From: Albidovulum denitrificans
GTDB lineage: Bacteria > Pseudomonadota > Alphaproteobacteria > Rhodobacterales > Rhodobacteraceae
Length of the DNA: 64,000 nt
NCBI RefSeq assembly: GCF_002973535.1
Contig: NZ_PVEP01000001.1
Coordinates: forward strand, 682,001-746,000
Direction: 5' to 3'
Shown: one piece after another, positions 1 to 64,000 of the stretch
Layout: every line of letters begins with the position of its first letter
Position numbering within the stretch: position 1 is the stretch's first letter
Position numbers and translations under genes: made by a program
The notes under the pieces: model-generated
What the model saw: only the letters and a program-made list of their open reading frames with translations
Database searches by the model: none
What the model was told of the DNA's origin: nothing

Positions 1-388
1 CACCGGGACGGCGGGCGGCCGCCTCACGGTGCATGTCGAACATGATGCCGGAGGGGACGTTATAGGCCGGGATCCGGTCCTCGACGATCATCTTCCAGAT
101 CTCGGGCATCGGCAGGTTGGAGGAGCCCGACGGGTAGGACCCCGCCAGCACCTTGGCCAAGAGCCCGTCCTTCGCGATGTGGTCGATGCCCTTCACCCCG
201 TACATGTCCCCCGCCGCAATCGGGTGCAGCGTGGTCAGGCCGCGGGGATGGCCCTCGGCCTCGAACCGCTCTCCGATGGCCTTCAGCACCAGATCCGGGC
301 AACCGAGAGAGGAGGAGGAGGAGACGGTGACAACGGCCCCGTCCGCGATACATTCCGCCGCCGCTGCGGCGCTGACGACCTTGCTCAT
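1..388 (-). CDS. Acyl-CoA:acetate/3-ketoacid CoA-transferase, N-terminal part (cut by window edge)
   Basis: The first 129 residues of a minus-strand gene that runs off the left edge. It begins MSKVVSAAAAAECIADGAVV, then shows the GCPDLVLKAIGERF and LTTLHPIAAGDMYGVKGIDH blocks and the YPSGSSNLPMPEIWKM segment expected of the long, fused alpha-beta family I CoA-transferases (YdiF/propionate CoA-transferase type). These enzymes move CoA between acyl-CoA and acetate or a 3-ketoacid; the catalytic glutamate lies in the missing C-terminal half. The ATG overlaps the stop of the upstream dehydrogenase gene by 4 bases (ATGA), so the two are one translationally coupled operon, presumably under the twin operators at 1410-1443. 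Family call is from remembered motifs; the substrate is unknown. Confidence 0.8.
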   Translation of the reverse strand, partial: MSKVVSAAAAAECIADGAVVTVSSSSSLGCPDLVLKAIGERFEAEGHPRGLTTLHPIAAGDMYGVKGIDHIAKDGLLAKVLAGSYPSGSSNLPMPEIWKMIVEDRIPAYNVPSGIMFDMHREAAARRPG

Positions 389-1389
389 GCGCTTTCCCCG
401 TAATTGACGATCTGCCGGGTCCCGCTTTGCGCCGCCGCGCGCACCGCGAAGGCAACTGCAAGCGACCTTACACCATCCCGGCCATCGGCGGCAGGCCGCC
501 CCTGCCCGCGCACGGCAGCGCCGAAATCGGCAAGGCCCTGCGTGTAAAGGTCATGGGTCGGGAACGGGATCGCCTCGCGCCCGGCGGCACTGACCAGCTC
601 CACCTCCCCCACCGGGTTCTGGGTCATGACACCCTGCGCGAAGATCGACCCTTCGGTGCCATGCACCTCAAACCCGGACCCCGCGAAGGGATGGGTGAAG
701 CTCTCATGGCTCATCACCATCGCGCCCGACGGCATGGACCAGACCGACATCGCGCTGTCCTCGACCCCCTGCCCCATGCCCGAGGCCGCCATCTGCGCGA
801 CGACCGTTTCCGGCTCCTCGCCCAGGATGAAGCGCGCCACGTCGGCGTCATGGACGGTGATGTCGGGAATGACCCCGCCGCCCGCCGCCGCATCGTTGAT
901 GCGCCAGCCTTGCAGATGCGGCGGCAGGTGGACGGCGTGGAAGAGGCGCATTGACAGGACCCGCCCGATGCGGCCGCCCGCGATCAGGTCGCGCACGGCC
1001 CGGTGGCTGCCCGAACAGCGCAGGTGGTGGTTGGTGGCAAAGACCAGCCCCGCCGCCTCGGCCGCCGCGACCATCCGGGCTGCTTCGTCCACGGTCATCG
1101 CCAGCGGCTTTTCGCACAGCACATGCTTGCCCGCCGCGATCGCCGCCATCGCCTGCGGAAAGTGCTTTTCGTTGGTGGTGGAGATATAGACGGCATCCAC
1201 CGCCGGATCGGACAGCGCCGCGTCAAGGTCGGTGCCATGGTTCACGATCCCATGCTCTGCGGCATAGGCGGCGGCGCGCCCGGCATCGCCAGAGATCAGC
1301 CAGACGACCTCATCGCCGCTCTGGGCGCGGATGGCGCGGATCACATATTGCGCGGCAATCGTACTCGCCCCGATCAGAGCCCATTTCAT
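385..1389 (-). CDS. Gfo/Idh/MocA family NAD(P)-dependent oxidoreductase
   Basis: A 334-residue cytosolic dehydrogenase. The start at 1389 (MKWALIGASTIAAQYVIRAI) is preferred over the ATG 20 codons upstream because it is preceded by GGGAGGG and because the upstream extension would run through the operator pair. Visible features are an N-terminal Rossmann nucleotide-binding segment (ALIGAS), the EKP motif near residue 94 (HVLCEKPLAMTVDEAARMV) that carries the catalytic-site lysine in this family, and the C-terminal beta-sheet domain with GVIPDITVHDADVARFIL. Family members oxidise or epimerise sugars, inositols and related polyols; the substrate cannot be told here. It is first in an operon with the CoA-transferase, so the pair may serve a catabolic route induced by a sugar-like ligand. 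Confidence 0.88.
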   Translation of the reverse strand: MKWALIGASTIAAQYVIRAIRAQSGDEVVWLISGDAGRAAAYAAEHGIVNHGTDLDAALSDPAVDAVYISTTNEKHFPQAMAAIAAGKHVLCEKPLAMTVDEAARMVAAAEAAGLVFATNHHLRCSGSHRAVRDLIAGGRIGRVLSMRLFHAVHLPPHLQGWRINDAAAGGGVIPDITVHDADVARFILGEEPETVVAQMAASGMGQGVEDSAMSVWSMPSGAMVMSHESFTHPFAGSGFEVHGTEGSIFAQGVMTQNPVGEVELVSAAGREAIPFPTHDLYTQGLADFGAAVRGQGRPAADGRDGVRSLAVAFAVRAAAQSGTRQIVNYGESA

Positions 1390-1409
1390 GCTGCCCTCCC
1401 CCATGTATC

Positions 1410-1443
1410 TGGAACGTTCCAATTCATCTATCGGAACGTTCCA
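1410..1443. promoter_or_regulatory. Twin LacI/GalR-type operators upstream of the dehydrogenase gene
   Basis: Two copies of the palindrome GGAACGTTCC lie at 1411-1420 and 1433-1442. The first extends to the perfect 12-mer TGGAACGTTCCA. Their centres are 22 bp apart, about two helical turns, so two dimers could sit on the same face. An even palindrome with a central CG step is typical of LacI-family operators. They lie 21 bp or more upstream of the dehydrogenase ATG. No LacI-family gene is in the window. Confidence 0.7.
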
Positions 1444-1470
1444 ACCCATGTCAATCGGGGAATGCGGGGT

Positions 1471-1563
1471 TAAAGCGTTTCGGGTTTTCGTTGAGAGAGC
1501 ACGTATCAGAATCCGAACGAAACAAGTTCGAATTCTGATTCAACGTAAACCCGAAATGCTATA
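1471..1563 (-). repeat. 93-bp dispersed palindromic element, copy 1
   Basis: One of three copies of a nested imperfect palindrome, each exactly 93 bp. The outer arms are variants of AGCATTTCGGGTTTACGTTGA and the inner arms are variants of ATCAGAATTCGAAC. Read on the minus strand its left end encodes Y-S-I-S-G-L-R-stop and so forms the C-terminus of the histidine phosphatase gene. About eight mismatches separate it from copy 3. Confidence 0.9.
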
Positions 1564-2136
1564 GTCCTCCGCGTGGCGGATCTGCTGGCCACCCCGCAGC
1601 TCATAAACCACGCCCTGCCCGCCATCAGGGGCGCCAAGGTCGCGCCAGTCGGCATCCAGAAGCGCTGCGCGCAGGAACCGCGAGGTGATGCCATGGGTCA
1701 CAAGAACGGTCGGCCCGCTCACCTCACCCAGCAGCTCGGCCACACGGGCGCGCATCGACGCCATGCTTTCGCCGCCGGGGCATTGGAAATACCACTCGAA
1801 CGGCTGGCCGGGGTCGATCAGGCCGGGAAATCGGTCCTCGATCTCGGGATGGGTCAGCCCCTCGCACTGGCCGACCGACAGTTCCCGCAGCCGGTCGTCG
1901 GTGGCGAAGCCTTCGGTCAGACCCGCCAGCGCGTGACGGGCGGTTTCCTGCGTCCGGCCCAGCGGGCTGACGCGGAACGCTGTCCCCTCGGGCAGCCCGA
2001 TCCGGCCAAGGATCGCGCCCTGCCGCGCGGCCTGCGCGCGCCCCAGATCGGTCAGTGACGAATCGCGGCTGCCCTGCATCCGGCCTTCAAGGTTCCAGAC
2101 GGTCTGGCCGTGGCGCAGGATATAGATCGGGGGCAT
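1540..2136 (-). CDS. Histidine phosphatase family protein
   Basis: A 198-residue member of the phosphoglycerate-mutase-like histidine phosphatase superfamily. The phospho-accepting histidine is in the N-terminal RHG triad (IYILRHGQTVWN, residues 8-10), followed by the conserved LTDLGRAQA and SPLGRTQETA segments, the LRELSVGQCEGL acidic loop and the second histidine in LVTHGITSRFL. The substrate (sugar phosphate, nucleotide or protein) cannot be read from sequence. The ATG at 2136 follows a GGACCC stretch with only a weak ribosome site. The last seven codons (YSISGLR) and the stop come from the 93-bp repeat, so the native C-terminus was probably altered when the element arrived. Confidence 0.88.
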   Translation of the reverse strand: MPPIYILRHGQTVWNLEGRMQGSRDSSLTDLGRAQAARQGAILGRIGLPEGTAFRVSPLGRTQETARHALAGLTEGFATDDRLRELSVGQCEGLTHPEIEDRFPGLIDPGQPFEWYFQCPGGESMASMRARVAELLGEVSGPTVLVTHGITSRFLRAALLDADWRDLGAPDGGQGVVYELRGGQQIRHAEDYSISGLR

Positions 2137-2179
2137 GAAGGGTCCTTTCGCATCCGTCCGGCCCCGTCCGCCGGGCCGC

Positions 2180-2407
2180 TCAGGGCTTTATTGCCCCGCG
2201 CAGCCCGATCCCGACAAGCCCCGCATTGATGAGAAGATAGGGAGAGGCGCCGCCAAAGGTCAGCCCGACCGCCTTCGACCAGTCCGAGAGGTGATGCACC
2301 GGCTCGAACGCCATGAACGCCCCCGCCAGAAGCGGCAGCGCCGAGGCGAGCCATGTCAGCGACAGCGGCTTGACGTATTTGCGAAGCGATTTGCGGCCAG
2401 TGGGCAT
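2180..2407 (-). CDS. Small membrane protein, unknown function
   Basis: A 75-residue protein that I do not recognise. It has a basic N-terminus (MPTGRKSLRKYVKP) and two hydrophobic stretches, roughly residues 17-35 (SLTWLASALPLLAGAFMAF) and 52-70 (GGASPYLLINAGLVGIGLR), so a two-pass inner-membrane protein is likely. An AGGTG sits five bases before the ATG. It lies 43 bp upstream of the histidine phosphatase in the same direction and downstream of the tRNA. Size and topology recall small phage-type holins, but nothing else supports that. Confidence 0.6.
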   Translation of the reverse strand: MPTGRKSLRKYVKPLSLTWLASALPLLAGAFMAFEPVHHLSDWSKAVGLTFGGASPYLLINAGLVGIGLRGAIKP

Positions 2408-2525
2408 CGGGACACCTGCGTCGGGGATGGATGCGCCGATGAAACCGCGCGGGCCTTCACGGGCGGTTAAGCGCGCGGGCGCTGTGGCCCCCGAAGGGGC
2501 GAGTGGTTTGCGACGGGAAGGACGA

Positions 2526-2600
2526 TGGTGGGTGATGAGGGATTTGAACCCCCGACATCTTCGATGTGAACGAAGCGCTCTACCACTGAGCTAATCACCC
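2526..2600 (-). tRNA. tRNA-Val, anticodon CAC
   Basis: A complete 75-nt cloverleaf on the minus strand. The acceptor stem GGGTGAT pairs with ATCACCC, the D arm is GCTC-AGTGGTA-GAGC, the anticodon stem CTTCG/CGAAG encloses loop TTCACAT with anticodon CAC (valine, GTG codons), and the T arm is GGGGG-TTCAAAT-CCCTC with one mismatch. CCA is encoded. A 9-bp hairpin (2611-2639) lies directly upstream of the 5' end. Confidence 0.95.
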
Positions 2601-2836
2601 GCGCATCGTGGCGGCGGTATTAGCCGCTCTTACCGCCGCGTTCAAGCACCTCATCGTGCAAAAATCGCGAGGGCTGCGGCGGCTTCGGGGCGCGGACTGT
2701 TCGCCGCCCCCGCACAGACCGTTTCCACAACCGGCGCGAATACCGGATTCGCGCCATAGTTGCGCCCCATCTTCGCACCGGGACATCGCGCGTGATGATC
2801 ATGCCGCCCTACCGGCCTTAACCGGGGGGTAACCCT

Positions 2837-3424
2837 TTGACGCGAGGCTTCCAGCATCCCGTGATGCCCAGACGCACGCTCATATCGCTGACCCTCGCCA
2901 TGGCACTCTCTGCCATGGCCGGGCCGCTTTGTGCCGGGACGTTGCCCTGGGACACGGGCGGCGACGGGGACGCCGCGCCCGTCGAACGGCCGGGCGCGGT
3001 GCAGATGGTGTCGGGCCGGTTCCGCACCCTGCCCCCGGCGCCGGGCGATGCGGCCCATGCGGCGGTGCCGAAGGCCTTTGCAGCACTCCTGACCCGCGCG
3101 GTCGCCACCCTGCCCGATGTCACCGGCAAGGGGCCGGCCAAGGGGCGGCCCTGGTGGCAATACAATCCCCGCGCTGGCATCGCTTTCTATGGCCCCGGCC
3201 CCGGCGGCTACAGTTCGTTCTCCTGGAACAAGCCCGAAACGCCCGACGGCACGCCGCACCGCGTCGTGGCATTGGTCGCGCCGCACTGGCTGCCGCAGTC
3301 GAAGCAACTCCACCCCTACCGGGCGACGCCCTCGGCCGTGCCACTGCCACCGGCGGCGCCGATGCTGCTGGCCGCCCTTGCCGGGATGGCGGCGCTGCGG
3401 CGGTTCCGGCGGCGCAAAGGCTGA
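2837..3424 (+). CDS. Secreted protein with VPLPA-like C-terminal sorting tail
   Basis: Up to 195 residues. The TTG start at 2837 follows a GGGGGGT six bases away; an ATG at 2864 gives a cleaner signal peptide (MPRRTLISLTLAMALSAMAG, cleavage likely after GPLCA). The mature part is Gly/Pro-rich with aromatic patches (WWQYNPRAGIAFYGPGPGGY) and matches no family I know. The C-terminus reads VPLPPAAPMLLAALAGMAAL followed by RRFRRRKG: a short motif, one membrane span and an arginine cluster. That is the layout of VPLPA-CTERM substrates of exosortases, here with an extra proline. It is convergent with lon, with the lon terminator between them. Function is inferred only from the sorting signal. Confidence 0.7.
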   Translation: MTRGFQHPVMPRRTLISLTLAMALSAMAGPLCAGTLPWDTGGDGDAAPVERPGAVQMVSGRFRTLPPAPGDAAHAAVPKAFAALLTRAVATLPDVTGKGPAKGRPWWQYNPRAGIAFYGPGPGGYSSFSWNKPETPDGTPHRVVALVAPHWLPQSKQLHPYRATPSAVPLPPAAPMLLAALAGMAALRRFRRRKG

Positions 3425-3432
3425 CACAGAAA

Positions 3433-3456
3433 AAGGGCGCCCCGAAAGGCGCCCTT
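3433..3456 (-). terminator. Intrinsic terminator of lon
   Basis: Stem AAGGGCGCC/GGCGCCCTT with a six-base loop. On the minus strand it is followed by TTTTTC, so it terminates lon, whose stop codon is 25 bp upstream. On the plus strand no T-run follows. Confidence 0.85.
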
Positions 3457-3480
3457 CGTCACTCGTAGCCGGCCAAAACC

Positions 3481-5889
3481 TTAATGCGCGGTCGCGCCCA
3501 GCCCGTCGCCCTTCTCGGCCATCGCGGCCTTGGCGGCGGCCTCTTCGGCCTCGGCGTCCCATTCGATCGGCTCCGGCATCCGCACCAGCGCCTGCTGCAA
3601 GACCTCGCGGACATGGGAGACGGGGATGATCTTCAGCCCCTCCTTCACGTTGTCCGGGATCTCCGGCAGGTCCTTGGCGTTCTCTTCCGGGATCAGCACC
3701 GTCTTGATGCCGCCCCGCAGCGCCGCCAGCAGCTTTTCCTTCAGCCCGCCGATGGCCGTCGCATTGCCGCGCAGGGTCACCTCGCCCGTCATGGCGATGT
3801 CCTTGCGAACCGGAATGCCGGTCAGGACCGAGACGATGGCCGTCACCATGGCCAGACCGGCCGACGGACCGTCCTTCGGCGTCGCGCCATCGGGGACGTG
3901 GACGTGGATGTCGATCTTCTCGAAGACCGGGGGCTTCACCCCGATCTCGGGGCTGATAGAGCGGACATAGCTCGACGCCGCCTCGATGGACTCCTTCATC
4001 ACGTCGCCCAGCTTGCCGGTCGTCTTCATCCGCCCCTTGCCGGGCAGTTTCAGCGCCTCGATCGACAGCAGGTCACCCCCGACAGAGGTCCAGGCGAGGC
4101 CCGTGACGACACCGATCTGGTCCTCCTTCTCGGCCAGGCCATAGCGGAACTTCTTCACGCCCAGGAAATCCTCAAGGTTCTCCGGCGTGACCTCGACCCT
4201 TTCGGCATCCTTGCGGACGATCTTGGTCAGCGCCTTCCGCGCGATCTTGGAAATCTCGCGCTCAAGGTTCCGCACCCCGGCCTCGCGGGTATAGGTGCGC
4301 ACCATTTCCTGAAGCGCCTCGTCGGTCAGCCTGAACTCGGTCTTCTTCAGACCGTGGTTCTTCACCTGCTTCGGGATCAGGTGCTGCCTCGCGATCTCGC
4401 GCTTTTCGTCCTCGGTGTAGCCGGCCAGCGAAATGATCTCCATCCGGTCCAGAAGCGGGCCGGGCATGTTGTAGGAGTTCGCGGTGGTCAGGAACATCAC
4501 GTTCGACAGGTCGTATTCGACCTCAAGGTAATGGTCCACGAAGGTCGCGTTCTGCTCCGGGTCCAGCACCTCAAGCATGGCCGAAGCCGGATCGCCCCGG
4601 AAATCCTGCCCCATCTTGTCGATCTCATCGAGCAGGATGAGCGGATTGGTGGTCTTCGCCTTCTTCAGCGCCTGGATGATCTTGCCGGGCATGGAGCCGA
4701 TATAGGTCCGCCGGTGGCCGCGAATTTCCGACTCGTCCCGGACACCGCCAAGCGAGATGCGGATGAACTCACGCCCCGTCGCCTTCGCGACCGATTTGCC
4801 AAGCGAGGTCTTGCCGACGCCCGGAGGGCCGACGAGGCAGAGGATCGGGCCTTTCATCTTCTGGCTGCGCTGTTGCACGGCCAGATATTCGACGATCCGC
4901 TCCTTGACCTTTTCCAGACCATAGTGATCGTTATCAAGGACTTCCTGGGCTTTCCTCAGGTCCTTCTTGACGCGGGACTTGACGCCCCACGGCAGGCTGA
5001 GGAGCCAGTCGAGGTAGTTGCGAACCACCGTCGCCTCGGCCGACATCGGCGACATGGTCTTGAGCTTTTTCAGCTCCGCCTCGGCCTTGTCGCGCGCCTC
5101 TTTCGAGAACTTGGTGTTCTTGATCTTCTCGGCCAGTTCGTTGATCTCGTTCTGGCCGTCCTCGCCGTCGCCCAACTCCTTCTGAATGGCCTTCATCTGC
5201 TCATTCAGATAGTATTCGCGCTGGGTCCGCTCCATCTGCGACTTCACGCGGGACTTGATCTTCTTCTCGACCTGAAGGACGGACATTTCGCCCTGCATCA
5301 GGCCAAAGACCTTCTCAAGCCGCTCGGCAATATCCAGCGTTTCCAGAAGCGCCTGCTTCTGGCCGACGTCGATACCAAGGTGACCCGACACAAGGTCGGC
5401 CAGCTTGCCCGGCTCGCGCGCCTCGGCGACGGCCGAAAGCGCCTCTTCCGGGACGTTCTTCTTGATCTTGGCGTAGCGCTCGAATTCCTCGGCGACCGAC
5501 CGCAGAAGCGCCTCGACGGCGTCCTGATCGCCCGGAAGCTCGGTCAGCGGCTCCGCTTCGGCCTCGAAATAGGCCTCATTCTCGATAAAATCGGTGATGC
5601 GCACGCGCACCTTGCCCTCAACCAGCACCTTCACGGTGCCGTCGGGCAGTTTCAGCAGTTGCAGCACATTGGCCAGCACGCCCGCGCGATAGATGCCATC
5701 GGTCGTGGGGTCGTCCACCGTCGGGTCGATCTGGGAGGACAGCAGGATCTGACGATCCTCGCGCATCACTTCCTCAAGCGCCCGCACGGATTTCTCGCGC
5801 CCGACGAACAGCGGCACGATCATGTGGGGAAAGACCACGATGTCGCGCAGCGGCAGGACCGGGTAGCTGTGGGCGAGTTCTTTTGTCAT
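3481..5889 (-). CDS. lon: ATP-dependent endopeptidase Lon
   Basis: An 802-residue LonA protease that degrades misfolded and regulatory proteins in the cytosol. The N-terminal substrate-binding domain starts [24 protein letters not shown]. The AAA+ module carries Walker [10 protein letters not shown] near residue 353 and Walker [10 protein letters not shown]. The C-terminal protease domain carries the catalytic serine in [11 protein letters not shown] near residue 673 and the catalytic lysine in [10 protein letters not shown] near residue 716. The start at 5889 is preceded by AAGGAACGCG; the ATG ten codons upstream lacks a ribosome site and precedes the conserved N-terminus. Length is normal. 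The gene is monocistronic, with its own terminator and a heat-shock-like promoter at 5966-5994. Confidence 0.98.
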
Positions 5890-5965
5890 TCGCGTTCCTT
5901 CGGTTCGGCCAGACCGCACCGGCCCCGGACATCGGCAGCCATCGGCGGTCTGCGTTCAGGTACCC

Positions 5966-5994
5966 TATCTAGGCGGTCGGGGGGCTGTCTTCAA
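5966..5994 (-). promoter_or_regulatory. Putative heat-shock-type promoter of lon
   Basis: Read on the minus strand: TTGAAG at 5994-5989, a 17-bp spacer, then TAGATA at 5971-5966 within CCTAGATAGG. TTGAA with a C-rich spacer end fits the RpoH-type promoters of alphaproteobacteria (CTTGA...CYTAT-T) about as well as the housekeeping consensus. Transcription would start roughly 70 bp before the lon ATG. That lon is a heat-shock gene in many proteobacteria is known; its use of this promoter is inference. Confidence 0.5.
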
Positions 5995-6087
5995 CCATAC
6001 CGGCCCGTTTGCGGTCGGGCCACAATAGTTACGCGGCAAGGCGGCGCAAGGGCGGATTTCCCGCCCCCCGCGCGGCGCCGATCACCG

Positions 6088-6696
6088 TCAGATCAGCCCA
6101 TAACCCGCCGCGCAGGACACCGCCTGCGAGGCGGTCTTGGCGTTCAGCTTTTCCTTGGCGTTGCGGATGCGCTGCTTGATGGCGCCCTCGGTCACGCCAA
6201 GCCGCCCCGCGATCTCTTTCAAAAGCAGCCCCTGGCGGATCATCGCCAGCGCCTCAAGCTCGGCCCTGGTCAGGTTCGACGGCGGGGTCGCGGCAAGGTG
6301 CATGGCGGTGAAGCGGTCGTGAAGCTGCCCCACCTCCGCATCGGTGAAATCCCGGTCGCTGCGCGCGAAGGTGGCGTAGCTGCGATGGCCGCCCTCATCG
6401 GGCGGCGCGCAACTGACGGCGGCACCAAAGCGCATCCCGTATTGCGCGGCTTCCCGCATCACCCCGCGCGGGTCGGGCAGGACGATCTCGCGCCAGCGGA
6501 TCACGCCGTCATTGCCATAGACCCAGCGGATCACCGGATCGTGGATCAGATAGCCCATCCGCGTATAGCGGTCGATCCAGGCCTGCGGCATCGTATTGCA
6601 CTCGGTCATCGGCACCACGAAGCCGACCCTCAGCGCGGCATAGAACCCGGCCGGGGCAAGGCGTCCGAATTCCTGCTTACAGTCGAGGGCGGCCAT
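6088..6696 (-). CDS. LuxR-family regulator with autoinducer-binding domain
   Basis: A 202-residue regulator. Residues about 15-130 form an autoinducer-binding type domain (FYAALRVGFVVPMTECN, then HDPVIRWVYGNDGVIRWREI with the Trp and Asp positions that line the acyl-homoserine-lactone pocket, then ATFARSDRDFTDAEVGQLH). Residues about 145-195 form the LuxR-type helix-turn-helix (LTRAELEALAMIRQGLLLKEIAGRLGVTEGAIKQRIRNAKEKL). The ATG at 6696 is used rather than the TTG two codons upstream. No luxI-type synthase is in the window, so this is a solo receptor or its synthase is elsewhere. It is divergent from a homologue that lacks the HTH. Confidence 0.85.
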   Translation of the reverse strand: MAALDCKQEFGRLAPAGFYAALRVGFVVPMTECNTMPQAWIDRYTRMGYLIHDPVIRWVYGNDGVIRWREIVLPDPRGVMREAAQYGMRFGAAVSCAPPDEGGHRSYATFARSDRDFTDAEVGQLHDRFTAMHLAATPPSNLTRAELEALAMIRQGLLLKEIAGRLGVTEGAIKQRIRNAKEKLNAKTASQAVSCAAGYGLI

Positions 6697-6825
6697 CGCC
6701 AAAATATCCCAGTCGCGAAAAATGTAACCTGCGTCGCGGCGCCCCGTGTTGCACCGCCCCGGCGGCTATGCCACGGAAATCGGAGAGGGGAAAGTCATCA
6801 AAATAGCATCAATGGTGGTCAGACC

Positions 6826-7308
6826 ATGCCCGCGCGACGGATCGGTGAACTTGTCGAATTGCTTTACCTTGCGGGAACCGCCGGCTTCGCGGTGGGGCTG
6901 CACCTGACCTTCACCACCCCGCGCTACATGCTTCAGACCTACCCCGCCGCCTGGCGCAACCACTACGCGCGCGAGGGGTTGTTGCTGATCGACCCGACCG
7001 TTCACTGGGGCCTTGCCAATACCGGCTGGACAAGGTGGAGCGCCCTGCCCGTCCCGCCGCAGCGCGACATCCTGTCCGAGGCGACAGCGCATGGGATGCC
7101 CTACGGGATCACCGTCGCGACGCTTGCGCGCGGCTCGCGCAGCATCGCCAGCCTGTCGCGCGCCGACCGCGAATATTCCGACGCCGAGGCCGACGGGGTC
7201 CGCGGCCTGATGGACGAATTGCACGACCTGACCTTCAGCATCCACACCCTGCCGGCCCCGGTCGACAGCCTGCTCCGGCGGCTCTCGATCCTGTTCAGCC
7301 AGTCCTGA
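6826..7308 (+). CDS. LuxR-type autoinducer-binding domain protein lacking an HTH
   Basis: A 160-residue protein aligned along nearly its whole length with the N-terminal domain of the divergent LuxR regulator. Shared blocks include IDPTVHWGLANTGWTRWSAL against HDPVIRWVYGNDGVIRWREI, and ASLSRADREYSDAEADGVR against ATFARSDRDFTDAEVGQLH. It ends soon after (LLRRLSILFSQS), and no helix-turn-helix follows before the stop. It could bind the same ligand class, or pair with the full-length regulator and modulate it. The ATG at 6826 has no strong ribosome site (GGTGGTCAGACC). Its stop lies 6 bp from the convergent tgt stop. Confidence 0.78.
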   Translation: MPARRIGELVELLYLAGTAGFAVGLHLTFTTPRYMLQTYPAAWRNHYAREGLLLIDPTVHWGLANTGWTRWSALPVPPQRDILSEATAHGMPYGITVATLARGSRSIASLSRADREYSDAEADGVRGLMDELHDLTFSIHTLPAPVDSLLRRLSILFSQS

Positions 7309-7314
7309 GGGCGG

Positions 7315-9045
<1,731 letters not shown>

Positions 9046-9046
<1 letters not shown>

Positions 9047-9122
9047 TCAAGCTTTTTAGCTTGATATTTTAAAAATCAAGTTTTAAGGCTTGATTTGAAG
9101 CAATCAAGCATGAGGGCTTGCT
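9046..9122. promoter_or_regulatory. Three tandem 20-bp palindromic operators before the SatD-like gene
   Basis: Three inverted repeats of identical 20-bp geometry: 9046-9065 (ATCAAGCT-N4-AGCTTGAT, perfect), 9075-9094 (ATCAAG-N8-CTTGAT, perfect) and 9103-9122 (ATCAAG-N8-CTTGCT, one mismatch). Start-to-start spacing is 29 and 28 bp. The third ends at the base before the ATG and covers its GAGGG ribosome site. The tract is strikingly AT-rich against its surroundings. Confidence 0.8.
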
Positions 9123-9719
9123 ATGAAGGCCTGCGCCGTGCTGACGGGCGATCTTGTCGGCTCCACCCGTTTTGCCCCCGAGGCTATCGAAAGGGCGATG
9201 GCGGTACTGTCCTCCGCCGCACCGGAGGGCCATTTTACCCGGTATCGCGGGGATGGCTGGCAGGCGGTCGTCGCCCCCCCCGCCCGCGCCCTGCGCGCCA
9301 CACTGGGCCTGATCGCCCGGCTTGCGGCCGAGGACGGCCTGCCCGCCACCCGCATCGCCATCGGCCTCGGCCCGGTCGAAAGCCTTGGCACCGCCGACCT
9401 GTCCGATGCACGCGGCGCGGCGTTCGAGACCTCGGGCCGCGCGCTTGACGGAATCGGCCGGGCGGCGCGGCTGGCCATCGACGGCACCGCCATTACCCCG
9501 CTTCACCGCGCCATCGTCGCCCTTCTGGACGAACGCAGCACCCGCTGGACGCCCGAGCAGGCCCGCGCCATCGCACTGGCGCTGGCCCCCGCGGAACCGA
9601 CGCAGGCCGAGATCGCCGCAACGCTTGGCATCTCCGCCCAAGCGGTGAATTATCGCCTTGCCGGTGCGGGATGGAATGCCTTGCGACAGGCCGTCTCCGC
9701 CTGGGAAGAAAACCAATGA
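9123..9719 (+). CDS. SatD-like family protein with C-terminal helix-turn-helix
   Basis: A 198-residue protein. The N-terminal part (KACAVLTGDLVGSTRFAPEA, then FTRYRGDGWQAVVAPP, then RIAIGLGPVE) has the GDLVGS and RGDGW blocks of SatD-type proteins, a cyclase-like fold. The C-terminus has a clear helix-turn-helix (PTQAEIAATLGISAQAVNYRL, residues about 160-182), resembling sigma region 4. GAGGG lies six bases before the ATG. It overlaps the DUF3307 membrane gene by 4 bases, a pairing known for SatD families. With three palindromes abutting its start, autoregulation by its own HTH is a reasonable inference. Family assignment is from memory and moderate. Confidence 0.72.
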   Translation: MKACAVLTGDLVGSTRFAPEAIERAMAVLSSAAPEGHFTRYRGDGWQAVVAPPARALRATLGLIARLAAEDGLPATRIAIGLGPVESLGTADLSDARGAAFETSGRALDGIGRAARLAIDGTAITPLHRAIVALLDERSTRWTPEQARAIALALAPAEPTQAEIAATLGISAQAVNYRLAGAGWNALRQAVSAWEENQ

Positions 9720-10441
9720 CCGAAACCCTCGCAGCCCTTCTCCTGGCCCATGTCTTCGCCGATTTCGTCCTTCAGACCGGCCATATTGCCGCCAACAAGC
9801 ACCGTCCGGCGGTTCTGCTTCTGCACAGCGCCATCGTGCTTCTGACCGCGCAGGCAGCACTTGGGCGGGTGGATCTTTGGGAACTGCCCGCGCTGGCCCT
9901 GCTCCATGCGGTGACCGACTGGCTGAAGGCGCGTTTCGCAGCGCCTGGGCTTGCGGCCTTTCTGGCCGATCAGGGCGTCCATCTTGCGGCACTTGCCGCG
10001 CTTTCGGCCTGGCGGCCCGATCTTTGGGCGGGCGGGCTTTGGGCCGGGCTGGAACTGACATGGCTGCCGGGGCTGATGGCCTTTGTCGCGGGGGCGATCC
10101 TTGCCACCCGCGCGGGCGGCTTCGCGGTCGGCCTTCTTATGCGGCCCTGGGCCAGCCATGACCTGCCCAAGGGGCTGACCAATGGCGGCAAGCTGATCGG
10201 CCTCCTGGAGCGCGGCCTGATCTTCGTTCTGGTCATGGTGAACCAGCCCGCCGGGATCGGCTTTCTGGTCGCCGCCAAGTCGGTCCTGCGGTTCGAGACG
10301 ACATCGAAGGATCAAAGCGCGGGCGAATATGTCATCATCGGCACGCTCGCCTCCTTCGGCTGGGCGCTGGTCATCGCCTATGCGACGCGGCTTTTGATGG
10401 CGACCCTGCCGCCGCTTGGAATCCTCGCCGCAAATCCTTAG
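9716..10441 (+). CDS. DUF3307 family membrane protein
   Basis: A 241-residue polytopic inner-membrane protein. It starts MTETLAALLLAHVFADFVLQ, the LLxAHxxADFxxQ signature of DUF3307, and carries the HAVTDWLKA block typical of the family. Several hydrophobic segments follow, including LPGLMAFVAGAILA, IGLLERGLIFVLVM and IIGTLASFGWALVIAYATRL. The conserved NGGKLIGLLER and AKSVLRFE segments are present. No biochemical role is established. Coupling to the SatD-like gene by an ATGA overlap suggests that the two work together, the soluble partner sensing or regulating and this protein acting in the membrane. Confidence 0.8.
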   Translation: MTETLAALLLAHVFADFVLQTGHIAANKHRPAVLLLHSAIVLLTAQAALGRVDLWELPALALLHAVTDWLKARFAAPGLAAFLADQGVHLAALAALSAWRPDLWAGGLWAGLELTWLPGLMAFVAGAILATRAGGFAVGLLMRPWASHDLPKGLTNGGKLIGLLERGLIFVLVMVNQPAGIGFLVAAKSVLRFETTSKDQSAGEYVIIGTLASFGWALVIAYATRLLMATLPPLGILAANP

Positions 10442-10468
10442 ATTAAGCGTCAGGTAACGGAGACAGAC

Positions 10469-10840
10469 ATGTTCGGCATTCCCGGCAAATCCCCGGTGAC
10501 GCTTACCCCCCGCGCGGTGAAGCAGATCACCCGCCTGATGGCGCGCGACCAGGCCTATGGGCTGAAGCTTGGCGTCAAGAAGGGCGGCTGCGCGGGGATG
10601 GAATACACGATGGAATTCACCGACAAGGCCGAACCGATGGATGAGGTCGTCGAACAGGACGGCGCGCGGGTGATGATCGCCCCCATGGCGCAGATGTTCC
10701 TTTTCGGGACCGAGATCGACTATGAAACCTCGCTTCTCGAAAGCGGGTTCCGGTTCAACAATCCCAATGTCTCCGAGGCCTGCGGCTGCGGGGAATCGAT
10801 CAAGTTCAAGGACATGCCAGAGGCCGGCGCGCGGGGATGA
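10469..10840 (+). CDS. A-type iron-sulfur carrier (IscA/SufA/HesB family)
   Basis: A 123-residue A-type carrier that receives and passes on Fe-S clusters. The three ligand cysteines are present: one in KKGGCAGMEY (residue 41) and the pair in SEACGCGES near residue 105. A GGAGACAGAC leader precedes the ATG. It may act with the SufT-like protein encoded about 1.4 kb upstream. It is followed with a 4-base overlap by a TfoX-domain gene, so the two are co-translated. I cannot separate IscA, SufA and ErpA subfamilies by eye. Confidence 0.88.
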   Translation: MFGIPGKSPVTLTPRAVKQITRLMARDQAYGLKLGVKKGGCAGMEYTMEFTDKAEPMDEVVEQDGARVMIAPMAQMFLFGTEIDYETSLLESGFRFNNPNVSEACGCGESIKFKDMPEAGARG

Positions 10841-11160
10841 GCGTCTCGGACGCCGACATCGCCTTTGCGCTGGACCTGTTTCGCGGGCTTGGGCCGCTCA
10901 GCCATCGCAAGATGATGGGCGGGCTGTGCCTTTACGCGGATGGCACGATCTTCGCGATCCTTCAGGCGGACGGCTCGATCTGGCTGAAAGGCGCCGGGCG
11001 GTTCGCCGAAAAGCTGACGGAAGAGGGCTGGCAACGCTGGACCTATGCGCGCGGCACGGCGAAAAAGACCGCGATGCCCTACTGGCTCTTGCCGGACGCC
11101 GCCCTTGACGATCCCGCGCTTGCCTGTTCACTGGCACGCGAAGCGTTACAAGCATTGTAA
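10837..11160 (+). CDS. TfoX/Sxy N-terminal domain protein
   Basis: A 107-residue protein consisting only of the TfoX N-terminal domain: [20 protein letters not shown], then [16 protein letters not shown], then [11 protein letters not shown] and the closing [18 protein letters not shown]. TfoX/Sxy controls competence in gammaproteobacteria, but stand-alone N-terminal domains are widespread in alphaproteobacteria without a proven role. It overlaps the IscA-like gene by ATGA and lies 11 bp before tpiA, probably in one transcript. Confidence 0.82.
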
Positions 11161-11171
11161 GGGAGGCAGGC

Positions 11172-11915
11172 ATGCGCAAACTCGCCGCCGGAAACTGGAA
11201 GATGAACGGCACGGCAGACAGCCTGACCGAAATCGCGGCCCTTGCCGCCGCGACCGGGGGCGCCACCTGCGACATCCTGATCTGTCCGCCCGCGACGCTG
11301 ATCGCGGCAATGGCGGCGGCCGCGAAAGACACAGCCGTCATGGTCGGCGGGCAGGATTGCCATGCCAAGGCGTCGGGCGCCCATACCGGCGACATCTCTG
11401 CCGCGATGCTGAAGGATGCGGGCGCGGGCCATGTCATCCTCGGCCATTCCGAACGCCGCGCCGATCATGGCGAAACCGACGCCGATGTGCGCGCCAAGGC
11501 CGACGCGGCAGGCGCGGCGGGCCTGATCCGCGTCATCTGCGTGGGTGAGACGGAGGCCGAGCGCGACGCAGGCACGACACTGAAGATCATCGGCCGTCAG
11601 CTTGCCGGGTCGGTCCCCGATGGCGCAGGCGCCGCCGATACCGTGATTGCGTATGAGCCGGTCTGGGCCATCGGCACCGGCCGCACGCCGACACTCAACC
11701 AAATCGCCGAAGTGCATGATTTCATGCGGCAAACGCTGACCGACCGTTTCGGGGCAAAGGCCAAGGACATGCGGCTGCTTTACGGCGGCTCGGTCAAGCC
11801 CTCGAACGCGGGGGAGATCTTCGCGACCTCCAATGTCGATGGCGCGCTGGTGGGCGGCGCCTCTCTCAAGGCCGCGGATTTCAGCCAGATCGTGACGGCG
11901 CTGTCGGCCGCCTGA
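11172..11915 (+). CDS. tpiA: Triose-phosphate isomerase
   Basis: A 247-residue TIM barrel interconverting dihydroxyacetone phosphate and glyceraldehyde 3-phosphate. Catalytic residues are visible: Lys10 in GNWKMN, His near residue 91 in ILGHSERR, Glu near residue 162 in [13 protein letters not shown]. The phosphate-binding loop is [12 protein letters not shown] and the C-terminus is [21 protein letters not shown] lies 7 bp before the ATG. Length is normal. A GC hairpin without a T-run follows at 11924-11945. Confidence 0.98.
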
Positions 11916-11923
11916 GGCCAGCC

Positions 11924-11945
11924 GCGACATCCCGGTGTCGCGGAC
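11924..11945 (+). terminator. GC hairpin after tpiA (weak terminator)
   Basis: Stem CCGCGACA/TGTCGCGG with a six-base loop, 8 bp after the tpiA stop. No T-run follows, so it may stabilise the 3' end rather than terminate. Confidence 0.4.
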
Positions 11946-12008
11946 GGGCCTGCACCCGCCCCCGGTCCGGGTGAAGCTTCAAGGGTCAAGAACCGGACCC
12001 GGACGCGC

Positions 12009-12923
12009 GTGACCCTTCGCATCGACCCAGCCCCGCCGCCTTCGGGCATGCTGGCGGCCAACCTGATCTGCATGGCCTCCATGCTGATCTGGGCGCTTGC
12101 CTTTCCGGCGGCGGATCTTTTGCTGAAGTCGATCGCGCCGCTGCCGCTTGCCGCGCTCAGGATGGTGCTGGCCACGGCGTTCCTGCTGCCGCTCTGGGCG
12201 CGGCAGGACGGCCTCGCCACGCTCTGCGGCGCGCCCTGGCGCAAGGGGCTTTTCGTCGGCGGCATCGGCTTTGGCATCGGCGCCTATCTGCTGTTGTTCG
12301 CTCAAAGCCGGACCGACGCGGTCACCGTCGCGATCATCGCCGCCACCATGCCGGTCGTCGGCATCCTGCTGGAGCGGGTCCACAGCCGCCGCCCGATGCG
12401 CGCCCGGCTGATCGTCGGGCTGGCGCTCAGCCTTGTCGGCGGGATGTATGCCTATTTCTCGCAGATCGGGGCCTTCACCGTGGGCCTTGGCGCGGTGGCG
12501 GCCTTTACCTCGGTCGCGATCTTCTCCTGGGGGTCGCAGCGCACCGTCGTCGATTTCCCGCAACTGTCCAACCTCGGGCGGACGACGATCACCTGCGCCG
12601 GGGCGGCGGGGGTGCTTTTGCTGACATGGGCGATCAGCGCGGCCAGCGGCGCCGCGCCGACCGACTGGTCGCGGATCGGCCTGGCCGAGATCGGCGCACT
12701 GGCGATCTACGGCTTCGGCTCGCTGGCCATTTCGCAGCTTCTCTGGCTCGTCGGGGTCGAACGGCTGGGCCTTGGCGTGGCCAGCATGCATATCAACGCG
12801 GCCCCCTTCTATGTGATGATCTTCGCGGTCATGGCGGGCGGGCCGTGGAACTGGGCGCAGGCGACGGGCGCCACGATCGTGATCCTGGGCGTGCTGATCG
12901 CGCAGGGGCGGTTCAGGGCTTGA
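12009..12923 (+). CDS. EamA/DMT-superfamily transporter
   Basis: A 304-residue inner-membrane protein with about ten hydrophobic segments arranged as two EamA repeats: MLAANLICMASMLIWALAFP through LAATFLLPLW in the first, and SLAISQLLWLVGVERLGLGV through GATIVILGVLIA in the second. The family exports metabolites or amino acids. The GTG at 12009 is the first start in frame; the ATG at 12048 (MLAANL) begins exactly at the first membrane span and is a credible alternative. It sits 93 bp after tpiA and 32 bp before the P450 gene. Substrate unknown. Confidence 0.85.
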   Translation: MTLRIDPAPPPSGMLAANLICMASMLIWALAFPAADLLLKSIAPLPLAALRMVLATAFLLPLWARQDGLATLCGAPWRKGLFVGGIGFGIGAYLLLFAQSRTDAVTVAIIAATMPVVGILLERVHSRRPMRARLIVGLALSLVGGMYAYFSQIGAFTVGLGAVAAFTSVAIFSWGSQRTVVDFPQLSNLGRTTITCAGAAGVLLLTWAISAASGAAPTDWSRIGLAEIGALAIYGFGSLAISQLLWLVGVERLGLGVASMHINAAPFYVMIFAVMAGGPWNWAQATGATIVILGVLIAQGRFRA

Positions 12924-12955
12924 AACTCCGCCCGCGCCGGGATCAACCTTGCGCC

Positions 12956-14146
12956 ATGACCCTGCCCGTCCTGACCCAACCCCCGACCGATCCCGGTTTC
13001 GTCCAGAACCCCTACCCGTTCTACGAACGCGCCCGCGCCGCCGGGCCGTTCTTCGAATGGGCGGACTACGGGCTGATCTGCACCCCCTCGGCCGCCACCG
13101 TCAGCGCCGTCCTGAAGGACCGCCGTCTGGGGCGCGAGGTCCCGGCAGAGCTGCAATCGCCCGTCCCCGCCCACCTCGCCCCCTTCTACGCGGTCGAGGC
13201 GCATTCGATGCTGGAGCTTGAGCCGCCCCGCCACACCCGGCTGCGGTCTCTGGTGCTGCGCGCCTTCACCTCACGCCGGATCGCGGCGCTGGCGCCCGAA
13301 ATCGCGGCGCTGAGCCATGCATTGATCGACACCTTCCCGGCGGGGGAGTTTGACCTTCTGACCCGTTTCGCGCAAAGGCTGCCGGTCATCATCATCGCCC
13401 GGATGCTCGGCGTGCCGGAGGACCGCGCCGATGACCTTCTCGCCTGGTCGAACGCCATGGTCGGCATGTATCAGGCCCGCCGCACCCGCGCGACCGAGGA
13501 TGCCGCCGTCGCCGCGACGGAAGCCTTCGTGGCCTTCCTGCGCGACCATGTCGAGGACCGCCGCAAAACGCCCGGCGACGACCTCATCACCCACCTGATC
13601 GCCGCCGAAAGCGAGGGGGAGAAGCTGTCGACGGATGAGCTGATCACCACCTGCATCCTGCTACTGAACGCCGGGCATGAGGCGACGGTCCACACGCTCG
13701 GCAACGGCATCAAGGCGCTTCTGGAACAGGGCTACGGCGCCGAGGTCCTGCCCCCCGACCGCGTCGAGGCAACGGTGGAGGAAGTCTTTCGCCACGACCC
13801 GGCGCTGCATCTTTTCACCCGCTGGGTCTATGAGGATGTCGAATTTTCCGGCCGGACCTTCCGGCGCGGCGACCGGATCGGCTGCCTTCTGGCCGCCGCC
13901 AACCGTGACCCGCAGCTTTGGGACGATCCCGCCCGCTTCGACCCGCGCCGCCCGGTCCGGCCCAACCTGACCTTCGGCGGCGGCCTGCATTTCTGCGTCG
14001 GCGCGCCGCTCGCGCGGCTGGAACTGCAAACGGCGCTCCCGATCCTCTTCGACCGCCTGCCCGGCCTCACGCTCACCGAACCGCCGCGCTACGCCGACCT
14101 TTACCACTTCCACGGCCTCGAACGCCTGATGGTTAGGGCCGCATGA
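12956..14146 (+). CDS. Cytochrome P450
   Basis: A 396-residue soluble bacterial P450 monooxygenase. The heme-ligand loop is FGGGLHFCVGAPLARLE near residue 344, the I-helix oxygen-binding segment is LLLNAGHEATVHTLGNG, the ExxR pair sits in VEEVFRHDP, and HSMLELEPPRHTRLRSLVLR is the conserved C-helix block. No ferredoxin or ferredoxin reductase gene is adjacent; the reductase at 18011-18838 is 4 kb away in another operon. The ATG at 12956 has no strong ribosome site. Substrate unknown; fatty-acid or terpenoid hydroxylation are family-level possibilities only. Confidence 0.95.
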   Translation: MTLPVLTQPPTDPGFVQNPYPFYERARAAGPFFEWADYGLICTPSAATVSAVLKDRRLGREVPAELQSPVPAHLAPFYAVEAHSMLELEPPRHTRLRSLVLRAFTSRRIAALAPEIAALSHALIDTFPAGEFDLLTRFAQRLPVIIIARMLGVPEDRADDLLAWSNAMVGMYQARRTRATEDAAVAATEAFVAFLRDHVEDRRKTPGDDLITHLIAAESEGEKLSTDELITTCILLLNAGHEATVHTLGNGIKALLEQGYGAEVLPPDRVEATVEEVFRHDPALHLFTRWVYEDVEFSGRTFRRGDRIGCLLAAANRDPQLWDDPARFDPRRPVRPNLTFGGGLHFCVGAPLARLELQTALPILFDRLPGLTLTEPPRYADLYHFHGLERLMVRAA

Positions 14147-14237
14147 CCTCTTTCATCTTGCCCCAGTACCTCGGGGTCGTCCATTGGTGCGCCATTGGTT
14201 CAAGGCCAATGGACGACGGGCAGCGCCCCGGCCGCCG

Positions 14238-14699
14238 TCACACCGGCAGGACGGTCGTCGACTTGATCTCTTCCATGCTCAAAAGCGCCGTCACGTTATA
14301 GATCCTGACCTCGGAGATCAGCGCCTGATAGAACGTGTCATAGGCCCGCGCGTTCTGCACCCGCACCTTCAGGATATAGTCGATATCCCCGGCCAGCCGG
14401 TGCGCTTCCAGCACCTCGGGCCGGTTTCTGAGCGTTTCCAGGAACTTGCGCTGCCAGTCCGCCTCGTGCTCGCTGGTGCGGATCAGGACAAAGAAACAGG
14501 CCTCAAGCCCAAGCGCGTCGGGGTCCAGAATCACCGTCTGGCGGCCGATCACGCCGGCCTCCTTCAGCTTGCGGATACGGTTCCAGACCGGGGTCTTCGA
14601 CGACCCCACCTTGCGCGCGATATCGTCAAGCGACTGGCCCGCATCCTCCTGCAACTGGGCAAGGATTTTCCGATCCATCTCATCTAGCCGGACTGACAT
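14238..14699 (-). CDS. Lrp/AsnC family transcriptional regulator
   Basis: A 153-residue regulator. The N-terminal winged helix-turn-helix is LDEMDRKILAQLQEDAGQSL followed by DDIARKVGSSKTPVWNRIRKL. The C-terminal ligand-binding RAM domain spans residues about 70-150 (ACFFVLIRTSEHEADW, VLEAHRLAGDIDYILKVRV). AAAGGAAAC precedes the ATG at 14699; the upstream in-frame ATG lacks support. It is divergent from the sulfite-reduction operon across 145 bp, so control of that operon by this protein is likely, possibly with a sulfur amino acid as ligand. That is inference from position. Confidence 0.9.
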   Translation of the reverse strand: MSVRLDEMDRKILAQLQEDAGQSLDDIARKVGSSKTPVWNRIRKLKEAGVIGRQTVILDPDALGLEACFFVLIRTSEHEADWQRKFLETLRNRPEVLEAHRLAGDIDYILKVRVQNARAYDTFYQALISEVRIYNVTALLSMEEIKSTTVLPV

Positions 14700-14844
14700 T
14701 CGCAGTTTCCTTTCGAATTGGAACAGGGGTTCCGCCGCCCGCCATATGAAGAACAATTTTCCTTATCTGCAAGGGTATATAGCGCATACGGGGGAAAATT
14801 TCCTATATTGAGGCCAGAAAATCGCCCTGCCGAAGGAAACCGCC
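14700..14844. promoter_or_regulatory. Divergent control region between the Lrp regulator and the sulfite-reduction operon
   Basis: An AT-rich intergenic region in GC-rich surroundings. It holds GAACAATTTTCC at 14751-14762 and the near-palindrome GGAAAATTTCC at 14793-14803, about 42 bp apart, both resembling the A/T-centred sites bound by Lrp/AsnC proteins. A TATATT at 14804-14809 could be the -10 element for the operon, in which case the second site would overlap the promoter. Confidence 0.5.
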
Positions 14845-15150
14845 ATGGCCCGCGCCTTTACCCCCAAGGTCGTCACCGCGAATGCGCTGGTCGAGGGCGA
14901 CGTCGTCTACCTGACCGCCGACGACCGCTGGACCCGCGATCATGCCGAGGCAGAGTTCCTTGAGGATGAGGCCCACGCGCAGCTGCGCCTTCTCAAGGCC
15001 GATCACCAGCGCGACCGCGTCGTCGGCGCCTATCTGGCCGAGGCGCGCATGGGCGTGACCGGCCCCGAACCGATCCACTTCCGCGAGGTGTTCCGCACCC
15101 GTGGCCCCTCGAATTACCCGCACGGCAAGCAGGAGGCCGGCAATGTATAA
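14845..15150 (+). CDS. DUF2849 domain protein of the sulfite-reduction operon
   Basis: A 101-residue protein (ARAFTPKVVTANALVEGDVV then YLTADDRWT) of the DUF2849 family, which in alphaproteobacteria lies next to the sulfite/nitrite reductase hemoprotein. Its role is not established; a part in siroheme handling or reductase assembly is often supposed from context. AAGGAAA precedes the ATG. Its last codons overlap the reductase start by 8 bases. In related genomes a siroheme synthase gene commonly precedes this one; here the Lrp regulator does. Confidence 0.85.
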   Translation: MARAFTPKVVTANALVEGDVVYLTADDRWTRDHAEAEFLEDEAHAQLRLLKADHQRDRVVGAYLAEARMGVTGPEPIHFREVFRTRGPSNYPHGKQEAGNV

Positions 15151-16813
15151 CTACACCGACTTCGACACCGCCTATGTCGCCAGCCGCAACGCCCAGTTCC
15201 GCGCCCAGGTGGAACGCCGCATCTCCGGCGCGCTGACCGAGGACGAATTCCGTCCCCTGCGCCTGATGAACGGGCTTTACCTTCAGCTTCACGCCTACAT
15301 GCTGCGCGTGGCGATCCCCTATGGCACGCTGCGCTCGGACCAGATGCGGCAACTGGCGATGATCGCCGACCGCTGGGACAAGGGCTATGGCCATTTCACC
15401 ACGCGGCAGAACATCCAGTACAACTGGCCGAAGCTTTCCGACGTGCCCGACATCCTCGAAGCGCTGGCGGCGGTGCAGATGCACTCCATCCAGACCTCCG
15501 GCAACACGATCCGCAACGTGACCGCCGATCATTTCGCCGGTGCCGCCGCCGATGAGATCGAGGACCCGCGCCCCACGGCCGAGCTGATCCGCCAATGGTC
15601 CACCGACCACCCGGAGTTTCAGTTCCTGCCGCGCAAGTTCAAGATCGGCGTCTCCGGCGCACCGCATGACCGCGCGGTCACCAAATCGCATGACATCGGC
15701 ATCCGCATCGTGCGCGGCGGCGGCGGCCAGACGGGGTATGAAATCCTTGTCGGCGGCGGGCTTGGCCGCACGCCGATGGTCGGCCAGGTCATCAGGCCGT
15801 TCCTGAAGAAGGCCGATCTGCTGCCCTATCTTGAGGCGATCGTGTCGACCTACAACCTGATGGGACGGCGCGACAACAAGTTCAAGGCGCGTATCAAGAT
15901 CACCGTTTTCGAGAACGGGATGGAGAAATTCCGCGACGCGGTCGATGCACGTTTCGAACAAATCAAGCGGGAATGGACCGGGGTTGATGCCGATCTTATT
16001 GCACATATCGAACAATCCTTCACCCCGCCCGCCTTCCGCAACGCGCCCGAGGACGGCTATGAGACGGCCCGCAAGGCCGACCCGGTCTTCCGGTCCTGGA
16101 CCGATACCAACCTGACCGGACACCGCCAGCCGGGCTATGCGATCGTCACCGTCTCGCTCAAGGCGCACGGGGCGACGCCGGGGGATGCGACCTCGGCCCA
16201 GATGCGGCTTCTGGCCGATCTGGCGGACCGCTACGGCCATGGCGAATTGCGCATCAGCCACGAACAGAACGTCGTGCTGCCGCATGTCCACAAATCCGAC
16301 CTCTGGGCGCTGCATGCGGCGCTGAAGGCGCAAGGTCTCGCCACCGCCAATATCGGCCTGACCTCGGACATCATCGCCTGCCCCGGCATGGATTACTGCA
16401 CACTGGCCACCGCGCGTTCGATCCCCGTCGCGCAGGAAATCGCGACGCATTTCCAGGCGCTGGGGCTTGAGGAAGAGATCGGCGCACTGAAGATCAAGAT
16501 CTCCGGCTGCATCAACGCCTGCGGGCATCACCATGTCGGCCATATCGGTATCCTCGGCCTCGACCGCGCGGGGGTGGAGAACTACCAGATCACGCTTGGC
16601 GGCGATCACCGGGAAAACATGACGCTGGGCGAACGCACCGGGCCGGGCTTTGCCTATGACGAGATCGTCCCGGCCATCGAACGCCTTCTGCGCGCCTATC
16701 TCGCCCTGCGCGACAGCCGGGAGGAAACCTTCCTCGACGCCTACCGGCGGCTGGGCGATGCCCCGTTCAAGGCCGCGCTCTACCCCGCCGAGGCCGCCCG
16801 CGATGCTGCTTGA
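15143..16813 (+). CDS. cysI: Nitrite/sulfite reductase hemoprotein (CysI type)
   Basis: A 556-residue siroheme/4Fe-4S reductase that takes sulfite to sulfide. The N-terminal ferredoxin-like half-domain carries DKGYGHFTTRQNIQYNWPKL, and the cluster/siroheme cysteines are in IIACPGMDYCTLA (Cx5C) and SGCINACGHHHVG (Cx3C). The start at 15143 has a near-perfect AGGAGG six bases upstream, embedded in the DUF2849 gene. The 3' end overlaps cysH by 11 bases. Operon context with cysH makes sulfite, not nitrite, the likely substrate. Confidence 0.93.
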   Translation: MYNYTDFDTAYVASRNAQFRAQVERRISGALTEDEFRPLRLMNGLYLQLHAYMLRVAIPYGTLRSDQMRQLAMIADRWDKGYGHFTTRQNIQYNWPKLSDVPDILEALAAVQMHSIQTSGNTIRNVTADHFAGAAADEIEDPRPTAELIRQWSTDHPEFQFLPRKFKIGVSGAPHDRAVTKSHDIGIRIVRGGGGQTGYEILVGGGLGRTPMVGQVIRPFLKKADLLPYLEAIVSTYNLMGRRDNKFKARIKITVFENGMEKFRDAVDARFEQIKREWTGVDADLIAHIEQSFTPPAFRNAPEDGYETARKADPVFRSWTDTNLTGHRQPGYAIVTVSLKAHGATPGDATSAQMRLLADLADRYGHGELRISHEQNVVLPHVHKSDLWALHAALKAQGLATANIGLTSDIIACPGMDYCTLATARSIPVAQEIATHFQALGLEEEIGALKIKISGCINACGHHHVGHIGILGLDRAGVENYQITLGGDHRENMTLGERTGPGFAYDEIVPAIERLLRAYLALRDSREETFLDAYRRLGDAPFKAALYPAEAARDAA

Positions 16814-17570
16814 AACACCAAGGATCACGCTGGACGACCGGGTCCGCGCGCTGAACGAAAGCTATCGTCACCATTCGGCGACGGCGGTTCTGGAACGCGC
16901 GCTGCATGACCCGGATGTCGGCAATCTGGCGCTCGTCTCCTCCTTCGGGGCGGAATCGGTGGTGTTGCTGCACCTCGTCTCGGTCGTAGCGCCGGGAACG
17001 CCGGTGATCTTCATCGACACCCAGATGCTGTTCCCCGAAACGCTGGAATATCAGCGTGAGCTGGCCGAAAAGCTGAACCTGACCGACCTGCGCACCATCC
17101 GCGCCGACCGCCGGGATACCGACTTCGAGGACCCGGACGGCACGCTGCACCAGTTCAACACCGACGCCTGCTGCGCGCTGCGCAAGGTGGTGCCGCTGGA
17201 ACGCGCGCTGAAGGGGTTCGACGGCTGGATCACCGGGCGCAAGCGCTATCAGGCCGGAACCCGCGCCGCGCTGGAGTTCTTCGAGAATGAGGAGAACAAG
17301 CGCCTGAAGGTGAACCCGCTGGCCCATTGGGGCCGCGAGGACATCGAGGAGTATATGGTCAACAACCGCCTGCCGCGTCACCCTCTGGTCGCCAGAGGTT
17401 ACCCCTCGATCGGCTGCGCGCCCTGCACAAGCCCTGTGAAGGAAGGTGAAGATCCCCGCGCAGGCCGTTGGCGGGGAAGCAAAAAAAAGGAATGCGGCAT
17501 CCACTTCGCGGGCGGCAAGGTGGTGCGCGGCCCGATCCAGGACGACAAGACGAAGGAGAACGCGGCATGA
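16803..17570 (+). CDS. cysH: Phosphoadenylyl/adenylyl-sulfate reductase (APS-type CysH)
   Basis: A 255-residue thioredoxin-dependent reductase releasing sulfite from APS or PAPS. The N-terminal ATP-pyrophosphatase-like fold has SSFGAESVVLLHLV and the PRHPLVARGYPSIGC segment. It carries the CC pair (TDACCALRKVVPLERAL) and CxxC (IGCAPCTSPV) that bind a 4Fe-4S cluster, so it belongs to the APS reductase subtype, and the C-terminal catalytic cysteine in KKECGIH. The start at 16803 lies inside the end of cysI. A KKKK-encoding A-run occurs near 17480. The stop overlaps the DUF934 start by 4 bases. Confidence 0.94.
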   Translation: MLLETPRITLDDRVRALNESYRHHSATAVLERALHDPDVGNLALVSSFGAESVVLLHLVSVVAPGTPVIFIDTQMLFPETLEYQRELAEKLNLTDLRTIRADRRDTDFEDPDGTLHQFNTDACCALRKVVPLERALKGFDGWITGRKRYQAGTRAALEFFENEENKRLKVNPLAHWGREDIEEYMVNNRLPRHPLVARGYPSIGCAPCTSPVKEGEDPRAGRWRGSKKKECGIHFAGGKVVRGPIQDDKTKENAA

Positions 17571-17941
17571 GCGTGATCGTGCGCGACGACGGCTTTCATG
17601 CCGAGGATTACCATGGCGCCGCGGTGCTGGAAATTGCCCAGGACACCATGCCCGATGCGCTGCCGCAAAGCTTCGACGGGGTGGACCTGATCTGCGTGGC
17701 CTTCCCGTCTTTCGCGGACGGGCGCGGCTTCACGCTGGCCAGACACCTGCGCGGCCTTGGCTATACCGGGCGGCTGCGCGCGAAGGGCAAGGTCATCTCC
17801 GACCAATACGCCATGGCGCGGCGGTCGGGCTTCGATGAGGTCGAAATCCCCGACGACATCGCCGCGCGCCAGCCCGCCGGAGAGTGGATCTTCCGCGCCG
17901 ACTGGCGCGACCACGACTATCGGTCGCGGCTTCGCGCCTGA
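17567..17941 (+). CDS. DUF934 domain protein
   Basis: A 124-residue protein of the DUF934 family, a standard companion of CysH and CysI in proteobacteria. Visible are the GVDLICVAFPSFADGRGFTL block, LARHLRGLGYTGRLRAKGKV and the SDQYAMARRSGFDEVEIPDD block. It is thought to act in sulfite reduction, perhaps as an oxidoreductase accessory, but is not biochemically assigned. AAGGAG lies upstream of the ATG, which overlaps the cysH stop (ATGA). It ends the tightly packed part of the operon. Confidence 0.88.
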   Translation: MSVIVRDDGFHAEDYHGAAVLEIAQDTMPDALPQSFDGVDLICVAFPSFADGRGFTLARHLRGLGYTGRLRAKGKVISDQYAMARRSGFDEVEIPDDIAARQPAGEWIFRADWRDHDYRSRLRA

Positions 17942-18010
17942 TCGCGGGGGTTTTCCCCATTCCAAAACCTGAATAGAAGGGGGGCGGGCAAAGCGCGCCC
18001 GAGTAGAGAT

Positions 18011-18838
18011 ATGGACGACCTGACCGCCGTGAACGACGCACCCGCCAAACCCGTTCGGACCCTGCCCGATGCGCAGACCGTCACCTCGGTCCACCACTGG
18101 ACCGACCGGCTGTTTTCCTTCCGCGTGTCGAGGCCGCAGACCCTGCGCTTCCGCTCGGGCGAGTTCGTGATGATCGGGCTGCTCGACGAACGCGGCAAGC
18201 CGCTCCTGCGGGCCTATTCCATCGCCTCACCCTCCTGGGATGAGGAGCTTGAATTCTATTCGATCAAGGTGCCGGACGGCCCGCTGACCTCGAAGCTTCA
18301 GCATATCGAACCGGGCGACCAGATCATCCTCAGGCCAAAGCCGGTGGGGACGCTGGTCCTTGACGCGCTTCTGCCCGGCAAGCGGATCTGGTTCCTGGCG
18401 ACCGGCACCGGCATCGCGCCCTTCGCGTCCCTGATGCGCGACCCGGAAACCTATGAGAAATACGAGCAGGTCGTGATGATGCACACCTGCCGGACGGTGG
18501 CCGAACTCGAATACGGCCGCCAACTGGTCGAAGGCCTGCGCGACGACCCGCTGATCGGCGAATTCGTCGGCGACAAGCTGAAATACTACCCCACGACGAC
18601 GCGGGAAGAGTTTCACCATATGGGCCGGATCACCGACAACCTCAGTTCGGGCAAGGTCTTCGAAGACCTCGGCATTCACCCGATGGATCAGGACCATGAC
18701 CGCGCCATGGTCTGCGGTTCGCTGGCCTTCAACCACGATGTGAAGGCGGTTCTGGAAAGCTTCGGCCTGCGCGAGGGCGCGAATTCCGAGCCGCAGGAAT
18801 ATGTGGTGGAAAAGGCCTTTGTCGGCGACGGGATCTGA
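18011..18838 (+). CDS. fpr: Ferredoxin--NADP(+) reductase
   Basis: A 275-residue FAD enzyme of the bacterial FNR family. FAD-binding RAYSIASPSWDEELEFYSIK (RxYS motif) is near residue 65. The NADP-binding part shows FLATGTGIAPFASLMRDP and VCGSLAFNHDVKAVLESFGL, and the C-terminus YVVEKAFVGDGI is typical. It supplies reduced ferredoxin, for example to sulfite reductase, whose operon it follows by 69 bp, although it may have its own promoter. The ATG has only a weak ribosome site. A strong terminator follows. Confidence 0.93.
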   Translation: MDDLTAVNDAPAKPVRTLPDAQTVTSVHHWTDRLFSFRVSRPQTLRFRSGEFVMIGLLDERGKPLLRAYSIASPSWDEELEFYSIKVPDGPLTSKLQHIEPGDQIILRPKPVGTLVLDALLPGKRIWFLATGTGIAPFASLMRDPETYEKYEQVVMMHTCRTVAELEYGRQLVEGLRDDPLIGEFVGDKLKYYPTTTREEFHHMGRITDNLSSGKVFEDLGIHPMDQDHDRAMVCGSLAFNHDVKAVLESFGLREGANSEPQEYVVEKAFVGDGI

Positions 18839-18860
18839 GGCGACACCCACTCGGACAGGA

Positions 18861-18890
18861 AAAAGGGCCGCCCAGCCGGGCGGCCCTTTT
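18861..18890 (+). terminator. Intrinsic terminator after fpr
   Basis: A 13-bp stem AAAAGGGCCGCCC/GGGCGGCCCTTTT with a four-base loop, followed by CATTTGCTTT. Symmetric A and T runs let it work in both directions. Confidence 0.9.
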
Positions 18891-18893
18891 CAT

Positions 18894-18935
18894 TTGCTTT
18901 ACTGCATCAGAATGCTATCTAGTTACCATGGTAAC
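18894..18935 (+). promoter_or_regulatory. Promoter with a 14-bp palindrome spanning a leaderless start codon
   Basis: TTGCTT at 18894-18899, a 16-bp spacer and TATCTA at 18916-18921 place the transcription start at about 18928, which is the A of the ATG. The perfect palindrome GTTACCATGGTAAC (18922-18935) is centred on that ATG. No ribosome site precedes it, so the message looks leaderless. Confidence 0.6.
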
Positions 18936-19185
18936 AGAATCACACCCCCGAACCCAGACTGGCCTCCGCATCGCGGTTCCGGTTCTCAAGGTCCTGAAAG
19001 GACTTGCCGAATACAAGGACATGAGCCTTGGCGATCTGGTCGAAGGGATCGTGCTGCATGCGTTCGAGGGTAAGGACCCATTTGTGCCGGAAACCCGCGC
19101 CGTGATCGACCAGCTGCGCGGCATCTACGGCCTCGACTGGACGGCGGCCGAGAGCCACCTTCACGCCGAGCAGCCCGATGCGTGA
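18928..19185 (+). CDS. Small ribbon-helix-helix-like protein, unknown
   Basis: An 85-residue protein. The stretch TGLRIAVPVLKVLKGLAEYK followed by DMSLGDLVEGIVLHAFEG could form a beta strand and two helices, as in ribbon-helix-helix regulators, but I cannot assign it to a named family. The C-terminal part (TRAVIDQLRGIYGLDWTAAE) is helical. It overlaps the next gene by 8 bases, so the two are co-translated. A palindrome over its own start codon fits autorepression. Function is otherwise unknown. Confidence 0.7.
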   Translation: MVTESHPRTQTGLRIAVPVLKVLKGLAEYKDMSLGDLVEGIVLHAFEGKDPFVPETRAVIDQLRGIYGLDWTAAESHLHAEQPDA

Positions 19186-19630
19186 ATTCGCGCATGACTT
19201 CCCCCTGCCCCTCCCGCCGGATCAGGCCCTGCCCTATTTCACCCCGAGGGGAGAGGAGGCCTGGGTCCCGGGCTGGTCGCCGCGCTATGTCTGGCCCGAA
19301 AGTGGCGCGACCTGCGCCGGGATGGTCTTTGAAACCGGGACGGGCGAGGCGCGCACGATCTGGTCCTGTCTTACCTTCGACCGCGACCGCCACCATGCCC
19401 GCTACCTGCGTGTAACGCCCGCGCTGCACAGCGTTCTTGTCGATGTCAGGTGCCACCCGGCACCGGGTGGCACAGGGGTGCGGGTCGCCTATCGTTACCA
19501 CCCCCTGACCCGGGCGGGCGCGGATATCGTCGCCGCGATGACGGATGACGGGTTCGCGACCGAAATCGAGGGGTGGCGCGCGTTGGTCATGGCGCATCAC
19601 GCACGGACAGCGGCCCCGCCCGACTGCTGA
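19178..19630 (+). CDS. SRPBCC-fold (START-like) protein
   Basis: A 150-residue protein with the pattern of the polyketide cyclase/START-like ligand-binding superfamily: DFPLPLPPDQALPYFTPRGE, EAWVPGWSPRYVWPE, GTGEARTIWSCLTFDRDRHH, then VDVRCHPAPGGTGVRVAYRY and a long C-terminal helix (FATEIEGWRALVMAHHA). Such proteins bind hydrophobic ligands, but the ligand is unknown. The ATG lies within the end of the preceding small gene, indicating coupled translation. A bidirectional terminator follows. Confidence 0.72.
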   Translation: MREFAHDFPLPLPPDQALPYFTPRGEEAWVPGWSPRYVWPESGATCAGMVFETGTGEARTIWSCLTFDRDRHHARYLRVTPALHSVLVDVRCHPAPGGTGVRVAYRYHPLTRAGADIVAAMTDDGFATEIEGWRALVMAHHARTAAPPDC

Positions 19631-19638
19631 AACACGAA

Positions 19639-19664
19639 AACGCCGCGCCCGAAAGCGCGGCGTT
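19639..19664. terminator. Bidirectional terminator between convergent genes
   Basis: Stem AACGCCGCGC/GCGCGGCGTT with a six-base loop. It is followed by CTTTCG on the plus strand and TTTCGTGTTTC on the minus strand, so it can serve both the SRPBCC gene and the Ala-rich gene. Confidence 0.8.
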
Positions 19665-19692
19665 CTTTCGTCTCTGGACCTCGCGGCCCGGT

Positions 19693-20346
19693 TTACATGC
19701 CCAGCGCGGCCTTGACCTGCTGAAGTGCTGCGGCCAGCGCCTCGGGGCTGTCCTTGGCGGCCTCGACCGTCGCTTTCAGCGTCGCCTTGGTGTCTTCGGC
19801 AAGGGTCGAGTTGTCGATGGCGGTTTCGACCGTGGTCATGTCGAAGGTGGCCGGATCGAGGGCGGCGGCGACGGAATCGGCCGCGTCGCTGGCCATGGTC
19901 CCTGCGGCATCCGCCGCATCGCCCGCGGCCTCCATGGCGCTGTCGGCGGCCTCACCGGCGGCGGTGGCGGCGTCGCCGACCGCCTCGCTGGTCGCAGCGG
20001 CAGCGTCCGAGGCCGCATCCGTCGCGGCAGCGGTCGCGTCCGACGCAGCCTGACCGGCGGCATTGACAGCGTCGCCGACGGCATTGGCGGCGTCGCTGGC
20101 CGCATCCGTCGCCGCGGCGGCAGCGTCAGAGGCGGCCTTCGCGGCGGCTTCCTCGGCGGCCTTGGCCTCGGCTGCGGCCTTGGCGGCTGCTTCCTCCTCG
20201 GCGGCCTTGGCCGCAGCGGCCGCATCCTCGGCGGCCTTCTGCGCCATCGCGGCCTGCTCGGCCGCCTGTTGCTGGTTGGTGTAGTACCAGTACCCACCAC
20301 CGGCCAGAACGACCACGATCAGTGCGATCACCAGATTTCTGTTCAT
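19693..20346 (-). CDS. Membrane-anchored alanine-rich coiled-coil protein
   Basis: A 217-residue protein. Residues 5-22 (LVIALIVVVLAGGGYWYY) form one membrane anchor. Residues about 28-165 are almost entirely Ala, Asp, Glu, Lys and Ser in repeats such as AASDAAAAATDAASDAANAV, predicted helical and coiled-coil or amphipathic. A short non-repetitive C-terminus follows (DPATFDMTTVETAIDNSTLA then EDTKATLKATVEAAKDSPEA). The anchored N-terminus suggests that the helix projects into the periplasm. No domain is recognised; a spacer or envelope-stabilising part is a guess. AAAGAAATG precedes the start. Confidence 0.72.
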   Translation of the reverse strand: MNRNLVIALIVVVLAGGGYWYYTNQQQAAEQAAMAQKAAEDAAAAAKAAEEEAAAKAAAEAKAAEEAAAKAASDAAAAATDAASDAANAVGDAVNAAGQAASDATAAATDAASDAAAATSEAVGDAATAAGEAADSAMEAAGDAADAAGTMASDAADSVAAALDPATFDMTTVETAIDNSTLAEDTKATLKATVEAAKDSPEALAAALQQVKAALGM

Positions 20347-20444
20347 TTCTTTCCCTCTACCGTAAGGAGAACCATTCCGGTCCGCCTGATGGCAGAACGC
20401 GCGGGAAATGAAAAGGTTCCGTCGAAAAGCACGCGGAAACCGGC

Positions 20445-20481
20445 TTGAATCAGCGCACCGGCGCGACTAGTTTTGCGCCGG
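20445..20481 (+). promoter_or_regulatory. infC promoter with an overlapping hairpin
   Basis: TTGAAT at 20445-20450, a 17-bp spacer and TAGTTT at 20468-20473. An inverted repeat CCGGCGC/GCGCCGG (20458-20464 and 20475-20481) spans the -10 element. The predicted start near 20480 leaves a leader of about 35 nt before the ATA start codon. Confidence 0.55.
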
Positions 20482-20514
20482 CACTTTGCCGCCCACCATA
20501 GAAGGAACGACACC

Positions 20515-21054
20515 ATAGCCCGCAGACCCCACAACGCACCCCCGACCCGCGATACCGGCCCCCGTGTGAACGACCGTATCCGCGCCCCCGAAATCCGGCT
20601 CATCGGCGCCGAGGGGGAGAATGTCGGCGTGGTAACCCCCGCGCGCGCGATGCAGATGGCCGAAGAGGCCGGGCTTGATCTGGTCGAGATCTCGCCCAAC
20701 GCGGTGCCGCCGGTCTGCAAGATCATGGACTTCGGCAAGTTCAAGTACGAACAGCAGAAGAAAGAGGCCGAGGCGCGCAAGAAGCAGAAGATCATCGAGA
20801 TCAAGGAAATCAAGTTCCGCCCCGGCACCGACACCCATGACTATGACGTCAAGATGCGCTCGGTGAAGAAGTTCCTTGAGGAAGGCGACAAGGTGAAGGT
20901 CACCCTGCGCTTCCGCGGCCGCGAGATGGCCCACCAGGAGCTTGGCCTCGACCTTCTGAAACGGGTCGCGGCGGATGTCGAGGAGATCGGCAAGATCGAG
21001 AACATGCCAAAGCTCGAAGGCCGCCAGATGGTGATGATGATCGGCCCGCGGTAA
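20515..21054 (+). CDS. infC: Translation initiation factor IF-3, ATA start codon
   Basis: A 179-residue IF-3, which binds the 30S subunit and rejects non-standard start codons. The N-domain has [20 protein letters not shown] then [10 protein letters not shown], the linker is Lys/Glu-rich ([20 protein letters not shown]) and the C-domain has [20 protein letters not shown] and [14 protein letters not shown]. The start is set at ATA (20515) because the family N-terminus ARRPHNAPP follows directly and GAAGGA lies 8 bp upstream; no ATG, GTG or TTG occurs there, and the nearest TTG is 14 codons upstream. A rare start lets IF-3 limit its own synthesis, as with AUU in E. coli. A terminator follows. 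Confidence 0.92.
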
Positions 21055-21076
21055 GCGGGCGATCCTGCCGGACAAC

Positions 21077-21102
21077 GGCCCTCCCCGGCGGGAGGGCCTT
21101 TT
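21077..21102 (+). terminator. Intrinsic terminator of infC
   Basis: Stem GGCCCTCC/GGAGGGCC with a six-base loop followed by TTTTC, 22 bp after the infC stop. Confidence 0.85.
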
Positions 21103-21120
21103 CATTTCGGGGATGCGCCG

Positions 21121-21924
21121 ATGCTGTCCTACCAGCATATCTATCACGCCGGGAACATGGCCGACCTGCACAAGCACGCGCTTCTGGCGGCGATGCTTGG
21201 CTACATGACCGCCAAGGACAAGCCGCTTTCCTATATTGAAACCCATGCCGGGCGCGGGCTTTACGACCTGACCGCGCCCGAGGCGGTGAAGACGGGTGAA
21301 GCGGCGGCAGGCGTGCTGCGGCTGGCCGACCGGCTGGAGGCGGACCACCCCTATCGCCGCGTGCTGGCGGGGGTGCGGGACCGCTACGGGCGCGATGCCT
21401 ATCCCGGCTCTCCCCTGATCGCGGCAGGGATGCTGCGCCCCGGCGACCGGATCACGCTGGCCGAGTTGCACCCGCGTGAATTTGCCGCGCTCAGCGCCAC
21501 CATGGCCCCTTATGGCGCCACCTGCCGACAAGAGGACGGGCTGCACCTCGCGCTGTCTGCCACGCCACCCGACCCGCGCCGGGGGCTGATGCTGATCGAC
21601 CCGAGCTATGAGGTAAAGGCGGATTACGCCGCCCTGCCGCCGCTGATCGCCAAGGTCCATGCGAAGTGGAACGTGGGCGTCATCGCGCTTTGGTATCCGA
21701 TCCTTGCCACGGGCGCGCATCGCCCCATGGTCGCGGCACTTCAGGCGGCGGGTTTCCCGAAGGCGGTGACAAGCGAGGTCCGCTTTCCCCCCGCGCGCGA
21801 AGGGCATGGCATGACCGGCAGCGGGATGTTCATCCTGAACGCACCTTACGGGACGGAATCAGAGGCCGCGCGGATCGCGGGGCTTTTCGCGGGGCTGTCC
21901 CAGAGCATTTCGGGTTTACGCTAA
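21121..21924 (+). CDS. rlmJ: 23S rRNA (adenine(2030)-N(6))-methyltransferase
   Basis: A 267-residue SAM-dependent methyltransferase that modifies A2030 of 23S rRNA. Family landmarks are MLSYQHIYHAGNMADLHKHA at the N-terminus, ETHAGRGLYDL (SAM site), PYRRVLAGVRDRYG, YPGSPLIAAGML, ELHPREFAAL and the catalytic DPSYEVKADY (DPPY-like, with Ser for the second Pro). The C-terminal codons S-I-S-G-L-R and the TAA stop come from copy 2 of the 93-bp element, as for the histidine phosphatase near 1.5 kb. The gene is convergent with the molybdopterin-binding protein gene. Confidence 0.93.
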   Translation: MLSYQHIYHAGNMADLHKHALLAAMLGYMTAKDKPLSYIETHAGRGLYDLTAPEAVKTGEAAAGVLRLADRLEADHPYRRVLAGVRDRYGRDAYPGSPLIAAGMLRPGDRITLAELHPREFAALSATMAPYGATCRQEDGLHLALSATPPDPRRGLMLIDPSYEVKADYAALPPLIAKVHAKWNVGVIALWYPILATGAHRPMVAALQAAGFPKAVTSEVRFPPAREGHGMTGSGMFILNAPYGTESEAARIAGLFAGLSQSISGLR

Positions 21925-21993
21925 ATCAGAACTCGAACTTATTTCTTTCGAATTCTGATACTTACGCTCTCAACCCAAACCCGAAACGCTTTA
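21901..21993 (+). repeat. 93-bp dispersed palindromic element, copy 2
   Basis: Same length and nested-palindrome layout as copies 1 and 3, but more diverged. Its left end encodes S-I-S-G-L-R-stop of rlmJ, and its last bases (TTA at 21991-21993) are the stop codon of the convergent gene. It therefore fills the whole gap between two genes and ends both. Confidence 0.9.
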
Positions 21994-22992
21994 ACGCTTC
22001 TCCCTCGGCTGCGGACGGGTCGGGATTTCCTTCAGAAGCCCGCCGATGCCCATCGCCGCGATCGCCTCTTCATCCGGCACGATCCCGCAGGCGATCCGTT
22101 CCAGCACGAAATCCGCCCCGTTCAGCGCGGGCGAACGGGCGCAGCCCGGCAGGCCGATCACCGGCCGGTTCCCCAGCGCGCCGTAGAACAACAGGTTTCC
22201 CGGATCGACCGGCAGCCCGAACCGGGTGACCGTACCGCCCGCCTGCCGCACCCCTTCGGGGGCGACGTCATGGCTGTCCGATGTTGCGGCCCCGGTCAGG
22301 ATCAGCGCGATCTCCCCCCTCAGCCGGGCCAGCGCCGCCGCGATCTCGCCCGCGTCATGGGGGACGCTGACCGTCTCGGCCAGATCCATCCCCAACTGGG
22401 TCAGCCGGGTCCTGACGGCGGCCTCGGCCTTGGCGCCAAGGTCCTTTGTCACGCCGGGCGCCTCGGTCAGCACCAGCCCCGCCGACCGCCGGACCACCGG
22501 GCGCACCCGCACCGCGCCCGCAGCACCCGGCAAGGCGCGGTCCAGCGCCGCGCCCGCAATGGCATAGCTGATGACCTTGACGGTGCCGACCAGCGTCCCT
22601 TCCGCCACGCGGGCAAAGGGCGCGACCACCGCCAGCGTCAGCGACGGGTCGGCGCGGTTCAGCGCCATGACCCTGGACGGGTCAAGCTCCACCACCCCCG
22701 GCCCCAGCGCGTAGAGATTCACCCGCCCCTTCTCGGCCCGCGTCAGGCGCAGATGCGCCGCCGCCGGGTCGGGGACGATGGCGGCCGCCAGACGTGTCGC
22801 TGCCTCATCCTCCCCCACATCGCCGGGGTCGAGCCGCGCCACCGTCACCGTGGCGATCCCGGCGCCCGCGATCTCGGCCAGATCGGCCACCGTCAGCACC
22901 CGGCCCTTCGGCATCTTTCGCGGCCCAAGCTGCACCGAATGCGCCAGCACCGCGCCTTCGGCCTGATCCACGGGAAGCGCGCCGAACCACAT
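21991..22992 (-). CDS. Molybdopterin-binding (MoeA/MogA-like) protein
   Basis: A 333-residue protein. The N-terminal part (WFGALPVDQAEGAVLAHSVQ, then LTVADLAEIAGAGIATVTVA) resembles the first domain of MoeA-like proteins. The C-terminal part has the MogA/MoaB-type molybdopterin-binding core: RGEIALILTGAATSDSHDVA, GTVTRFGLPVDPGNLLFYG and VIGLPGCARSPALNG, corresponding to the GLPGNP loop of MoeA. It overlaps the XdhC gene by ATGA. With XdhC, CoxE-like and MoxR genes nearby, a role in making or inserting the Mo cofactor of a xanthine/CO-dehydrogenase-type enzyme is likely. Its stop codon lies in the 93-bp repeat. Confidence 0.82.
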   Translation of the reverse strand: MWFGALPVDQAEGAVLAHSVQLGPRKMPKGRVLTVADLAEIAGAGIATVTVARLDPGDVGEDEAATRLAAAIVPDPAAAHLRLTRAEKGRVNLYALGPGVVELDPSRVMALNRADPSLTLAVVAPFARVAEGTLVGTVKVISYAIAGAALDRALPGAAGAVRVRPVVRRSAGLVLTEAPGVTKDLGAKAEAAVRTRLTQLGMDLAETVSVPHDAGEIAAALARLRGEIALILTGAATSDSHDVAPEGVRQAGGTVTRFGLPVDPGNLLFYGALGNRPVIGLPGCARSPALNGADFVLERIACGIVPDEEAIAAMGIGGLLKEIPTRPQPREKR

Positions 22993-23963
22993 CAGCCCTG
23001 CCTCAACACCTGCGTGATCTCGGCCATGATCGACAGCGCGATCTCCGCGGGGCTTTTCGCGCCGATGTTCAGACCCACGGGGGCGTGGATCTTTGCGATC
23101 TCGCTGGCCGTGAACCCGGCCTCTTCCAGCCGCGCGACGCGCTTGGCATGGGTCCGGGTCGATCCGAGGCAGCCGAGGTAGAAGCAGTCCGACCGCAGCG
23201 CCGTCTGGATCGCCGGATCGTCCAGCTTCGGGTCATGGGTCAGCGTCACCACCGCCGTGCGCGCGTCGATGCCGATGGCCGCCATCGCCTCATCCGGCCA
23301 GTCATGGCTGATGACCTCACCCGTGAACCGCGCCTCTGACCCGAAAGCCTCACGCGGGTCGATCAGCAGGGGGTCATAGCCGCAACTGCGCGCCATGCCG
23401 ACCAGGGCCTGCGCGATGTGGACCGCGCCGACGATGACAAGACGCAAAGGCGGGTTGTGGATGGCCACGAACAGGCTGTCGTCCACGCCCGACTTGTCGG
23501 ACCGGAAGCGGTCGCGATGCGGCCCGTCGGAGGCGGAAAGCGACCGTTGCCAGCTTTCCAGATCGACCGCATAGGCCAGCGCCACCCGCCCCTCGCGCGC
23601 CGTGACGATGGCGGCAAGCATGTCCTCCGGCATCGCCGCGCCCACGGGCTCGACCAGCACCCGGATCGTGCCGCCGCAGGCCAGCCCCACGGCGAAGGCA
23701 TCCTGATCGGAGACGCCATAGGTCAGGAGACGCGGTTGGCCGTCCGCCAGCGCCGCCTGCGCCTCTTCCACCACCGCGCCCTCGACGCAGCCGCCGGAGA
23801 CGGACCCCATCATCTCCCCCGCGCCGGAGACGACCAGCTGGCTGCCGACCGGCCGGGGGGCCGACCCCCAGGTCTCGATCACCGTGGCAAGGGCCGCGCC
23901 CTTGCCGGCACGGTGCCAGTCGAGGGCGACTTCCGGGATGCGGTCGTGATCGGGGCGGGTCAT
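22992..23963 (-). CDS. XdhC/CoxF family Mo-cofactor insertion protein
   Basis: A 323-residue XdhC-family protein. The N-terminal XdhC/CoxI domain has GAALATVIETWGSAPRPVGS followed by MGSVSGGCVEGAVVEEAQAA with the conserved cysteine, and VGLACGGTIRVLVEP. The C-terminal Rossmann domain has LVIVGAVHIAQALVGMARSC, LTHDPKLDDPAI and FYLGCLGSTRTHAKR. XdhC binds the Mo cofactor, promotes its sulfuration and delivers it to xanthine dehydrogenase-like enzymes. The glycine motif VGAVHIA replaces the usual GAGHVA. It is followed with a 1-base overlap by the molybdopterin-binding gene. No target enzyme is in the window. Confidence 0.9.
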   Translation of the reverse strand: MTRPDHDRIPEVALDWHRAGKGAALATVIETWGSAPRPVGSQLVVSGAGEMMGSVSGGCVEGAVVEEAQAALADGQPRLLTYGVSDQDAFAVGLACGGTIRVLVEPVGAAMPEDMLAAIVTAREGRVALAYAVDLESWQRSLSASDGPHRDRFRSDKSGVDDSLFVAIHNPPLRLVIVGAVHIAQALVGMARSCGYDPLLIDPREAFGSEARFTGEVISHDWPDEAMAAIGIDARTAVVTLTHDPKLDDPAIQTALRSDCFYLGCLGSTRTHAKRVARLEEAGFTASEIAKIHAPVGLNIGAKSPAEIALSIMAEITQVLRQG

Positions 23964-24032
23964 GTCTGGGTCCTCCGTGGGTCAACATGATCCCGCCCGC
24001 TGGGCGCCGCAAGAGGCCAAAGGTCTTAAATG

Positions 24033-24521
24033 TCAGCCGCGCAGGACCGGCCGCGCGGCGCGGATGCGAAGCTGGAAGCAGTTGTTGCGGGCGGAACGGA
24101 CATCCACATAGGCGATGCGCGGATCGGCCAGAAGGGTGGCAGCATAGCGCTCAACCCCCTCCTTCGGAACGATCCTCCCGCTGCCATAGACGATCCGGTG
24201 GCCGTGGGAATATCCCTTCAGCAGATAGTCCGGGCTGGTGGTCAGGATCGGCGGCATCCCCTGACCGCCCCAGGCCTCGCACTCTCCGGCACACAGGAAG
24301 ATCGGCCCGGTTTCGGCATAGGGCTGCGGGGCCGGAAAGGGGCGGTGGGCAAGGATCAGGTATTCCTGTCCGGCGGGCGTGTTTTGCAGGCAATGGCGGC
24401 AGGGTTCGCCCGACCCGCTGGCAATGGCGCCGCGTTCGGGTGGCTGGCCGTTGGCGTCCGGGCCTCCAGCGCGCAAGGCGGCGACAAGGGCGGTGGGGAT
24501 CGGTTCGTAGAAAAGGCTCAT
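24033..24521 (-). CDS. DUF1203 domain protein
   Basis: A 162-residue protein that I match to DUF1203 by its pattern: the cysteine-bearing EPCRHCLQNTPAGQEYLILA, HRPFPAPQPYAETGPIFLCA, the middle ILTTSPDYLLKGYSHGHRIV, and the C-terminal LLADPRIAYVDVRSARNNCF. The role of the family is unknown. GGAG lies 8 bp before the ATG. It is inserted, together with an OmpA gene, between the CoxE-like and XdhC genes. Confidence 0.75.
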   Translation of the reverse strand: MSLFYEPIPTALVAALRAGGPDANGQPPERGAIASGSGEPCRHCLQNTPAGQEYLILAHRPFPAPQPYAETGPIFLCAGECEAWGGQGMPPILTTSPDYLLKGYSHGHRIVYGSGRIVPKEGVERYAATLLADPRIAYVDVRSARNNCFQLRIRAARPVLRG

Positions 24522-24596
24522 GGGGCGGCTCCGTTACAAGGCCGCCCCATGATCGGGTCGCGCAGGACACCGCGCGACCCGGAACCTGCGCAAGGG

Positions 24597-26357
24597 TCAG
24601 TTGGCGGCCTGGCGCAGGAGATCGGTGATACGGCGCACGCTGGCGCGGCGGTTCATCTGCTCGGCCGCGTCGGTCTGCACCTTCAGGAATTCCTCGCCAT
24701 AGCCCTGCACCACCATGTTTTCCGGCGGCACGGCGAAATATTCGGTCATCGCCAGCGCCACCGATTCCGCGCGCCGGTCCGACAGGGCAAGGTTATAGGC
24801 CGCCGAGCCCACGGCGTCGGTATGCCCCTCGATCAGGAAGACCTCACGCGGGTTGGCGTCGATATAGCTTTTCATCAGGTTGCCAAGACGGCTCAGCGCC
24901 GGGGCCTGATCGGGGCGGATCGCGGCCGAGCCGGTCTCGAACGTGATGGCGTTGAGGTCGATCACCGGCACCAGCGCGCGAACCTGCTGGATGTCGCGGA
25001 TCTGGGCCAGCGAGAAGTGGCGGTCAAAGGCGCTTTCACGCGCCAGCGCCCGGCGCAGCGCCTCTTCGTCGGCGGATGCGCTGACCTCAACCTCGGGCGC
25101 GGGCGGCGGCAGGCGGGTGACATCGACCGGCGCCGCGGCGACCGTATCGTCGAAGAGCATCGTCTGCGTCCCGTCCGGCGCCACATGGATGCGGCGCAAC
25201 ACGCGGTATTCGGCATCGCGGATGGTGACGATGCGCGAGTCGTCGGCGCGCGTCACCGTGGTGCGGGTAGAGCCGTCGTCGAAACGCTCCGTCCGCACGG
25301 TCGATCCCGGCTGACGCAGAAGCGCGTTGTCGTCCTTGATGATCTGGTAGGACCCGTCCGGGCGTTCCAGCACCACCCGGTCGCCAGAGTTCAGCTCCAC
25401 CTTGCGGTTGTTCGACAGCATCGCGCCGACGGCCACGGCGCCAAGGCCGAGAAGGATCGCCTTTTCGCCGTCCGACAGGCCCTTGTCCTTCTTCGCGGGC
25501 GCGGCGGCGGTCTGACCGGCGGTGGTCTCTTGCGCGATATCCGCGGCGGTTTCATTGACCTTGTTGGCGAAATCCTCGCTGGAGGAGCGCGCGGTGTCTT
25601 CGGTCACGACCTCTTCGGTGACCTCCGCACCGGCGGGCGCCTCCGCCGTGGCATCGGCCGAGGCGGCAGCGGCCACCGGCGCCTCACCCGAGGCCGCGTC
25701 GGGCTGGACCGGAAGCTCCGGCACGGGCTCTTGCGCAACCGTTTCGGCGGGGGCCGGGTCGGTGGCGGTGTCGGCCGGTTCGGCAGCCTGCGCCTCGGCC
25801 GGTTGGTCGGTCGCGGCGGGGTCTTCGACCGGGGCGGGTTCGGTGGTGGCCTCGGTCGCGGCCGGTTCTTCGGCCGGGGCCGTCTCCGTCACCGTCTCCG
25901 GTGCCGGTTCGGGTGTCGGCGAGGTTTCCGGCGCGGCCTCCGTCGCCGTCTCGGGCGCCGTCTCGGGCGCGGGTTCCTCGGTCACGGGGGCGGCCTCAGT
26001 CGCCTCGGCCGGGGCCGGGTCCTCAGCCGGGGCCGGGTCAACAGTGCTTTCCTCCGCCGGGGCCGGTTCCTCCACCGGCGCGGCCTCAGGGGCGGTTTCC
26101 GCCGGGGCCTCGGGGGCTGCATCAGGCGCCGCCTCAACCGGGGCCACCTCTTCGGCGGGGGCCATCTCCTCGGGCATCACCGCATCGGGCGCGGGGACCA
26201 GCGGCACGCCTTCGGGACAGGGCTGATCGCTGCCGTCGGCGCAGACCATCGGCACCTCCGGCGCGGGCTCGGTGGTGTCCTGCGCATAGATCGGGCCGGG
26301 CGCCAGCAGCGACAGGCTCGCGATCAGGGCGGTCGAGGTCTTCAGGCGGTTCAGCAT
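24597..26357 (-). CDS. OmpA-family outer-membrane protein with long Pro/Ala/Glu-rich region
   Basis: A 586-residue envelope protein. Residues 1-25 are a signal peptide (MLNRLKTSTALIASLSLLAP, cleaved near IYAQ). Residues about 26-270 are a low-complexity Pro/Ala/Glu/Thr tract. Near residue 305 there is a hydrophobic stretch (AILLGLGAVAVGAMLS), then a beta-rich part with RVVLERPDGSYQIIKDDNAL. Residues about 466-580 are an OmpA peptidoglycan-binding domain (ITFETGSAAIRPDQAPALSR, LIEGHTDAVGSAAYNLALSD, RRAESVALAM). It probably tethers an outer layer to peptidoglycan. The start at 26357 has GGAGAGTAGG upstream. Its placement inside a Mo-enzyme maturation set is odd. Confidence 0.88.
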   Translation of the reverse strand: MLNRLKTSTALIASLSLLAPGPIYAQDTTEPAPEVPMVCADGSDQPCPEGVPLVPAPDAVMPEEMAPAEEVAPVEAAPDAAPEAPAETAPEAAPVEEPAPAEESTVDPAPAEDPAPAEATEAAPVTEEPAPETAPETATEAAPETSPTPEPAPETVTETAPAEEPAATEATTEPAPVEDPAATDQPAEAQAAEPADTATDPAPAETVAQEPVPELPVQPDAASGEAPVAAAASADATAEAPAGAEVTEEVVTEDTARSSSEDFANKVNETAADIAQETTAGQTAAAPAKKDKGLSDGEKAILLGLGAVAVGAMLSNNRKVELNSGDRVVLERPDGSYQIIKDDNALLRQPGSTVRTERFDDGSTRTTVTRADDSRIVTIRDAEYRVLRRIHVAPDGTQTMLFDDTVAAAPVDVTRLPPPAPEVEVSASADEEALRRALARESAFDRHFSLAQIRDIQQVRALVPVIDLNAITFETGSAAIRPDQAPALSRLGNLMKSYIDANPREVFLIEGHTDAVGSAAYNLALSDRRAESVALAMTEYFAVPPENMVVQGYGEEFLKVQTDAAEQMNRRASVRRITDLLRQAAN

Positions 26358-26470
26358 CCTACTCTCCTTCAAAAGGACTCGCTCGTATGGCGTCGCCCCC
26401 CAACGGATGAGGGGGGCGTCAGGTTCCGAATCTAGGGAGAAAACCGCCTGTTATGCGATATCCGCGCCCC

Positions 26471-27733
26471 TCAGGCGGCGGAGATCAGCCGCATCAGGCG
26501 GTCCTTCTCGCCCGCGTCGCGGGCCTGACCGATGGCCTCGGCCAGCGCTTCGAGCGAGGCGATGGAATGACCGGCGCGGAAACTGTCGACATGGGGCAAC
26601 ATGGCGGCAATGCCGCGCGCCTTCGGCACGAAACCGTCCCAGCGCAGAAGCGGGTTGATCCAGATCAGGCGGCGGGCGGAAAGGTGCAGCCGCTCCATCT
26701 CGCGGCCAAGGTCATGGGCCGGGTCGCGGTCCAGCCCGTCGGTGATCAGGAGCACCACCGCCCCCTGCCCCATCACCCGGCGCGACCAGTCGCGGTTGAA
26801 GGCATGCAGGCAGGCACCGATCCTTGTGCCGCCCTCCCAGTCCTGCGCCTCGGCCCCGGCGGCGGCAAGGGCGGCGTCGACGTCGCGTTGGGCGAGGTGC
26901 CGGGTGATATTGGTCAGCCGCGTGCCGAAGGTGAAGGCATGGACCCTGGCCCAGCCCGCACCCTTCTGGTTGGCGACGGCATGGAGGAAATGCAGCACCA
27001 TGCGGCTATACTGCGACATCGACCCGGAGATGTCGCAAAGCACGACAAGGTTCGGCCAGCGCCTGCGGCGGCTCCGCGCGGCAAGGTCGTGAACCTCGCC
27101 CCCGCGCCGCATCGCCGCCCGCATGGTGCCGCGCCAGTCGGCAATCCGGCCGCGCGGATCGGTCTTCGTCCGGCGCGACGCGAGCGGCCGCACGGGCAGC
27201 GCCAGCCGCGCGATCATGCGTTTCGCCGCCGCCACCTCCGCGACCGACATCTGTTCGAAATCGAGCGTCTTCAGCCGTTCCTCGGCGGAGATGGTGGCAC
27301 TGGCGTCGGCCTCGATCTCCACCTCCTCACCACCCTCCTCGCCGGTTTCCGGCAGGTCGCGGTCCACCCCGTCCAGCAGCGCCTCGGCCGCGCGTTTTTC
27401 GGCCGAACCCGCCGGGCGATCCTCCTGCACGCCGCGCACCGCGGGCAGCATCATCGCCATCATGTGTTCCAGATAGCGCGGATCGCGCCAGTAGAGGCGG
27501 AAGACCTGATGAAAGACGGTGCGATCCTCGGGCCGGGACACGAAGCAGGCGTGCAGCACCCAGTAGAAGTCGGATTTTTCCGAAAACCCCGCCGCCTCGA
27601 CCGCGCGGATCGCGTCGATCACCCGGCCGGGGCCGAGTTTCAGCCCCGCTTTCCTGAGCGCGCGGGCGAAATGGGTGATGTTGGCGGCAAGCTTGCCGTC
27701 CTCGGGGATGTCGAGGGGGATGTGTTCAGCCAT
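26471..27733 (-). CDS. VWA domain-containing CoxE-like protein
   Basis: A 420-residue protein of the CoxE/VWA family. The N-terminal helical part (NITHFARALRKAGLKLGPGR) is typical of CoxE. The C-terminal von Willebrand A domain starts near residue 225 with VVLCDISGSMSQYSRMVLHF, which holds the DxSxS metal-binding motif, and continues with FTFGTRLTNITRHLA, WEGGTRIGACLHAF and LLITDGLDRDP. In CO dehydrogenase clusters CoxD (MoxR ATPase) and CoxE together act on the Mo-Cu active site. The start at 27733 is the family N-terminus. The MoxR gene lies 69 bp upstream, with a repeat-B copy between them. Confidence 0.9.
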   Translation of the reverse strand: MAEHIPLDIPEDGKLAANITHFARALRKAGLKLGPGRVIDAIRAVEAAGFSEKSDFYWVLHACFVSRPEDRTVFHQVFRLYWRDPRYLEHMMAMMLPAVRGVQEDRPAGSAEKRAAEALLDGVDRDLPETGEEGGEEVEIEADASATISAEERLKTLDFEQMSVAEVAAAKRMIARLALPVRPLASRRTKTDPRGRIADWRGTMRAAMRRGGEVHDLAARSRRRRWPNLVVLCDISGSMSQYSRMVLHFLHAVANQKGAGWARVHAFTFGTRLTNITRHLAQRDVDAALAAAGAEAQDWEGGTRIGACLHAFNRDWSRRVMGQGAVVLLITDGLDRDPAHDLGREMERLHLSARRLIWINPLLRWDGFVPKARGIAAMLPHVDSFRAGHSIASLEALAEAIGQARDAGEKDRLMRLISAA

Positions 27734-27762
27734 CGCTGTCGCGGCGGGGGCGCCGCCCCCGC

Positions 27763-27789
27763 ACCCCCGGAGTATTTCGGCCACAGTGA
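27763..27789 (+). repeat. Intergenic repeat family B, copy 2
   Basis: Contains CCCCCGGAGTATTTCGGCCA and follows a GGCGGGGGCGCCGCCCCCG hairpin (27742-27761), matching copy 3 near 42 kb. It lies between the MoxR and CoxE-like genes. Confidence 0.65.
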
Positions 27790-27802
27790 AAGGAGGCAGG
27801 CT

Positions 27803-28717
27803 TCATCGGGCGGGGGCAAGGTCGGCGCGGACCTCGTCCAGCAGCTTCTTTGCCGGGTCGCCCGCGATCTTCTGGATGTCGTCCTGATATTTCAGGATCG
27901 CGCCCAGCGTGTCGGCGATGACCTCGGGCGAGAGGGTGACGACGTCGAGCGCGAGGAGGCACTTGGCCCAGTCGATCGTTTCGGCCACGCCGGGGCGTTT
28001 GAACAGATCCTCGGTGCGAAGCTTCTGGACGAAGGCCACCACCTCGCGGCTGAGCGTTTCGGTGGCTTCGGGCGCGCGGGCGTGGACGATCTCCATCTCG
28101 CGCGCGAAGGAGGGGTAATCGACCCAGTGATAAAGGCAGCGCCGCTTGAGCGCGTCATGCACCTCGCGCGTGCGGTTGGAGGTGAGGATGACGATGGGCG
28201 GTTCGGGGGCGCGGATGGTGCCAAGTTCCGGGATCGTGACCTGAAAGTCGGAGAGCGCTTCGAGCAGGAAGGCCTCGAACGGTTCGTCGGTGCGGTCCAA
28301 TTCATCTATCAGCAGGACCGGGGCGCCACCCGGCTGCGGGCGCATCGCCTGCAAAAGCGGCCGTTCGATCAGGTAGTCTTCGGTGAACAGTTCCGCCGTC
28401 AGCGCGTCACGGTCGGCCCCGCCCCCGGCCTCGGCGGTGCGGATCGCGATCATCTGGGCGGCGAAGTTCCAGTCGCAGACCGCCGAGGCGGCATCGAGCC
28501 CCTCATAGCATTGCAGCCGGATCAGGCGGCGGCCAAGGCCCGCGGCGATGGCCTTGGCGATCTCGGTCTTGCCCACCCCCGCCTCCCCTTCGAGGAACAA
28601 GGGGCGGCCGAGTTTGAGAGCCAGGAAGACCACCGTGGCCAGCGCCCGCCCGCAAACATAGTCCTGCCCGGCCAGCAGCCCCTCGACCTCATCAATCGTC
28701 TTCGGTATCGCGGTCAC
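27803..28717 (-). CDS. MoxR-family AAA+ ATPase (CoxD-like)
   Basis: A 304-residue ATPase. Walker A is GEAGVGKTEIA near residue 45, Walker B VLLIDELDRTDE near residue 132, and sensor 1 ILTSNRTREVHDALKRRC with the arginine fingers. The C-terminal lid includes LKYQDDIQKIAGDPAKKLLD. MoxR proteins remodel metalloenzymes with a VWA partner, here the gene just downstream; with XdhC nearby the match is to CoxD. The GTG start at 28717 is preceded by AGGAG. It is divergent from the AbrB-type gene. Confidence 0.92.
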   Translation of the reverse strand: MTAIPKTIDEVEGLLAGQDYVCGRALATVVFLALKLGRPLFLEGEAGVGKTEIAKAIAAGLGRRLIRLQCYEGLDAASAVCDWNFAAQMIAIRTAEAGGGADRDALTAELFTEDYLIERPLLQAMRPQPGGAPVLLIDELDRTDEPFEAFLLEALSDFQVTIPELGTIRAPEPPIVILTSNRTREVHDALKRRCLYHWVDYPSFAREMEIVHARAPEATETLSREVVAFVQKLRTEDLFKRPGVAETIDWAKCLLALDVVTLSPEVIADTLGAILKYQDDIQKIAGDPAKKLLDEVRADLAPAR

Positions 28718-28792
28718 GTCAGGCTCCTGTCAGCTTGGTGCCATGCTGGTGGGCCATGAGGACCCGGTCAAGGGTGGAAGACCCGTTGCGAC

Positions 28793-29836
28793 ATGCGACT
28801 TAATGCCAATAGGCCGCGCCTTGCGGCCATCGCCGCGGCCCTTGCGGGCGCGGGGGTGTTCCTTGCGTTCGGCTGGCCCTTGCCGCTTCTCCTTGGCCCG
28901 ATGCTGGGCTGTCTGGCGGTGGCGCTGGCCGGGGTGGGGATGCGCGACATGGGCGGCTTTGGCACCGCGATGCGGAGTTATCTGGGCGTGGCCATCGGGG
29001 CCACGGTGACGCCGGACTTCGTGGCGGGGCTGCCCTCGCACGGGGCCTCCATCGCGCTGGTGCCGCTTTATGTCGTGGTGATCGGCGGCATCGGCTATCC
29101 GTTCCTGCGCCGGGTGATGGGGTTCGATCCGCCAACCGCCTTCTATTCGGCGATGCCCGGCGGGCTTCAGGACATGCTTCTTTTTGGCGAGGAGGCGGGC
29201 GGCAATGTCCGCACGATGAGCCTGATCCACGCGACGCGGGTGCTGGTCATCGTGACTGTCGCGCCCTTCCTGATGACCACGCTTTACGGCGCCGACCTGA
29301 ACCGCCCGCCGGGGCTGCGGCTGGCCGACATTCCGGTGATGGAGACGGCGATCATGCTGGTCGCGGGGCCGCTTGGCTGGAAGATCGCCGAACGGCTGCA
29401 CATCTTCGGCGCGGCGATCCTAGGCCCGATGATCCTGACGGCCGGGCTGAGCCTTGCCGGGTTGATCCACCACCGCCCCCCGGCCGAGATCGTCTGGGCG
29501 GCGCAATTCTTCATCGGCATCGCCATCGGGTCGAAATATTCCGGCATCACCGGGCGGGAGCTGCGGGTTTCCGTCGGTGCCGGGCTGATCTTCGCGCTGC
29601 TCCTCGCCCTTCTGTCGCTGATCTTCATCGAGATCGTGACGCTGGTCTCCGACGCGCCCTTCATCGACATCCTGCTGTCCTTCCTGCCCGGCGGTCAGGC
29701 GGAAATGGCGGTGATCGCCATCGTTGCCGGCGCCGATGTGGGCTTTGTCGTCGCCCATCACCTGACGCGGGTCTTCTTCGTGATCCTCGTGGCGCCGCTT
29801 GTGGGCGCGCGCACCGCGCGGCGCGATCGCGATTGA
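28793..29836 (+). CDS. AbrB-family (AmoA-like) membrane protein
   Basis: A 347-residue inner-membrane protein with about ten spans. It has two repeats carrying the family signature: PLPLLLGPMLGCLAVALAGV in the first and FGAAILGPMILTAGLSLAGL in the second. Also visible are TAFYSAMPGGLQDMLLFGEE and ILLSFLPGGQAEMAVIAIVA, the paired PGG motifs of the family. Annotation pipelines call these AbrB transcriptional regulators, but they are membrane proteins of uncertain transport or regulatory function. The ATG lacks a clear ribosome site and lies 75 bp from the divergent moxR start. Confidence 0.85.
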   Translation: MRLNANRPRLAAIAAALAGAGVFLAFGWPLPLLLGPMLGCLAVALAGVGMRDMGGFGTAMRSYLGVAIGATVTPDFVAGLPSHGASIALVPLYVVVIGGIGYPFLRRVMGFDPPTAFYSAMPGGLQDMLLFGEEAGGNVRTMSLIHATRVLVIVTVAPFLMTTLYGADLNRPPGLRLADIPVMETAIMLVAGPLGWKIAERLHIFGAAILGPMILTAGLSLAGLIHHRPPAEIVWAAQFFIGIAIGSKYSGITGRELRVSVGAGLIFALLLALLSLIFIEIVTLVSDAPFIDILLSFLPGGQAEMAVIAIVAGADVGFVVAHHLTRVFFVILVAPLVGARTARRDRD

Positions 29837-29887
29837 CAGCGCGGGCCGCGCGTGGCTGACTTTGGGCGACCTTGAAGGGAGACGCGC

Positions 29888-30511
29888 ATGTCCATCGAGC
29901 TTTGGCTGGCCTTCGTCGCCGCCTCCACCGCGCTTTTGCTGATCCCCGGCCCCACGGTCCTTCTGGTGCTGAGCTACGCGATCAGCCAGGGACGGCGCGT
30001 GGCCGTCGCGACCGCCGCCGGGGTGGCGCTTGGCGATCTTGTTGCGATGAGCGCGTCTCTGGCGGGCCTCGGCGCGCTGGTGATGACCTCGGCGGAACTC
30101 TTCATGGCGCTGAAATGGGCGGGGGCGGCCTATCTGGTCTGGCTGGGGGTCAAGCTTTTGCGCAGCAGGCCCGAGGGCGGGCTGGGGATCGGTACGCCGC
30201 CCGATCTGCCCGCGGGGCGGATTTTCGGCCATGCCGCCACGGTGACCGCGCTGAACCCCAAATCCATCGCCTTCTTCATCGCCTTCGTTCCGCAATTCCT
30301 GCGCCCCGAGGCACCGCTGATGCCGCAATTCGCGATACTGATCGCGACCTTCGTGACGCTGGCGGCGATCAACGCGCTGGCCTATGCGCTACTGGCCTCG
30401 GCGATGCGGGCGCGGATGCGCAACCCCGCGACGCGGCTTTGGCTGTCGCGGGCGGGGGGCGGTGCGCTGATCGGGATGGGGGTTCTGACCGCGACGCTGC
30501 GCCGCGCCTGA
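29888..30511 (+). CDS. LysE/RhtB-family exporter
   Basis: A 207-residue inner-membrane amino-acid or metabolite exporter. The family motif LIPGPTVLLVLSYAISQGRR is near residue 18, followed by VAVATAAGVALGDLVAMSAS, LKWAGAAYLVWLGVKLLRSR and LNPKSIAFFIAFVPQFL. Six spans are likely. AAGGGAG lies before the ATG. It follows the AbrB-type gene by 51 bp and may be co-transcribed. Its stop abuts the stop of the convergent cluster gene with no gap. Substrate unknown. Confidence 0.9.
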   Translation: MSIELWLAFVAASTALLLIPGPTVLLVLSYAISQGRRVAVATAAGVALGDLVAMSASLAGLGALVMTSAELFMALKWAGAAYLVWLGVKLLRSRPEGGLGIGTPPDLPAGRIFGHAATVTALNPKSIAFFIAFVPQFLRPEAPLMPQFAILIATFVTLAAINALAYALLASAMRARMRNPATRLWLSRAGGGALIGMGVLTATLRRA

Positions 30512-31903
30512 TCACATCTCGCGCATCGCGCGGCGGATGGCCGGATGGTCGCCGCGCCCCAGCACCCAGCGCCCGACCCTGCGGGCAAGGCCCGGTCGGC
30601 CACGGTCGAGGGCGCGCTGGAACAGCTCCCACTGATAGCGGGGAAAGCCGTGGCGGGCGCGCAGCCGCCGCGCGAAGGACAGCGGCGTCAACCGGCCGTC
30701 AAGCGCATCGAGGATGATCGGGTTCAAGACCCCCATCTGGTGCAGCGCAGAGCCCAGCCGATGCCCCATCAGCGGCACCCGCAGCCGGTCGACATTCGCG
30801 CCGGTGAAACGCGCGACATGGGCGGCGTCGAGGGGCGCGTAGGGGTCGTAAAGGATCATCACCCGCCCGGCGGCGGCGGACACCGTGGCCGCGTCACCGT
30901 AAGGGCCGGAATAGTCGAACCCCCAGGCGGTGCGATAGCGCGTTTCCCAGGGCACAAGCGCGCGGTCAAGCGTCGATTGCGGGCTGATCGCCACGACATC
31001 CGCACCCGGACAGGCGGGCGCAAAGGCGCAGGCCGCATAGCCGCCCATCGAGGCGCCGTAAAAGACGACACGCTTGAAGCGGGCAAAGAAGCCCTCGTCC
31101 CGCAGCCGGTCGAATTCGGACCAGACCCAGGGGTCGCGATACCAGGTCCAGCCATTCGCCAGCACGCCCAGCATCGACCAGCCCTGCTTCTCGATGAACT
31201 CATACCCCCAGGGGCGGCGTTCCTTGCGCTTCGTCATGGCAATGTCGAGATTGTCGAAGCTGACGACCAGCACATCGGGGCTGCGCGGGACGAACAGGAA
31301 GGAATGCGCCTGGCCTTCGCGGAAGAACCCCTCAGGCCCGGCCAACTGCCGCGCCAAGGCCGCCCAGTCGGCATCCGGCCCCGCAGGTTCCGGCGCCCTG
31401 GGGCGGAAGAGGACGCGGGCGATCTCCACCCCGCCGCGCTGCATCTTGCCGACCGTCTCGCACTGGCCCAACCCGTTCAGGAACGGATAGGCGCCGGAGC
31501 CCTTGCGGATCTCGGTCAGCATCACGCTGTCGGCATGCAGCGCGCGCGGCAGGAACGGGCCGAGGTGGCGGATCTTGTAAAGCCGCCCAAAGCCCGCGAG
31601 GTTTGCGATCACGTCCCACGCCTTCACGCCGCTGTCACCGACGACGACCTCGATCCGCCCCGGCGGGATACCGGCGGCAAGCAGGCTGTCGCGGTAGGGC
31701 GCGATCCAGTCCCGCTCCGCGCCGTCAAAGCTGCCATCCGGCAGGAGCGAGACCAGCGAGATCGTGCAATCGTGGCGCAGGCCCAGCGCGATGGCGATGT
31801 CGAGGCCACCACCCGACAGATCGGCGAAACGTTCCACCGGCATATCGCCCAGCGCCGCGATCAGCGCCCGGCTGTCGGCGGGCGCGGGGGCCGGGTCGCT
31901 CAT
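30512..31903 (-). CDS. Two-domain protein with serine-hydrolase-like C-terminal domain, glycan cluster
   Basis: A 463-residue protein. The N-terminal domain (residues about 1-190, with LDIAIALGLRHDCTISLVSL and VIANLAGFGRLYKIRHLGPF) is unknown to me. The C-terminal part (about 210-400) has an alpha/beta-hydrolase layout: LVVSFDNLDIAM, WYRDPWVWSEFDRLRDEGFF, a nucleophile elbow VVFYGASMGGYAACAF (GxSxG, Ser near 291), a possible acid in ILYDPYAPLD and a possible His in PLMGHRLGSAL. It is coupled by ATGA to the upstream glycosyltransferase. A paralogue of the C-terminal part is at 36409-37368 and lacks the serine. Acyl or glycan esterase activity is only a guess. Confidence 0.75.
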   Translation of the reverse strand: MSDPAPAPADSRALIAALGDMPVERFADLSGGGLDIAIALGLRHDCTISLVSLLPDGSFDGAERDWIAPYRDSLLAAGIPPGRIEVVVGDSGVKAWDVIANLAGFGRLYKIRHLGPFLPRALHADSVMLTEIRKGSGAYPFLNGLGQCETVGKMQRGGVEIARVLFRPRAPEPAGPDADWAALARQLAGPEGFFREGQAHSFLFVPRSPDVLVVSFDNLDIAMTKRKERRPWGYEFIEKQGWSMLGVLANGWTWYRDPWVWSEFDRLRDEGFFARFKRVVFYGASMGGYAACAFAPACPGADVVAISPQSTLDRALVPWETRYRTAWGFDYSGPYGDAATVSAAAGRVMILYDPYAPLDAAHVARFTGANVDRLRVPLMGHRLGSALHQMGVLNPIILDALDGRLTPLSFARRLRARHGFPRYQWELFQRALDRGRPGLARRVGRWVLGRGDHPAIRRAMREM

Positions 31904-32766
31904 CCGTCGTCCCCGTCATCCTCATCGGGGTCATCGGCGCCGGTGCGCCGGATCGGGGCCAGCGCCGGGTCGATCCCGTGCTTGCGCAAGAGCTTTCCGA
32001 TGATGCTGCGCGGGCGCGGCGTGCCGTCATAGACCTCAAGCAGCCGGGCGCGGGTGCGGCGGTTGTAGAAGTGGATCGAAAATGTCTCCTCGGTCACGAA
32101 CTCCGCCGCATCGACGCCGGGGCGCAGCAACAACCGGCGGTCCTTGTAGGCAACCGGGTAAAGGGCGACGCGCGGCAGGGCGTGGCGGATCTCCCCCGTC
32201 TCTTTCAGGAAATGGGTCAGCGCATGGGGCCCCCAGACGCCCCAGGGCATCTCGCCCGCATGAACCGGGGTGCCTGCCGCCTTCTTCGCCTCAAGCTCGG
32301 CCCGCGCGGCATCGCTGAACCAGGGCGGGATCGCGTATTCGTCGGCGGTGAACTCAAGCAGCCTGCCCAGCGCCTCGCTGTCCTGCGGCAGGCCAAGAAC
32401 ACCGCCATTGACGCCGTGGTCGCTTTCCCAGGCGAAGAAATGCCCCGTCTCCGTCTCGAACCGTTTGACGCAATAGGCATCGGTATCGGCCCAGATCGTG
32501 CGGTCGCATTTGGCCAGAAGGTGATAGCGGAAAAGGTCGGAATGCAGCGCCGGGCTGCCGGTGCGGCCGTGGCGCAGGAAATCGTTCTGCGGCAGGATGT
32601 CACGGGCATCGGCAAGGTCGACGCCTCCGGGCGCGTTGCCGATCGGCTCATAGGAATAAAGCGTCACCGCATGGCCCGCATCGACGAAGGATTTCAGGCA
32701 CAACTGTTCCAGAAAACTGAGGTCACCCCCGATCCAAAGCGCCGCGATCCGGTAGTCACCACCCAT
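31900..32766 (-). CDS. Glycosyltransferase with DXD motif
   Basis: A 288-residue GT-A-like protein. It starts MGGDYRIAALWIGGDLSFLE, with QLCLKSFVDAGHAVTLYSYE as in sugar-binding DXD glycosyltransferases. The metal/nucleotide-sugar motif is TIWADTDAYCVKRFE, and NGGVLGLPQDSEALGRLLEF is the following acceptor-side block. The start at 32766 has a GGCAGGT just upstream; the longer frame lacks conserved sequence. It is the first gene of a two-gene minus-strand operon, divergent from two further glycosyltransferases, so all are probably controlled from the 163-bp region between 32766 and 32930. Donor and acceptor unknown. Confidence 0.82.
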   Translation of the reverse strand: MGGDYRIAALWIGGDLSFLEQLCLKSFVDAGHAVTLYSYEPIGNAPGGVDLADARDILPQNDFLRHGRTGSPALHSDLFRYHLLAKCDRTIWADTDAYCVKRFETETGHFFAWESDHGVNGGVLGLPQDSEALGRLLEFTADEYAIPPWFSDAARAELEAKKAAGTPVHAGEMPWGVWGPHALTHFLKETGEIRHALPRVALYPVAYKDRRLLLRPGVDAAEFVTEETFSIHFYNRRTRARLLEVYDGTPRPRSIIGKLLRKHGIDPALAPIRRTGADDPDEDDGDDG

Positions 32767-32929
32767 ACCTGCCCCCTTCCGCCGGTCCCCGGCGTCTTTT
32801 GCCGCGATTGTGGCCAAGAAAGCCATGCTTGCCAATAAGCACGGGCCGGGACCGGCGCGCGGCTTTTGCCGTCCCTGCCTGCTGTGCTATCGGTCGGACA
32901 GGCAAGAAGCAACGACAGGCTCTCTCAGA

Positions 32930-35209
32930 ATGGGCATTCCGGCTCCGACGCGCGTTCTTCGCCGGTCCCTCGGGGCCGGGATGGCGGGGGATGTGCCGTT
33001 GCTTGATGCGGTCGCCTGGCAGGAGGCGGACGGCACAAGCGCCTTTCGCATCCTGACCCGGCGCGATGTCGATCCGGCGGCAGTGGCGGATGGCGCCCCG
33101 GTGACCGAGGTCCGACCCGTCGCGGGCGCGTGTCTGATCGCGGGGCGGGTGGCAGGCAGCGGCCCGATTCCCCTGCCCCTTGCCCATGGACCCGCAACGG
33201 TCGAACCCGCCCCGGCGGAATGGGACCTGCTTGAGGGGCGCAACTGCCTGCTTGCCCTGCGGGTCGAGGAAAGCGTGGACACGGTTGCCGACTGGCTGCG
33301 CTATCACGCGGGCCACCATGGCGCCGACGGCGCCGTCATCGTCAACCGCGCCCCCCCAGACAGCCCCGAAGGCAGCGCCGAGGATTTCGCCGAGGAACTG
33401 GAAGAGGCGCTGTTCGATTGCCCCGGCCTTGTTGTCGTGGTGCTGGAATGCGCCGTTCCGCTCGGCAAGTCCGGCCTTGGCCCGGAAAGCCATGCCTACC
33501 TTGCCCCCGACGCGCCCGGCAAGGACCGGATGGAGGTCCCCGCCCCCGATCCCTGGCGCGCCCCCCTGGGGGAGCCGTTGATCTTCGAGGCCTGCAAATG
33601 GCGCTTCCTCGCGCGGGCGCGGGCGGTGCTGACGCTCGACGTGACCGATATCCTGACACCCTCCGACGGGCCGAACGCCTTCGACCTGACCCATGCGGCA
33701 GAGAATGGCGTCACGCTGCTGGTCGGGCATCGCATCTATCCCTGGCGGGTGCGCAAGGGTCGCCGGGCGGCCTTTGGCGACCATATCTGCCGCCCCTTCG
33801 ACCGCCGCCGCGGCATCGCCCGCTGGGGCGTCGCGCCCGAACGCGCGGGGCTGGAGAACACCTGGCGCGGCATCCGCGTGTCCTATGCCCGCCCCGATCC
33901 GGGCCGCACCGTCGCCTTCCTGCGCGCCATGGCGATCCGCGTGCCGGGCTACCGCGCGGCGGAACTTGCGCCCAAGACCTCGCTGATCGAGGATGCGGAC
34001 CTGATCGCGCTGGCGGCGCTGTTTGATCATGTCCCGGTGCGCCCGCCGGTCTCCGCCCCGCGCAAGGCCCCGGCGCGGGCGACCCATGCCGGGCGGACCT
34101 GCATCATCACCACGATGAAGAACGAAGGCCCCTTCATCCTTGAATGGATCGCCTATCACCGCGCCATCGGGGTGAACGATTTCCTTGTCTATTCCAACGA
34201 TTGCACCGACGGCACCGACGCGCTGCTGGACGCGCTTCAGGCCCGTGGCCTGATCCAGCACCGCGACAACCCGTTCCGCACCCAGCCCGACATCAAGCCC
34301 CAGCACGCCGCCCTTCAGGCGGCCGAGGGCGAAGGGGTCGTGCAGGACTGCGGCTGGGCGATCTGCATGGACGTGGATGAATTCATCAACGTCAAGATCG
34401 GCGACGGCACGCTTGGCGCGCTTTACGCCGCGATGGGTGAGGCGAACATGATCTCGCTCACCTGGCGGCTGTTCGGCAATGGCGACACCCACGACTATCA
34501 GGACCGCTTCGTCACCGAACAATTCACCCGCTGCGCGCCGGAACTTGTGCGCAAGCCGCATCAGGCCTGGGGCTTCAAGACGCTGTTTCGCAATATCGAC
34601 ATCTACAAGAAGCTGGGCGTTCACCGGCCCAAGGGGCTGAAACCCGACCTGTGGGGGCAGGTGCGCTGGCTGAACGGATCGGGCCGCCCGATGCCGCGCG
34701 AGATGTTTCGCAACGGCTGGCGGTCCTCGGTGGAAACCTATGGCTATGACTGGGTGCAACTGAACCACTATGCCTGCCGCTCGGCGGAAAGCTTCCTCGT
34801 GAAACGTGACCGGGGCCGGGTGAACCATGTCGACCGCGATCAGGGCCTCAACTACTGGTTCCGCATGAACCACAACGCGGTCACCGACACCTCCATCGCC
34901 CGCATGATCCCCGCCGCGCGGGCCGAATTCGACCGGCTGCTGGCGGACCCGGACCTGCGCGCGCTACATGATCGCGCCGTCGCCGCCCACCGCAGCCGGA
35001 TCGCCGAACTCATGGCGCAGGACGACTACCGCGCCTTTTACGGCGAGTTGACGGGCGACAGGATGCAGGCGCTGTCGAAGATGCTGCATGTCTTCGGCGC
35101 CGCCGTCTTCAACGCAGGCCCCGGCGTCATCCCCGCCGACCTGCACCAAAAACCGCTGCCCGAGGGCTATTTCTTTACCGTGGAGCATGGGGGCGATGCC
35201 GAACACTGA
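32930..35209 (+). CDS. Tandem glycosyltransferase, degenerate first domain fused to GT2-like second domain
   Basis: A 759-residue protein with two related GT-A units. The C-terminal unit (residues about 385-700) is intact: TCIITTMKNEGPFILEWIAY, then SNDCTDGTDALLDAL, then the metal motif CMDVDEFINVKIGDGTL, then ISLTWRLFGNG. The N-terminal unit (about 100-330) follows the same course but is eroded: CLLALRVEESVDTVADWLRY, then NRAPPDSPEG in place of SNDCTDGTD, and LTLDVTDILTPSDG in place of MDVDEF. It may bind rather than transfer. The 3' end overlaps the next GT2 gene by 14 bases. The start at 32930 is chosen as the first ATG after a CAGGC stretch and is moderately sure. Confidence 0.82.
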   Translation: MGIPAPTRVLRRSLGAGMAGDVPLLDAVAWQEADGTSAFRILTRRDVDPAAVADGAPVTEVRPVAGACLIAGRVAGSGPIPLPLAHGPATVEPAPAEWDLLEGRNCLLALRVEESVDTVADWLRYHAGHHGADGAVIVNRAPPDSPEGSAEDFAEELEEALFDCPGLVVVVLECAVPLGKSGLGPESHAYLAPDAPGKDRMEVPAPDPWRAPLGEPLIFEACKWRFLARARAVLTLDVTDILTPSDGPNAFDLTHAAENGVTLLVGHRIYPWRVRKGRRAAFGDHICRPFDRRRGIARWGVAPERAGLENTWRGIRVSYARPDPGRTVAFLRAMAIRVPGYRAAELAPKTSLIEDADLIALAALFDHVPVRPPVSAPRKAPARATHAGRTCIITTMKNEGPFILEWIAYHRAIGVNDFLVYSNDCTDGTDALLDALQARGLIQHRDNPFRTQPDIKPQHAALQAAEGEGVVQDCGWAICMDVDEFINVKIGDGTLGALYAAMGEANMISLTWRLFGNGDTHDYQDRFVTEQFTRCAPELVRKPHQAWGFKTLFRNIDIYKKLGVHRPKGLKPDLWGQVRWLNGSGRPMPREMFRNGWRSSVETYGYDWVQLNHYACRSAESFLVKRDRGRVNHVDRDQGLNYWFRMNHNAVTDTSIARMIPAARAEFDRLLADPDLRALHDRAVAAHRSRIAELMAQDDYRAFYGELTGDRMQALSKMLHVFGAAVFNAGPGVIPADLHQKPLPEGYFFTVEHGGDAEH

Positions 35210-36284
35210 TCCGCGCTTCCTTGCCGTGCTGACGGTCAAGAACGAAGGCGCCTTTCTCATCGACTGGCTTGCCCATCACCGGGCGGTGGGGTTCACCGAC
35301 ACCCTCGTGCTGTCGAACGACTGCACCGATGGCACCGACGCGATGCTGGACCGGATGCAGGCGATGGGCTGGCTGACCCATATCCGCAATGACGGCCCCC
35401 ATCCGAAGGGGCCGCAATGGTCGGCGCTGAAGCTGGCGGGCAAGCACCCGTTGCGCAAGGCCGCCGATTGGGTGCTGGTCCTCGACATCGACGAATACGT
35501 CAATATCCACGCGGGCGACGGCACGCTGACGGCCCTTCTGGCCGCGCTGCCGCAGGCGACGGCGATCCCGCTGACATGGCGGCTTTTCGGCAATGCCGGG
35601 CTGCGCGACTATGCCGACCGGCCGGTCACCGAACAGTTCACCCGCGCCGCCCCCGCCGTCATGGGCTGGCCCTGGCGGGCGGCGCTTTTCAAGACGCTCT
35701 TTCGCGACGATGGCAGCTATCGCCGCCTTGGCGTTCACCGCCCGCGCGACCCCGACCCCGCCCGCCTGCCAGCCCAGCGCTGGTTCGACGGCTCGGGCCG
35801 CGCCTTGCCGCCCCTGTTCCATGAAGGGCGCATCTTCTCCACCTACGGGCAGGACAATTACCGGCTGGTGCAGTTGAACCACTACGCGCTTGGCGCGATG
35901 GAAAGCTATGTGCTGAAAGCCGACCGTGGGCGCGCGAACCGCGATGCCTCGGCCTTTGACCTCTCCTACTGGGTCGAACGCAATTTCAGCGCCGAAAGCG
36001 ACCAGACGATCCTGCGCCACGCCGCCCGCAGCGACCCGCTCAGGGCCGAACTTCACGCCGACCCGCAGCTTGCCGCGCTGCATGACGCCGCCGTCCGGTG
36101 GCGGCGGGAACGGTTTCGGGCCTTGATGCTGGATGAGGCCTATCGCGGGCTGATGGGGCGGCTGATGCTGACCCCGGCCAGCGTTCCACTTCCGGTTGAG
36201 GCGCATCGATTCCTCACCTCATTCGCGCTTTCCGCGCAACACCAGCCCCGCCCGGAAACAGATACCGCGCCCTCATCCGATTGA
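35196..36284 (+). CDS. Glycosyltransferase family 2-like protein
   Basis: A 362-residue paralogue of the C-terminal unit of the preceding protein: FLAVLTVKNEGAFLIDWLAH, LSNDCTDGTDAMLDRMQ, the metal motif LDIDEYVNIHAGDGTL, then IPLTWRLFGNAGLRDYADRP. The later RLVQLNHYALGAMESYVLKA matches DWVQLNHYACRSAESFLVKR. It was probably formed by local duplication. The ATG at 35196 lies inside the previous gene with GGGGG upstream, so the two are translationally coupled. It is a cytosolic, nucleotide-sugar-dependent enzyme; target unknown. Confidence 0.85.
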   Translation: MPNTDPRFLAVLTVKNEGAFLIDWLAHHRAVGFTDTLVLSNDCTDGTDAMLDRMQAMGWLTHIRNDGPHPKGPQWSALKLAGKHPLRKAADWVLVLDIDEYVNIHAGDGTLTALLAALPQATAIPLTWRLFGNAGLRDYADRPVTEQFTRAAPAVMGWPWRAALFKTLFRDDGSYRRLGVHRPRDPDPARLPAQRWFDGSGRALPPLFHEGRIFSTYGQDNYRLVQLNHYALGAMESYVLKADRGRANRDASAFDLSYWVERNFSAESDQTILRHAARSDPLRAELHADPQLAALHDAAVRWRRERFRALMLDEAYRGLMGRLMLTPASVPLPVEAHRFLTSFALSAQHQPRPETDTAPSSD

Positions 36285-36408
36285 AAATCAACACCGAAAC
36301 AGTCGCGGCGCAAAACGCGACGAAACACGCCCTTACCCCCGCCATCCCTTGCCAGCGCCCCTGCCAGCCGCGAAAGATAGTTCCCGGGAACGGTACGGAA
36401 TTGGGGGC

Positions 36409-37368
36409 ATGCAAAAGGAAAAGACCGGCACAGCCGGCCCACGGGGCGTGGCCGATGCGGACTGGTACGCCAGGATGGAAGAGATCGGGGATGAGGCGGG
36501 GTTCTTCCAGACCCTCGGCCAACGCCACGCCGCCTTCTTCCTGGACCAGTCCCCGACCCTGCTTGTCACCTTCGAGACGGTCCGCGCCATTCGTGAACAT
36601 CAGCCGGGCCAGCTGCCGCTTGGCTACCAGATCGCCAAGACCCGCGACTGGTCGCATCTGTGCCTGATCGCCGACGGCGACACCTGGTATCGCGACCCGG
36701 CCGTCTTTGCGTTCTTCGACCGCCTCGTGGACGAAGGCTTTTTCGAGGATTTCGACCGCGTCGTCTTTTACGGCGCCGGGATGGCGGGCTATGCGGCGGC
36801 GGCCTTTTCGGTCGCCGCGCCGGGCGCCACGGTGATCGCGGTGCAGCCGCAGGCAACGCTCGACCCCGCCGTCGCCGGATGGGACCCGCGCTGGCCCGAG
36901 ATGCGGCGCACCTCCTTCACCGACCGCTACGGCTATGCCCCCGACATGATCGAGGGCGCGAAAGAGGTCTATGTGATCTTCGACCCCGATCAGGTGCTGG
37001 ACGCGATGCATGCCTCGCTTTTCACCAAGCCCTATGTGACGCCCCTGCCCTGCCGCCATCTCGGCCGTGACCTCGCCACCGCGCTCGATGAGATGCATGT
37101 CCTGCAATCCATGCTGACCGCCGCCGGGACCGGCGCCTTCGACGCCCGCATGTTCGCGATCTTCTACCGCGCGCGGCGCAACTACCGGCCCTATCTGCGC
37201 GGGCTGCTGACCTATCTCGACCGCGACGGTCGCGCCTGGCTCGCCGCGCTTCTCTGCCGCAACGTGGTAGAGCGGATAGAGGCGCCGATGATGAAGGCGC
37301 GGCTTGAACAGTTGCAGAACGATCTGGCGATCATGGGCGAACGCCTGCCCGACCCGCGCCCGCGCTGA
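36409..37368 (+). CDS. Hydrolase-fold pseudoenzyme, paralogue of the 30512-31903 product
   Basis: A 319-residue protein homologous to the C-terminal part of the protein encoded at 30512-31903. Aligned blocks are LIADGDTWYRDPAVFAFFDR with LANGWTWYRDPWVWSEFDR, and VVFYGAGMAGYAAAAFSVAA with VVFYGASMGGYAACAFAPAC. The nucleophile position is Gly (GAGMAG against GASMGG), so the elbow has lost its serine and a glycine, while the acid (VIFDPDQVLD) and His (PLPCRHLGRDLATAL) are kept. The N-terminal domain is missing. The start at 36409 has GGGGG six bases upstream; a TTCCCGGGAA palindrome lies at 36381-36390. A structural or ligand-binding role is more likely than catalysis. Confidence 0.78.
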   Translation: MQKEKTGTAGPRGVADADWYARMEEIGDEAGFFQTLGQRHAAFFLDQSPTLLVTFETVRAIREHQPGQLPLGYQIAKTRDWSHLCLIADGDTWYRDPAVFAFFDRLVDEGFFEDFDRVVFYGAGMAGYAAAAFSVAAPGATVIAVQPQATLDPAVAGWDPRWPEMRRTSFTDRYGYAPDMIEGAKEVYVIFDPDQVLDAMHASLFTKPYVTPLPCRHLGRDLATALDEMHVLQSMLTAAGTGAFDARMFAIFYRARRNYRPYLRGLLTYLDRDGRAWLAALLCRNVVERIEAPMMKARLEQLQNDLAIMGERLPDPRPR

Positions 37369-37380
37369 CGACGCAGATCC

Positions 37381-37473
37381 TATAGCATTTCGGGTTTGCG
37401 CTGCATCAGAATTCGAACCTGTTTCGTTCGAATTCCGATACTTGCTTTCTCAACGAAAACCCGAAACGCTTTA
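37381..37473 (+). repeat. 93-bp dispersed palindromic element, copy 3
   Basis: The same 93-bp nested palindrome, lying between the convergent glycan-cluster gene (stop at 37368) and the deacetylase-like gene (stop at 37511). Here it is wholly intergenic. It is about 91 percent identical to copy 1 by eye. Confidence 0.9.
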
Positions 37474-37510
37474 GACGCACGAAAACCGGCACCCGCCGAC
37501 GCAACAGGCG

Positions 37511-39664
37511 TCAGGGCGCCAGAACCGCCGAAACCGGGCCGATCACGGCCTCTTTCTTCCCCGCCTCGATCCAGCCCTTCAGGGCCGAAACCACCTCGGG
37601 CGTCGCGTGACCGATCAGGACGATACTGCCCGACCGCGCGGCGTCAAACGCGGCGCGGTCGAGGAAGCGCTGGATCGCCTGATCGTCACCGCCCGCCTCG
37701 TCCAGCGACCGCGCGATCCCGGCATAGGGCGCATTCGCCCGCCCCGCCGCCTGACGGCCGGGGTTCAATCCACGCGCCTCGGTCACCAGCCCGCGCCCCT
37801 CGGTGGCCAGCAGCGCCGACATATGTTCCGCCACCCGGCGGTCGCCTTGCAGCGCCGAACCGGGCGCGGCCACCAGCGCCACGGTCTCCGGCAGGCTTTG
37901 CACAAAGCTTTGATAGCTGACCTCCCGGTCGCTCGCCGTCGCGCCGGGGGGCATCGCGGGTTCGTAGATCGCGATCTCATCGCCTGACAGGCGGAAGGTC
38001 TGCGCCAGCGTCGCCGCATCCGCGCGCTCGGGGTTCAGCGCGACGGTCACCGGCGCGCCGATCGCGGCGATCGCGTCGGGTTCGGCGCTGGCGGCGCTGC
38101 CATCCTCGATCAGGATCACGGCGATCACGGGCTTGCCCCCGGCGTTGTCGAAGGCGGCGCGGTAGCGGCTGACGGCGCTGTCGACGGCCTGGTCCGCGCC
38201 GCTTTCGGCCGGGGCGGCCTCGGGCGCGGGGTTCGCCGCCGCGCTGTCGTCGCCGATCCGCGGCAGGCGGTTGATCTGGACCCCGCCGCGCTGGCCGAAG
38301 CCGACCTGCGGTCGGCCGGTGGCACCGATGGGCTGTTGCGGGGCGACGTCGATGATGACCGGCCCACCGTCCGACGGCGCGCTGTTGCCCGGCGTCAGGA
38401 TACGCGACCGGTTCGCCGCCGCGCCGCCCGGCGGGGTCAGGATGGCGCTGTCCTCGGGCGCGGCACTGTCGGCGCCCGCATCTGGCGCGATGATCTGCGG
38501 CAGCTTGGCGCGTTCCGGCTGCGGCGCGGGGTCGATGACGGGTTCGGTGATGGTTTCGGGGGCCACGGCGGCCTCCTCGACCGGCGCGGGGGCCGGTTGG
38601 GGTTCCGGTTCGGGGACGGCTTCCGCGACCGGCTCCGATGCGGGCGCGACCACCTCGGGTTCCGGCAGGATAACCGCTTCCTCGGTCGGCGCGGGCGCGG
38701 GGTCCGGTGCGGGCAGGACCGCTTCAGGTTCGGGCGCGACCTCGGGCGTGACGGCGGCCTCCTCCACCGGCGCGCGGGGGGGTGCGACCGCCTCGGGCGC
38801 GGTGGACGGCGTCGGCACAGCCGCTTCCCCCTCCGGCAGAACCGGCATGAGGGGCGGCGGCAGGTTTTCTCCCGGCGGCGGCACCGGGATGGCGCTGTCG
38901 GGCGCCGGGGCCTCGGCCATCGCCATGGGCGCGGCGGGCGCCGGTTCCGGCAGGATCGCGGGCGCCTCGCCTTGCGCCTCGGGCGGCGCGGCGGGGGCAA
39001 GCTCGGTCAGGGCCGGGCCTTCCTCGGCCAAAGGCGCACTGACCTCGGGCGCGCTGGAGGCCACCGGGGCGGGTTCCTGCGCCGGGACCAGCGGATCGGT
39101 TTCCGGCTTCGGGCGGTTGAACTCCGACCCCGCCGGAACATCGACGACCGGCGTTTCGGGGACCGCCCCGGCCATCGCGGTCTCGGTCGAGGTCTCGGGC
39201 GCCGCTTCGGGTTCGGGCGCCGGGTCCGGGGCGGCCTCTGCCACGGGCGCGGGGACGCTGTCCGGTTCCGGCGCGGCCATCGCCGTTTCCGCAGGCTCAG
39301 GCGCCACGGGGGCCTCTTCGGCGGCGGGCGGCGCGGCCGGGTCCACGACCGTCGCAGCGTCCTCGGGCAGGGCCACAGGCCCAGGCGCCTCGGCCACCAC
39401 CTCGGCCTCCGGCGCCTCCGCCATCACCTCGGCCTCCGGCGCCTCGGGCATCACCGGCGCCTCGGCCACCTCGGGCGCGCTCACCGCTTCTGGCGCCCCG
39501 GCCACCGGCTCAGGGCTTGCGGGCATCTGCAACGGCGCCAGCGGCGGCAGCATCAGCGACACGGCGGCCGCGCTCACCGTCGAAAAGAGCGCCCCGATGA
39601 GCAACCCCGAAACATAACCTCTGCCCACGTCTGCCTCCGACGCAATCGCCTTATCTCTCCGCAT
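37511..39664 (-). CDS. Divergent polysaccharide deacetylase (YibQ/DUF610-like) with very long Pro/Ala/Glu linker
   Basis: A 717-residue protein. Residues 17-39 (YVSGLLIGALFSTVSAAAVS) are a membrane anchor. Residues about 45-480 are a low-complexity Ala/Pro/Glu/Val tract. Residues about 510-717 form the enzyme-like domain: KPVIAVILIEDGSAASAEPD, VTVALNPERADAATLAQTFR, then EIAIYEPAMPPGA, then IVLIGHATPEVVSALKGWIE, as in the divergent deacetylase family beside carboxy-terminal proteases and murein hydrolases. The usual catalytic His/Asp signature of deacetylases is not obvious. The start at 39664 has AAGGCAGG upstream. It is divergent from trpG. Confidence 0.82.
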   Translation of the reverse strand: MRRDKAIASEADVGRGYVSGLLIGALFSTVSAAAVSLMLPPLAPLQMPASPEPVAGAPEAVSAPEVAEAPVMPEAPEAEVMAEAPEAEVVAEAPGPVALPEDAATVVDPAAPPAAEEAPVAPEPAETAMAAPEPDSVPAPVAEAAPDPAPEPEAAPETSTETAMAGAVPETPVVDVPAGSEFNRPKPETDPLVPAQEPAPVASSAPEVSAPLAEEGPALTELAPAAPPEAQGEAPAILPEPAPAAPMAMAEAPAPDSAIPVPPPGENLPPPLMPVLPEGEAAVPTPSTAPEAVAPPRAPVEEAAVTPEVAPEPEAVLPAPDPAPAPTEEAVILPEPEVVAPASEPVAEAVPEPEPQPAPAPVEEAAVAPETITEPVIDPAPQPERAKLPQIIAPDAGADSAAPEDSAILTPPGGAAANRSRILTPGNSAPSDGGPVIIDVAPQQPIGATGRPQVGFGQRGGVQINRLPRIGDDSAAANPAPEAAPAESGADQAVDSAVSRYRAAFDNAGGKPVIAVILIEDGSAASAEPDAIAAIGAPVTVALNPERADAATLAQTFRLSGDEIAIYEPAMPPGATASDREVSYQSFVQSLPETVALVAAPGSALQGDRRVAEHMSALLATEGRGLVTEARGLNPGRQAAGRANAPYAGIARSLDEAGGDDQAIQRFLDRAAFDAARSGSIVLIGHATPEVVSALKGWIEAGKKEAVIGPVSAVLAP

Positions 39665-39762
39665 CCTGCCTTGACCCGGCGGCGCGGCTCTGACCATGTA
39701 TAGCCCGACACGCGGGCGCAATCACCCCCAGATTGCACCTGCCACGCATGAAGGCCACCAAG

Positions 39763-40356
39763 ATGCTGCTCCTGATCGACAACTACGACAGTTTTACCTA
39801 CAACCTCGTCCACTATTTCGGTGAGCTGGGCGCGGATGTCGTGGTCCATCGCAACGATGCGCTGAACGTTCAGGAGGCGATGGCGCTGAAGCCCTCGGCC
39901 ATCGTCCTGTCCCCCGGCCCCGGCACGCCCGAACAATCCGGCATCTGCCTGGCGCTGACCGAAGCCGCGGCCGAAACGAAGACGCCGCTTCTGGGCGTCT
40001 GCCTTGGCCACCAGACCATCGGTCAGGTCTTTGGCGGCAAGGTCGTGCGCTGCCATGAGATCGTGCATGGCAAGATGGGCGCGATGCACCACAGCGGAAA
40101 GGGCGTCTTCGCGGGGCTGCCCTCGCCCTTCGAGGCGACGCGCTATCACTCGCTGATCGTCGACCGGGCAAGCCTGCCCGACAGTCTTGAGGTCACCGCC
40201 TGGCTTGAGGATGGCACGATCATGGGCCTGAAACACCGGGAGCTTCCGATCGAAGGCGTGCAGTTCCACCCCGAATCCATCGCCTCGGAACACGGCCACC
40301 AGATGCTGAAGACCTTTCTGGACGGCGCGAACGTGCCGCTGACGGTGCCGGCATGA
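39763..40356 (+). CDS. trpG: Anthranilate synthase component II (glutamine amidotransferase)
   Basis: A 197-residue class I amidotransferase that supplies ammonia for anthranilate synthesis, possibly also for p-aminobenzoate. It starts [20 protein letters not shown]. The catalytic triad is Cys near residue 79 in LLGVCLGHQ, and His and Glu in [10 protein letters not shown]. The oxyanion region is LSPGPGTPE. The ATG at 39763 has GAAGG eight bases upstream; earlier in-frame starts (39733, 39748) add no conserved residues. trpE is not adjacent. It overlaps trpD by ATGA. Confidence 0.95.
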
Positions 40357-41378
40357 GCGTGATGGACATCCGCCCCCTGATCGGCACCGCCGCCGACCGC
40401 CCCCTGACAAGGGCCGAGGCCGAAGCCGCCTTTGCCGCCCTCTTCGAGGGCGCCGCGACGCCCAGCCAGATGGGCGGGCTTCTGATGGCGCTGCGCACCC
40501 GCGGCGAGACGGTGGAGGAGATTGCCGCCGCCGCCCGCGTCATGCTGTCGAAATGCAACGCGGTGAAGGCGCCCGAAGGCGCGATGGACATCGTCGGCAC
40601 CGGCGGCGACGGCAAGGGAACGCTGAACATCTCAACCGCGACGGCCTTCGTGGTCGCGGGCGCGGGCGTGCCGGTCGCCAAGCACGGCAACCGCAACCTG
40701 TCGTCCAAATCGGGCGCGGCGGACGCGCTGACGCAGTTGGGCATCAACGTGATGGTCGGCCCGGAAGCCGTTGAAAAAGCGCTGGAAAGCTGCGGCATCG
40801 CCTTCATGATGGCGCCCATGCACCACCCCGCGATCCGCCATGTCATGCCGACCCGGACGGAGCTTGGCACCCGCACCGTCTTCAACCTGCTTGGCCCGCT
40901 GACCAACCCCGCAGGCGTGAAGCGGCAGTTGACCGGCGCCTTCGCCCGCGCCTGGATCCGCCCCATGGCGGAAACCTTGCAGGCGCTTGGGTCCGAACGC
41001 GCCTGGCTGGTCCATGGCAGCGACGGCACCGATGAGATCTCGGTCGCGGGCATCACCCATGTCGCCGCCCTTGAGGACGGCGCGGTGCGGGAGTTCGATC
41101 TGCACCCCGAAGAGGCCGGCCTGCCCGTCCACCCGTTCGAGGACCTTCTGGGCGGCACACCCGAAGAGAACACCGTGGCGCTGCGCGCGCTTCTGTCCGG
41201 CGCCGCAGGCGCCTATCGCGACGCGGTGCTTCTGAATGCCGCAGCCGCCCTGCTGATCGCCGGGAAGGCCGGTGACCTGAAGGACGGCGTGGCGCTGGCG
41301 CGCGAGAGCATCGACAGCGGGGCCGCGGCGACGAAGGTCGCGGCGCTGGCCCGCGCCGTGCCTGCCCCCGCCGAATGA
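40353..41378 (+). CDS. trpD: Anthranilate phosphoribosyltransferase
   Basis: A 341-residue enzyme joining anthranilate and PRPP in tryptophan synthesis. The PRPP/Mg loops are [20 protein letters not shown] and [20 protein letters not shown]. Other landmarks are [35 protein letters not shown] and the [11 protein letters not shown] block. Length is normal. It overlaps trpG upstream and ung downstream by 4 bases each, so the three are translated from one message. Confidence 0.97.
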
Positions 41379-42016
41379 TCCCCGCCGCCTGGGCCGACCT
41401 GCCGTTCTTCCGGGACGACTGGCCGCGCGTCCGGGCGCGGCTGACGGCCGAGCCCGGCCCGGTCTATCCGCCCGAGGACCGGCTTTTCGCCGCGCTCGAC
41501 CTCTGCGCGCCCGACGATGTGCGGGTCGTGATCCTGGGTCAGGACCCCTATCACACGCCGGGCAAGGCCGACGGTCTGGCCTTTTCCATCCCTCGGGGAT
41601 TTCCCGGCCGCCTCGACAGTCTTGGCAACATCTTCAAGGAGTTGCAGGACGATCTTGGTGTGATGAGGACGCGCACGGAGCTGGACGACTGGGCGCGGCA
41701 GGGGGTGCTTTTGCTCAACACCGCGCTCTCCGTGCCGGAGGGGCGGCCGAAGGCGCATGCGAAGATCGGTTGGGACAGGCTGGTGGCCGACGTGCTGGCG
41801 CGGCTGGATGCCAGCCCGCGCGCGGCCCTTCTTTGGGGCGGCCCGGCGCAGGCGGTGGCGGCGCGGGGGTTGCAGAACCCCGACCACCTGAGGATCGAAA
41901 GCGCCCATCCCTCACCCCTTTCGGCCTGGCGCGGCTTTTTCGGATCGCGCCCCTTCAGCCGGGTGAATGACTGGCTGGTGGCGCGCGGGCAGGCACCGAT
42001 CCGCTGGGCCGGATAG
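41375..42016 (+). CDS. ung: Uracil-DNA glycosylase
   Basis: A 213-residue family 1 uracil-DNA glycosylase, which removes uracil from DNA. The water-activating loop is [19 protein letters not shown], the uracil-binding part is [13 protein letters not shown], and the DNA-intercalating loop is [20 protein letters not shown]. Length is slightly short of the E. coli enzyme. It is set between trpD and trpC, overlapping trpD by ATGA, so a DNA-repair gene is carried inside the tryptophan operon. Confidence 0.95.
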
Positions 42017-42021
42017 GGCGG

Positions 42022-42074
42022 CGGTGGGGGTTTTCCACCCCCACACCCCCGGAGAGTATTTCGGCAACGAAGAA
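42022..42074 (+). repeat. Intergenic repeat family B, copy 3
   Basis: A GGTGGGGG/CCCCCACA hairpin followed by CCCCCGGAGAGTATTTCGGC and AACGAAGAA. It lies in the 99-bp gap between ung and trpC, and is the copy most like copy 2. Confidence 0.7.
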
Positions 42075-42115
42075 ACAGGCTTTTCGCTGACCGGGCGCGG
42101 CGCTAAGACGGGGCC

Positions 42116-42913
42116 ATGGATATTCTGGACAAGATCAAGGCCTACAAGCTGGACGAGATCGCGGCGGCCAAGCGGGCGCGGCCGCTGGCCGGGGTCGAAG
42201 TGGCGGCGAAGGCGGCAGGCCCGGTGCGCGGCTTCAACGCGGCGCTGGCGCGGGCCGAGGCCGCGGGCTACGGGCTGATCGCGGAGATCAAGAAAGCCTC
42301 CCCCTCCAAGGGGTTGATCCGGGCCGATTTCGACCCCCCGGCGCTGGCACGGGCCTATGAGGCGGGCGGCGCCACCTGCCTGTCGGTCCTGACCGATGCG
42401 CCATCCTTCCAGGGCGCGCCGGAATTCCTGACGGCGGCGCGGGGGGCGGTGGCGCTGCCCGCGCTCAGGAAGGATTTCCTTTACGATACCTATCAGGTCG
42501 CCGAAGCGCGGGCCTGGGGCGCGGACTGCATCCTTGTCATCATGGCCAGCGTCGATGACGCGCTGGCGACCGATCTGGTGGCGGCGGCAACCCATTGGGG
42601 GATGGACGCGCTGATCGAGGTGCATGACGCCGCCGAGATGGAGCGGGCGCTGGCCCTGCCCTCACCCCTGATTGGCGTGAATAACCGCAATCTCAAGACT
42701 TTCGATGTCACTCTTGATGTAACGCGCGACCTTGCGCCGATGGTGCCGAAGGATCGCCGTCTGGTCTGCGAAAGCGGGCTTTTCACCCCCGCCGATCTGG
42801 CGGCGATGGCGGGCTGCGGCGCGCGGTCCTTCCTGATCGGGGAAAGCCTGATGCGGCAGGCCGATGTGGCGGCGGCGACGCGGGCGTTGCTGGCCGGTCC
42901 GGTGGGGGTCTGA
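42116..42913 (+). CDS. trpC: Indole-3-glycerol phosphate synthase
   Basis: A 265-residue TIM barrel that closes the indole ring in tryptophan synthesis. Catalytic residues sit in [40 protein letters not shown] and [20 protein letters not shown], with [16 protein letters not shown] and FLIGESLM as the phosphate site. It is separated from ung by 99 bp containing a repeat, but lies 1 bp before moaC, so the downstream set reads as one operon. Confidence 0.97.
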
Positions 42914-42914
42914 C

Positions 42915-43388
42915 ATGGCGCTGACGCATTTCGACGGCGAGGGCAACGCGCATATGGTCGATGTCTCGGCCAAGGCGGTGACCGACCGGGTCGCGGTGGC
43001 CGAGGCGCGGGTGGTGATGGCGGCAGAGACGCTGGCGCTGGTCACCGAAGGCCGGGCGAAGAAGGGCGACGTGCTGGGCGTTGCGCGGCTCGCGGGGATC
43101 ATGGCGGCGAAGCGGACCGCCGATCTGATCCCGCTCTGCCATCCCTTGCCGATCACGAAGGTCGCGGTGGAGCTGACGCCGGACGCCGCCCTGCCGGGGG
43201 TTCGGATCGAGGCGACGGTGAAGACCACGGGCCAGACCGGGGTGGAGATGGAGGCGCTGACAGCAGCCTCGGTCGCGGCGCTGACGGTCTATGACATGCT
43301 GAAGGCCGCCGAAAAGTCGATGCACATCGAGGGGCTTCGCGTGATCCTGAAAGACGGCGGTAAATCAGGCCGTTACGAGGTGGAGTGA
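42915..43388 (+). CDS. moaC: Cyclic pyranopterin monophosphate synthase
   Basis: A 157-residue MoaC that converts the GTP-derived MoaA product to cyclic pyranopterin monophosphate in molybdenum cofactor synthesis. The family blocks are [40 protein letters not shown], the active-site [33 protein letters not shown] and the closing [20 protein letters not shown]. It begins 1 bp after the trpC stop and runs directly into moeA. Confidence 0.96.
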
Positions 43389-44585
43389 ATGTCGGGTGGG
43401 TTGATTTCGATCGAAGAGGCGCTGGCGCGGCTTTTCGCGCTTTGCCCGGTGCTTGCCGCCGAAACGGTCGATTTGCGGGCGGCGGCGGACCGGGTGCTGG
43501 CGGCGCCGGTTGTTGCGCGCCTGACCCAGCCGCCCTTCGCCGCCTCGGCCATGGACGGCTATGCGATCCGCGAGCGCGATCATCGGGCCGGGGCGGTCCT
43601 GACGGTGGTGGGCGAATCCGCCGCCGGGCGCGGTTTTGGCGGCGCGGTGACGGATGGCAATGCCGTGCGGATCTTCACCGGCGCGCCGGTGCCGGAGGGC
43701 GCGGAGCGGGTCGTCCTGCAAGAGGACGTGACCCGAGAAGGCGCGCGAATTACGCTTGGTAACCGTCTGGAAAGCGGCGCGAATATCCGGCCCGCCGGGC
43801 AGGACTTCCGCGCGGGCGACCGGATCGAGGCGCCGCGCCGCCTGCGTGCCGCCGACCTTGGCCTGATCGCGGCGATGAACCAGCCGCAGGTACAGGTTAC
43901 CCGTCGCCCCGTCGTGGCGCTGATCGCCACGGGGGATGAACTTGTGATGCCGGGCGAGGTTCCCGGCCCCGACCAGATCGTCGCCTCCAACAGTTTCGCC
44001 CTTGCCGCCATGGCCGAGGCCGAGGGGGCGGAGGTGCGCCTTCTGCCGATCGCGCGCGACAGCGAGGAAAGCCTGCGGAGCCTGTTGACGCTTGCCGCCG
44101 ATGCCGACCTGATCGTGACCATCGGCGGGGCGTCCGTGGGCGACCATGACCTTGTCGGCAAGGTCGCGGGCGACATGGGGCTTGAGCGGGCGTTCTGGAA
44201 GATCGCCATGCGTCCGGGCAAGCCGCTGATGGCGGGGCGGATCGCCGGGTCTGTGCTTCTGGGTCTGCCGGGAAACCCCGTATCCTCAATCGTTTGCGGC
44301 CACCTCTTCATGTTGCCGATGCTGCGCGCGATGCAAGGCCTGCCGCAAGGCCCCGCGCCGCGCGCGACCGCCCGGCTGGCCGAGGACCTGCCCGCCAATG
44401 GCCCGCGCGAGCATTACATGCGCGCCACGCTTGATCGGACGGCTGCCATGCCGGTGATCCGCCCGTTCGACCGCCAGGACAGCGCGCTGCTGTCGATCCT
44501 GACCCGCGCCGATGCGCTTCTGGTGCGCCCGGCGGGGGACGGGCCGGTCGCGGCGGGGACCGAGGTCGGCTATGTCCCGATCTGA
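43389..44585 (+). CDS. moeA: Molybdopterin molybdenumtransferase (MoeA/Glp)
   Basis: A 398-residue gephyrin-like enzyme that inserts molybdate into molybdopterin. Domain landmarks are RLTQPPFAASAMDGYAIRER, NAVRIFTGAPVPEGAERVVL, ANIRPAGQDFRAGD, the MogA-like core VVALIATGDELVMPGEVPGP and VTIGGASVGDHDLVGKV, and MRPGKPLMAGRIAG with LLGLPGNPVSSIVCGHLF. It starts immediately after moaC. A second, more distant MoeA-like gene lies at 21991-22992. Confidence 0.96.
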   Translation: MSGGLISIEEALARLFALCPVLAAETVDLRAAADRVLAAPVVARLTQPPFAASAMDGYAIRERDHRAGAVLTVVGESAAGRGFGGAVTDGNAVRIFTGAPVPEGAERVVLQEDVTREGARITLGNRLESGANIRPAGQDFRAGDRIEAPRRLRAADLGLIAAMNQPQVQVTRRPVVALIATGDELVMPGEVPGPDQIVASNSFALAAMAEAEGAEVRLLPIARDSEESLRSLLTLAADADLIVTIGGASVGDHDLVGKVAGDMGLERAFWKIAMRPGKPLMAGRIAGSVLLGLPGNPVSSIVCGHLFMLPMLRAMQGLPQGPAPRATARLAEDLPANGPREHYMRATLDRTAAMPVIRPFDRQDSALLSILTRADALLVRPAGDGPVAAGTEVGYVPI

Positions 44586-44603
44586 GAGACGGCGCACAAG
44601 CGT

Positions 44604-44632
44604 TTGACACAAACCGGGAACGCGGGTAGAAC
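44604..44632 (+). promoter_or_regulatory. lexA promoter
   Basis: A perfect -35 TTGACA at 44604-44609, a 17-bp spacer and TAGAAC at 44627-44632 as the -10. The -10 overlaps the first LexA box. Transcription would start near 44639, about 38 nt before the ATG. Confidence 0.75.
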
Positions 44633-44643
44633 ATGATGTGAAC
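44618..44643 (+). promoter_or_regulatory. Overlapping LexA (SOS) boxes of alphaproteobacterial type
   Basis: Three GAAC half-sites at 44618-44621, 44629-44632 and 44640-44643, each separated by exactly 7 bp, giving two overlapping GAAC-N7-GAAC boxes (GTTC-N7-GTTC on the other strand). They cover the -10 and start region, as expected for LexA autorepression. Confidence 0.9.
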
Positions 44644-44676
44644 AACATCTTCGACCCGCGTAAGGAAAACAGGCCC

Positions 44677-45363
44677 ATGTTGACCCGGAAGCAGTTGGAA
44701 CTTCTCGATTTCATCCAGAAGCGCATGGCGCATGACGGTGTGCCGCCATCCTTTGACGAGATGAAGGAGGCGCTGGACCTGAGGTCGAAATCGGGCATCC
44801 ACCGGCTGATCACGGCGCTGGAGGAGCGGGGCTTCATCCGCCGTCTGCCGCACCGAGCGCGCGCGCTTGAGATCGTGAAACTGCCCGAGGCGATGGAAAA
44901 GCCCGGCTTCACCCCCCGCGTGATCGAGGGCGACCGCACCGATCCGCCGCGCGGCGCGATGCCGGTGAGCGAGGGGCATGCGATGGAACTGCCGGTGATG
45001 GGCCGCATCGCCGCCGGTGTGCCGATCGAGGCGATCTCCGAGGTGTCGCATCACGTCACGGTGCCGGGCTCCATGCTCGCCGGGCGGGGGCAGCATTACG
45101 CGCTTGAGGTCAAGGGCGATTCGATGATCGAGGCCGGGATCAATGACGGCGATGTCGTGGTGATCCGGGAACAGACGACGGCCGACAATGGCGATATCGT
45201 CGTGGCGCTGGTCGAGGGGCATGAGGCGACGCTGAAACGCTTCCGCCGCCGGGGCAACATGATCGCGCTTGAGGCCGCCAACCCGGCCTATGAAACGCGG
45301 GTGCTGCCCGAAGATCAGGTCAAGGTGCAGGGCCGCCTCGTCGGGCTGATCCGCAGCTACTGA
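44677..45363 (+). CDS. lexA: LexA repressor, SOS regulator
   Basis: A 228-residue LexA. The winged helix is [20 protein letters not shown] then [20 protein letters not shown]. The self-cleavage Ala-Gly bond is in [14 protein letters not shown] near residue 113. The serine nucleophile is in [15 protein letters not shown] near residue 149 and the catalytic lysine in [13 protein letters not shown] near residue 187. The start at 44677 follows AAGGAAAA by 9 bases; the GTG at 44638 lies within the operator. It is convergent with comEC, their coding ends overlapping by 7 bp. Confidence 0.98.
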
Positions 45364-47477
45364 CGCGCGGCGACCCTTGCGCCGGGGCGTCCCCGCCCCT
45401 TGCGGTTCCATATCCGGTCGCCCGCCACGTCGCGGGCGGCGGTCATCTCAAGCCCCCCATCGGTCTGCGTGACGGCCAGCGCGCCCGTGCGCTTCAGGCG
45501 CCTCAGGTCGAAGACGTCGCAGCCGTTGCGGGCGGCACCCTCCGGCCAGTCGCCGTTCAGCACCACCAGCGTTCCCTCCACCGCCTCGGCGCAGAAGGCC
45601 GCGGCGCGGTCGGGCGCGGTCTTGCCGGTCATGTGGATCAGGGGATGCTGCCCGAACTGGCCGCGCCATTCGCCCCGCACGGCCTCCGCGCCGCCACGGG
45701 CAAAGGCGGCGTCCTGCCCCGCAAGATCGCCGTCATCCTCAAGCCAGCTTTGCGCGACGAAACCAGCGCCCTTCGGCTTTGACAGCACGCGGCCCTGATC
45801 GCCCATGACACCGACCAGCGCACCATCGCCCGCGATCAGAAGCGCGGGCCGGTCCGCCCCGGCCCAGAGGATCAGCGCCGTGAGGACCAGCACCGCCCCG
45901 GCCCCGCGCAGCCAGAGCCGCCGCCCGACCAGCGCCGCGATCCCGCCAAGCGCCAGCACAGGCAACACCGCACCGGGCGGCGTCGGCACCGCCTGCACCG
46001 CGCCCTCAAGCCCGCTGACAATGCCCGCGACCCACAGGATGAAGGCCGTCCCCTGCCCCATGACCCAGAGCGCGGGCTGGGCAAGGCCAAGAGGCGCCAG
46101 CACCGCCGCGATGACACCGGCGGGCATCACCACCATCCCCATCAGCGGCACCGCGAGGAGGTTGGCGATCAGCCCGTATTCCGCGATGCGGTTGAAATGC
46201 GCCGCCGCGATGGGCGCGGTCGCCAACCCGGCGGCAAGCGAGGAGAGAAGCAGCATCGCGACCGGGCGCAGGGGCTTGGGGATGCGGGGTTGAAGCTTCG
46301 CCCAAGGCTCGAACGCGACGATCAGGGCGACGGTGGCGCCGAAGGACATCTGGAAGCCCGGCTCGACCAGGCTTTCGGGTTCGATCGCCAGAACGATCAG
46401 CGCGGCAACGGCGACGGAGCGCAGCGAAATCGCCCGCCGGTTGGCAAGGATCGCGACCAGCATCACCGCCACCATGACGAAAGCGCGGCGCGTGGCGACA
46501 TTCGGCCCGGCAAGCATCAGGTAGAAGGCAGCGGCCATCAGCGCCACCACGGCCGCGATCTTGCGCGTGTCAAGCCGCAACGCCAGCGGCGGGATCAGGG
46601 CAAGGCCATAGCGGACGGCGGCGAAGACGAAGCCGGTCAGCAGCCCCATGTGCAGCCCGGAGATGGAGATCAGGTGCGACAGGTTCGCCCCCCTGAGCGC
46701 ATCATTGGTGGCCGAGACGACGGGGGAGCGGTCGCCGGTCATCAGCGCCGCCGCGAAGGCGCCGGGCTGGCCGGGGATCGCGGCCTGAATGGCGCGTGAC
46801 AGACGCATCCTTGTGCGGAAGGCAAACAGCGCCGCCCCACCCGCCGCCGGTTCCAGCGTCAGGACCGGCGTGCGCGTATAGCCGACCCCGCCGAGCTGCG
46901 AAAACCAGGCGAGGCGCTGGAAATCGAAGCCGCCCGGCGCCACCGGCCCCTCGGGGGGCGAGAGATGCGCGGTCAGGATGACGCGCAGGCCGGGTTCCAG
47001 CGGCGCGTCCTGCACCGCATCGCCATGCAGCGCCACCCGCACCCGCGCGGGCGTCCGGTCGGGCGGCGTCCGGGCCAGCACGATCTGATCCAGCGTGATC
47101 CGCGGCTGGTCTGAGAAGGAGCGGTCGATGGCGACGATCCGCCCCTCTACCGGGCCGTAGTAGCGAAACGACATCACCGGCGCGGACAGGGACTGCGCCC
47201 GCCAGATCGCCATGAGCAACCCGGCCGCCACCAGCAGCGCCGCCGTGGCAGGCACCCGCAAAAGCGGCGGGCCGAGGCTGGCCAGCAGAAGGCAGGTCAT
47301 CGAGATCAGCCCCGCGACGGACCAGACCACCGGCCCCGGTTCCGCCGGCGCGGCGAAATAGGCACCGATCCCGAAAGACACGAAAACCGGCGCCCAGGGC
47401 AACAGCGTCCCCCGTGCGGCCTCAAGTGCCTCGAATGGTGCGAGCAACCGGCGCACCCTTGTTTCCCCGTCTGCCAT
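45357..47477 (-). CDS. ComEC/Rec2-family competence membrane protein
   Basis: A 706-residue multi-spanning inner-membrane protein that would form the DNA uptake channel of natural transformation. The N-terminal soluble OB-like part ([20 protein letters not shown]) is DUF4131-like. The channel part has the signature [20 protein letters not shown], then [17 protein letters not shown], then [20 protein letters not shown]. The C-terminal domain ([20 protein letters not shown]) lacks the HxHxDH metal motif of the beta-lactamase-like nuclease domain of longer ComEC proteins. The overlap with lexA is only at the 3' ends. Confidence 0.93.
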
Positions 47478-47535
47478 TGCCTAATGAACCGTGGCCACCC
47501 TCCCTCCTCATGGTTTCCGAAAGGTTAACGCGCGC

Positions 47536-48936
47536 ATGTCCGAGATCGTCACCCGTTTCGCGCCCTCTCCCACCGGCTATCTGCATATCGGCGGCGCGCG
47601 CACCGCGCTCTTCAACTGGCTCTATGCCCGTGGCCATGGCGGGCGCTTCCTGTTGCGGATCGAGGATACGGACCGCGAGCGGTCGACACCCGAGGCGACG
47701 GCGGCGATCCTGAAGGGGCTGACCTGGCTTGGCCTCGACTGGGACGGCGATGTGATCAGCCAGTTCGCCCGCAAGGACCGCCACGGCGAGGTCGCGCATG
47801 AGATGCTGGCGCGCGGCACCGCCTACAAGTGTTTCTCCACGCAGGAAGAGATCGCGGCCTTCCGCGAGGCGGAGAAGGCGAAGGGCGTCAGCTACCCCGT
47901 GTTCCTGTCGCCCTGGCGCGACGCCGATCCCGCGACCTGGCCGGATGCGCCTTACGTCATCCGCATGAAGGCCCCCCGCGCGGGCGAAACGGTGATCGAC
48001 GACAAGGTGCAGGGCGCGGTCACGATCCGCAATGAGACGCTGGACGACATGATCGTGCTGCGCTCCGACGGGACGCCGACCTATATGCTGGCCGTCGTGG
48101 TGGACGATCACGACATGGGGGTCACCCATGTGATCCGCGGCGACGACCACCTGAACAACGCCGCGCGGCAACAGATGGTCTATGACGCGATGGGTTGGGA
48201 CGTGCCGGTCTGGGCGCATATACCACTTATTCACGGTCCCGATGGCAAGAAGCTGTCGAAACGCCACGGAGCGGTCGGATTGGAGGAATATCAGGCAATG
48301 GGGTATCCCGCCTCGGCGATGCGCAACTACCTTGCGCGGCTCGGCTGGGCGCATGGGGATGACGAATTCTTTACCGACGCGCAGGCGCAGGCGTGGTTCG
48401 ACCTGCCGGGAATCGGCCGGTCACCCGCGCGGCTCGACTTCAAGAAGCTTGAGAATCTGTCGGGCCAGCATATCGCCGCCATGGCCGACGCCGATCTGAT
48501 GCCGGAAATTCTGGCATATCGGGCCGCCGCCGACCTGCCAGATCTTTCGCAGGCGCAGAAAGACGGGCTGCTACGCGCCCTTCCGACGGTGAAAGAACGC
48601 GCGAAGACATTCCCGGAACTACTTGAAAAGGCTCACTTTATCCTGACGGAACGCCCCATCGCCCTGGACCCGAAGGCGGAACAGGCGCTGGACCCGGTAT
48701 CCCGTCGTATACTGTCAGAATTGACGCCGCAGCTGCAAAATGCTAGCTGGGAGCGCGACAAGCTGGAAGCCGTTATCGCGGACACAGCCGGGACGCATGG
48801 CATCGGGCTCGGCAAGATCGCCGGACCTTTGCGCGCGGCTCTGGCTGGACGCACGGTCACCCCCAGCGTCTTCGATATGATGCTAGTGCTGGGGCGGGAG
48901 GAAACCCTCGCCCGGCTGACGGATGCGGCGGACTGA
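47536..48936 (+). CDS. gltX: Glutamate--tRNA ligase
   Basis: A 466-residue class I synthetase charging tRNA-Glu. The HIGH-type motif is [20 protein letters not shown] at residues 7-26, and KLSKRHG lies near residue 240. The tRNA-binding part includes [12 protein letters not shown] and the C-terminal anticodon domain [20 protein letters not shown]. The start at 47536 matches the family N-terminus [14 protein letters not shown]. It is divergent from comEC (58 bp) and followed by gltA. Base composition shifts to slightly lower GC around 48.5-48.8 kb but without a break in the protein. Confidence 0.97.
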
Positions 48937-49014
48937 ACCGCTCGGCTGGCGGCTGTCCGTATCGTTACCCCTCCGATCCCGCAGATGGTTTCGGACGACC
49001 GAAAGGAGCGCTTG

Positions 49015-50310
<1,296 letters not shown>

Positions 50311-50331
50311 GCACTTATAGTGAGACAGAAA

Positions 50332-50359
50332 AAGGGCCGTCCCTCGCGGGGCGGCCCTT
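50332..50359 (-). terminator. Terminator between gltA and the EF-G paralogue
   Basis: Stem AAGGGCCGTCCC/GGGGCGGCCCTT (one G-T pair) with a four-base loop. On the minus strand it is followed by TTTTTCTG, so it is a strong terminator for the EF-G-like gene. On the plus strand only TT follows. Confidence 0.82.
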
Positions 50360-50365
50360 GATCGT

Positions 50366-52291
50366 TCAGGCGTCGGCGAACTCCTTCGAAATCCGCTCCG
50401 CCTCACGGCCATAGATCTCCTCATAGTGGTCGAAGGCCTGCTCATGCCAGGCGGTGCCTTGCGTCGCGCCGCCCAGGGCGGTGACCAGCCCCTCCTCTGC
50501 CGAGGCGGGCAGAAGCGCGCGAAAAAGGTCCCAGCCACGATAGTCCGGGTCGCGGTCGAAGCCCAGAACCTGCCCCTTCAGCGAGGAGATCATCGACACC
50601 ATCGCCCCGGAATAGATCGACGGCACATGGATGTCGATCCGGTCGATGGGCTGCAACAGGATCGGCCCGGCCTTGGGCAGCCCCTCACGCAGCGCCATCC
50701 GCCCGGCGGTACGGAAGGCGAAATCGTTGCTGTCGACCGCGTGATGCTTGCCATCGGTCAACGTCACCGCGATATCGGTCACCGGAAAGCCCAGCGGCCC
50801 CTTGTCCAGCGCCTCGCGCGCGCCCTCCTCGACCGAAGGGATGAAGTTGCGCGGCACCGCGCCGCCCTTCACGACCTCGGCAAAGACGAACCCCTCGCCC
50901 CGCCCGGCGGGCTTCAGTATCACCGCGACATCGGCGAACTGGCCCGCGCCACCCGATTGCTTGCGATGGCGGTAATGCTCCTCCACGGGTTTTGAGATCG
51001 TCTCAAGATAGCGCGGGCTTGGCGCCTGGGTCGCGATCTCGATCCCGAAATCCTCCCCCAGGCTGGTCATCACCTGGCGTTCGTGCATCGGTCCCTGAAA
51101 GCGCAGCATCGCATGGCCCGTGGCCGCGTCCTGTTCCAGCCGCAGCATCGGGTCGGCCTCTGCCAGCCGCGCCAGCGCCGCCGACAGGCGCACCTCGTCG
51201 CGCTCATGCACCGGGGTCACCACGCGGGCGACGGCGGGCGGGCAGCCCTGCCCCCAGTCTGGCACCGACCGCGCGGCACCGGCGGAAAAGACCCGCCCCG
51301 CGTCCAGCTGGTCGGACTTGACCGAAATCCCGATCTCCCCCGGTTCAAGGTGATCCTTGCCGGGCTTGCCCCCCGGCTCGGCAATCCCGCCAAGGCCGCC
51401 GCCCGCCAGTTGGCCACCCGCGCGCACGCCATCGGCCAGCGCCCGCAGGATCACGCATTTGCCCAGATGCTTGCGGATCTGGGCGTGAAAGCCGACCGCG
51501 ATGGCATCCCCGCCACCCAGCCGGTCGCGCAACACATCGACCTGCGGCACCTCATGGCGCAAGGCCTTCATCATCCGCAGGATGCCATGGCGGTGGCTGG
51601 CAGAGCCAAGGAACGCGGGCAGAAGCGCGCGGTCCTGCGTCTCGCGCCGGGCGATTTCATAAAGCGCACCCTGCGCCGGTTCGTGATCCTCGATCAATTC
51701 CTCAAGCAAAGCGTCATCGAAATCCGACATATGCTCCAGAAGCTCCGCCCGCGCCTCATGCTCCCGCTCGGCCTCGGCCTTGGGCATCGCCACAAGCTGC
51801 GAATGCTGCCCCTCGCGGTAGCGCCAGGCGCGTTCGGAAATCAGGTCGATGGCGCCCACGACCTCGCCATTCTCGCGGATCGGGACCTGGCGCAAGACGA
51901 TCGGATGGCGCGAATAGGCCTGCAAGGCCGACACGATGTCACGCACCCGGCCCTTGGGCGCGTCCATCCGGTTGATGAAGAGGAAACAGGGCAGTTCCGC
52001 CGCCTCGATGGCGCGCAGCCAGGGCGCGGCCAGCACCGCCTCCTCCGGGTCGGGCGCGACGCAGAGGATCGCGGCATCGGCCGCCAGAAGCGCCGCGCCC
52101 CCCATGCGGGCGAATTCCGGCCCGCCCGCGACGTCGAGAACGCCCCAGTCCTCCCCCATGAAACGAAAACGGCTAAGGCTCAGATGACCGGCCGTCTCCG
52201 ATGCGGGATGGGCGTCTTCCAGCGCGCCAAGCGCCTTCACCAGCTCCGATTTTCCCGATTGAGACGGCCCGAGTACCGCGACGCAGCGCAT
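50366..52291 (-). CDS. EF-G-like GTPase paralogue with shortened G domain
   Basis: A 641-residue EF-G relative, shorter than the roughly 700 residues of canonical EF-G. G1 is GPSQSGKSEL near residue 8, G3 is DVAGGPEF and G4 is NRMD rather than NKxD. Between G1 and G3 only about 35 residues occur, so the switch I loop with its conserved Thr (G2) is missing. Domains II-V are recognisable, including RYLETISKPVEEHYRHRKQS, GQFADVAVILKPAG, RNFIPSVEEGAREAL and IYSGAMVSMISSLKGQVLGF. The start at 52291 follows GGGGGAA. It probably does not replace EF-G; a ribosome-linked or regulatory role is possible. Confidence 0.85.
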   Translation of the reverse strand: MRCVAVLGPSQSGKSELVKALGALEDAHPASETAGHLSLSRFRFMGEDWGVLDVAGGPEFARMGGAALLAADAAILCVAPDPEEAVLAAPWLRAIEAAELPCFLFINRMDAPKGRVRDIVSALQAYSRHPIVLRQVPIRENGEVVGAIDLISERAWRYREGQHSQLVAMPKAEAEREHEARAELLEHMSDFDDALLEELIEDHEPAQGALYEIARRETQDRALLPAFLGSASHRHGILRMMKALRHEVPQVDVLRDRLGGGDAIAVGFHAQIRKHLGKCVILRALADGVRAGGQLAGGGLGGIAEPGGKPGKDHLEPGEIGISVKSDQLDAGRVFSAGAARSVPDWGQGCPPAVARVVTPVHERDEVRLSAALARLAEADPMLRLEQDAATGHAMLRFQGPMHERQVMTSLGEDFGIEIATQAPSPRYLETISKPVEEHYRHRKQSGGAGQFADVAVILKPAGRGEGFVFAEVVKGGAVPRNFIPSVEEGAREALDKGPLGFPVTDIAVTLTDGKHHAVDSNDFAFRTAGRMALREGLPKAGPILLQPIDRIDIHVPSIYSGAMVSMISSLKGQVLGFDRDPDYRGWDLFRALLPASAEEGLVTALGGATQGTAWHEQAFDHYEEIYGREAERISKEFADA

Positions 52292-52428
52292 GGCATGTTC
52301 CCCCTTCGGCACATTGTGACCGGCGCATCGAAATGCCTGGGCCCCCGTGCCGTCCGAGGGCCTGCGCCCTGATGGCCAAAGTCTCTGCCCGCCCCGCCCC
52401 GCGGTCAAGCGGCGAAGTGCCGCGTCTT

Positions 52429-52460
52429 CACGGTGGCAAAAATACTCCCGCCGGAGGCGA
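52429..52460 (-). repeat. Intergenic repeat family B, copy 4
   Basis: Read on the minus strand: GCCTCCGGCGGGAGTATTTT followed by TGCCACC. It lies in the 245-bp gap between the EF-G-like gene and the upstream enoyl-CoA hydratase gene. Nothing else is recognisable in that gap. Confidence 0.65.
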
Positions 52461-52536
52461 AGCCCGAGCGGCCCTGCCCAGGCAGGGCTGCGAGAGATAA
52501 AGATGGCGCGGGAACCGCGCCGCCGCTTCGGTAACC

Positions 52537-53310
52537 TTACCGGCCCCGGAACCGCGCCGGGCGCTTTTCCAGAAACGCCGTCACCCCTTCGCGGAAATCT
52601 TCCGAGGCGCCGCATTCGGCCTGAAGCCGCGCCTCAAGCGCCAGTTGCGTATCAAGGTCATTGGCAAAACTCTCGCGCAGCGCGCGTTTCAGGTGGCGGA
52701 AGGCCACCGTCGGCCCCTCGGCCAGGTGCTGCGCGTTCGACCGCCATGTCGCCTCAAAGGCCTCATCCGCGACATAGTCCCAGATCATGCCCCAGTCATG
52801 CGCCTCGCGCGCGCCGATCTTGCCCGCGAACAGCGCCGCCCCCATGGCGCGGGCAAAACCCACCTGGCGTGGCAGCCAATAGGTGCCGCCCGCGTCGGGG
52901 ATCAGCCCGATCCGGGTGAAGGCCTGCACGAAGGTGGCGCTTTCGGCGGCGATGACGACATCGGCGGCCAGCGCGAGGTTGGCCCCGGCCCCGGCGGCGA
53001 CCCCGTTGACAGCGGCGATGACCGGCACCGGCGCGTCATAGATCGCCTTCAAAAGCGGCTCATATTCATCCCGCAGCGTCGCCTCAAGGTCGATATCGGC
53101 CGCGTTGCCGCCATCGGCAAGGTCCTGGCCGGATGAGAAGGCCCGCCCCGCCCCGGTCAGGACGATGACCCGCGCGGTCTGCGCAGCCTCAAGCAGCGCC
53201 GCCGTCAGCGTGCGCCGCATCTCCCCGTTCAGCGCGTTCATCACCTCGGGCCGGTTCAGCGTCAGAACCGTCATGCCCCCGGTGGTCTCGATCAGGACCG
53301 TATCGGCCAT
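52537..53310 (-). CDS. Enoyl-CoA hydratase/isomerase family protein (PaaG-like)
   Basis: A 257-residue crotonase-fold protein. The oxyanion-hole segments are GRAFSSGQDLADGGNAADID and AVNGVAAGAGANLALAADVV, and the catalytic acid lies in FTRIGLIPDAGGTYWLPRQV, where Asp rather than Glu fits the PaaG-type ring 1,2-epoxyphenylacetyl-CoA isomerase. The C-terminal trimerisation helix ends FLEKRPARFRGR. The start at 53310 (MADTVLIETT) is preferred over an upstream one. No other phenylacetate genes are near; it follows ccmH in the same direction by 69 bp. Confidence 0.88.
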   Translation of the reverse strand: MADTVLIETTGGMTVLTLNRPEVMNALNGEMRRTLTAALLEAAQTARVIVLTGAGRAFSSGQDLADGGNAADIDLEATLRDEYEPLLKAIYDAPVPVIAAVNGVAAGAGANLALAADVVIAAESATFVQAFTRIGLIPDAGGTYWLPRQVGFARAMGAALFAGKIGAREAHDWGMIWDYVADEAFEATWRSNAQHLAEGPTVAFRHLKRALRESFANDLDTQLALEARLQAECGASEDFREGVTAFLEKRPARFRGR

Positions 53311-53379
53311 CGCCTCTCCCCTCGCCATATCGGCGTCAGAATGCGGGCGAAGCCCCCTGGACGAAAGCCTGACGGAACG

Positions 53380-53847
53380 TCACGAGTTCAGAATTTCCGA
53401 CAGCCGCTTTTCTTCCTCATCCGAAAGCGGCGCCACGGCGGGTTCGCTGGCCGACCGGCGGCGGCGCAGATAGACCCCGGCCCCGATCAGCCCGATCAAA
53501 AGCGCCCCCGGCCCCGCCACCCACAACAGCAGGTTCGACCCGCGCGCGGTGGGATTCAGCAGGACATATTCGCCGTAACGGGAGACGAGGTAATCGGCCA
53601 CCTGCGTATCGCTGTCCCCGGCCACCAGCCGTTCGCGCACCAGAAGGCGCAGGTCGCGGGCCAGATCGGCGTTCGAATCGTCGATATTCTCATTGCGGCA
53701 GACAAGGCAGCGCAGCCCCGCGCTGATCGAGCGCGCCCGCGCCTCAAGCGCGGGATCGGCCAGCACTTCGTCCGGCTGGACGGCGGCGGCGGGGAGCGCC
53801 GACAGAAGCGCCGCGGCAAGGGTCAGGGCGGGCAGGAAACGGGCCAT
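53380..53847 (-). CDS. ccmH: Cytochrome c-type biogenesis protein CcmH
   Basis: A 155-residue membrane-anchored thioredoxin-like reductant of apocytochrome c heme sites. Residues 1-22 are a signal peptide ([20 protein letters not shown]). The CxxC is in [20 protein letters not shown] near residue 47. A membrane span lies near residues 106-126 ([20 protein letters not shown]) and is followed by RRRR. It corresponds to the short CcmH/CycL form without a CycH extension. The start is 3 bp after the ccmF stop. Confidence 0.95.
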
Positions 53848-53850
53848 GGC

Positions 53851-55809
53851 TTACTCCGCCGGTTGGGCGATGGGCGTGCGGCGGCGCGCGCCGGCGGCGA
53901 CCCGGTAGCGCCGGTCGGTCAGCGACAGAAGCCCGCCAAGGGCCATGATGATCGTGCCCCCCCAGATCCAGTTGGCGAAGGGCTTGATATAGGTCCGGAC
54001 CGCCCAGCCGCCATTGTCCTGCGGATCGCCGATCACGACGTAAAGATCGCGGAAGACGCCATTGGAAATCGCCGCCTCGGTCGTGGGCATGGCGGCGACG
54101 GGATAGACGCGCTTTTCGGGGAACAGCTCGGCCACCTGCCGGCCGTCCTTCGCGATCCCGATCCGCGCCTGCGTGGCGTTGAAGTTCGGCCCCTGCACCT
54201 TTTCCACATCGGCCAGCGTGACCGCATAGCCGCCGACCTCGAAGGTTTCGCCGATCTGGGCGGTGCGGATATCCTCGACATTCCAGGCCATCATCAGGGC
54301 GATGCCGATGAAAGTGATGCCCAGCCCGCCATGGGCAGAGCCCCGGCCCCAGTCGGCACGCGGCAGGCGGGCCAGCCGCCCGGCCTTGCGGCCAGCGCGG
54401 GTCCAGAGGTCGATCGCGGCCCCCGCCATCAGCCAGACCCCCAGCGCCACGCCCACCGGCGCAAGGATCGGGCGGCCGGTGCCGACCGCCCATGTCAGCG
54501 CGGCCAGCGCGAAGGCCAGAAGGGCCGCGGGCGCAAGGCTGCGCAACACCCGCCCCGCCCGCGCGCGTTTCCACGGCATGAGGGAGCCTATGGGCAGCAG
54601 CACCGCCAGAAGCACCATGAAGGGGGTGAAGGCGGCCTCGAAAAACGGCGCGCCGACGGAAAGTTTGCGCGCAAAGGCCAGTTCCGCGACCAAGGGCCAG
54701 ATCGTGCCGACGAAGACGACGAAGGCCGCGACCGCCAGCAGGACATTGTTCATCACCAGCGCCGATTCGCGGCTGACAAGGCCGAAGACGCCCTTCGCCT
54801 CCATCACGCCCGCGCGGAACGCATAAAGCGTCAGCGCGCCGCCGACGAAGACGGCGAGGATGGCAAGGATGAACACCCCACGCTCGGGGTCGTTGGCGAA
54901 AGCATGGACCGAGGTGATGACGCCCGAGCGCACGATGAAGGTGCCGATCAGCGAGAAGCCGAAGGCGATGATCGCCAGAAGGATGGTCCAGGCTTTCAGC
55001 GCCTCGCGCTTTTCCACGACGATGGCGGAATGCAAAAGCGCGGTCGCCACCAGCCAGGGCATGAAGCTGGCGTTTTCGACCGGGTCCCAGAACCAGAACC
55101 CGCCCCAGCCAAGTTCGTAATAGGCCCACCACGACCCCAGCGCGATGCCGATGGTCAGGAACATCCACGCGGCCAGCGTCCAGGGCCGCACCCAGCGCGC
55201 CCAGGCGGCGTCCACGCGCCCCTCGATCAGGGCGGCGACGGCGAAGGAAAACGCCATCGAAAGGCCGACATAACCGAGGTAGAGGAAGGGCGGATGGAAG
55301 GCGAGGCCGGGGTCCTGCAACAGCGGGTTCAGGTCCTGCCCGTTGAAGGGCGGCTCTGCCAGCCGCAGGAAGGGGTTCGAGGTAAAGATGATGAAGGCGA
55401 GGAAGGCCACCCCGATCAGCCCCTGAACCGCCAGCACCCGCGCCCTGAGCCGGTCGGGCAATGCGCCCCCGAACCAGGCCGCCGCACCGCCGAAAAGCGC
55501 CAGGATCAGCACCCAGAGCAGCATGGAGCCTTCATGGTTCCCCCAGACGCCCGAGACCTTGTAAAGCATCGGTTTTGCGGTGTGGGAGTTTTCGTAAACC
55601 AGCTTCAGCGAGAAGTCCGAGGTCACGAAGGCATGGGTCAGCGCCGCGAAGGAAATCGCGATGCAGATGAATTGCAGGGTCGCCGCCGCAGGGGCGAGCG
55701 CCATCCAGGAGGTCCATCCCTTCTGCGCGCCGACAAGCGGCAGCGTGCCTTGCACGAGGGCAATGGCAAGGGCGAGGATAAGGGTGAAGTGGCCAAGTTC
55801 CGCGATCAT
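53851..55809 (-). CDS. ccmF: Heme lyase CcmF
   Basis: A 652-residue polytopic membrane protein of the cytochrome c synthetase complex. The heme-handling WWD-type segment is WWAYYELGWGGFWFWDPVEN near residue 235. Other landmarks are MLYKVSGVWGNHEGSMLLWV, DPGLAFHPPFLYLGYVGLSM and GTFIVRSGVITSVHAFANDP, whose histidines bind heme. A periplasmic domain near residues 500-600 contains ALMMAWNVEDIRTAQIGETF. The start at 55809 (MIAELGHFTLILAL) is the family N-terminus. It lies 72 bp after the holin-like gene. Confidence 0.96.
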   Translation of the reverse strand: MIAELGHFTLILALAIALVQGTLPLVGAQKGWTSWMALAPAAATLQFICIAISFAALTHAFVTSDFSLKLVYENSHTAKPMLYKVSGVWGNHEGSMLLWVLILALFGGAAAWFGGALPDRLRARVLAVQGLIGVAFLAFIIFTSNPFLRLAEPPFNGQDLNPLLQDPGLAFHPPFLYLGYVGLSMAFSFAVAALIEGRVDAAWARWVRPWTLAAWMFLTIGIALGSWWAYYELGWGGFWFWDPVENASFMPWLVATALLHSAIVVEKREALKAWTILLAIIAFGFSLIGTFIVRSGVITSVHAFANDPERGVFILAILAVFVGGALTLYAFRAGVMEAKGVFGLVSRESALVMNNVLLAVAAFVVFVGTIWPLVAELAFARKLSVGAPFFEAAFTPFMVLLAVLLPIGSLMPWKRARAGRVLRSLAPAALLAFALAALTWAVGTGRPILAPVGVALGVWLMAGAAIDLWTRAGRKAGRLARLPRADWGRGSAHGGLGITFIGIALMMAWNVEDIRTAQIGETFEVGGYAVTLADVEKVQGPNFNATQARIGIAKDGRQVAELFPEKRVYPVAAMPTTEAAISNGVFRDLYVVIGDPQDNGGWAVRTYIKPFANWIWGGTIIMALGGLLSLTDRRYRVAAGARRRTPIAQPAE

Positions 55810-55881
55810 GGCGCGCACCATACCGGCAAGTTGGGTCAGCGCCAATGGGCTGCGCCGCCATGTCGCGGGGCTGTGAAAGGT

Positions 55882-56376
55882 TCAGCGGTCTTGCCGCTGC
55901 CGCCAGGCGTCGAGCGCGGCGTTCTCGCCCCCCGGCGCGCCGGGCGCTGCGGGTTCGGACGGCGCCACCATCACCGGCCGGCCGGTGCGGAAATAATGCG
56001 CCTCGCGCGCGCCGAAATAGAAGCCGACAATCGCCGCCAGCAACCACCAGAGCGGGTCAGGAACATGGTTCAGCCCGATCATCCGGCGCGAAAAACTGTC
56101 CGGGTCGATCATCGCATAGACGAAAAGACCCAGCGTCCCCAAGGCCAGCGCCGGGCGCGGCAAGCGGTTGAGACCATTGACGAAACGGTCGAACCAGCCA
56201 TCGCGGACATATTGAAACTCCGCCCCGTACTCCCCCAGCGCGGCGATATAGGCGTCATGCGCCGCCTGCATCTTTTTCGTGGCGTTGGGGGTAAAGACCT
56301 CGGCCACGCCCGTCGCCGCCTGCCCGATGGCCGTGGTCGCCGCAGGCGCCCCGAGGATGCGCCCGATCAGCCCCAT
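55882..56376 (-). CDS. Holin-family protein
   Basis: A 164-residue protein resembling the three-span holin-like family that accompanies N-acetylmuramidases in Rhodobacterales. After an N-terminal amphipathic part (GLIGRILGAPAATTAIGQAA) and a charged middle (FQYVRDGWFDRFVNGLNRLP) come two clear spans, RPALALGTLGLFVYAMID and PDPLWWLLAAIVGFYFGARE. A Pro/Ala-rich tail ends RQRQDR. It overlaps the muramidase gene by 10 bases. Phage lysis is not implied, since no other phage gene is present; passage or anchoring of the muramidase is likely. Confidence 0.82.
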   Translation of the reverse strand: MGLIGRILGAPAATTAIGQAATGVAEVFTPNATKKMQAAHDAYIAALGEYGAEFQYVRDGWFDRFVNGLNRLPRPALALGTLGLFVYAMIDPDSFSRRMIGLNHVPDPLWWLLAAIVGFYFGAREAHYFRTGRPVMVAPSEPAAPGAPGGENAALDAWRQRQDR

Positions 56377-56978
56377 TTTGCCACCCGCGCGCGATGCTCT
56401 GCCTCACTCAGGTGATAGGCGGGGGAGATGAATTCCTCTGCCCGGCTGATCCAGCCGCCCTTGCCGCCATCGCGGCGGCGCGCGTATTTGCGGCTGGCGG
56501 GGCGCGCGTCGGCCAGCGCGTAGTAGTAGTTCCGCCGCGCGATCCCGTAGGCATCGGCGAACAGCCCCGGATCGACGCGGGCCGCCTCTTTGGCCGCCGC
56601 ACAGGTCCTTGGCCCAAGCGCGCCATCGACGGCAAGGCCATGGCCCATCTGGTTCAAGAGCCGTTGCAGGATGCGCACCGCGTTGGCGCCTGCGTTGACA
56701 TACATGTCGAAGACCGAGGGCTGCACCGCCTCCGGCAGGCCACCGATGCCGGTTTCGTCAAAGAAATGGCGGACATAGATTTCCGCCGCCTTCTCCGGCG
56801 TCAGCCTGCGCAGGTCGGCCCCGCTCACCCGCCCGTCGCCGGTCAGATCGACGCCCAGACGTTGCAGCGTGTTCAGCGTGACGCCATGCTTCGTCGCCCC
56901 GCCCGGATCGTCGGGGTCGTTCACATAGCCGCCCTCGCGGGCGACGATTTCCTTGGCGATGTCGATGACGCTTTGCAT
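56367..56978 (-). CDS. Holin-associated N-acetylmuramidase (glycoside hydrolase 108 type)
   Basis: A 203-residue peptidoglycan hydrolase. The N-terminal lysozyme-like domain has the catalytic glutamate in VAREGGYVNDPDDPGGATKH, the EGGY...DPGGxTxxG signature of family 108, and GVTLNTLQRLGVDLTGDGRV. The C-terminal half (VFDMYVNAGANAVRILQRLL, GHGLAVDGALGPRTCAAAKE) is the peptidoglycan-binding type 3 domain. No signal peptide is visible, so export would need the overlapping holin-like partner. The start at 56978 is chosen because the family begins there. It lies 43 bp after ccmE, inside the ccm operon. Confidence 0.88.
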   Translation of the reverse strand: MQSVIDIAKEIVAREGGYVNDPDDPGGATKHGVTLNTLQRLGVDLTGDGRVSGADLRRLTPEKAAEIYVRHFFDETGIGGLPEAVQPSVFDMYVNAGANAVRILQRLLNQMGHGLAVDGALGPRTCAAAKEAARVDPGLFADAYGIARRNYYYALADARPASRKYARRRDGGKGGWISRAEEFISPAYHLSEAEHRARVAKWG

Positions 56979-57021
56979 GGCCCCGGTCCCTGATTGCGGG
57001 GCCAAGGCTCATCCGAATTGG

Positions 57022-57480
57022 TTAATTCGTTGCGGGGGCATCGTTCGGATCGACATACATGCCCTGATCCTTCAGCGCGTCGATCACTTCCTTGGGCATG
57101 TAGGTTTCGTCATGCTTGGCGAGAATCTCGGTCGCGACGAAGGTGCCGTCGATATATTTTCCGGTCGCCACGACGCCCTCATTCTCGCCGAACAGATCCG
57201 GCAAGACGCCGGTATAGCTGACCGGGATCGTGGCGTTGGTGTCGGTGACCTTGAAGGTGATCTCCGCCCCCTGCCCGCGCACCAGGCTGCCCTCCTCGAC
57301 CAGACCGCCGATGCGGAAGGTTTCGTTCGGGGCCGGGGCCTTTTCGGCCACTTCGGTGGGCGAGCGGAAATATTGCAGCGCGTTCGGCGCGGCAAGGTAG
57401 AAGGCCGCGAAACTTGCCCCCATCGCCACGAAGGCAAGGATGATGATCTGGATACGGCGCTGTTTTTTCAGACCTTTCAT
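57022..57480 (-). CDS. ccmE: Cytochrome c maturation heme chaperone CcmE
   Basis: A 152-residue periplasmic heme chaperone. One membrane anchor (IQIIILAFVAMGASFAAFYL) follows a basic N-terminus. An OB-fold contains FRIGGLVEEGSLVRGQGAEI and ITFKVTDTNATIPVSYTGVL. The covalent heme-binding histidine is in ILAKHDETYMPKEV (HxxxY). It starts 7 bp after argC and passes heme to CcmF, whose gene lies beyond the muramidase/holin pair. Confidence 0.96.
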   Translation of the reverse strand: MKGLKKQRRIQIIILAFVAMGASFAAFYLAAPNALQYFRSPTEVAEKAPAPNETFRIGGLVEEGSLVRGQGAEITFKVTDTNATIPVSYTGVLPDLFGENEGVVATGKYIDGTFVATEILAKHDETYMPKEVIDALKDQGMYVDPNDAPATN

Positions 57481-57487
57481 GTGATCC

Positions 57488-58516
57488 TCACGGGAAGACG
57501 GGGGCCAGCATCAGCCCCGCCGTTTCATCAAGGCCCAGCATCAGGTTGGCGTTCTGCACCGCCTGACCGGAGGAGCCCTTGTTGAGGTTGTCAAGCGCGG
57601 CGACGACCAGCGCCCGGCCGGGCTTGCGGTCGCCGATGACGCCGATCTGGCAGAAGTTCGACCCGGCCACCGCCCCCGTCCCCGGCGCCTGACCGAAGGG
57701 CAGGACGTTCAGGAACGGCTCATCCGCATAGCGCGCCGCAAGGGCCGCGTGGATCGCGGTCGCATCGCCCCGGACGTAGCAAGAGGCAAGGATGCCGCGC
57801 GACATTGGCACAAGATGGGGGGTGAACATGATCTCGACCTTGCGGCCCGCGATAAGGCTGAACTCCTGATCGAATTCTCCCAGATGGCGGTGCTTGCCGC
57901 CTTGACTATAGCCAAGGACGTCGGTCTGCCGCTCGGTAAACAGCATGTTTTCCTTGAGCGACCGCCCGGCACCGGAAATCCCGTTCTTCAGGTCGCAGAT
58001 GATGTCGTCGAGGTCGATCAGCCCGGCCTCGATCAGCGGGCGCAGCGCGAATTGCACGGTCGCGGCGTTGCAGCCGGTTCCGGCGACCAGCCGCGCGGTG
58101 CGAATGTCGTCGCGGTAGAACTCGGTCAGGCCGTAAACCGCCTCTTTCTGCAAATCGACCGCGACATGGGGCGCGCCGTACCATTTTTCATAAGCCGCCG
58201 GGTCGCGGAGGCGGAAATCGGCGCCCAGATCGACAACCTTCACCGTTTTCGGCAGGTCGCGCACAAGCGCCTGGCTCAGCCCATGGGGCAGCGCCGCGAA
58301 GACAAGGTCGATGGCGGAAAAGTCGATCGCCTCGATCGTGGTCAGGGTCGGAAGGGTCAGGTGGCGCAGATGCGGAAAGACCGCGGCCATCTCCATCCCG
58401 GCCTTGCGGTCGGCGGAAAGGGCCGCGATCTCCATCCCCGGATGGGTCGCGATCAGGCGGACGAGTTCGGCGCCGGTATAGCCCGAAGCGCCCAGAATCG
58501 CGATTTTCTTGCCCAT
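57488..58516 (-). CDS. argC: N-acetyl-gamma-glutamyl-phosphate reductase
   Basis: A 342-residue NADPH-dependent reductase of arginine synthesis, type 1. The Rossmann motif is [20 protein letters not shown]. The catalytic cysteine is in [20 protein letters not shown] near residue 150, and the conserved His in [22 protein letters not shown]. The start at 58516 gives the family N-terminus (MGKKIAILG). It overlaps no gene but leads into ccmE with a 7-bp gap, so arginine and cytochrome c genes share a transcript. Confidence 0.97.
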
Positions 58517-58627
58517 GACCTGTCTCCCGCGCGGTGTCACCGGGGGTCATGTCGCGCGGGCGCGCGAGAATCAACCCAAATCTGCGTTAGCAGGCCGGGC
58601 TGCGGCGCGAGGTCTCAGGCCCGCGCC

Positions 58628-59224
58628 TCAGGCGGCGCGGCGCGCCCTGCGCCGCCAGGAGACCGCGCCAACCCCGCCAAGACCGGCCAGCAACAGCGCC
58701 GCCGAGGCCGGCAGCGGCACCGGCGCAGGGGCATTGCCCGGAATGCTGATCGAATAGCTCACCGGCGATCCCAGCGCCAGGGCGAGGCTGACGAAGAGCG
58801 AGCCGTTGAACGAGGAATCGAGGTTGAAGCTGAGCGTCTGGGTGGTCGAGGAGAAGAACCCGAAATCGTAGATCGAGAACGCCCCCGCGAGGGTACCGTC
58901 GGTCGAGGTGGTGAAGGGCTGCGTCGAATAGCGCAGCGTCCCGGAACTGATGAAGAAGCTGCCGACACTCGGCGAGGTGAAGGTCACCGACACAGTCTGC
59001 GCCCCGGCGGCAAGCCCGTTGAATTCTACGAAATCGAGATCGCCGACGCTGGTCGCGCCGTCCACCGTCTCATATCCGTTACCAATGACGGTGGGGGCAG
59101 CATAATCGTTGCTGAAATCACCCAGGCTGCCCTCATTGATGGTCGCCGCGCCCGACGGTGCGGACATGAGGACGACAGTCACGGAAGAAGCCGCCATGGC
59201 TTTGATAAAGTTATAAAAAACCAT
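58628..59224 (-). CDS. VPLPA-CTERM exosortase substrate, secreted
   Basis: A 198-residue secreted protein. Residues 1-27 look like a signal peptide (FIKAMAASSVTVVLMSAPSG then AA). The mature part is Ser/Thr/Gly/Phe-rich and beta-prone, poor in charge (SVSVTFTSPSVGSFFISSGT-like stretches). The C-terminus PVPLPASAALLLAGLGGVGA followed by an arginine cluster is a textbook VPLPA-CTERM signal, processed by an XrtD-type exosortase. AAAGG lies before the ATG. It shares a 224-bp upstream region with the divergent DUF2852 gene. Surface or biofilm-matrix location is inferred. Confidence 0.85.
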   Translation of the reverse strand: MVFYNFIKAMAASSVTVVLMSAPSGAATINEGSLGDFSNDYAAPTVIGNGYETVDGATSVGDLDFVEFNGLAAGAQTVSVTFTSPSVGSFFISSGTLRYSTQPFTTSTDGTLAGAFSIYDFGFFSSTTQTLSFNLDSSFNGSLFVSLALALGSPVSYSISIPGNAPAPVPLPASAALLLAGLGGVGAVSWRRRARRAA

Positions 59225-59351
59225 TACTCAACCTTTCAGTATCTCGGTTTCCACGGTTAAACTAGAAGGCAATCGTGGACAGAAAATGAAGAGATTGTGG
59301 CAACCGGACCGAAATCTGCCCCCCACCCCGCACAACCAGCCGCGCGAAAAA

Positions 59352-59429
59352 ATGTAAATTTCTTTTACATGAACCCTTGACCCGGCCCCGGTGAATACCG
59401 ATCTCCTGTCATGTGAAACGCATTCACAT
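59352..59429. promoter_or_regulatory. Paired 19-bp inverted repeats upstream of the DUF2852 gene
   Basis: Two inverted repeats of identical 7-5-7 geometry: ATGTAAA-N5-TTTACAT at 59352-59370 and ATGTGAA-N5-TTCACAT at 59411-59429, 59 bp apart start to start. A TTGACC at 59377-59382 lies between them and could be a -35, which would put the second repeat at the start point. The consensus ATGTRAA-N5-TTYACAT suggests one regulator binding both. Regulator unknown. Confidence 0.65.
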
Positions 59430-59448
59430 ATACAAACGGAGGTTTTCA

Positions 59449-59892
59449 ATGTCCACCATCGCTGCCTGGCCGTCACGGGCGGAAATGTGGCTCGACCAGC
59501 GCGGCAAGGGCGCGTGGATCGCGGCCATGGTTCTCGGCTTCATCTTCTTCTGGCCCGTCGGCCTCGCCCTTCTTGCCTATATGATCTGGAGCAAACGCAT
59601 GTTTTCGAAATGTCAGGGCCGTCTGGCCCATCACGACCGCCACGCTGAGATGAACCAGATGCGGATGCGCCGCTACGGGTTCCGCCCCTCGGGCAACTCG
59701 GCCTTCGACGCCTACAAGGCCGACACGCTTGACCGGCTTGAGAGCGAGCAGGACGAATTCGAAGCCTTCCTGAAGCGCCTGCGGGACAGCAAGGACAAGG
59801 CGGAATTCGACGAATACATGGACGAACGCGCCCGTGCCGCGAAATCCGAAGGCCATGAGGAAGGCCCCGAACCCGGCCGCGGCGCCTACTGA
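59449..59892 (+). CDS. DUF2852 domain membrane protein
   Basis: A 147-residue protein of the DUF2852 family. It begins MSTIAAWPSRAEMWLDQRGK, then one or two spans (AWIAAMVLGFIFFWPVGLAL followed by LAYMIWSK), then a charged part with RYGFRPSGNSAFDAYKADTL and DRLESEQDEFEAFLKRLRDS, which is the conserved segment of the family. Function unknown. GGAGG lies 7 bp before the ATG at 59449. Two matching inverted repeats upstream indicate specific regulation. A terminator follows. Confidence 0.85.
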   Translation: MSTIAAWPSRAEMWLDQRGKGAWIAAMVLGFIFFWPVGLALLAYMIWSKRMFSKCQGRLAHHDRHAEMNQMRMRRYGFRPSGNSAFDAYKADTLDRLESEQDEFEAFLKRLRDSKDKAEFDEYMDERARAAKSEGHEEGPEPGRGAY

Positions 59893-59913
59893 TCGCCCGC
59901 ACCCACCCGATGC

Positions 59914-59938
59914 AAGGACCGGCCGACCGCCGGTCCTT
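59914..59938 (+). terminator. Intrinsic terminator after the DUF2852 gene
   Basis: Stem AAGGACCGG/CCGGTCCTT with a seven-base loop, then TGCC. The T-run is short, so efficiency may be moderate. Confidence 0.65.
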
Positions 59939-60062
59939 TGCCATGTGACCGCCATCTTCCTGCCCCGCCGCGCGGGGTAACTCCGCTCTTGGCTGATTCA
60001 GTTCGGCTTGCTAACGTCCGCCTGTCACGATCCTGTAACCGAAGACCGATCAACGCGCCGCA

Positions 60063-60899
60063 ATGCGTCACACGCTTCCCATAGCGCCCCAGTTCTATGT
60101 GACGGCCCCACAACCCTGCCCCTATCTTGACGGGCGGTCGGAGCGGAAGCTGTTCACGGCCCTTCAGGGCGACAATGCCGAGCGGCTGAACGACGCGCTG
60201 TCCAAGCAGGGCTTCCGGCGGTCGCAGAACGTGCTTTACCGGCCCTCCTGCGCGGAATGCAACGCCTGCCTGTCGGCCCGTATCCGGGTGGCGGACTTTC
60301 AGCCGAACAAAAGCCAGCGCCGGACGCTGAAAAAGAACGCCTACCTGCGCCGCGACGCGACCAGCCCCTGGGCGACCGAGGATCAGTACGGCCTGTTCCG
60401 CCGCTACCTCGACAGCCGTCACGCCGATGGCGGCATGGCCGACATGGACATCTTCGAATTCGCCGCGATGATCGAGGAGACGCCGGTCAAAAGCCGCGTC
60501 GTCGAATATTCCGCGGCGCCCGAACCCGGCCAGATGCGCCGCACCCTGACCGCCGTCTGCCTGACCGATGTCCTCGATGACGGGCTGAGCATGGTCTACA
60601 GCTTTTACGACCCCGACAGGATCGGCGACAGCCTGGGGACCTATATCATCCTCGATCATGTAGAGATCGCGCGGAAGGCGGGGCTGCCTTACGTCTATCT
60701 TGGCTATTGGGTGCCGGGCAGCCGCAAGATGGGTTACAAGGCGGGCTTCGACGCGCTTGAGATCTACAAGAACGGCCGCTGGCAGGACATCGGCAACCCC
60801 GCCGACCACAGCGCCGAGACCCATCCCCTGTCCGTCGACCCCATCGCCGAACAGGTCGCCCGCATCGCGCTGCCCGACACCCGTCCCTCGCGCGGATGA
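60063..60899 (+). CDS. bpt: Aspartate/glutamate leucyltransferase
   Basis: A 278-residue leucyl/arginyl-tRNA--protein transferase of the Bpt type, which adds Leu to N-terminal Asp or Glu and marks proteins for the ClpAP N-end pathway. The N-terminal domain has [20 protein letters not shown] and the cysteine pair in [20 protein letters not shown]. The C-terminal GNAT-like domain has [20 protein letters not shown] and [20 protein letters not shown]. It overlaps the VOC gene by ATGA. Confidence 0.95.
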
Positions 60900-61348
60900 C
60901 AGGCCCGCAACAGTCGCTTTTCGCGCTGACCCTTGTCGTGCCGGAGTATGAGGCCGCGCTGGCCTTCTATGTCAGGACGCTTGGCTTTCGCGTGCTTGAG
61001 GATGTGGATCAGGGGACCAAGCGCTGGATCCGCATCGCGCCGCCCGGCCCCGGGAATGGCGCCTCGCTTGTCCTTGGCCGGGCGACAGGCGCACAGCAGC
61101 GTGCAGCGGTGGGGGCGCAAAGCGGCGGGCGGGTGTTCCTGTTCCTTGAAACCGACGATTTCGCCCGCGACCATGCCGCGATGCTGGCCGCCGGTGTCAG
61201 TTTCGAAGAGGCGCCCCGGCACGAAAGCTACGGCATCGTCGCGGTCTGGCGCGACCCTTTCGGCAACCGCTGGGACCTCTTGCAGCGGCATGACGCTGCG
61301 GCAGGCTGCCCCGGTGGCCCGCAAACGTCAACTGAACGGTTGAACTGA
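60896..61348 (+). CDS. VOC (glyoxalase-like) family protein
   Basis: A 150-residue vicinal-oxygen-chelate fold protein with one pair of beta-alpha-beta-beta-beta units: [20 protein letters not shown] then [13 protein letters not shown], and [20 protein letters not shown] then [19 protein letters not shown]. Such proteins act as lyases, dioxygenases or resistance proteins; metal ligands cannot be fixed here. It is coupled to bpt by an ATGA overlap and ends 69 bp before the TRAP genes. Confidence 0.88.
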
Positions 61349-61417
61349 CGCCGCGATCCGGGCCACCATGGCCGGAAAACAGGTCCGGTCGAATCCGGCG
61401 CGACAAGGGGATTCCTC

Positions 61418-62005
61418 ATGCAAATGTTCCTGGCGCTGTCCCGCGCCATCGACTGGATCAATGAGTCGATCGGCAAGGCCGTCGGCTGGCTGATCCTGAT
61501 CTCGATCTTCGTCAGTGCCGGCAATGCCGTGATCCGCAAGATCGCGCCCGCCTATTCGTCGAACGCCTGGCTTGAGCTGCAATGGTATCTCTACGGCGCC
61601 GCCTTCATGATGGCCGCCGCCTATACGCTGAAGCAGAACGAACATATCCGCATCGACATCCTTTACGGCATGTGGTCGCGCAAGACGCAGCACCGGATCG
61701 ACCTGTTCGGGCATGTCTTCTTCCTCTTGCCCTTCGTCACGCTGATGGTCTGGCTGCTGATCCCCTATGTGACCAAGTCCTTCCATTCGGGAGAGCATTC
61801 GTCGAACTCCGGCGGGTTGATCCTCTGGCCCGCCAAGGCGCTTCTGCTGATCGGTTTCGGTCAGCTTCTGGCACAGGCATTCTCCGAGATCGTCAAGAAG
61901 ATCGCCGTCATGCGCGGGCTGATCGAGGACCCGACACCCTTCGTCTCATCGCATCATGCGGCCGAGATCGAGGCCGAAGATCTGGCGGGCGAGGTGAAGA
62001 AATGA
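61418..62005 (+). CDS. TRAP transporter small permease (DctQ-like)
   Basis: A 195-residue inner-membrane protein with four spans, beginning FLALSRAIDWINESIGKAVG, then WLILISIFVSAGNAVIRKIA, WLELQWYLYGAAFMMAAAYT with the conserved E/W, then LKQNEHIRIDILYGM, typical of DctQ proteins of the mannitol/chloroaromatic TRAP group. It pairs with the large permease, whose ATG overlaps its stop. AAGGGG lies upstream of the start. No periplasmic binding protein gene is visible up to the window end. Confidence 0.92.
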   Translation: MQMFLALSRAIDWINESIGKAVGWLILISIFVSAGNAVIRKIAPAYSSNAWLELQWYLYGAAFMMAAAYTLKQNEHIRIDILYGMWSRKTQHRIDLFGHVFFLLPFVTLMVWLLIPYVTKSFHSGEHSSNSGGLILWPAKALLLIGFGQLLAQAFSEIVKKIAVMRGLIEDPTPFVSSHHAAEIEAEDLAGEVKK

Positions 62006-63921
62006 TGGAATTCATCGCGCTGAACATGGCGCCGATCATGTTCGCCTCGCTGGTGGTCTTCCTCCTGCTGGGCTATCCGGTTGCCTTCTCGCTGGCTGCC
62101 AACGGGCTTTTGTTCTTCATCATCGGCGTCGAACTCGCGCCCCTGTCGAACGGCACGATCACGCTTGACTGGCCCTTGCTTGGCACCTTGCCAAACCGGG
62201 AATGGGGGGTCTTGTCGAACGAGACATTGCTGGCCATCCCCTTCTTCACCTTCATGGGGATCGTGCTGGAACGATCCGGCATGGCCGAGGATCTTCTCGA
62301 CACCATCGGGCAGTTGTTCGGCCCGGTGCGCGGCGGGCTTGCCTATGCGGTCATCATCGTCGGCGCGCTGCTGGCGGCGACCACGGGCGTCGTCGCGGCG
62401 AGCGTTATCGCGATGGGCCTGATCTCCCTGCCGATCATGCTGCGCTACGGCTATGACCGGCGGGTGGCAACCGGGGCCATCGCGGCGTCAGGCACGCTGG
62501 CGCAGATCATTCCGCCCTCGCTTGTCCTCATCATCCTGGCCGACCAGCTTGGCCGGTCGGTGGGCGATATGTACAAGGCCGCGCTGATCCCCGGCCTCGT
62601 GCTGACCGGCATCTACATGGGCTATATCTTCGTCGTCTCGATCCTGCGCCCGTCATGGGTGCCGGCCCTGCCGAAAGAGGCGCGCACGCTGGGCTCGGGC
62701 GTGATGTCGCTTTTCGTCGCGCTGGCGATCACGCTGGCGGCAGGCTACGGGTTCTACCGCTGGCTTGAGCCGACCCAGGGCGCGGATGCCGACATTCTGG
62801 CCGCCGCGCTGGCGGTGATCCTGATCTACGCCCTTGCCGTGGCCGACAAGGCGCTGAACACCAACGTCATGTCGCGGCTGGCCCAACAGGTCGTCATCGT
62901 CCTGATCCCGCCACTCGCGCTGATCTTCCTTGTCCTCGGCACCATCTTCCTTGGCATCGCGACGCCGACCGAGGGCGGCGCCATGGGCGCGGTGGGCGCG
63001 CTCTTGCTCGCCGCCGTCAAGCGGCGGCTGAACCTTGACGTGATCCGTCAGGCGCTGGCCTCCACCACGCGGCTTTCGGCCTTCGTCATGTTCATCCTGC
63101 TTGGCGCGCGGGTCTTTTCGCTGACCTTCTACGGCGTCAACGGGCATCTCTGGGTCGAACACCTGCTGACCTCGCTGCCCGGCGGCGAATACGGCTTCCT
63201 CATCGTCGTGTCGCTTCTGGTCTTCGTGCTGGCCTTCTTCCTCGACTTCTTCGAACTGGCCTTCATCATCGTTCCCCTGCTGGCCCCGGCGGCCGAGACG
63301 CTGGGCATCGACCTGATCTGGTTCGGCATCATCCTGGGCGTGAACATGCAAACCAGCTTCATGCACCCGCCCTTCGGCTTCGCGCTGTTCTACCTGCGCT
63401 CGGTCGCGCCGCGCGCGCCCTATACCGACAAGGTCACGGGGGCCGAGATGGCGCCGGTCACGACGGGTCAGATCTACTGGGGCGCGGTGCCCTTCGTCGG
63501 CATCCAGATCGTGATGATCGCTCTGGTGATCCTCTTCCCGCAGATGGTCATGCACTACAAGGGGCCGCCGGTGGACACCTCGAACGTGACCTTCACCATC
63601 CCCTCGGCAGGCGGTCTTGGCGGCGGCCTGGGCGGCCTCGGCGGCCTGACCCCGCCGGGCGGCGGCGATCAGGGCGGTGGCCTTGGCGGCGGTCTGGGTG
63701 GTGGTCTGGGCGGCGGCCTTGGTGGCGATCTGGGCGGGGCGCCCAACTTCGGCACCACCCCGGCCCCGGCGGACGGCACCCCCGCCCCCGGCGCCACGGA
63801 CCTGAGCCAGCCACCCAGCTTCGGCGCCCCCTCCGGCACGGAAGCCCCCCAACCGGCGGTCCCCGACCTGAGCCAGCCGCCCAGCTTCGGCGCACCGGCA
63901 ACAGGCGGCGCGGACAACTGA
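62002..63921 (+). CDS. TRAP transporter large permease (DctM-like) with glycine-rich tail
   Basis: A 639-residue DctM-type permease with 12 or more spans, driving uptake of organic acids with Na+ or H+. Landmarks are LLGYPVAFSLAANGLLFFII, ALLAATTGVVAASVIAMGLI, SGTLAQIIPPSLVLIILADQ, TEGGAMGAVGALLLAAVKRR and NMQTSFMHPPFGFALFYLRS. The core ends near residue 520. A tail of about 115 residues follows: a (GGLGGG)n stretch, then a twice-repeated DLSQPPSFGAP motif. Such a tail is not part of canonical DctM proteins. It overlaps the small permease gene by 4 bases. Confidence 0.92.
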   Translation: MMEFIALNMAPIMFASLVVFLLLGYPVAFSLAANGLLFFIIGVELAPLSNGTITLDWPLLGTLPNREWGVLSNETLLAIPFFTFMGIVLERSGMAEDLLDTIGQLFGPVRGGLAYAVIIVGALLAATTGVVAASVIAMGLISLPIMLRYGYDRRVATGAIAASGTLAQIIPPSLVLIILADQLGRSVGDMYKAALIPGLVLTGIYMGYIFVVSILRPSWVPALPKEARTLGSGVMSLFVALAITLAAGYGFYRWLEPTQGADADILAAALAVILIYALAVADKALNTNVMSRLAQQVVIVLIPPLALIFLVLGTIFLGIATPTEGGAMGAVGALLLAAVKRRLNLDVIRQALASTTRLSAFVMFILLGARVFSLTFYGVNGHLWVEHLLTSLPGGEYGFLIVVSLLVFVLAFFLDFFELAFIIVPLLAPAAETLGIDLIWFGIILGVNMQTSFMHPPFGFALFYLRSVAPRAPYTDKVTGAEMAPVTTGQIYWGAVPFVGIQIVMIALVILFPQMVMHYKGPPVDTSNVTFTIPSAGGLGGGLGGLGGLTPPGGGDQGGGLGGGLGGGLGGGLGGDLGGAPNFGTTPAPADGTPAPGATDLSQPPSFGAPSGTEAPQPAVPDLSQPPSFGAPATGGADN

Positions 63922-63935
63922 TCGGGCAAGACAGG

Positions 63936-63963
63936 AACGGCGGCCCTTGGGGCCGCCGTTTCA
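63936..63963 (+). terminator. Terminator after the TRAP genes
   Basis: A 10-bp stem AACGGCGGCC/GGCCGCCGTT with a five-base loop followed by TCAT, 14 bp after the stop of the large permease gene. The T-run is short. Confidence 0.65.
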
Positions 63964-64000
63964 TATCAGCAGATCGCCCGCGCGGGACGCGCAGCCCATA
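63961..64000 (-). CDS. Possible C-terminal end of a minus-strand gene (cut by window edge)
   Basis: The last 40 bases could encode a C-terminus ending ...GCASRAGDLLI-stop on the minus strand, placed just behind the hairpin at 63936-63960. The piece is too short to identify or to tell from chance. Confidence 0.2.
   Translation of the reverse strand, partial: MGCASRAGDLLI

Follow-up and report, generated by a model that had tools for sequence, protein, structure and literature searches.

The window analyzed here is a 64,000-nucleotide stretch of the Albidovulum denitrificans genome (positions 682001-746000 of contig C1 in a 4.1 Mb assembly of 23 contigs, labeled G000 below; G013, G020, G008 and similar labels denote genus-mates). 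It contains three copies of a 93-bp element, each with nested inverted arms, and the first bases of a fourth (Table 1). An original prediction had described the three copies, and its coordinates and lengths proved exact. In the same orientation the three are 84%, 88% and 91% identical to one another, and the outer arm motif TTTCGGGTTT occurs six times in the window, always within their arms, against 0.02 occurrences expected from shuffles. Searched with Rfam at gathering thresholds, the window yielded one tRNA only, leaving the element without a covariance-model match. The prediction also had the left end encoding an SISGLR-stop terminus for the histidine phosphatase and RlmJ, and the right end of copy 2 providing the stop of the convergent molybdopterin-binding gene, and both statements hold. 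Its more general claim, that the copies form the stop codons of their neighbors, is correct for copies 1 and 2 and wrong for copy 3. Elsewhere in the window, a minus-strand reading frame at 19693-20346 lies over numerous GC-rich, degenerate direct repeats (families D1, D4 and D12).

Table 1. Copies of the element and the genes they adjoin in the window
Feature	Position	Strand	Remarks
Element copy 1 (TA...TA)	1471..1563	-	Its left end has taken the place of the histidine phosphatase stop codon
Histidine phosphatase (PF00300)	1540..2136	-	Final 7 codons (YSISGLR) and stop are element-encoded
Element copy 2	21901..21993	+	Both ends in stop codons; double-stop site, with one TA common to both stops in the reconstructed empty site
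RlmJ (PF04378)	21121..21924	+	Predicted 260 aa ending ...AGLS* at the empty site; now lengthened by QSISGLR
Molybdopterin-binding domain gene (PF00994)	21991..22992	-	Convergent with rlmJ; copy 2 provides its TAA stop with the right end
Element copy 3	37381..37473	+	Flanked at 12 and 37 bp by two convergent genes; forms no stop codon
Fourth copy, first 4 bases	63997..64000	+	Runs beyond the window end; C1:745997-746089 in the genome

A repeat family of fixed length

A strict search pattern built on both outer arms retrieves 73 copies from the genome and none from a reversed control, and a covariance model built from 20 copies finds 109 distinct places. The latter figure is from one run of the model that scored 150 of its 1058 candidates, and the genome therefore holds at least 109 copies, so that the case of only three copies genome-wide, which would have spoken against a mobile unit, does not apply. 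Counted with both terminal TAs, the length is 93 bp in 99 of the 109, 92 bp in seven, and 94, 84 and 76 bp in one each. The 99 full-length copies include two identical pairs and differ from the consensus at 6.5 positions on average and at one position at the minimum; the identical pairs and this minimum suggest, on sequence similarity, that the element was active fairly recently. Terminal inverted repeats (TATAGCATTTCGGGTTT / TAAAGCGTTTCGGGTTT) are present, and 77 of the 109 copies have TA at both ends. The family thus has the features of a MITE: a short, non-coding unit in many near-identical copies with fixed ends (109 copies, 99 at 93 bp).

Two further aspects of the copies concern their internal sequence and their distribution. 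A GANTC motif of the CcrM type occupies element columns 23-27 in 83 of the 99 full-length copies, its middle base mostly A or C (window 1537-1541, minus strand, in copy 1). Regulation by CcrM through this motif is a weak candidate reading: the motif is common, but the divergence of its four fixed columns (0.043, n = 99) is near that of the median column (0.040), against a mean of 0.067 for the other columns. At C1:250391-250425 the outer arm motif forms a 35-bp palindrome (TTTCGGGTTT...AAACCCGAAA) that leaves no space for the inner part; judging from the arms, it may be a copy with an internal deletion. Copies also cluster, with three inside 1.4 kb on C5 (64359-65739) and two whose starts are 151 bp apart on C1 (423455-423698).

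Insertion target and host stop codons

When copies are oriented so that TATAGCATTTCGGG is on the left, the first TA mostly follows C or T and the last TA mostly precedes A or G. The flanks are CTA/TAG in 27 copies, CTA/TAA in 26, TTA/TAG in 14 and TTA/TAA in two (n = 109); among the remainder, some have intact TAs with another neighbor (CTA/TAT in five, CTA/TAC in three) and most have mutated ends. The target is Y-TA-R, as for a non-autonomous TA-duplicating MITE. Because TAR is itself a stop codon (TAG or TAA) on either strand, the target TA can lie inside the stop codon of a host gene. We rebuilt each empty site as left flank, TA and right flank and called genes on it by codon usage, using a script trained on the window (and retrained for relatives) rather than a standard gene finder. 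By these calls the target TA is within a host stop codon in 78 of the 109 copies, in non-coding, non-stop sequence in 30 and in coding sequence in one. Across five thresholds of the gene caller the stop-linked copies number 78, 78, 75, 73 and 68 of 109; 19 of 20 stop-linked genes drawn at random from 86 complete ones have a Pfam match, and codon periodicity upstream of the target is seen in the base profile of 75 sites.

For comparison, unused YTAR sites were collected from the window and from the flanks of all 109 copies, with overlapping flanks counted twice. Apart from 68 coding sites, 37 of these 165 lie in stop codons and 128 do not, a marked difference from the 78:30 of the element (Fisher p = 2e-16). 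Divided by junction, the unused sites are stop/non-stop 22/9 at convergent, 13/47 at tandem and 0/53 at divergent junctions and 2/19 at edges; the corresponding figures for the copies are 63/8, 15/17 and 0/5, with one coding. Inside one junction class the enrichment is modest (convergent, 63/71 vs 22/31, p = 0.04; tandem, 15/32 vs 13/60, p = 0.02). Most of it comes from copies at convergent junctions, where stops make up most of the few YTAR sites, with a smaller additional preference for stops, which favors site supply plus selection, rather than targeting of stop codons, as the principal cause.

The alternative, that an enzyme or guide actively seeks out stop codons or gene 3' ends and that the bias reflects targeting, not survival, has several observations in its favor. 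Among the 37 least diverged copies, single-stop insertions already show a 19:1 orientation; double-stop sites are over-used (18 filled, with only three unused ones found); and the target stops, 63 TAG and 33 TAA, differ from those of other genes in the flanks (180 TGA, 48 TAG, 40 TAA) and of the window genes (48 TGA, 12 TAA, 4 TAG). We nevertheless consider it improbable, given that 31 of the 109 copies lie off stops, mostly at the same YTAR target, that unused YTAR sites at convergent junctions are already mostly stops (22/31), and that selection on the element-borne stops is visible, as described next.

Stop codons supplied by the element

The two ends act differently on the genes that read into them. 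The right end, TA-AAGCG, gives all 75 genes that enter it a new stop immediately (TAA in 63, TGA in seven, TAG in five), and this stop is retained in 75 of 75 copies so used vs 24 of the 34 others, having been lost in ten (p = 3e-6). The left end reads TAT AGC ATT TCG GGT TTA CRC TGA, and among the 21 genes entering it, 11 carry the exact seven-residue extension (Y/H/S/Q-SIS-G/C-L-R/H), closed by TGA except in copy 2, where the tail stop is TAA. The other ten end immediately with TAA or TAG, a stop that the left end shows in only 4 of 88 cases elsewhere (p = 5e-6). These retention contrasts at the right and left ends are the best evidence that element codons serve as gene stops under selection. 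Restoration of the left stop by late mutation is a weak explanation, since copies with an immediate stop are no older than those with the extension; the immediate stop could predate insertion or follow it, and a variant end may have been what inserted. The SISGLR tail described in the original prediction is real, but the main feature is insertion into stop codons, mostly by the right end and with no residue added (75 vs 21 genes).

We regard as probable that the element is a non-autonomous, TA-duplicating MITE of about 93 bp, near-palindromic, which inserts at Y-TA-R and whose hits in stop codons are tolerated through its ends. The copies, ends, target motif and stop positions, the conservation of element stops where they are used, and the shorter C-termini of relatives are all observed; the movement would be cut-and-paste with duplication of TA, and selection rather than active stop targeting would be the main cause of the pattern. 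In this GC-rich genome YTAR is rare within genes and mostly confined to spacers and to TAG or TAA stops, so that stop codons are a main supply of tolerable sites. A gene entering the right end meets TA+A, or TAA, immediately, and the insertion would be survivable; a gene entering the left end gains YSISGL(R/H) before a TGA, or ends immediately where A or G stands in third position. Selection would then keep the element-borne stop and disfavor insertions that extend the protein, with a right-end bias as the outcome.

Transposons need harmless sites, and ends that rebuild stops seem to make the stop codon a safe harbor for a TA-targeting element: spread with little harm would be possible where the element's ends replace the stop signal that its insertion breaks. 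In one genome, by the codon-usage gene calls, element-borne codons form the ends of 75 genes on the right side and 21 on the left, and the left-end copies serve as a natural experiment in lengthening a C-terminus and restoring a stop. The combined test of YTAR target, frame, orientation and retained stop is applicable to any TA-duplicating MITE in GC-rich genomes. A bolder version, which we think unlikely, is a mobile stop-codon cassette whose spread is tied to host stops, one of its ends having evolved to rebuild the stop that it enters, with a preferred orientation transcribed as a near-perfect 3' hairpin and about 96 host genes ending on transposon-encoded stops.

Orientation bias and RNA folding

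Copies in a single stop codon show a strong orientation bias, the right end facing the gene in 57 vs 3 left in G000, 13:3 in G013 and 12:4 in G020. Tandem copies away from stops are also biased, with the right end facing the gene in 15:3 in G000 (one of the 15 overlaps a called gene) and 33:12 when pooled with the relatives (p = 0.002); the relatives alone give 18:9 (p = 0.12). Selection against the seven-residue tail explains the direction of the single-stop bias and only partly the 57:3 strength; acting alone, it predicts fewer than 18 double-stop insertions and also fails to explain the 15:3 bias of the tandem copies.

Genes that read into the right end transcribe the minus strand, for which the consensus folds at -48.4 vs -35.4 kcal/mol for the plus strand. 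By inspection, four differences between the arms pair as G-U in the minus strand and are A-C mismatches in the plus strand, and the minus strand is the more stable in 100 of 107 copies in G000 and the less stable in six. Together with the 57:3 and 15:3 biases, these values could point to a cassette acting at the RNA level, kept or placed so that genes transcribe the minus strand and its near-continuous hairpin protects or ends the mRNA; a possible terminator or RNA-end structure had also been raised in the original prediction. As a reading of modeled folds, this appears rather doubtful: the copies share ancestry, making 100 vs 6 close to one observation; the minus strand is better in the relatives by only 26:16 and 28:15 (p = 0.06 and 0.17); base pairs on the model's structure decay freely, with 106 broken cells vs 80 one-sided and nine two-sided changes and little compensation; and the U run after the outer hairpin never exceeds three on either strand. 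Minus-strand stability, strong in G000 and weak in relatives, was accordingly left as a weak explanation of the bias. An RNA family is likewise a weak reading, given no Rfam match for the element at gathering thresholds and an RNAalifold covariation term of 0.08 (20 copies).

Distribution and empty sites in relatives

The strict pattern is found in seven of 61 genomes, all of one genus, with 73 (the window's own genome), 19, 8, 3, 1, 1 and 1 copies. Across the family, in 295 genomes from 294 genera, only the own genus matches (G000 and G002), with an exact pattern that would miss diverged copies in other genera. An exact half-element pattern (31 positions, four free) also matches Defluviimonas aestuarii and two MAGs, Rhodobacteraceae bacterium WOFB24 and Alphaproteobacteria bacterium 8_bin.76. 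The covariance model gives 59 matches in G013 and 95 in G020, with matches on both strands counted; these are diverged subfamilies that keep the architecture. The sequence distribution suggests a family at the level of the genus, with expansions that took place separately.

Occupancy varies among relatives, the RlmJ, phosphatase and L081 sites being empty in those read. RlmJ has a match in 20 other genomes of the genus, and in the 17 where its end is readable (all but G020, G004 and G021) the protein is 258-265 aa long and never ends in SISGLR (0/17), consistent with the 260 aa, ending in ...AGLS, predicted for the window gene at its empty site; SISGLR is therefore not a general terminus of RlmJ orthologs. 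For the phosphatase, whose relatives are taken as orthologs on identity, the distance from the RHG motif to the C-terminus is 184 residues in the empty-site reconstruction, 183 in five relatives with an empty site (46-53% identity) and 189 in two more at 43%. With 109 copies, fixed ends and this varying occupancy, the proposal of a mobile unit of fixed length whose frame carries a stop is supported. The one clean filled/empty pair is L081 against G008, in which a tight convergent junction aligns on both sides and the G008 stop is TGA, not TAG, with two fewer bases; the target has thus diverged, and a single-TA empty site is not among the relatives' junctions seen. The L094 and L095 sites are also element-free in G008, with diverged junctions.

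We analyzed 42 copies of G013 and 43 of G020, roughly the top of each match list, with some near contig ends skipped. With the retrained gene model, G013 has 19 right-end and nine left-end stop uses, six copies using both, and G020 has 13 and five, with one both; seven of the 85 copies lie inside called genes (four in G013, three in G020). A first pass with the window-trained model had given fewer stop-linked copies, 8/22 and 8/21. Retention of the right-end stop is 19/19 in users vs 12/23 in other copies in G013 (p = 3e-4) and 13/13 vs 27/30 in G020 (p = 0.54), and left-end stops are present in 5/9 vs 3/33 (p = 0.006) and 2/5 vs 1/38 (p = 0.03), respectively. The two relatives, with their diverged subfamilies, thus show the same stop pattern as G000, more weakly.

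Relation to known elements

Among described repeats, RUP of Streptococcus pneumoniae is close in kind: 107 bp, repeated 108 times, bounded by TA and targeted to TA, with stops in every one of the six frames and movement proposed to depend on the IS630-Spn1 transposase, according to passages of PMC2229807. By description it resembles the element in size, copy number, termini and targets, and differs in its proposed IS630 partner, for which G000 has no match above the cut-off; the RUP passages of that source are silent on placement in host stop codons, the main trait of our element. The same passages describe the Correia elements, or NEMIS, of Neisseria as small TA-ended repeats with a 107-bp form whose reading frames are fused to others (PMC2229807); as described there, these contribute longer coding stretches, whereas our element for the most part either restores a stop codon or appends seven residues. 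CIR of Caulobacter, Brucella and other alphaproteobacteria is an intergenic repeat of about 110 bp with GANTC, whose RNA is given as two arms joined by a linker and whose mobility is called unclear (excerpts of PMC2229807 and, for the repeat itself, PMC10969869). On those descriptions it is like the element in size, intergenic location, alphaproteobacterial host and GANTC, but is set apart by its two arms and linker, where the element is one end-to-end hairpin with a clear spread of copies.

REPs are also palindromic, present in high copy and near gene 3' ends, but measure 20-40 bp in the relevant passages of PMC2817692 / PMC3733652, against 93 bp here. A REP/RAYT-type system mobilized by a Y1 transposase would suit a palindromic, extragenic element with more than 100 copies; it is nonetheless extremely improbable, as PF01797 has no match in the element-rich genomes G000, G013 and G020 (it occurs in only two of 22 genus genomes, G017 and G012), and the TA ends and symmetric YTAR target are unlike REPs as those passages describe them. 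The original label of a REP/MITE-type insertion therefore stands in its MITE part, through the TA-duplicating features, and fails in its REP part, by length and the lack of a Y1 match in G000. We regard the element as a real MITE-type family with an unusual relation to host stop codons, with no earlier description in the literature searched. No bacterial MITE located in stop codons is reported in that literature, a weak negative since the papers searched lie mostly outside subscription journals; in the text available of a 2024 review of prokaryotic MITEs (PMC10969869), 'stop codon' occurs 0 times.

Candidate mobilizing enzymes

TA at both ends and a YTAR/CTAG-like target are also the end features of IS630 and Tc1-mariner elements. 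IS630 prefers CTAG and duplicates TA. The IS630 model NF033545 has no match above the cut-off in G000, and DDE_3 has none in G000, G013 or G020 and is above the cut-off in three of 22 genus genomes (G001, G015 and G009); around the six DDE_3 loci of these three, every arm match had at least 4/17 mismatches, and exact 11-mer inverted repeats ending in TA were absent. An autonomous IS630 partner was set aside, with no match above the cut-off in G000, a contig-end match that scores better as IS3, and DDE_3 genes with no matching ends nearby. Judged on sequence, the element would work like a TA-duplicating MITE whose likeness to IS630/Tc1-mariner concerns ends and target only, with no related transposase matched; the mobilizing enzyme may belong to another family, be lost, or lie in assembly gaps. 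The contig ends at C14:59600-59803 and C16:39-251 (L132, L131) have in common a 308-bp identical stretch with the start of an IS3-family transposase gene, an assignment given by the best NCBIfam match, which is partial and below the cut-off; the assembly was probably interrupted at these points by an insertion sequence present in several copies.
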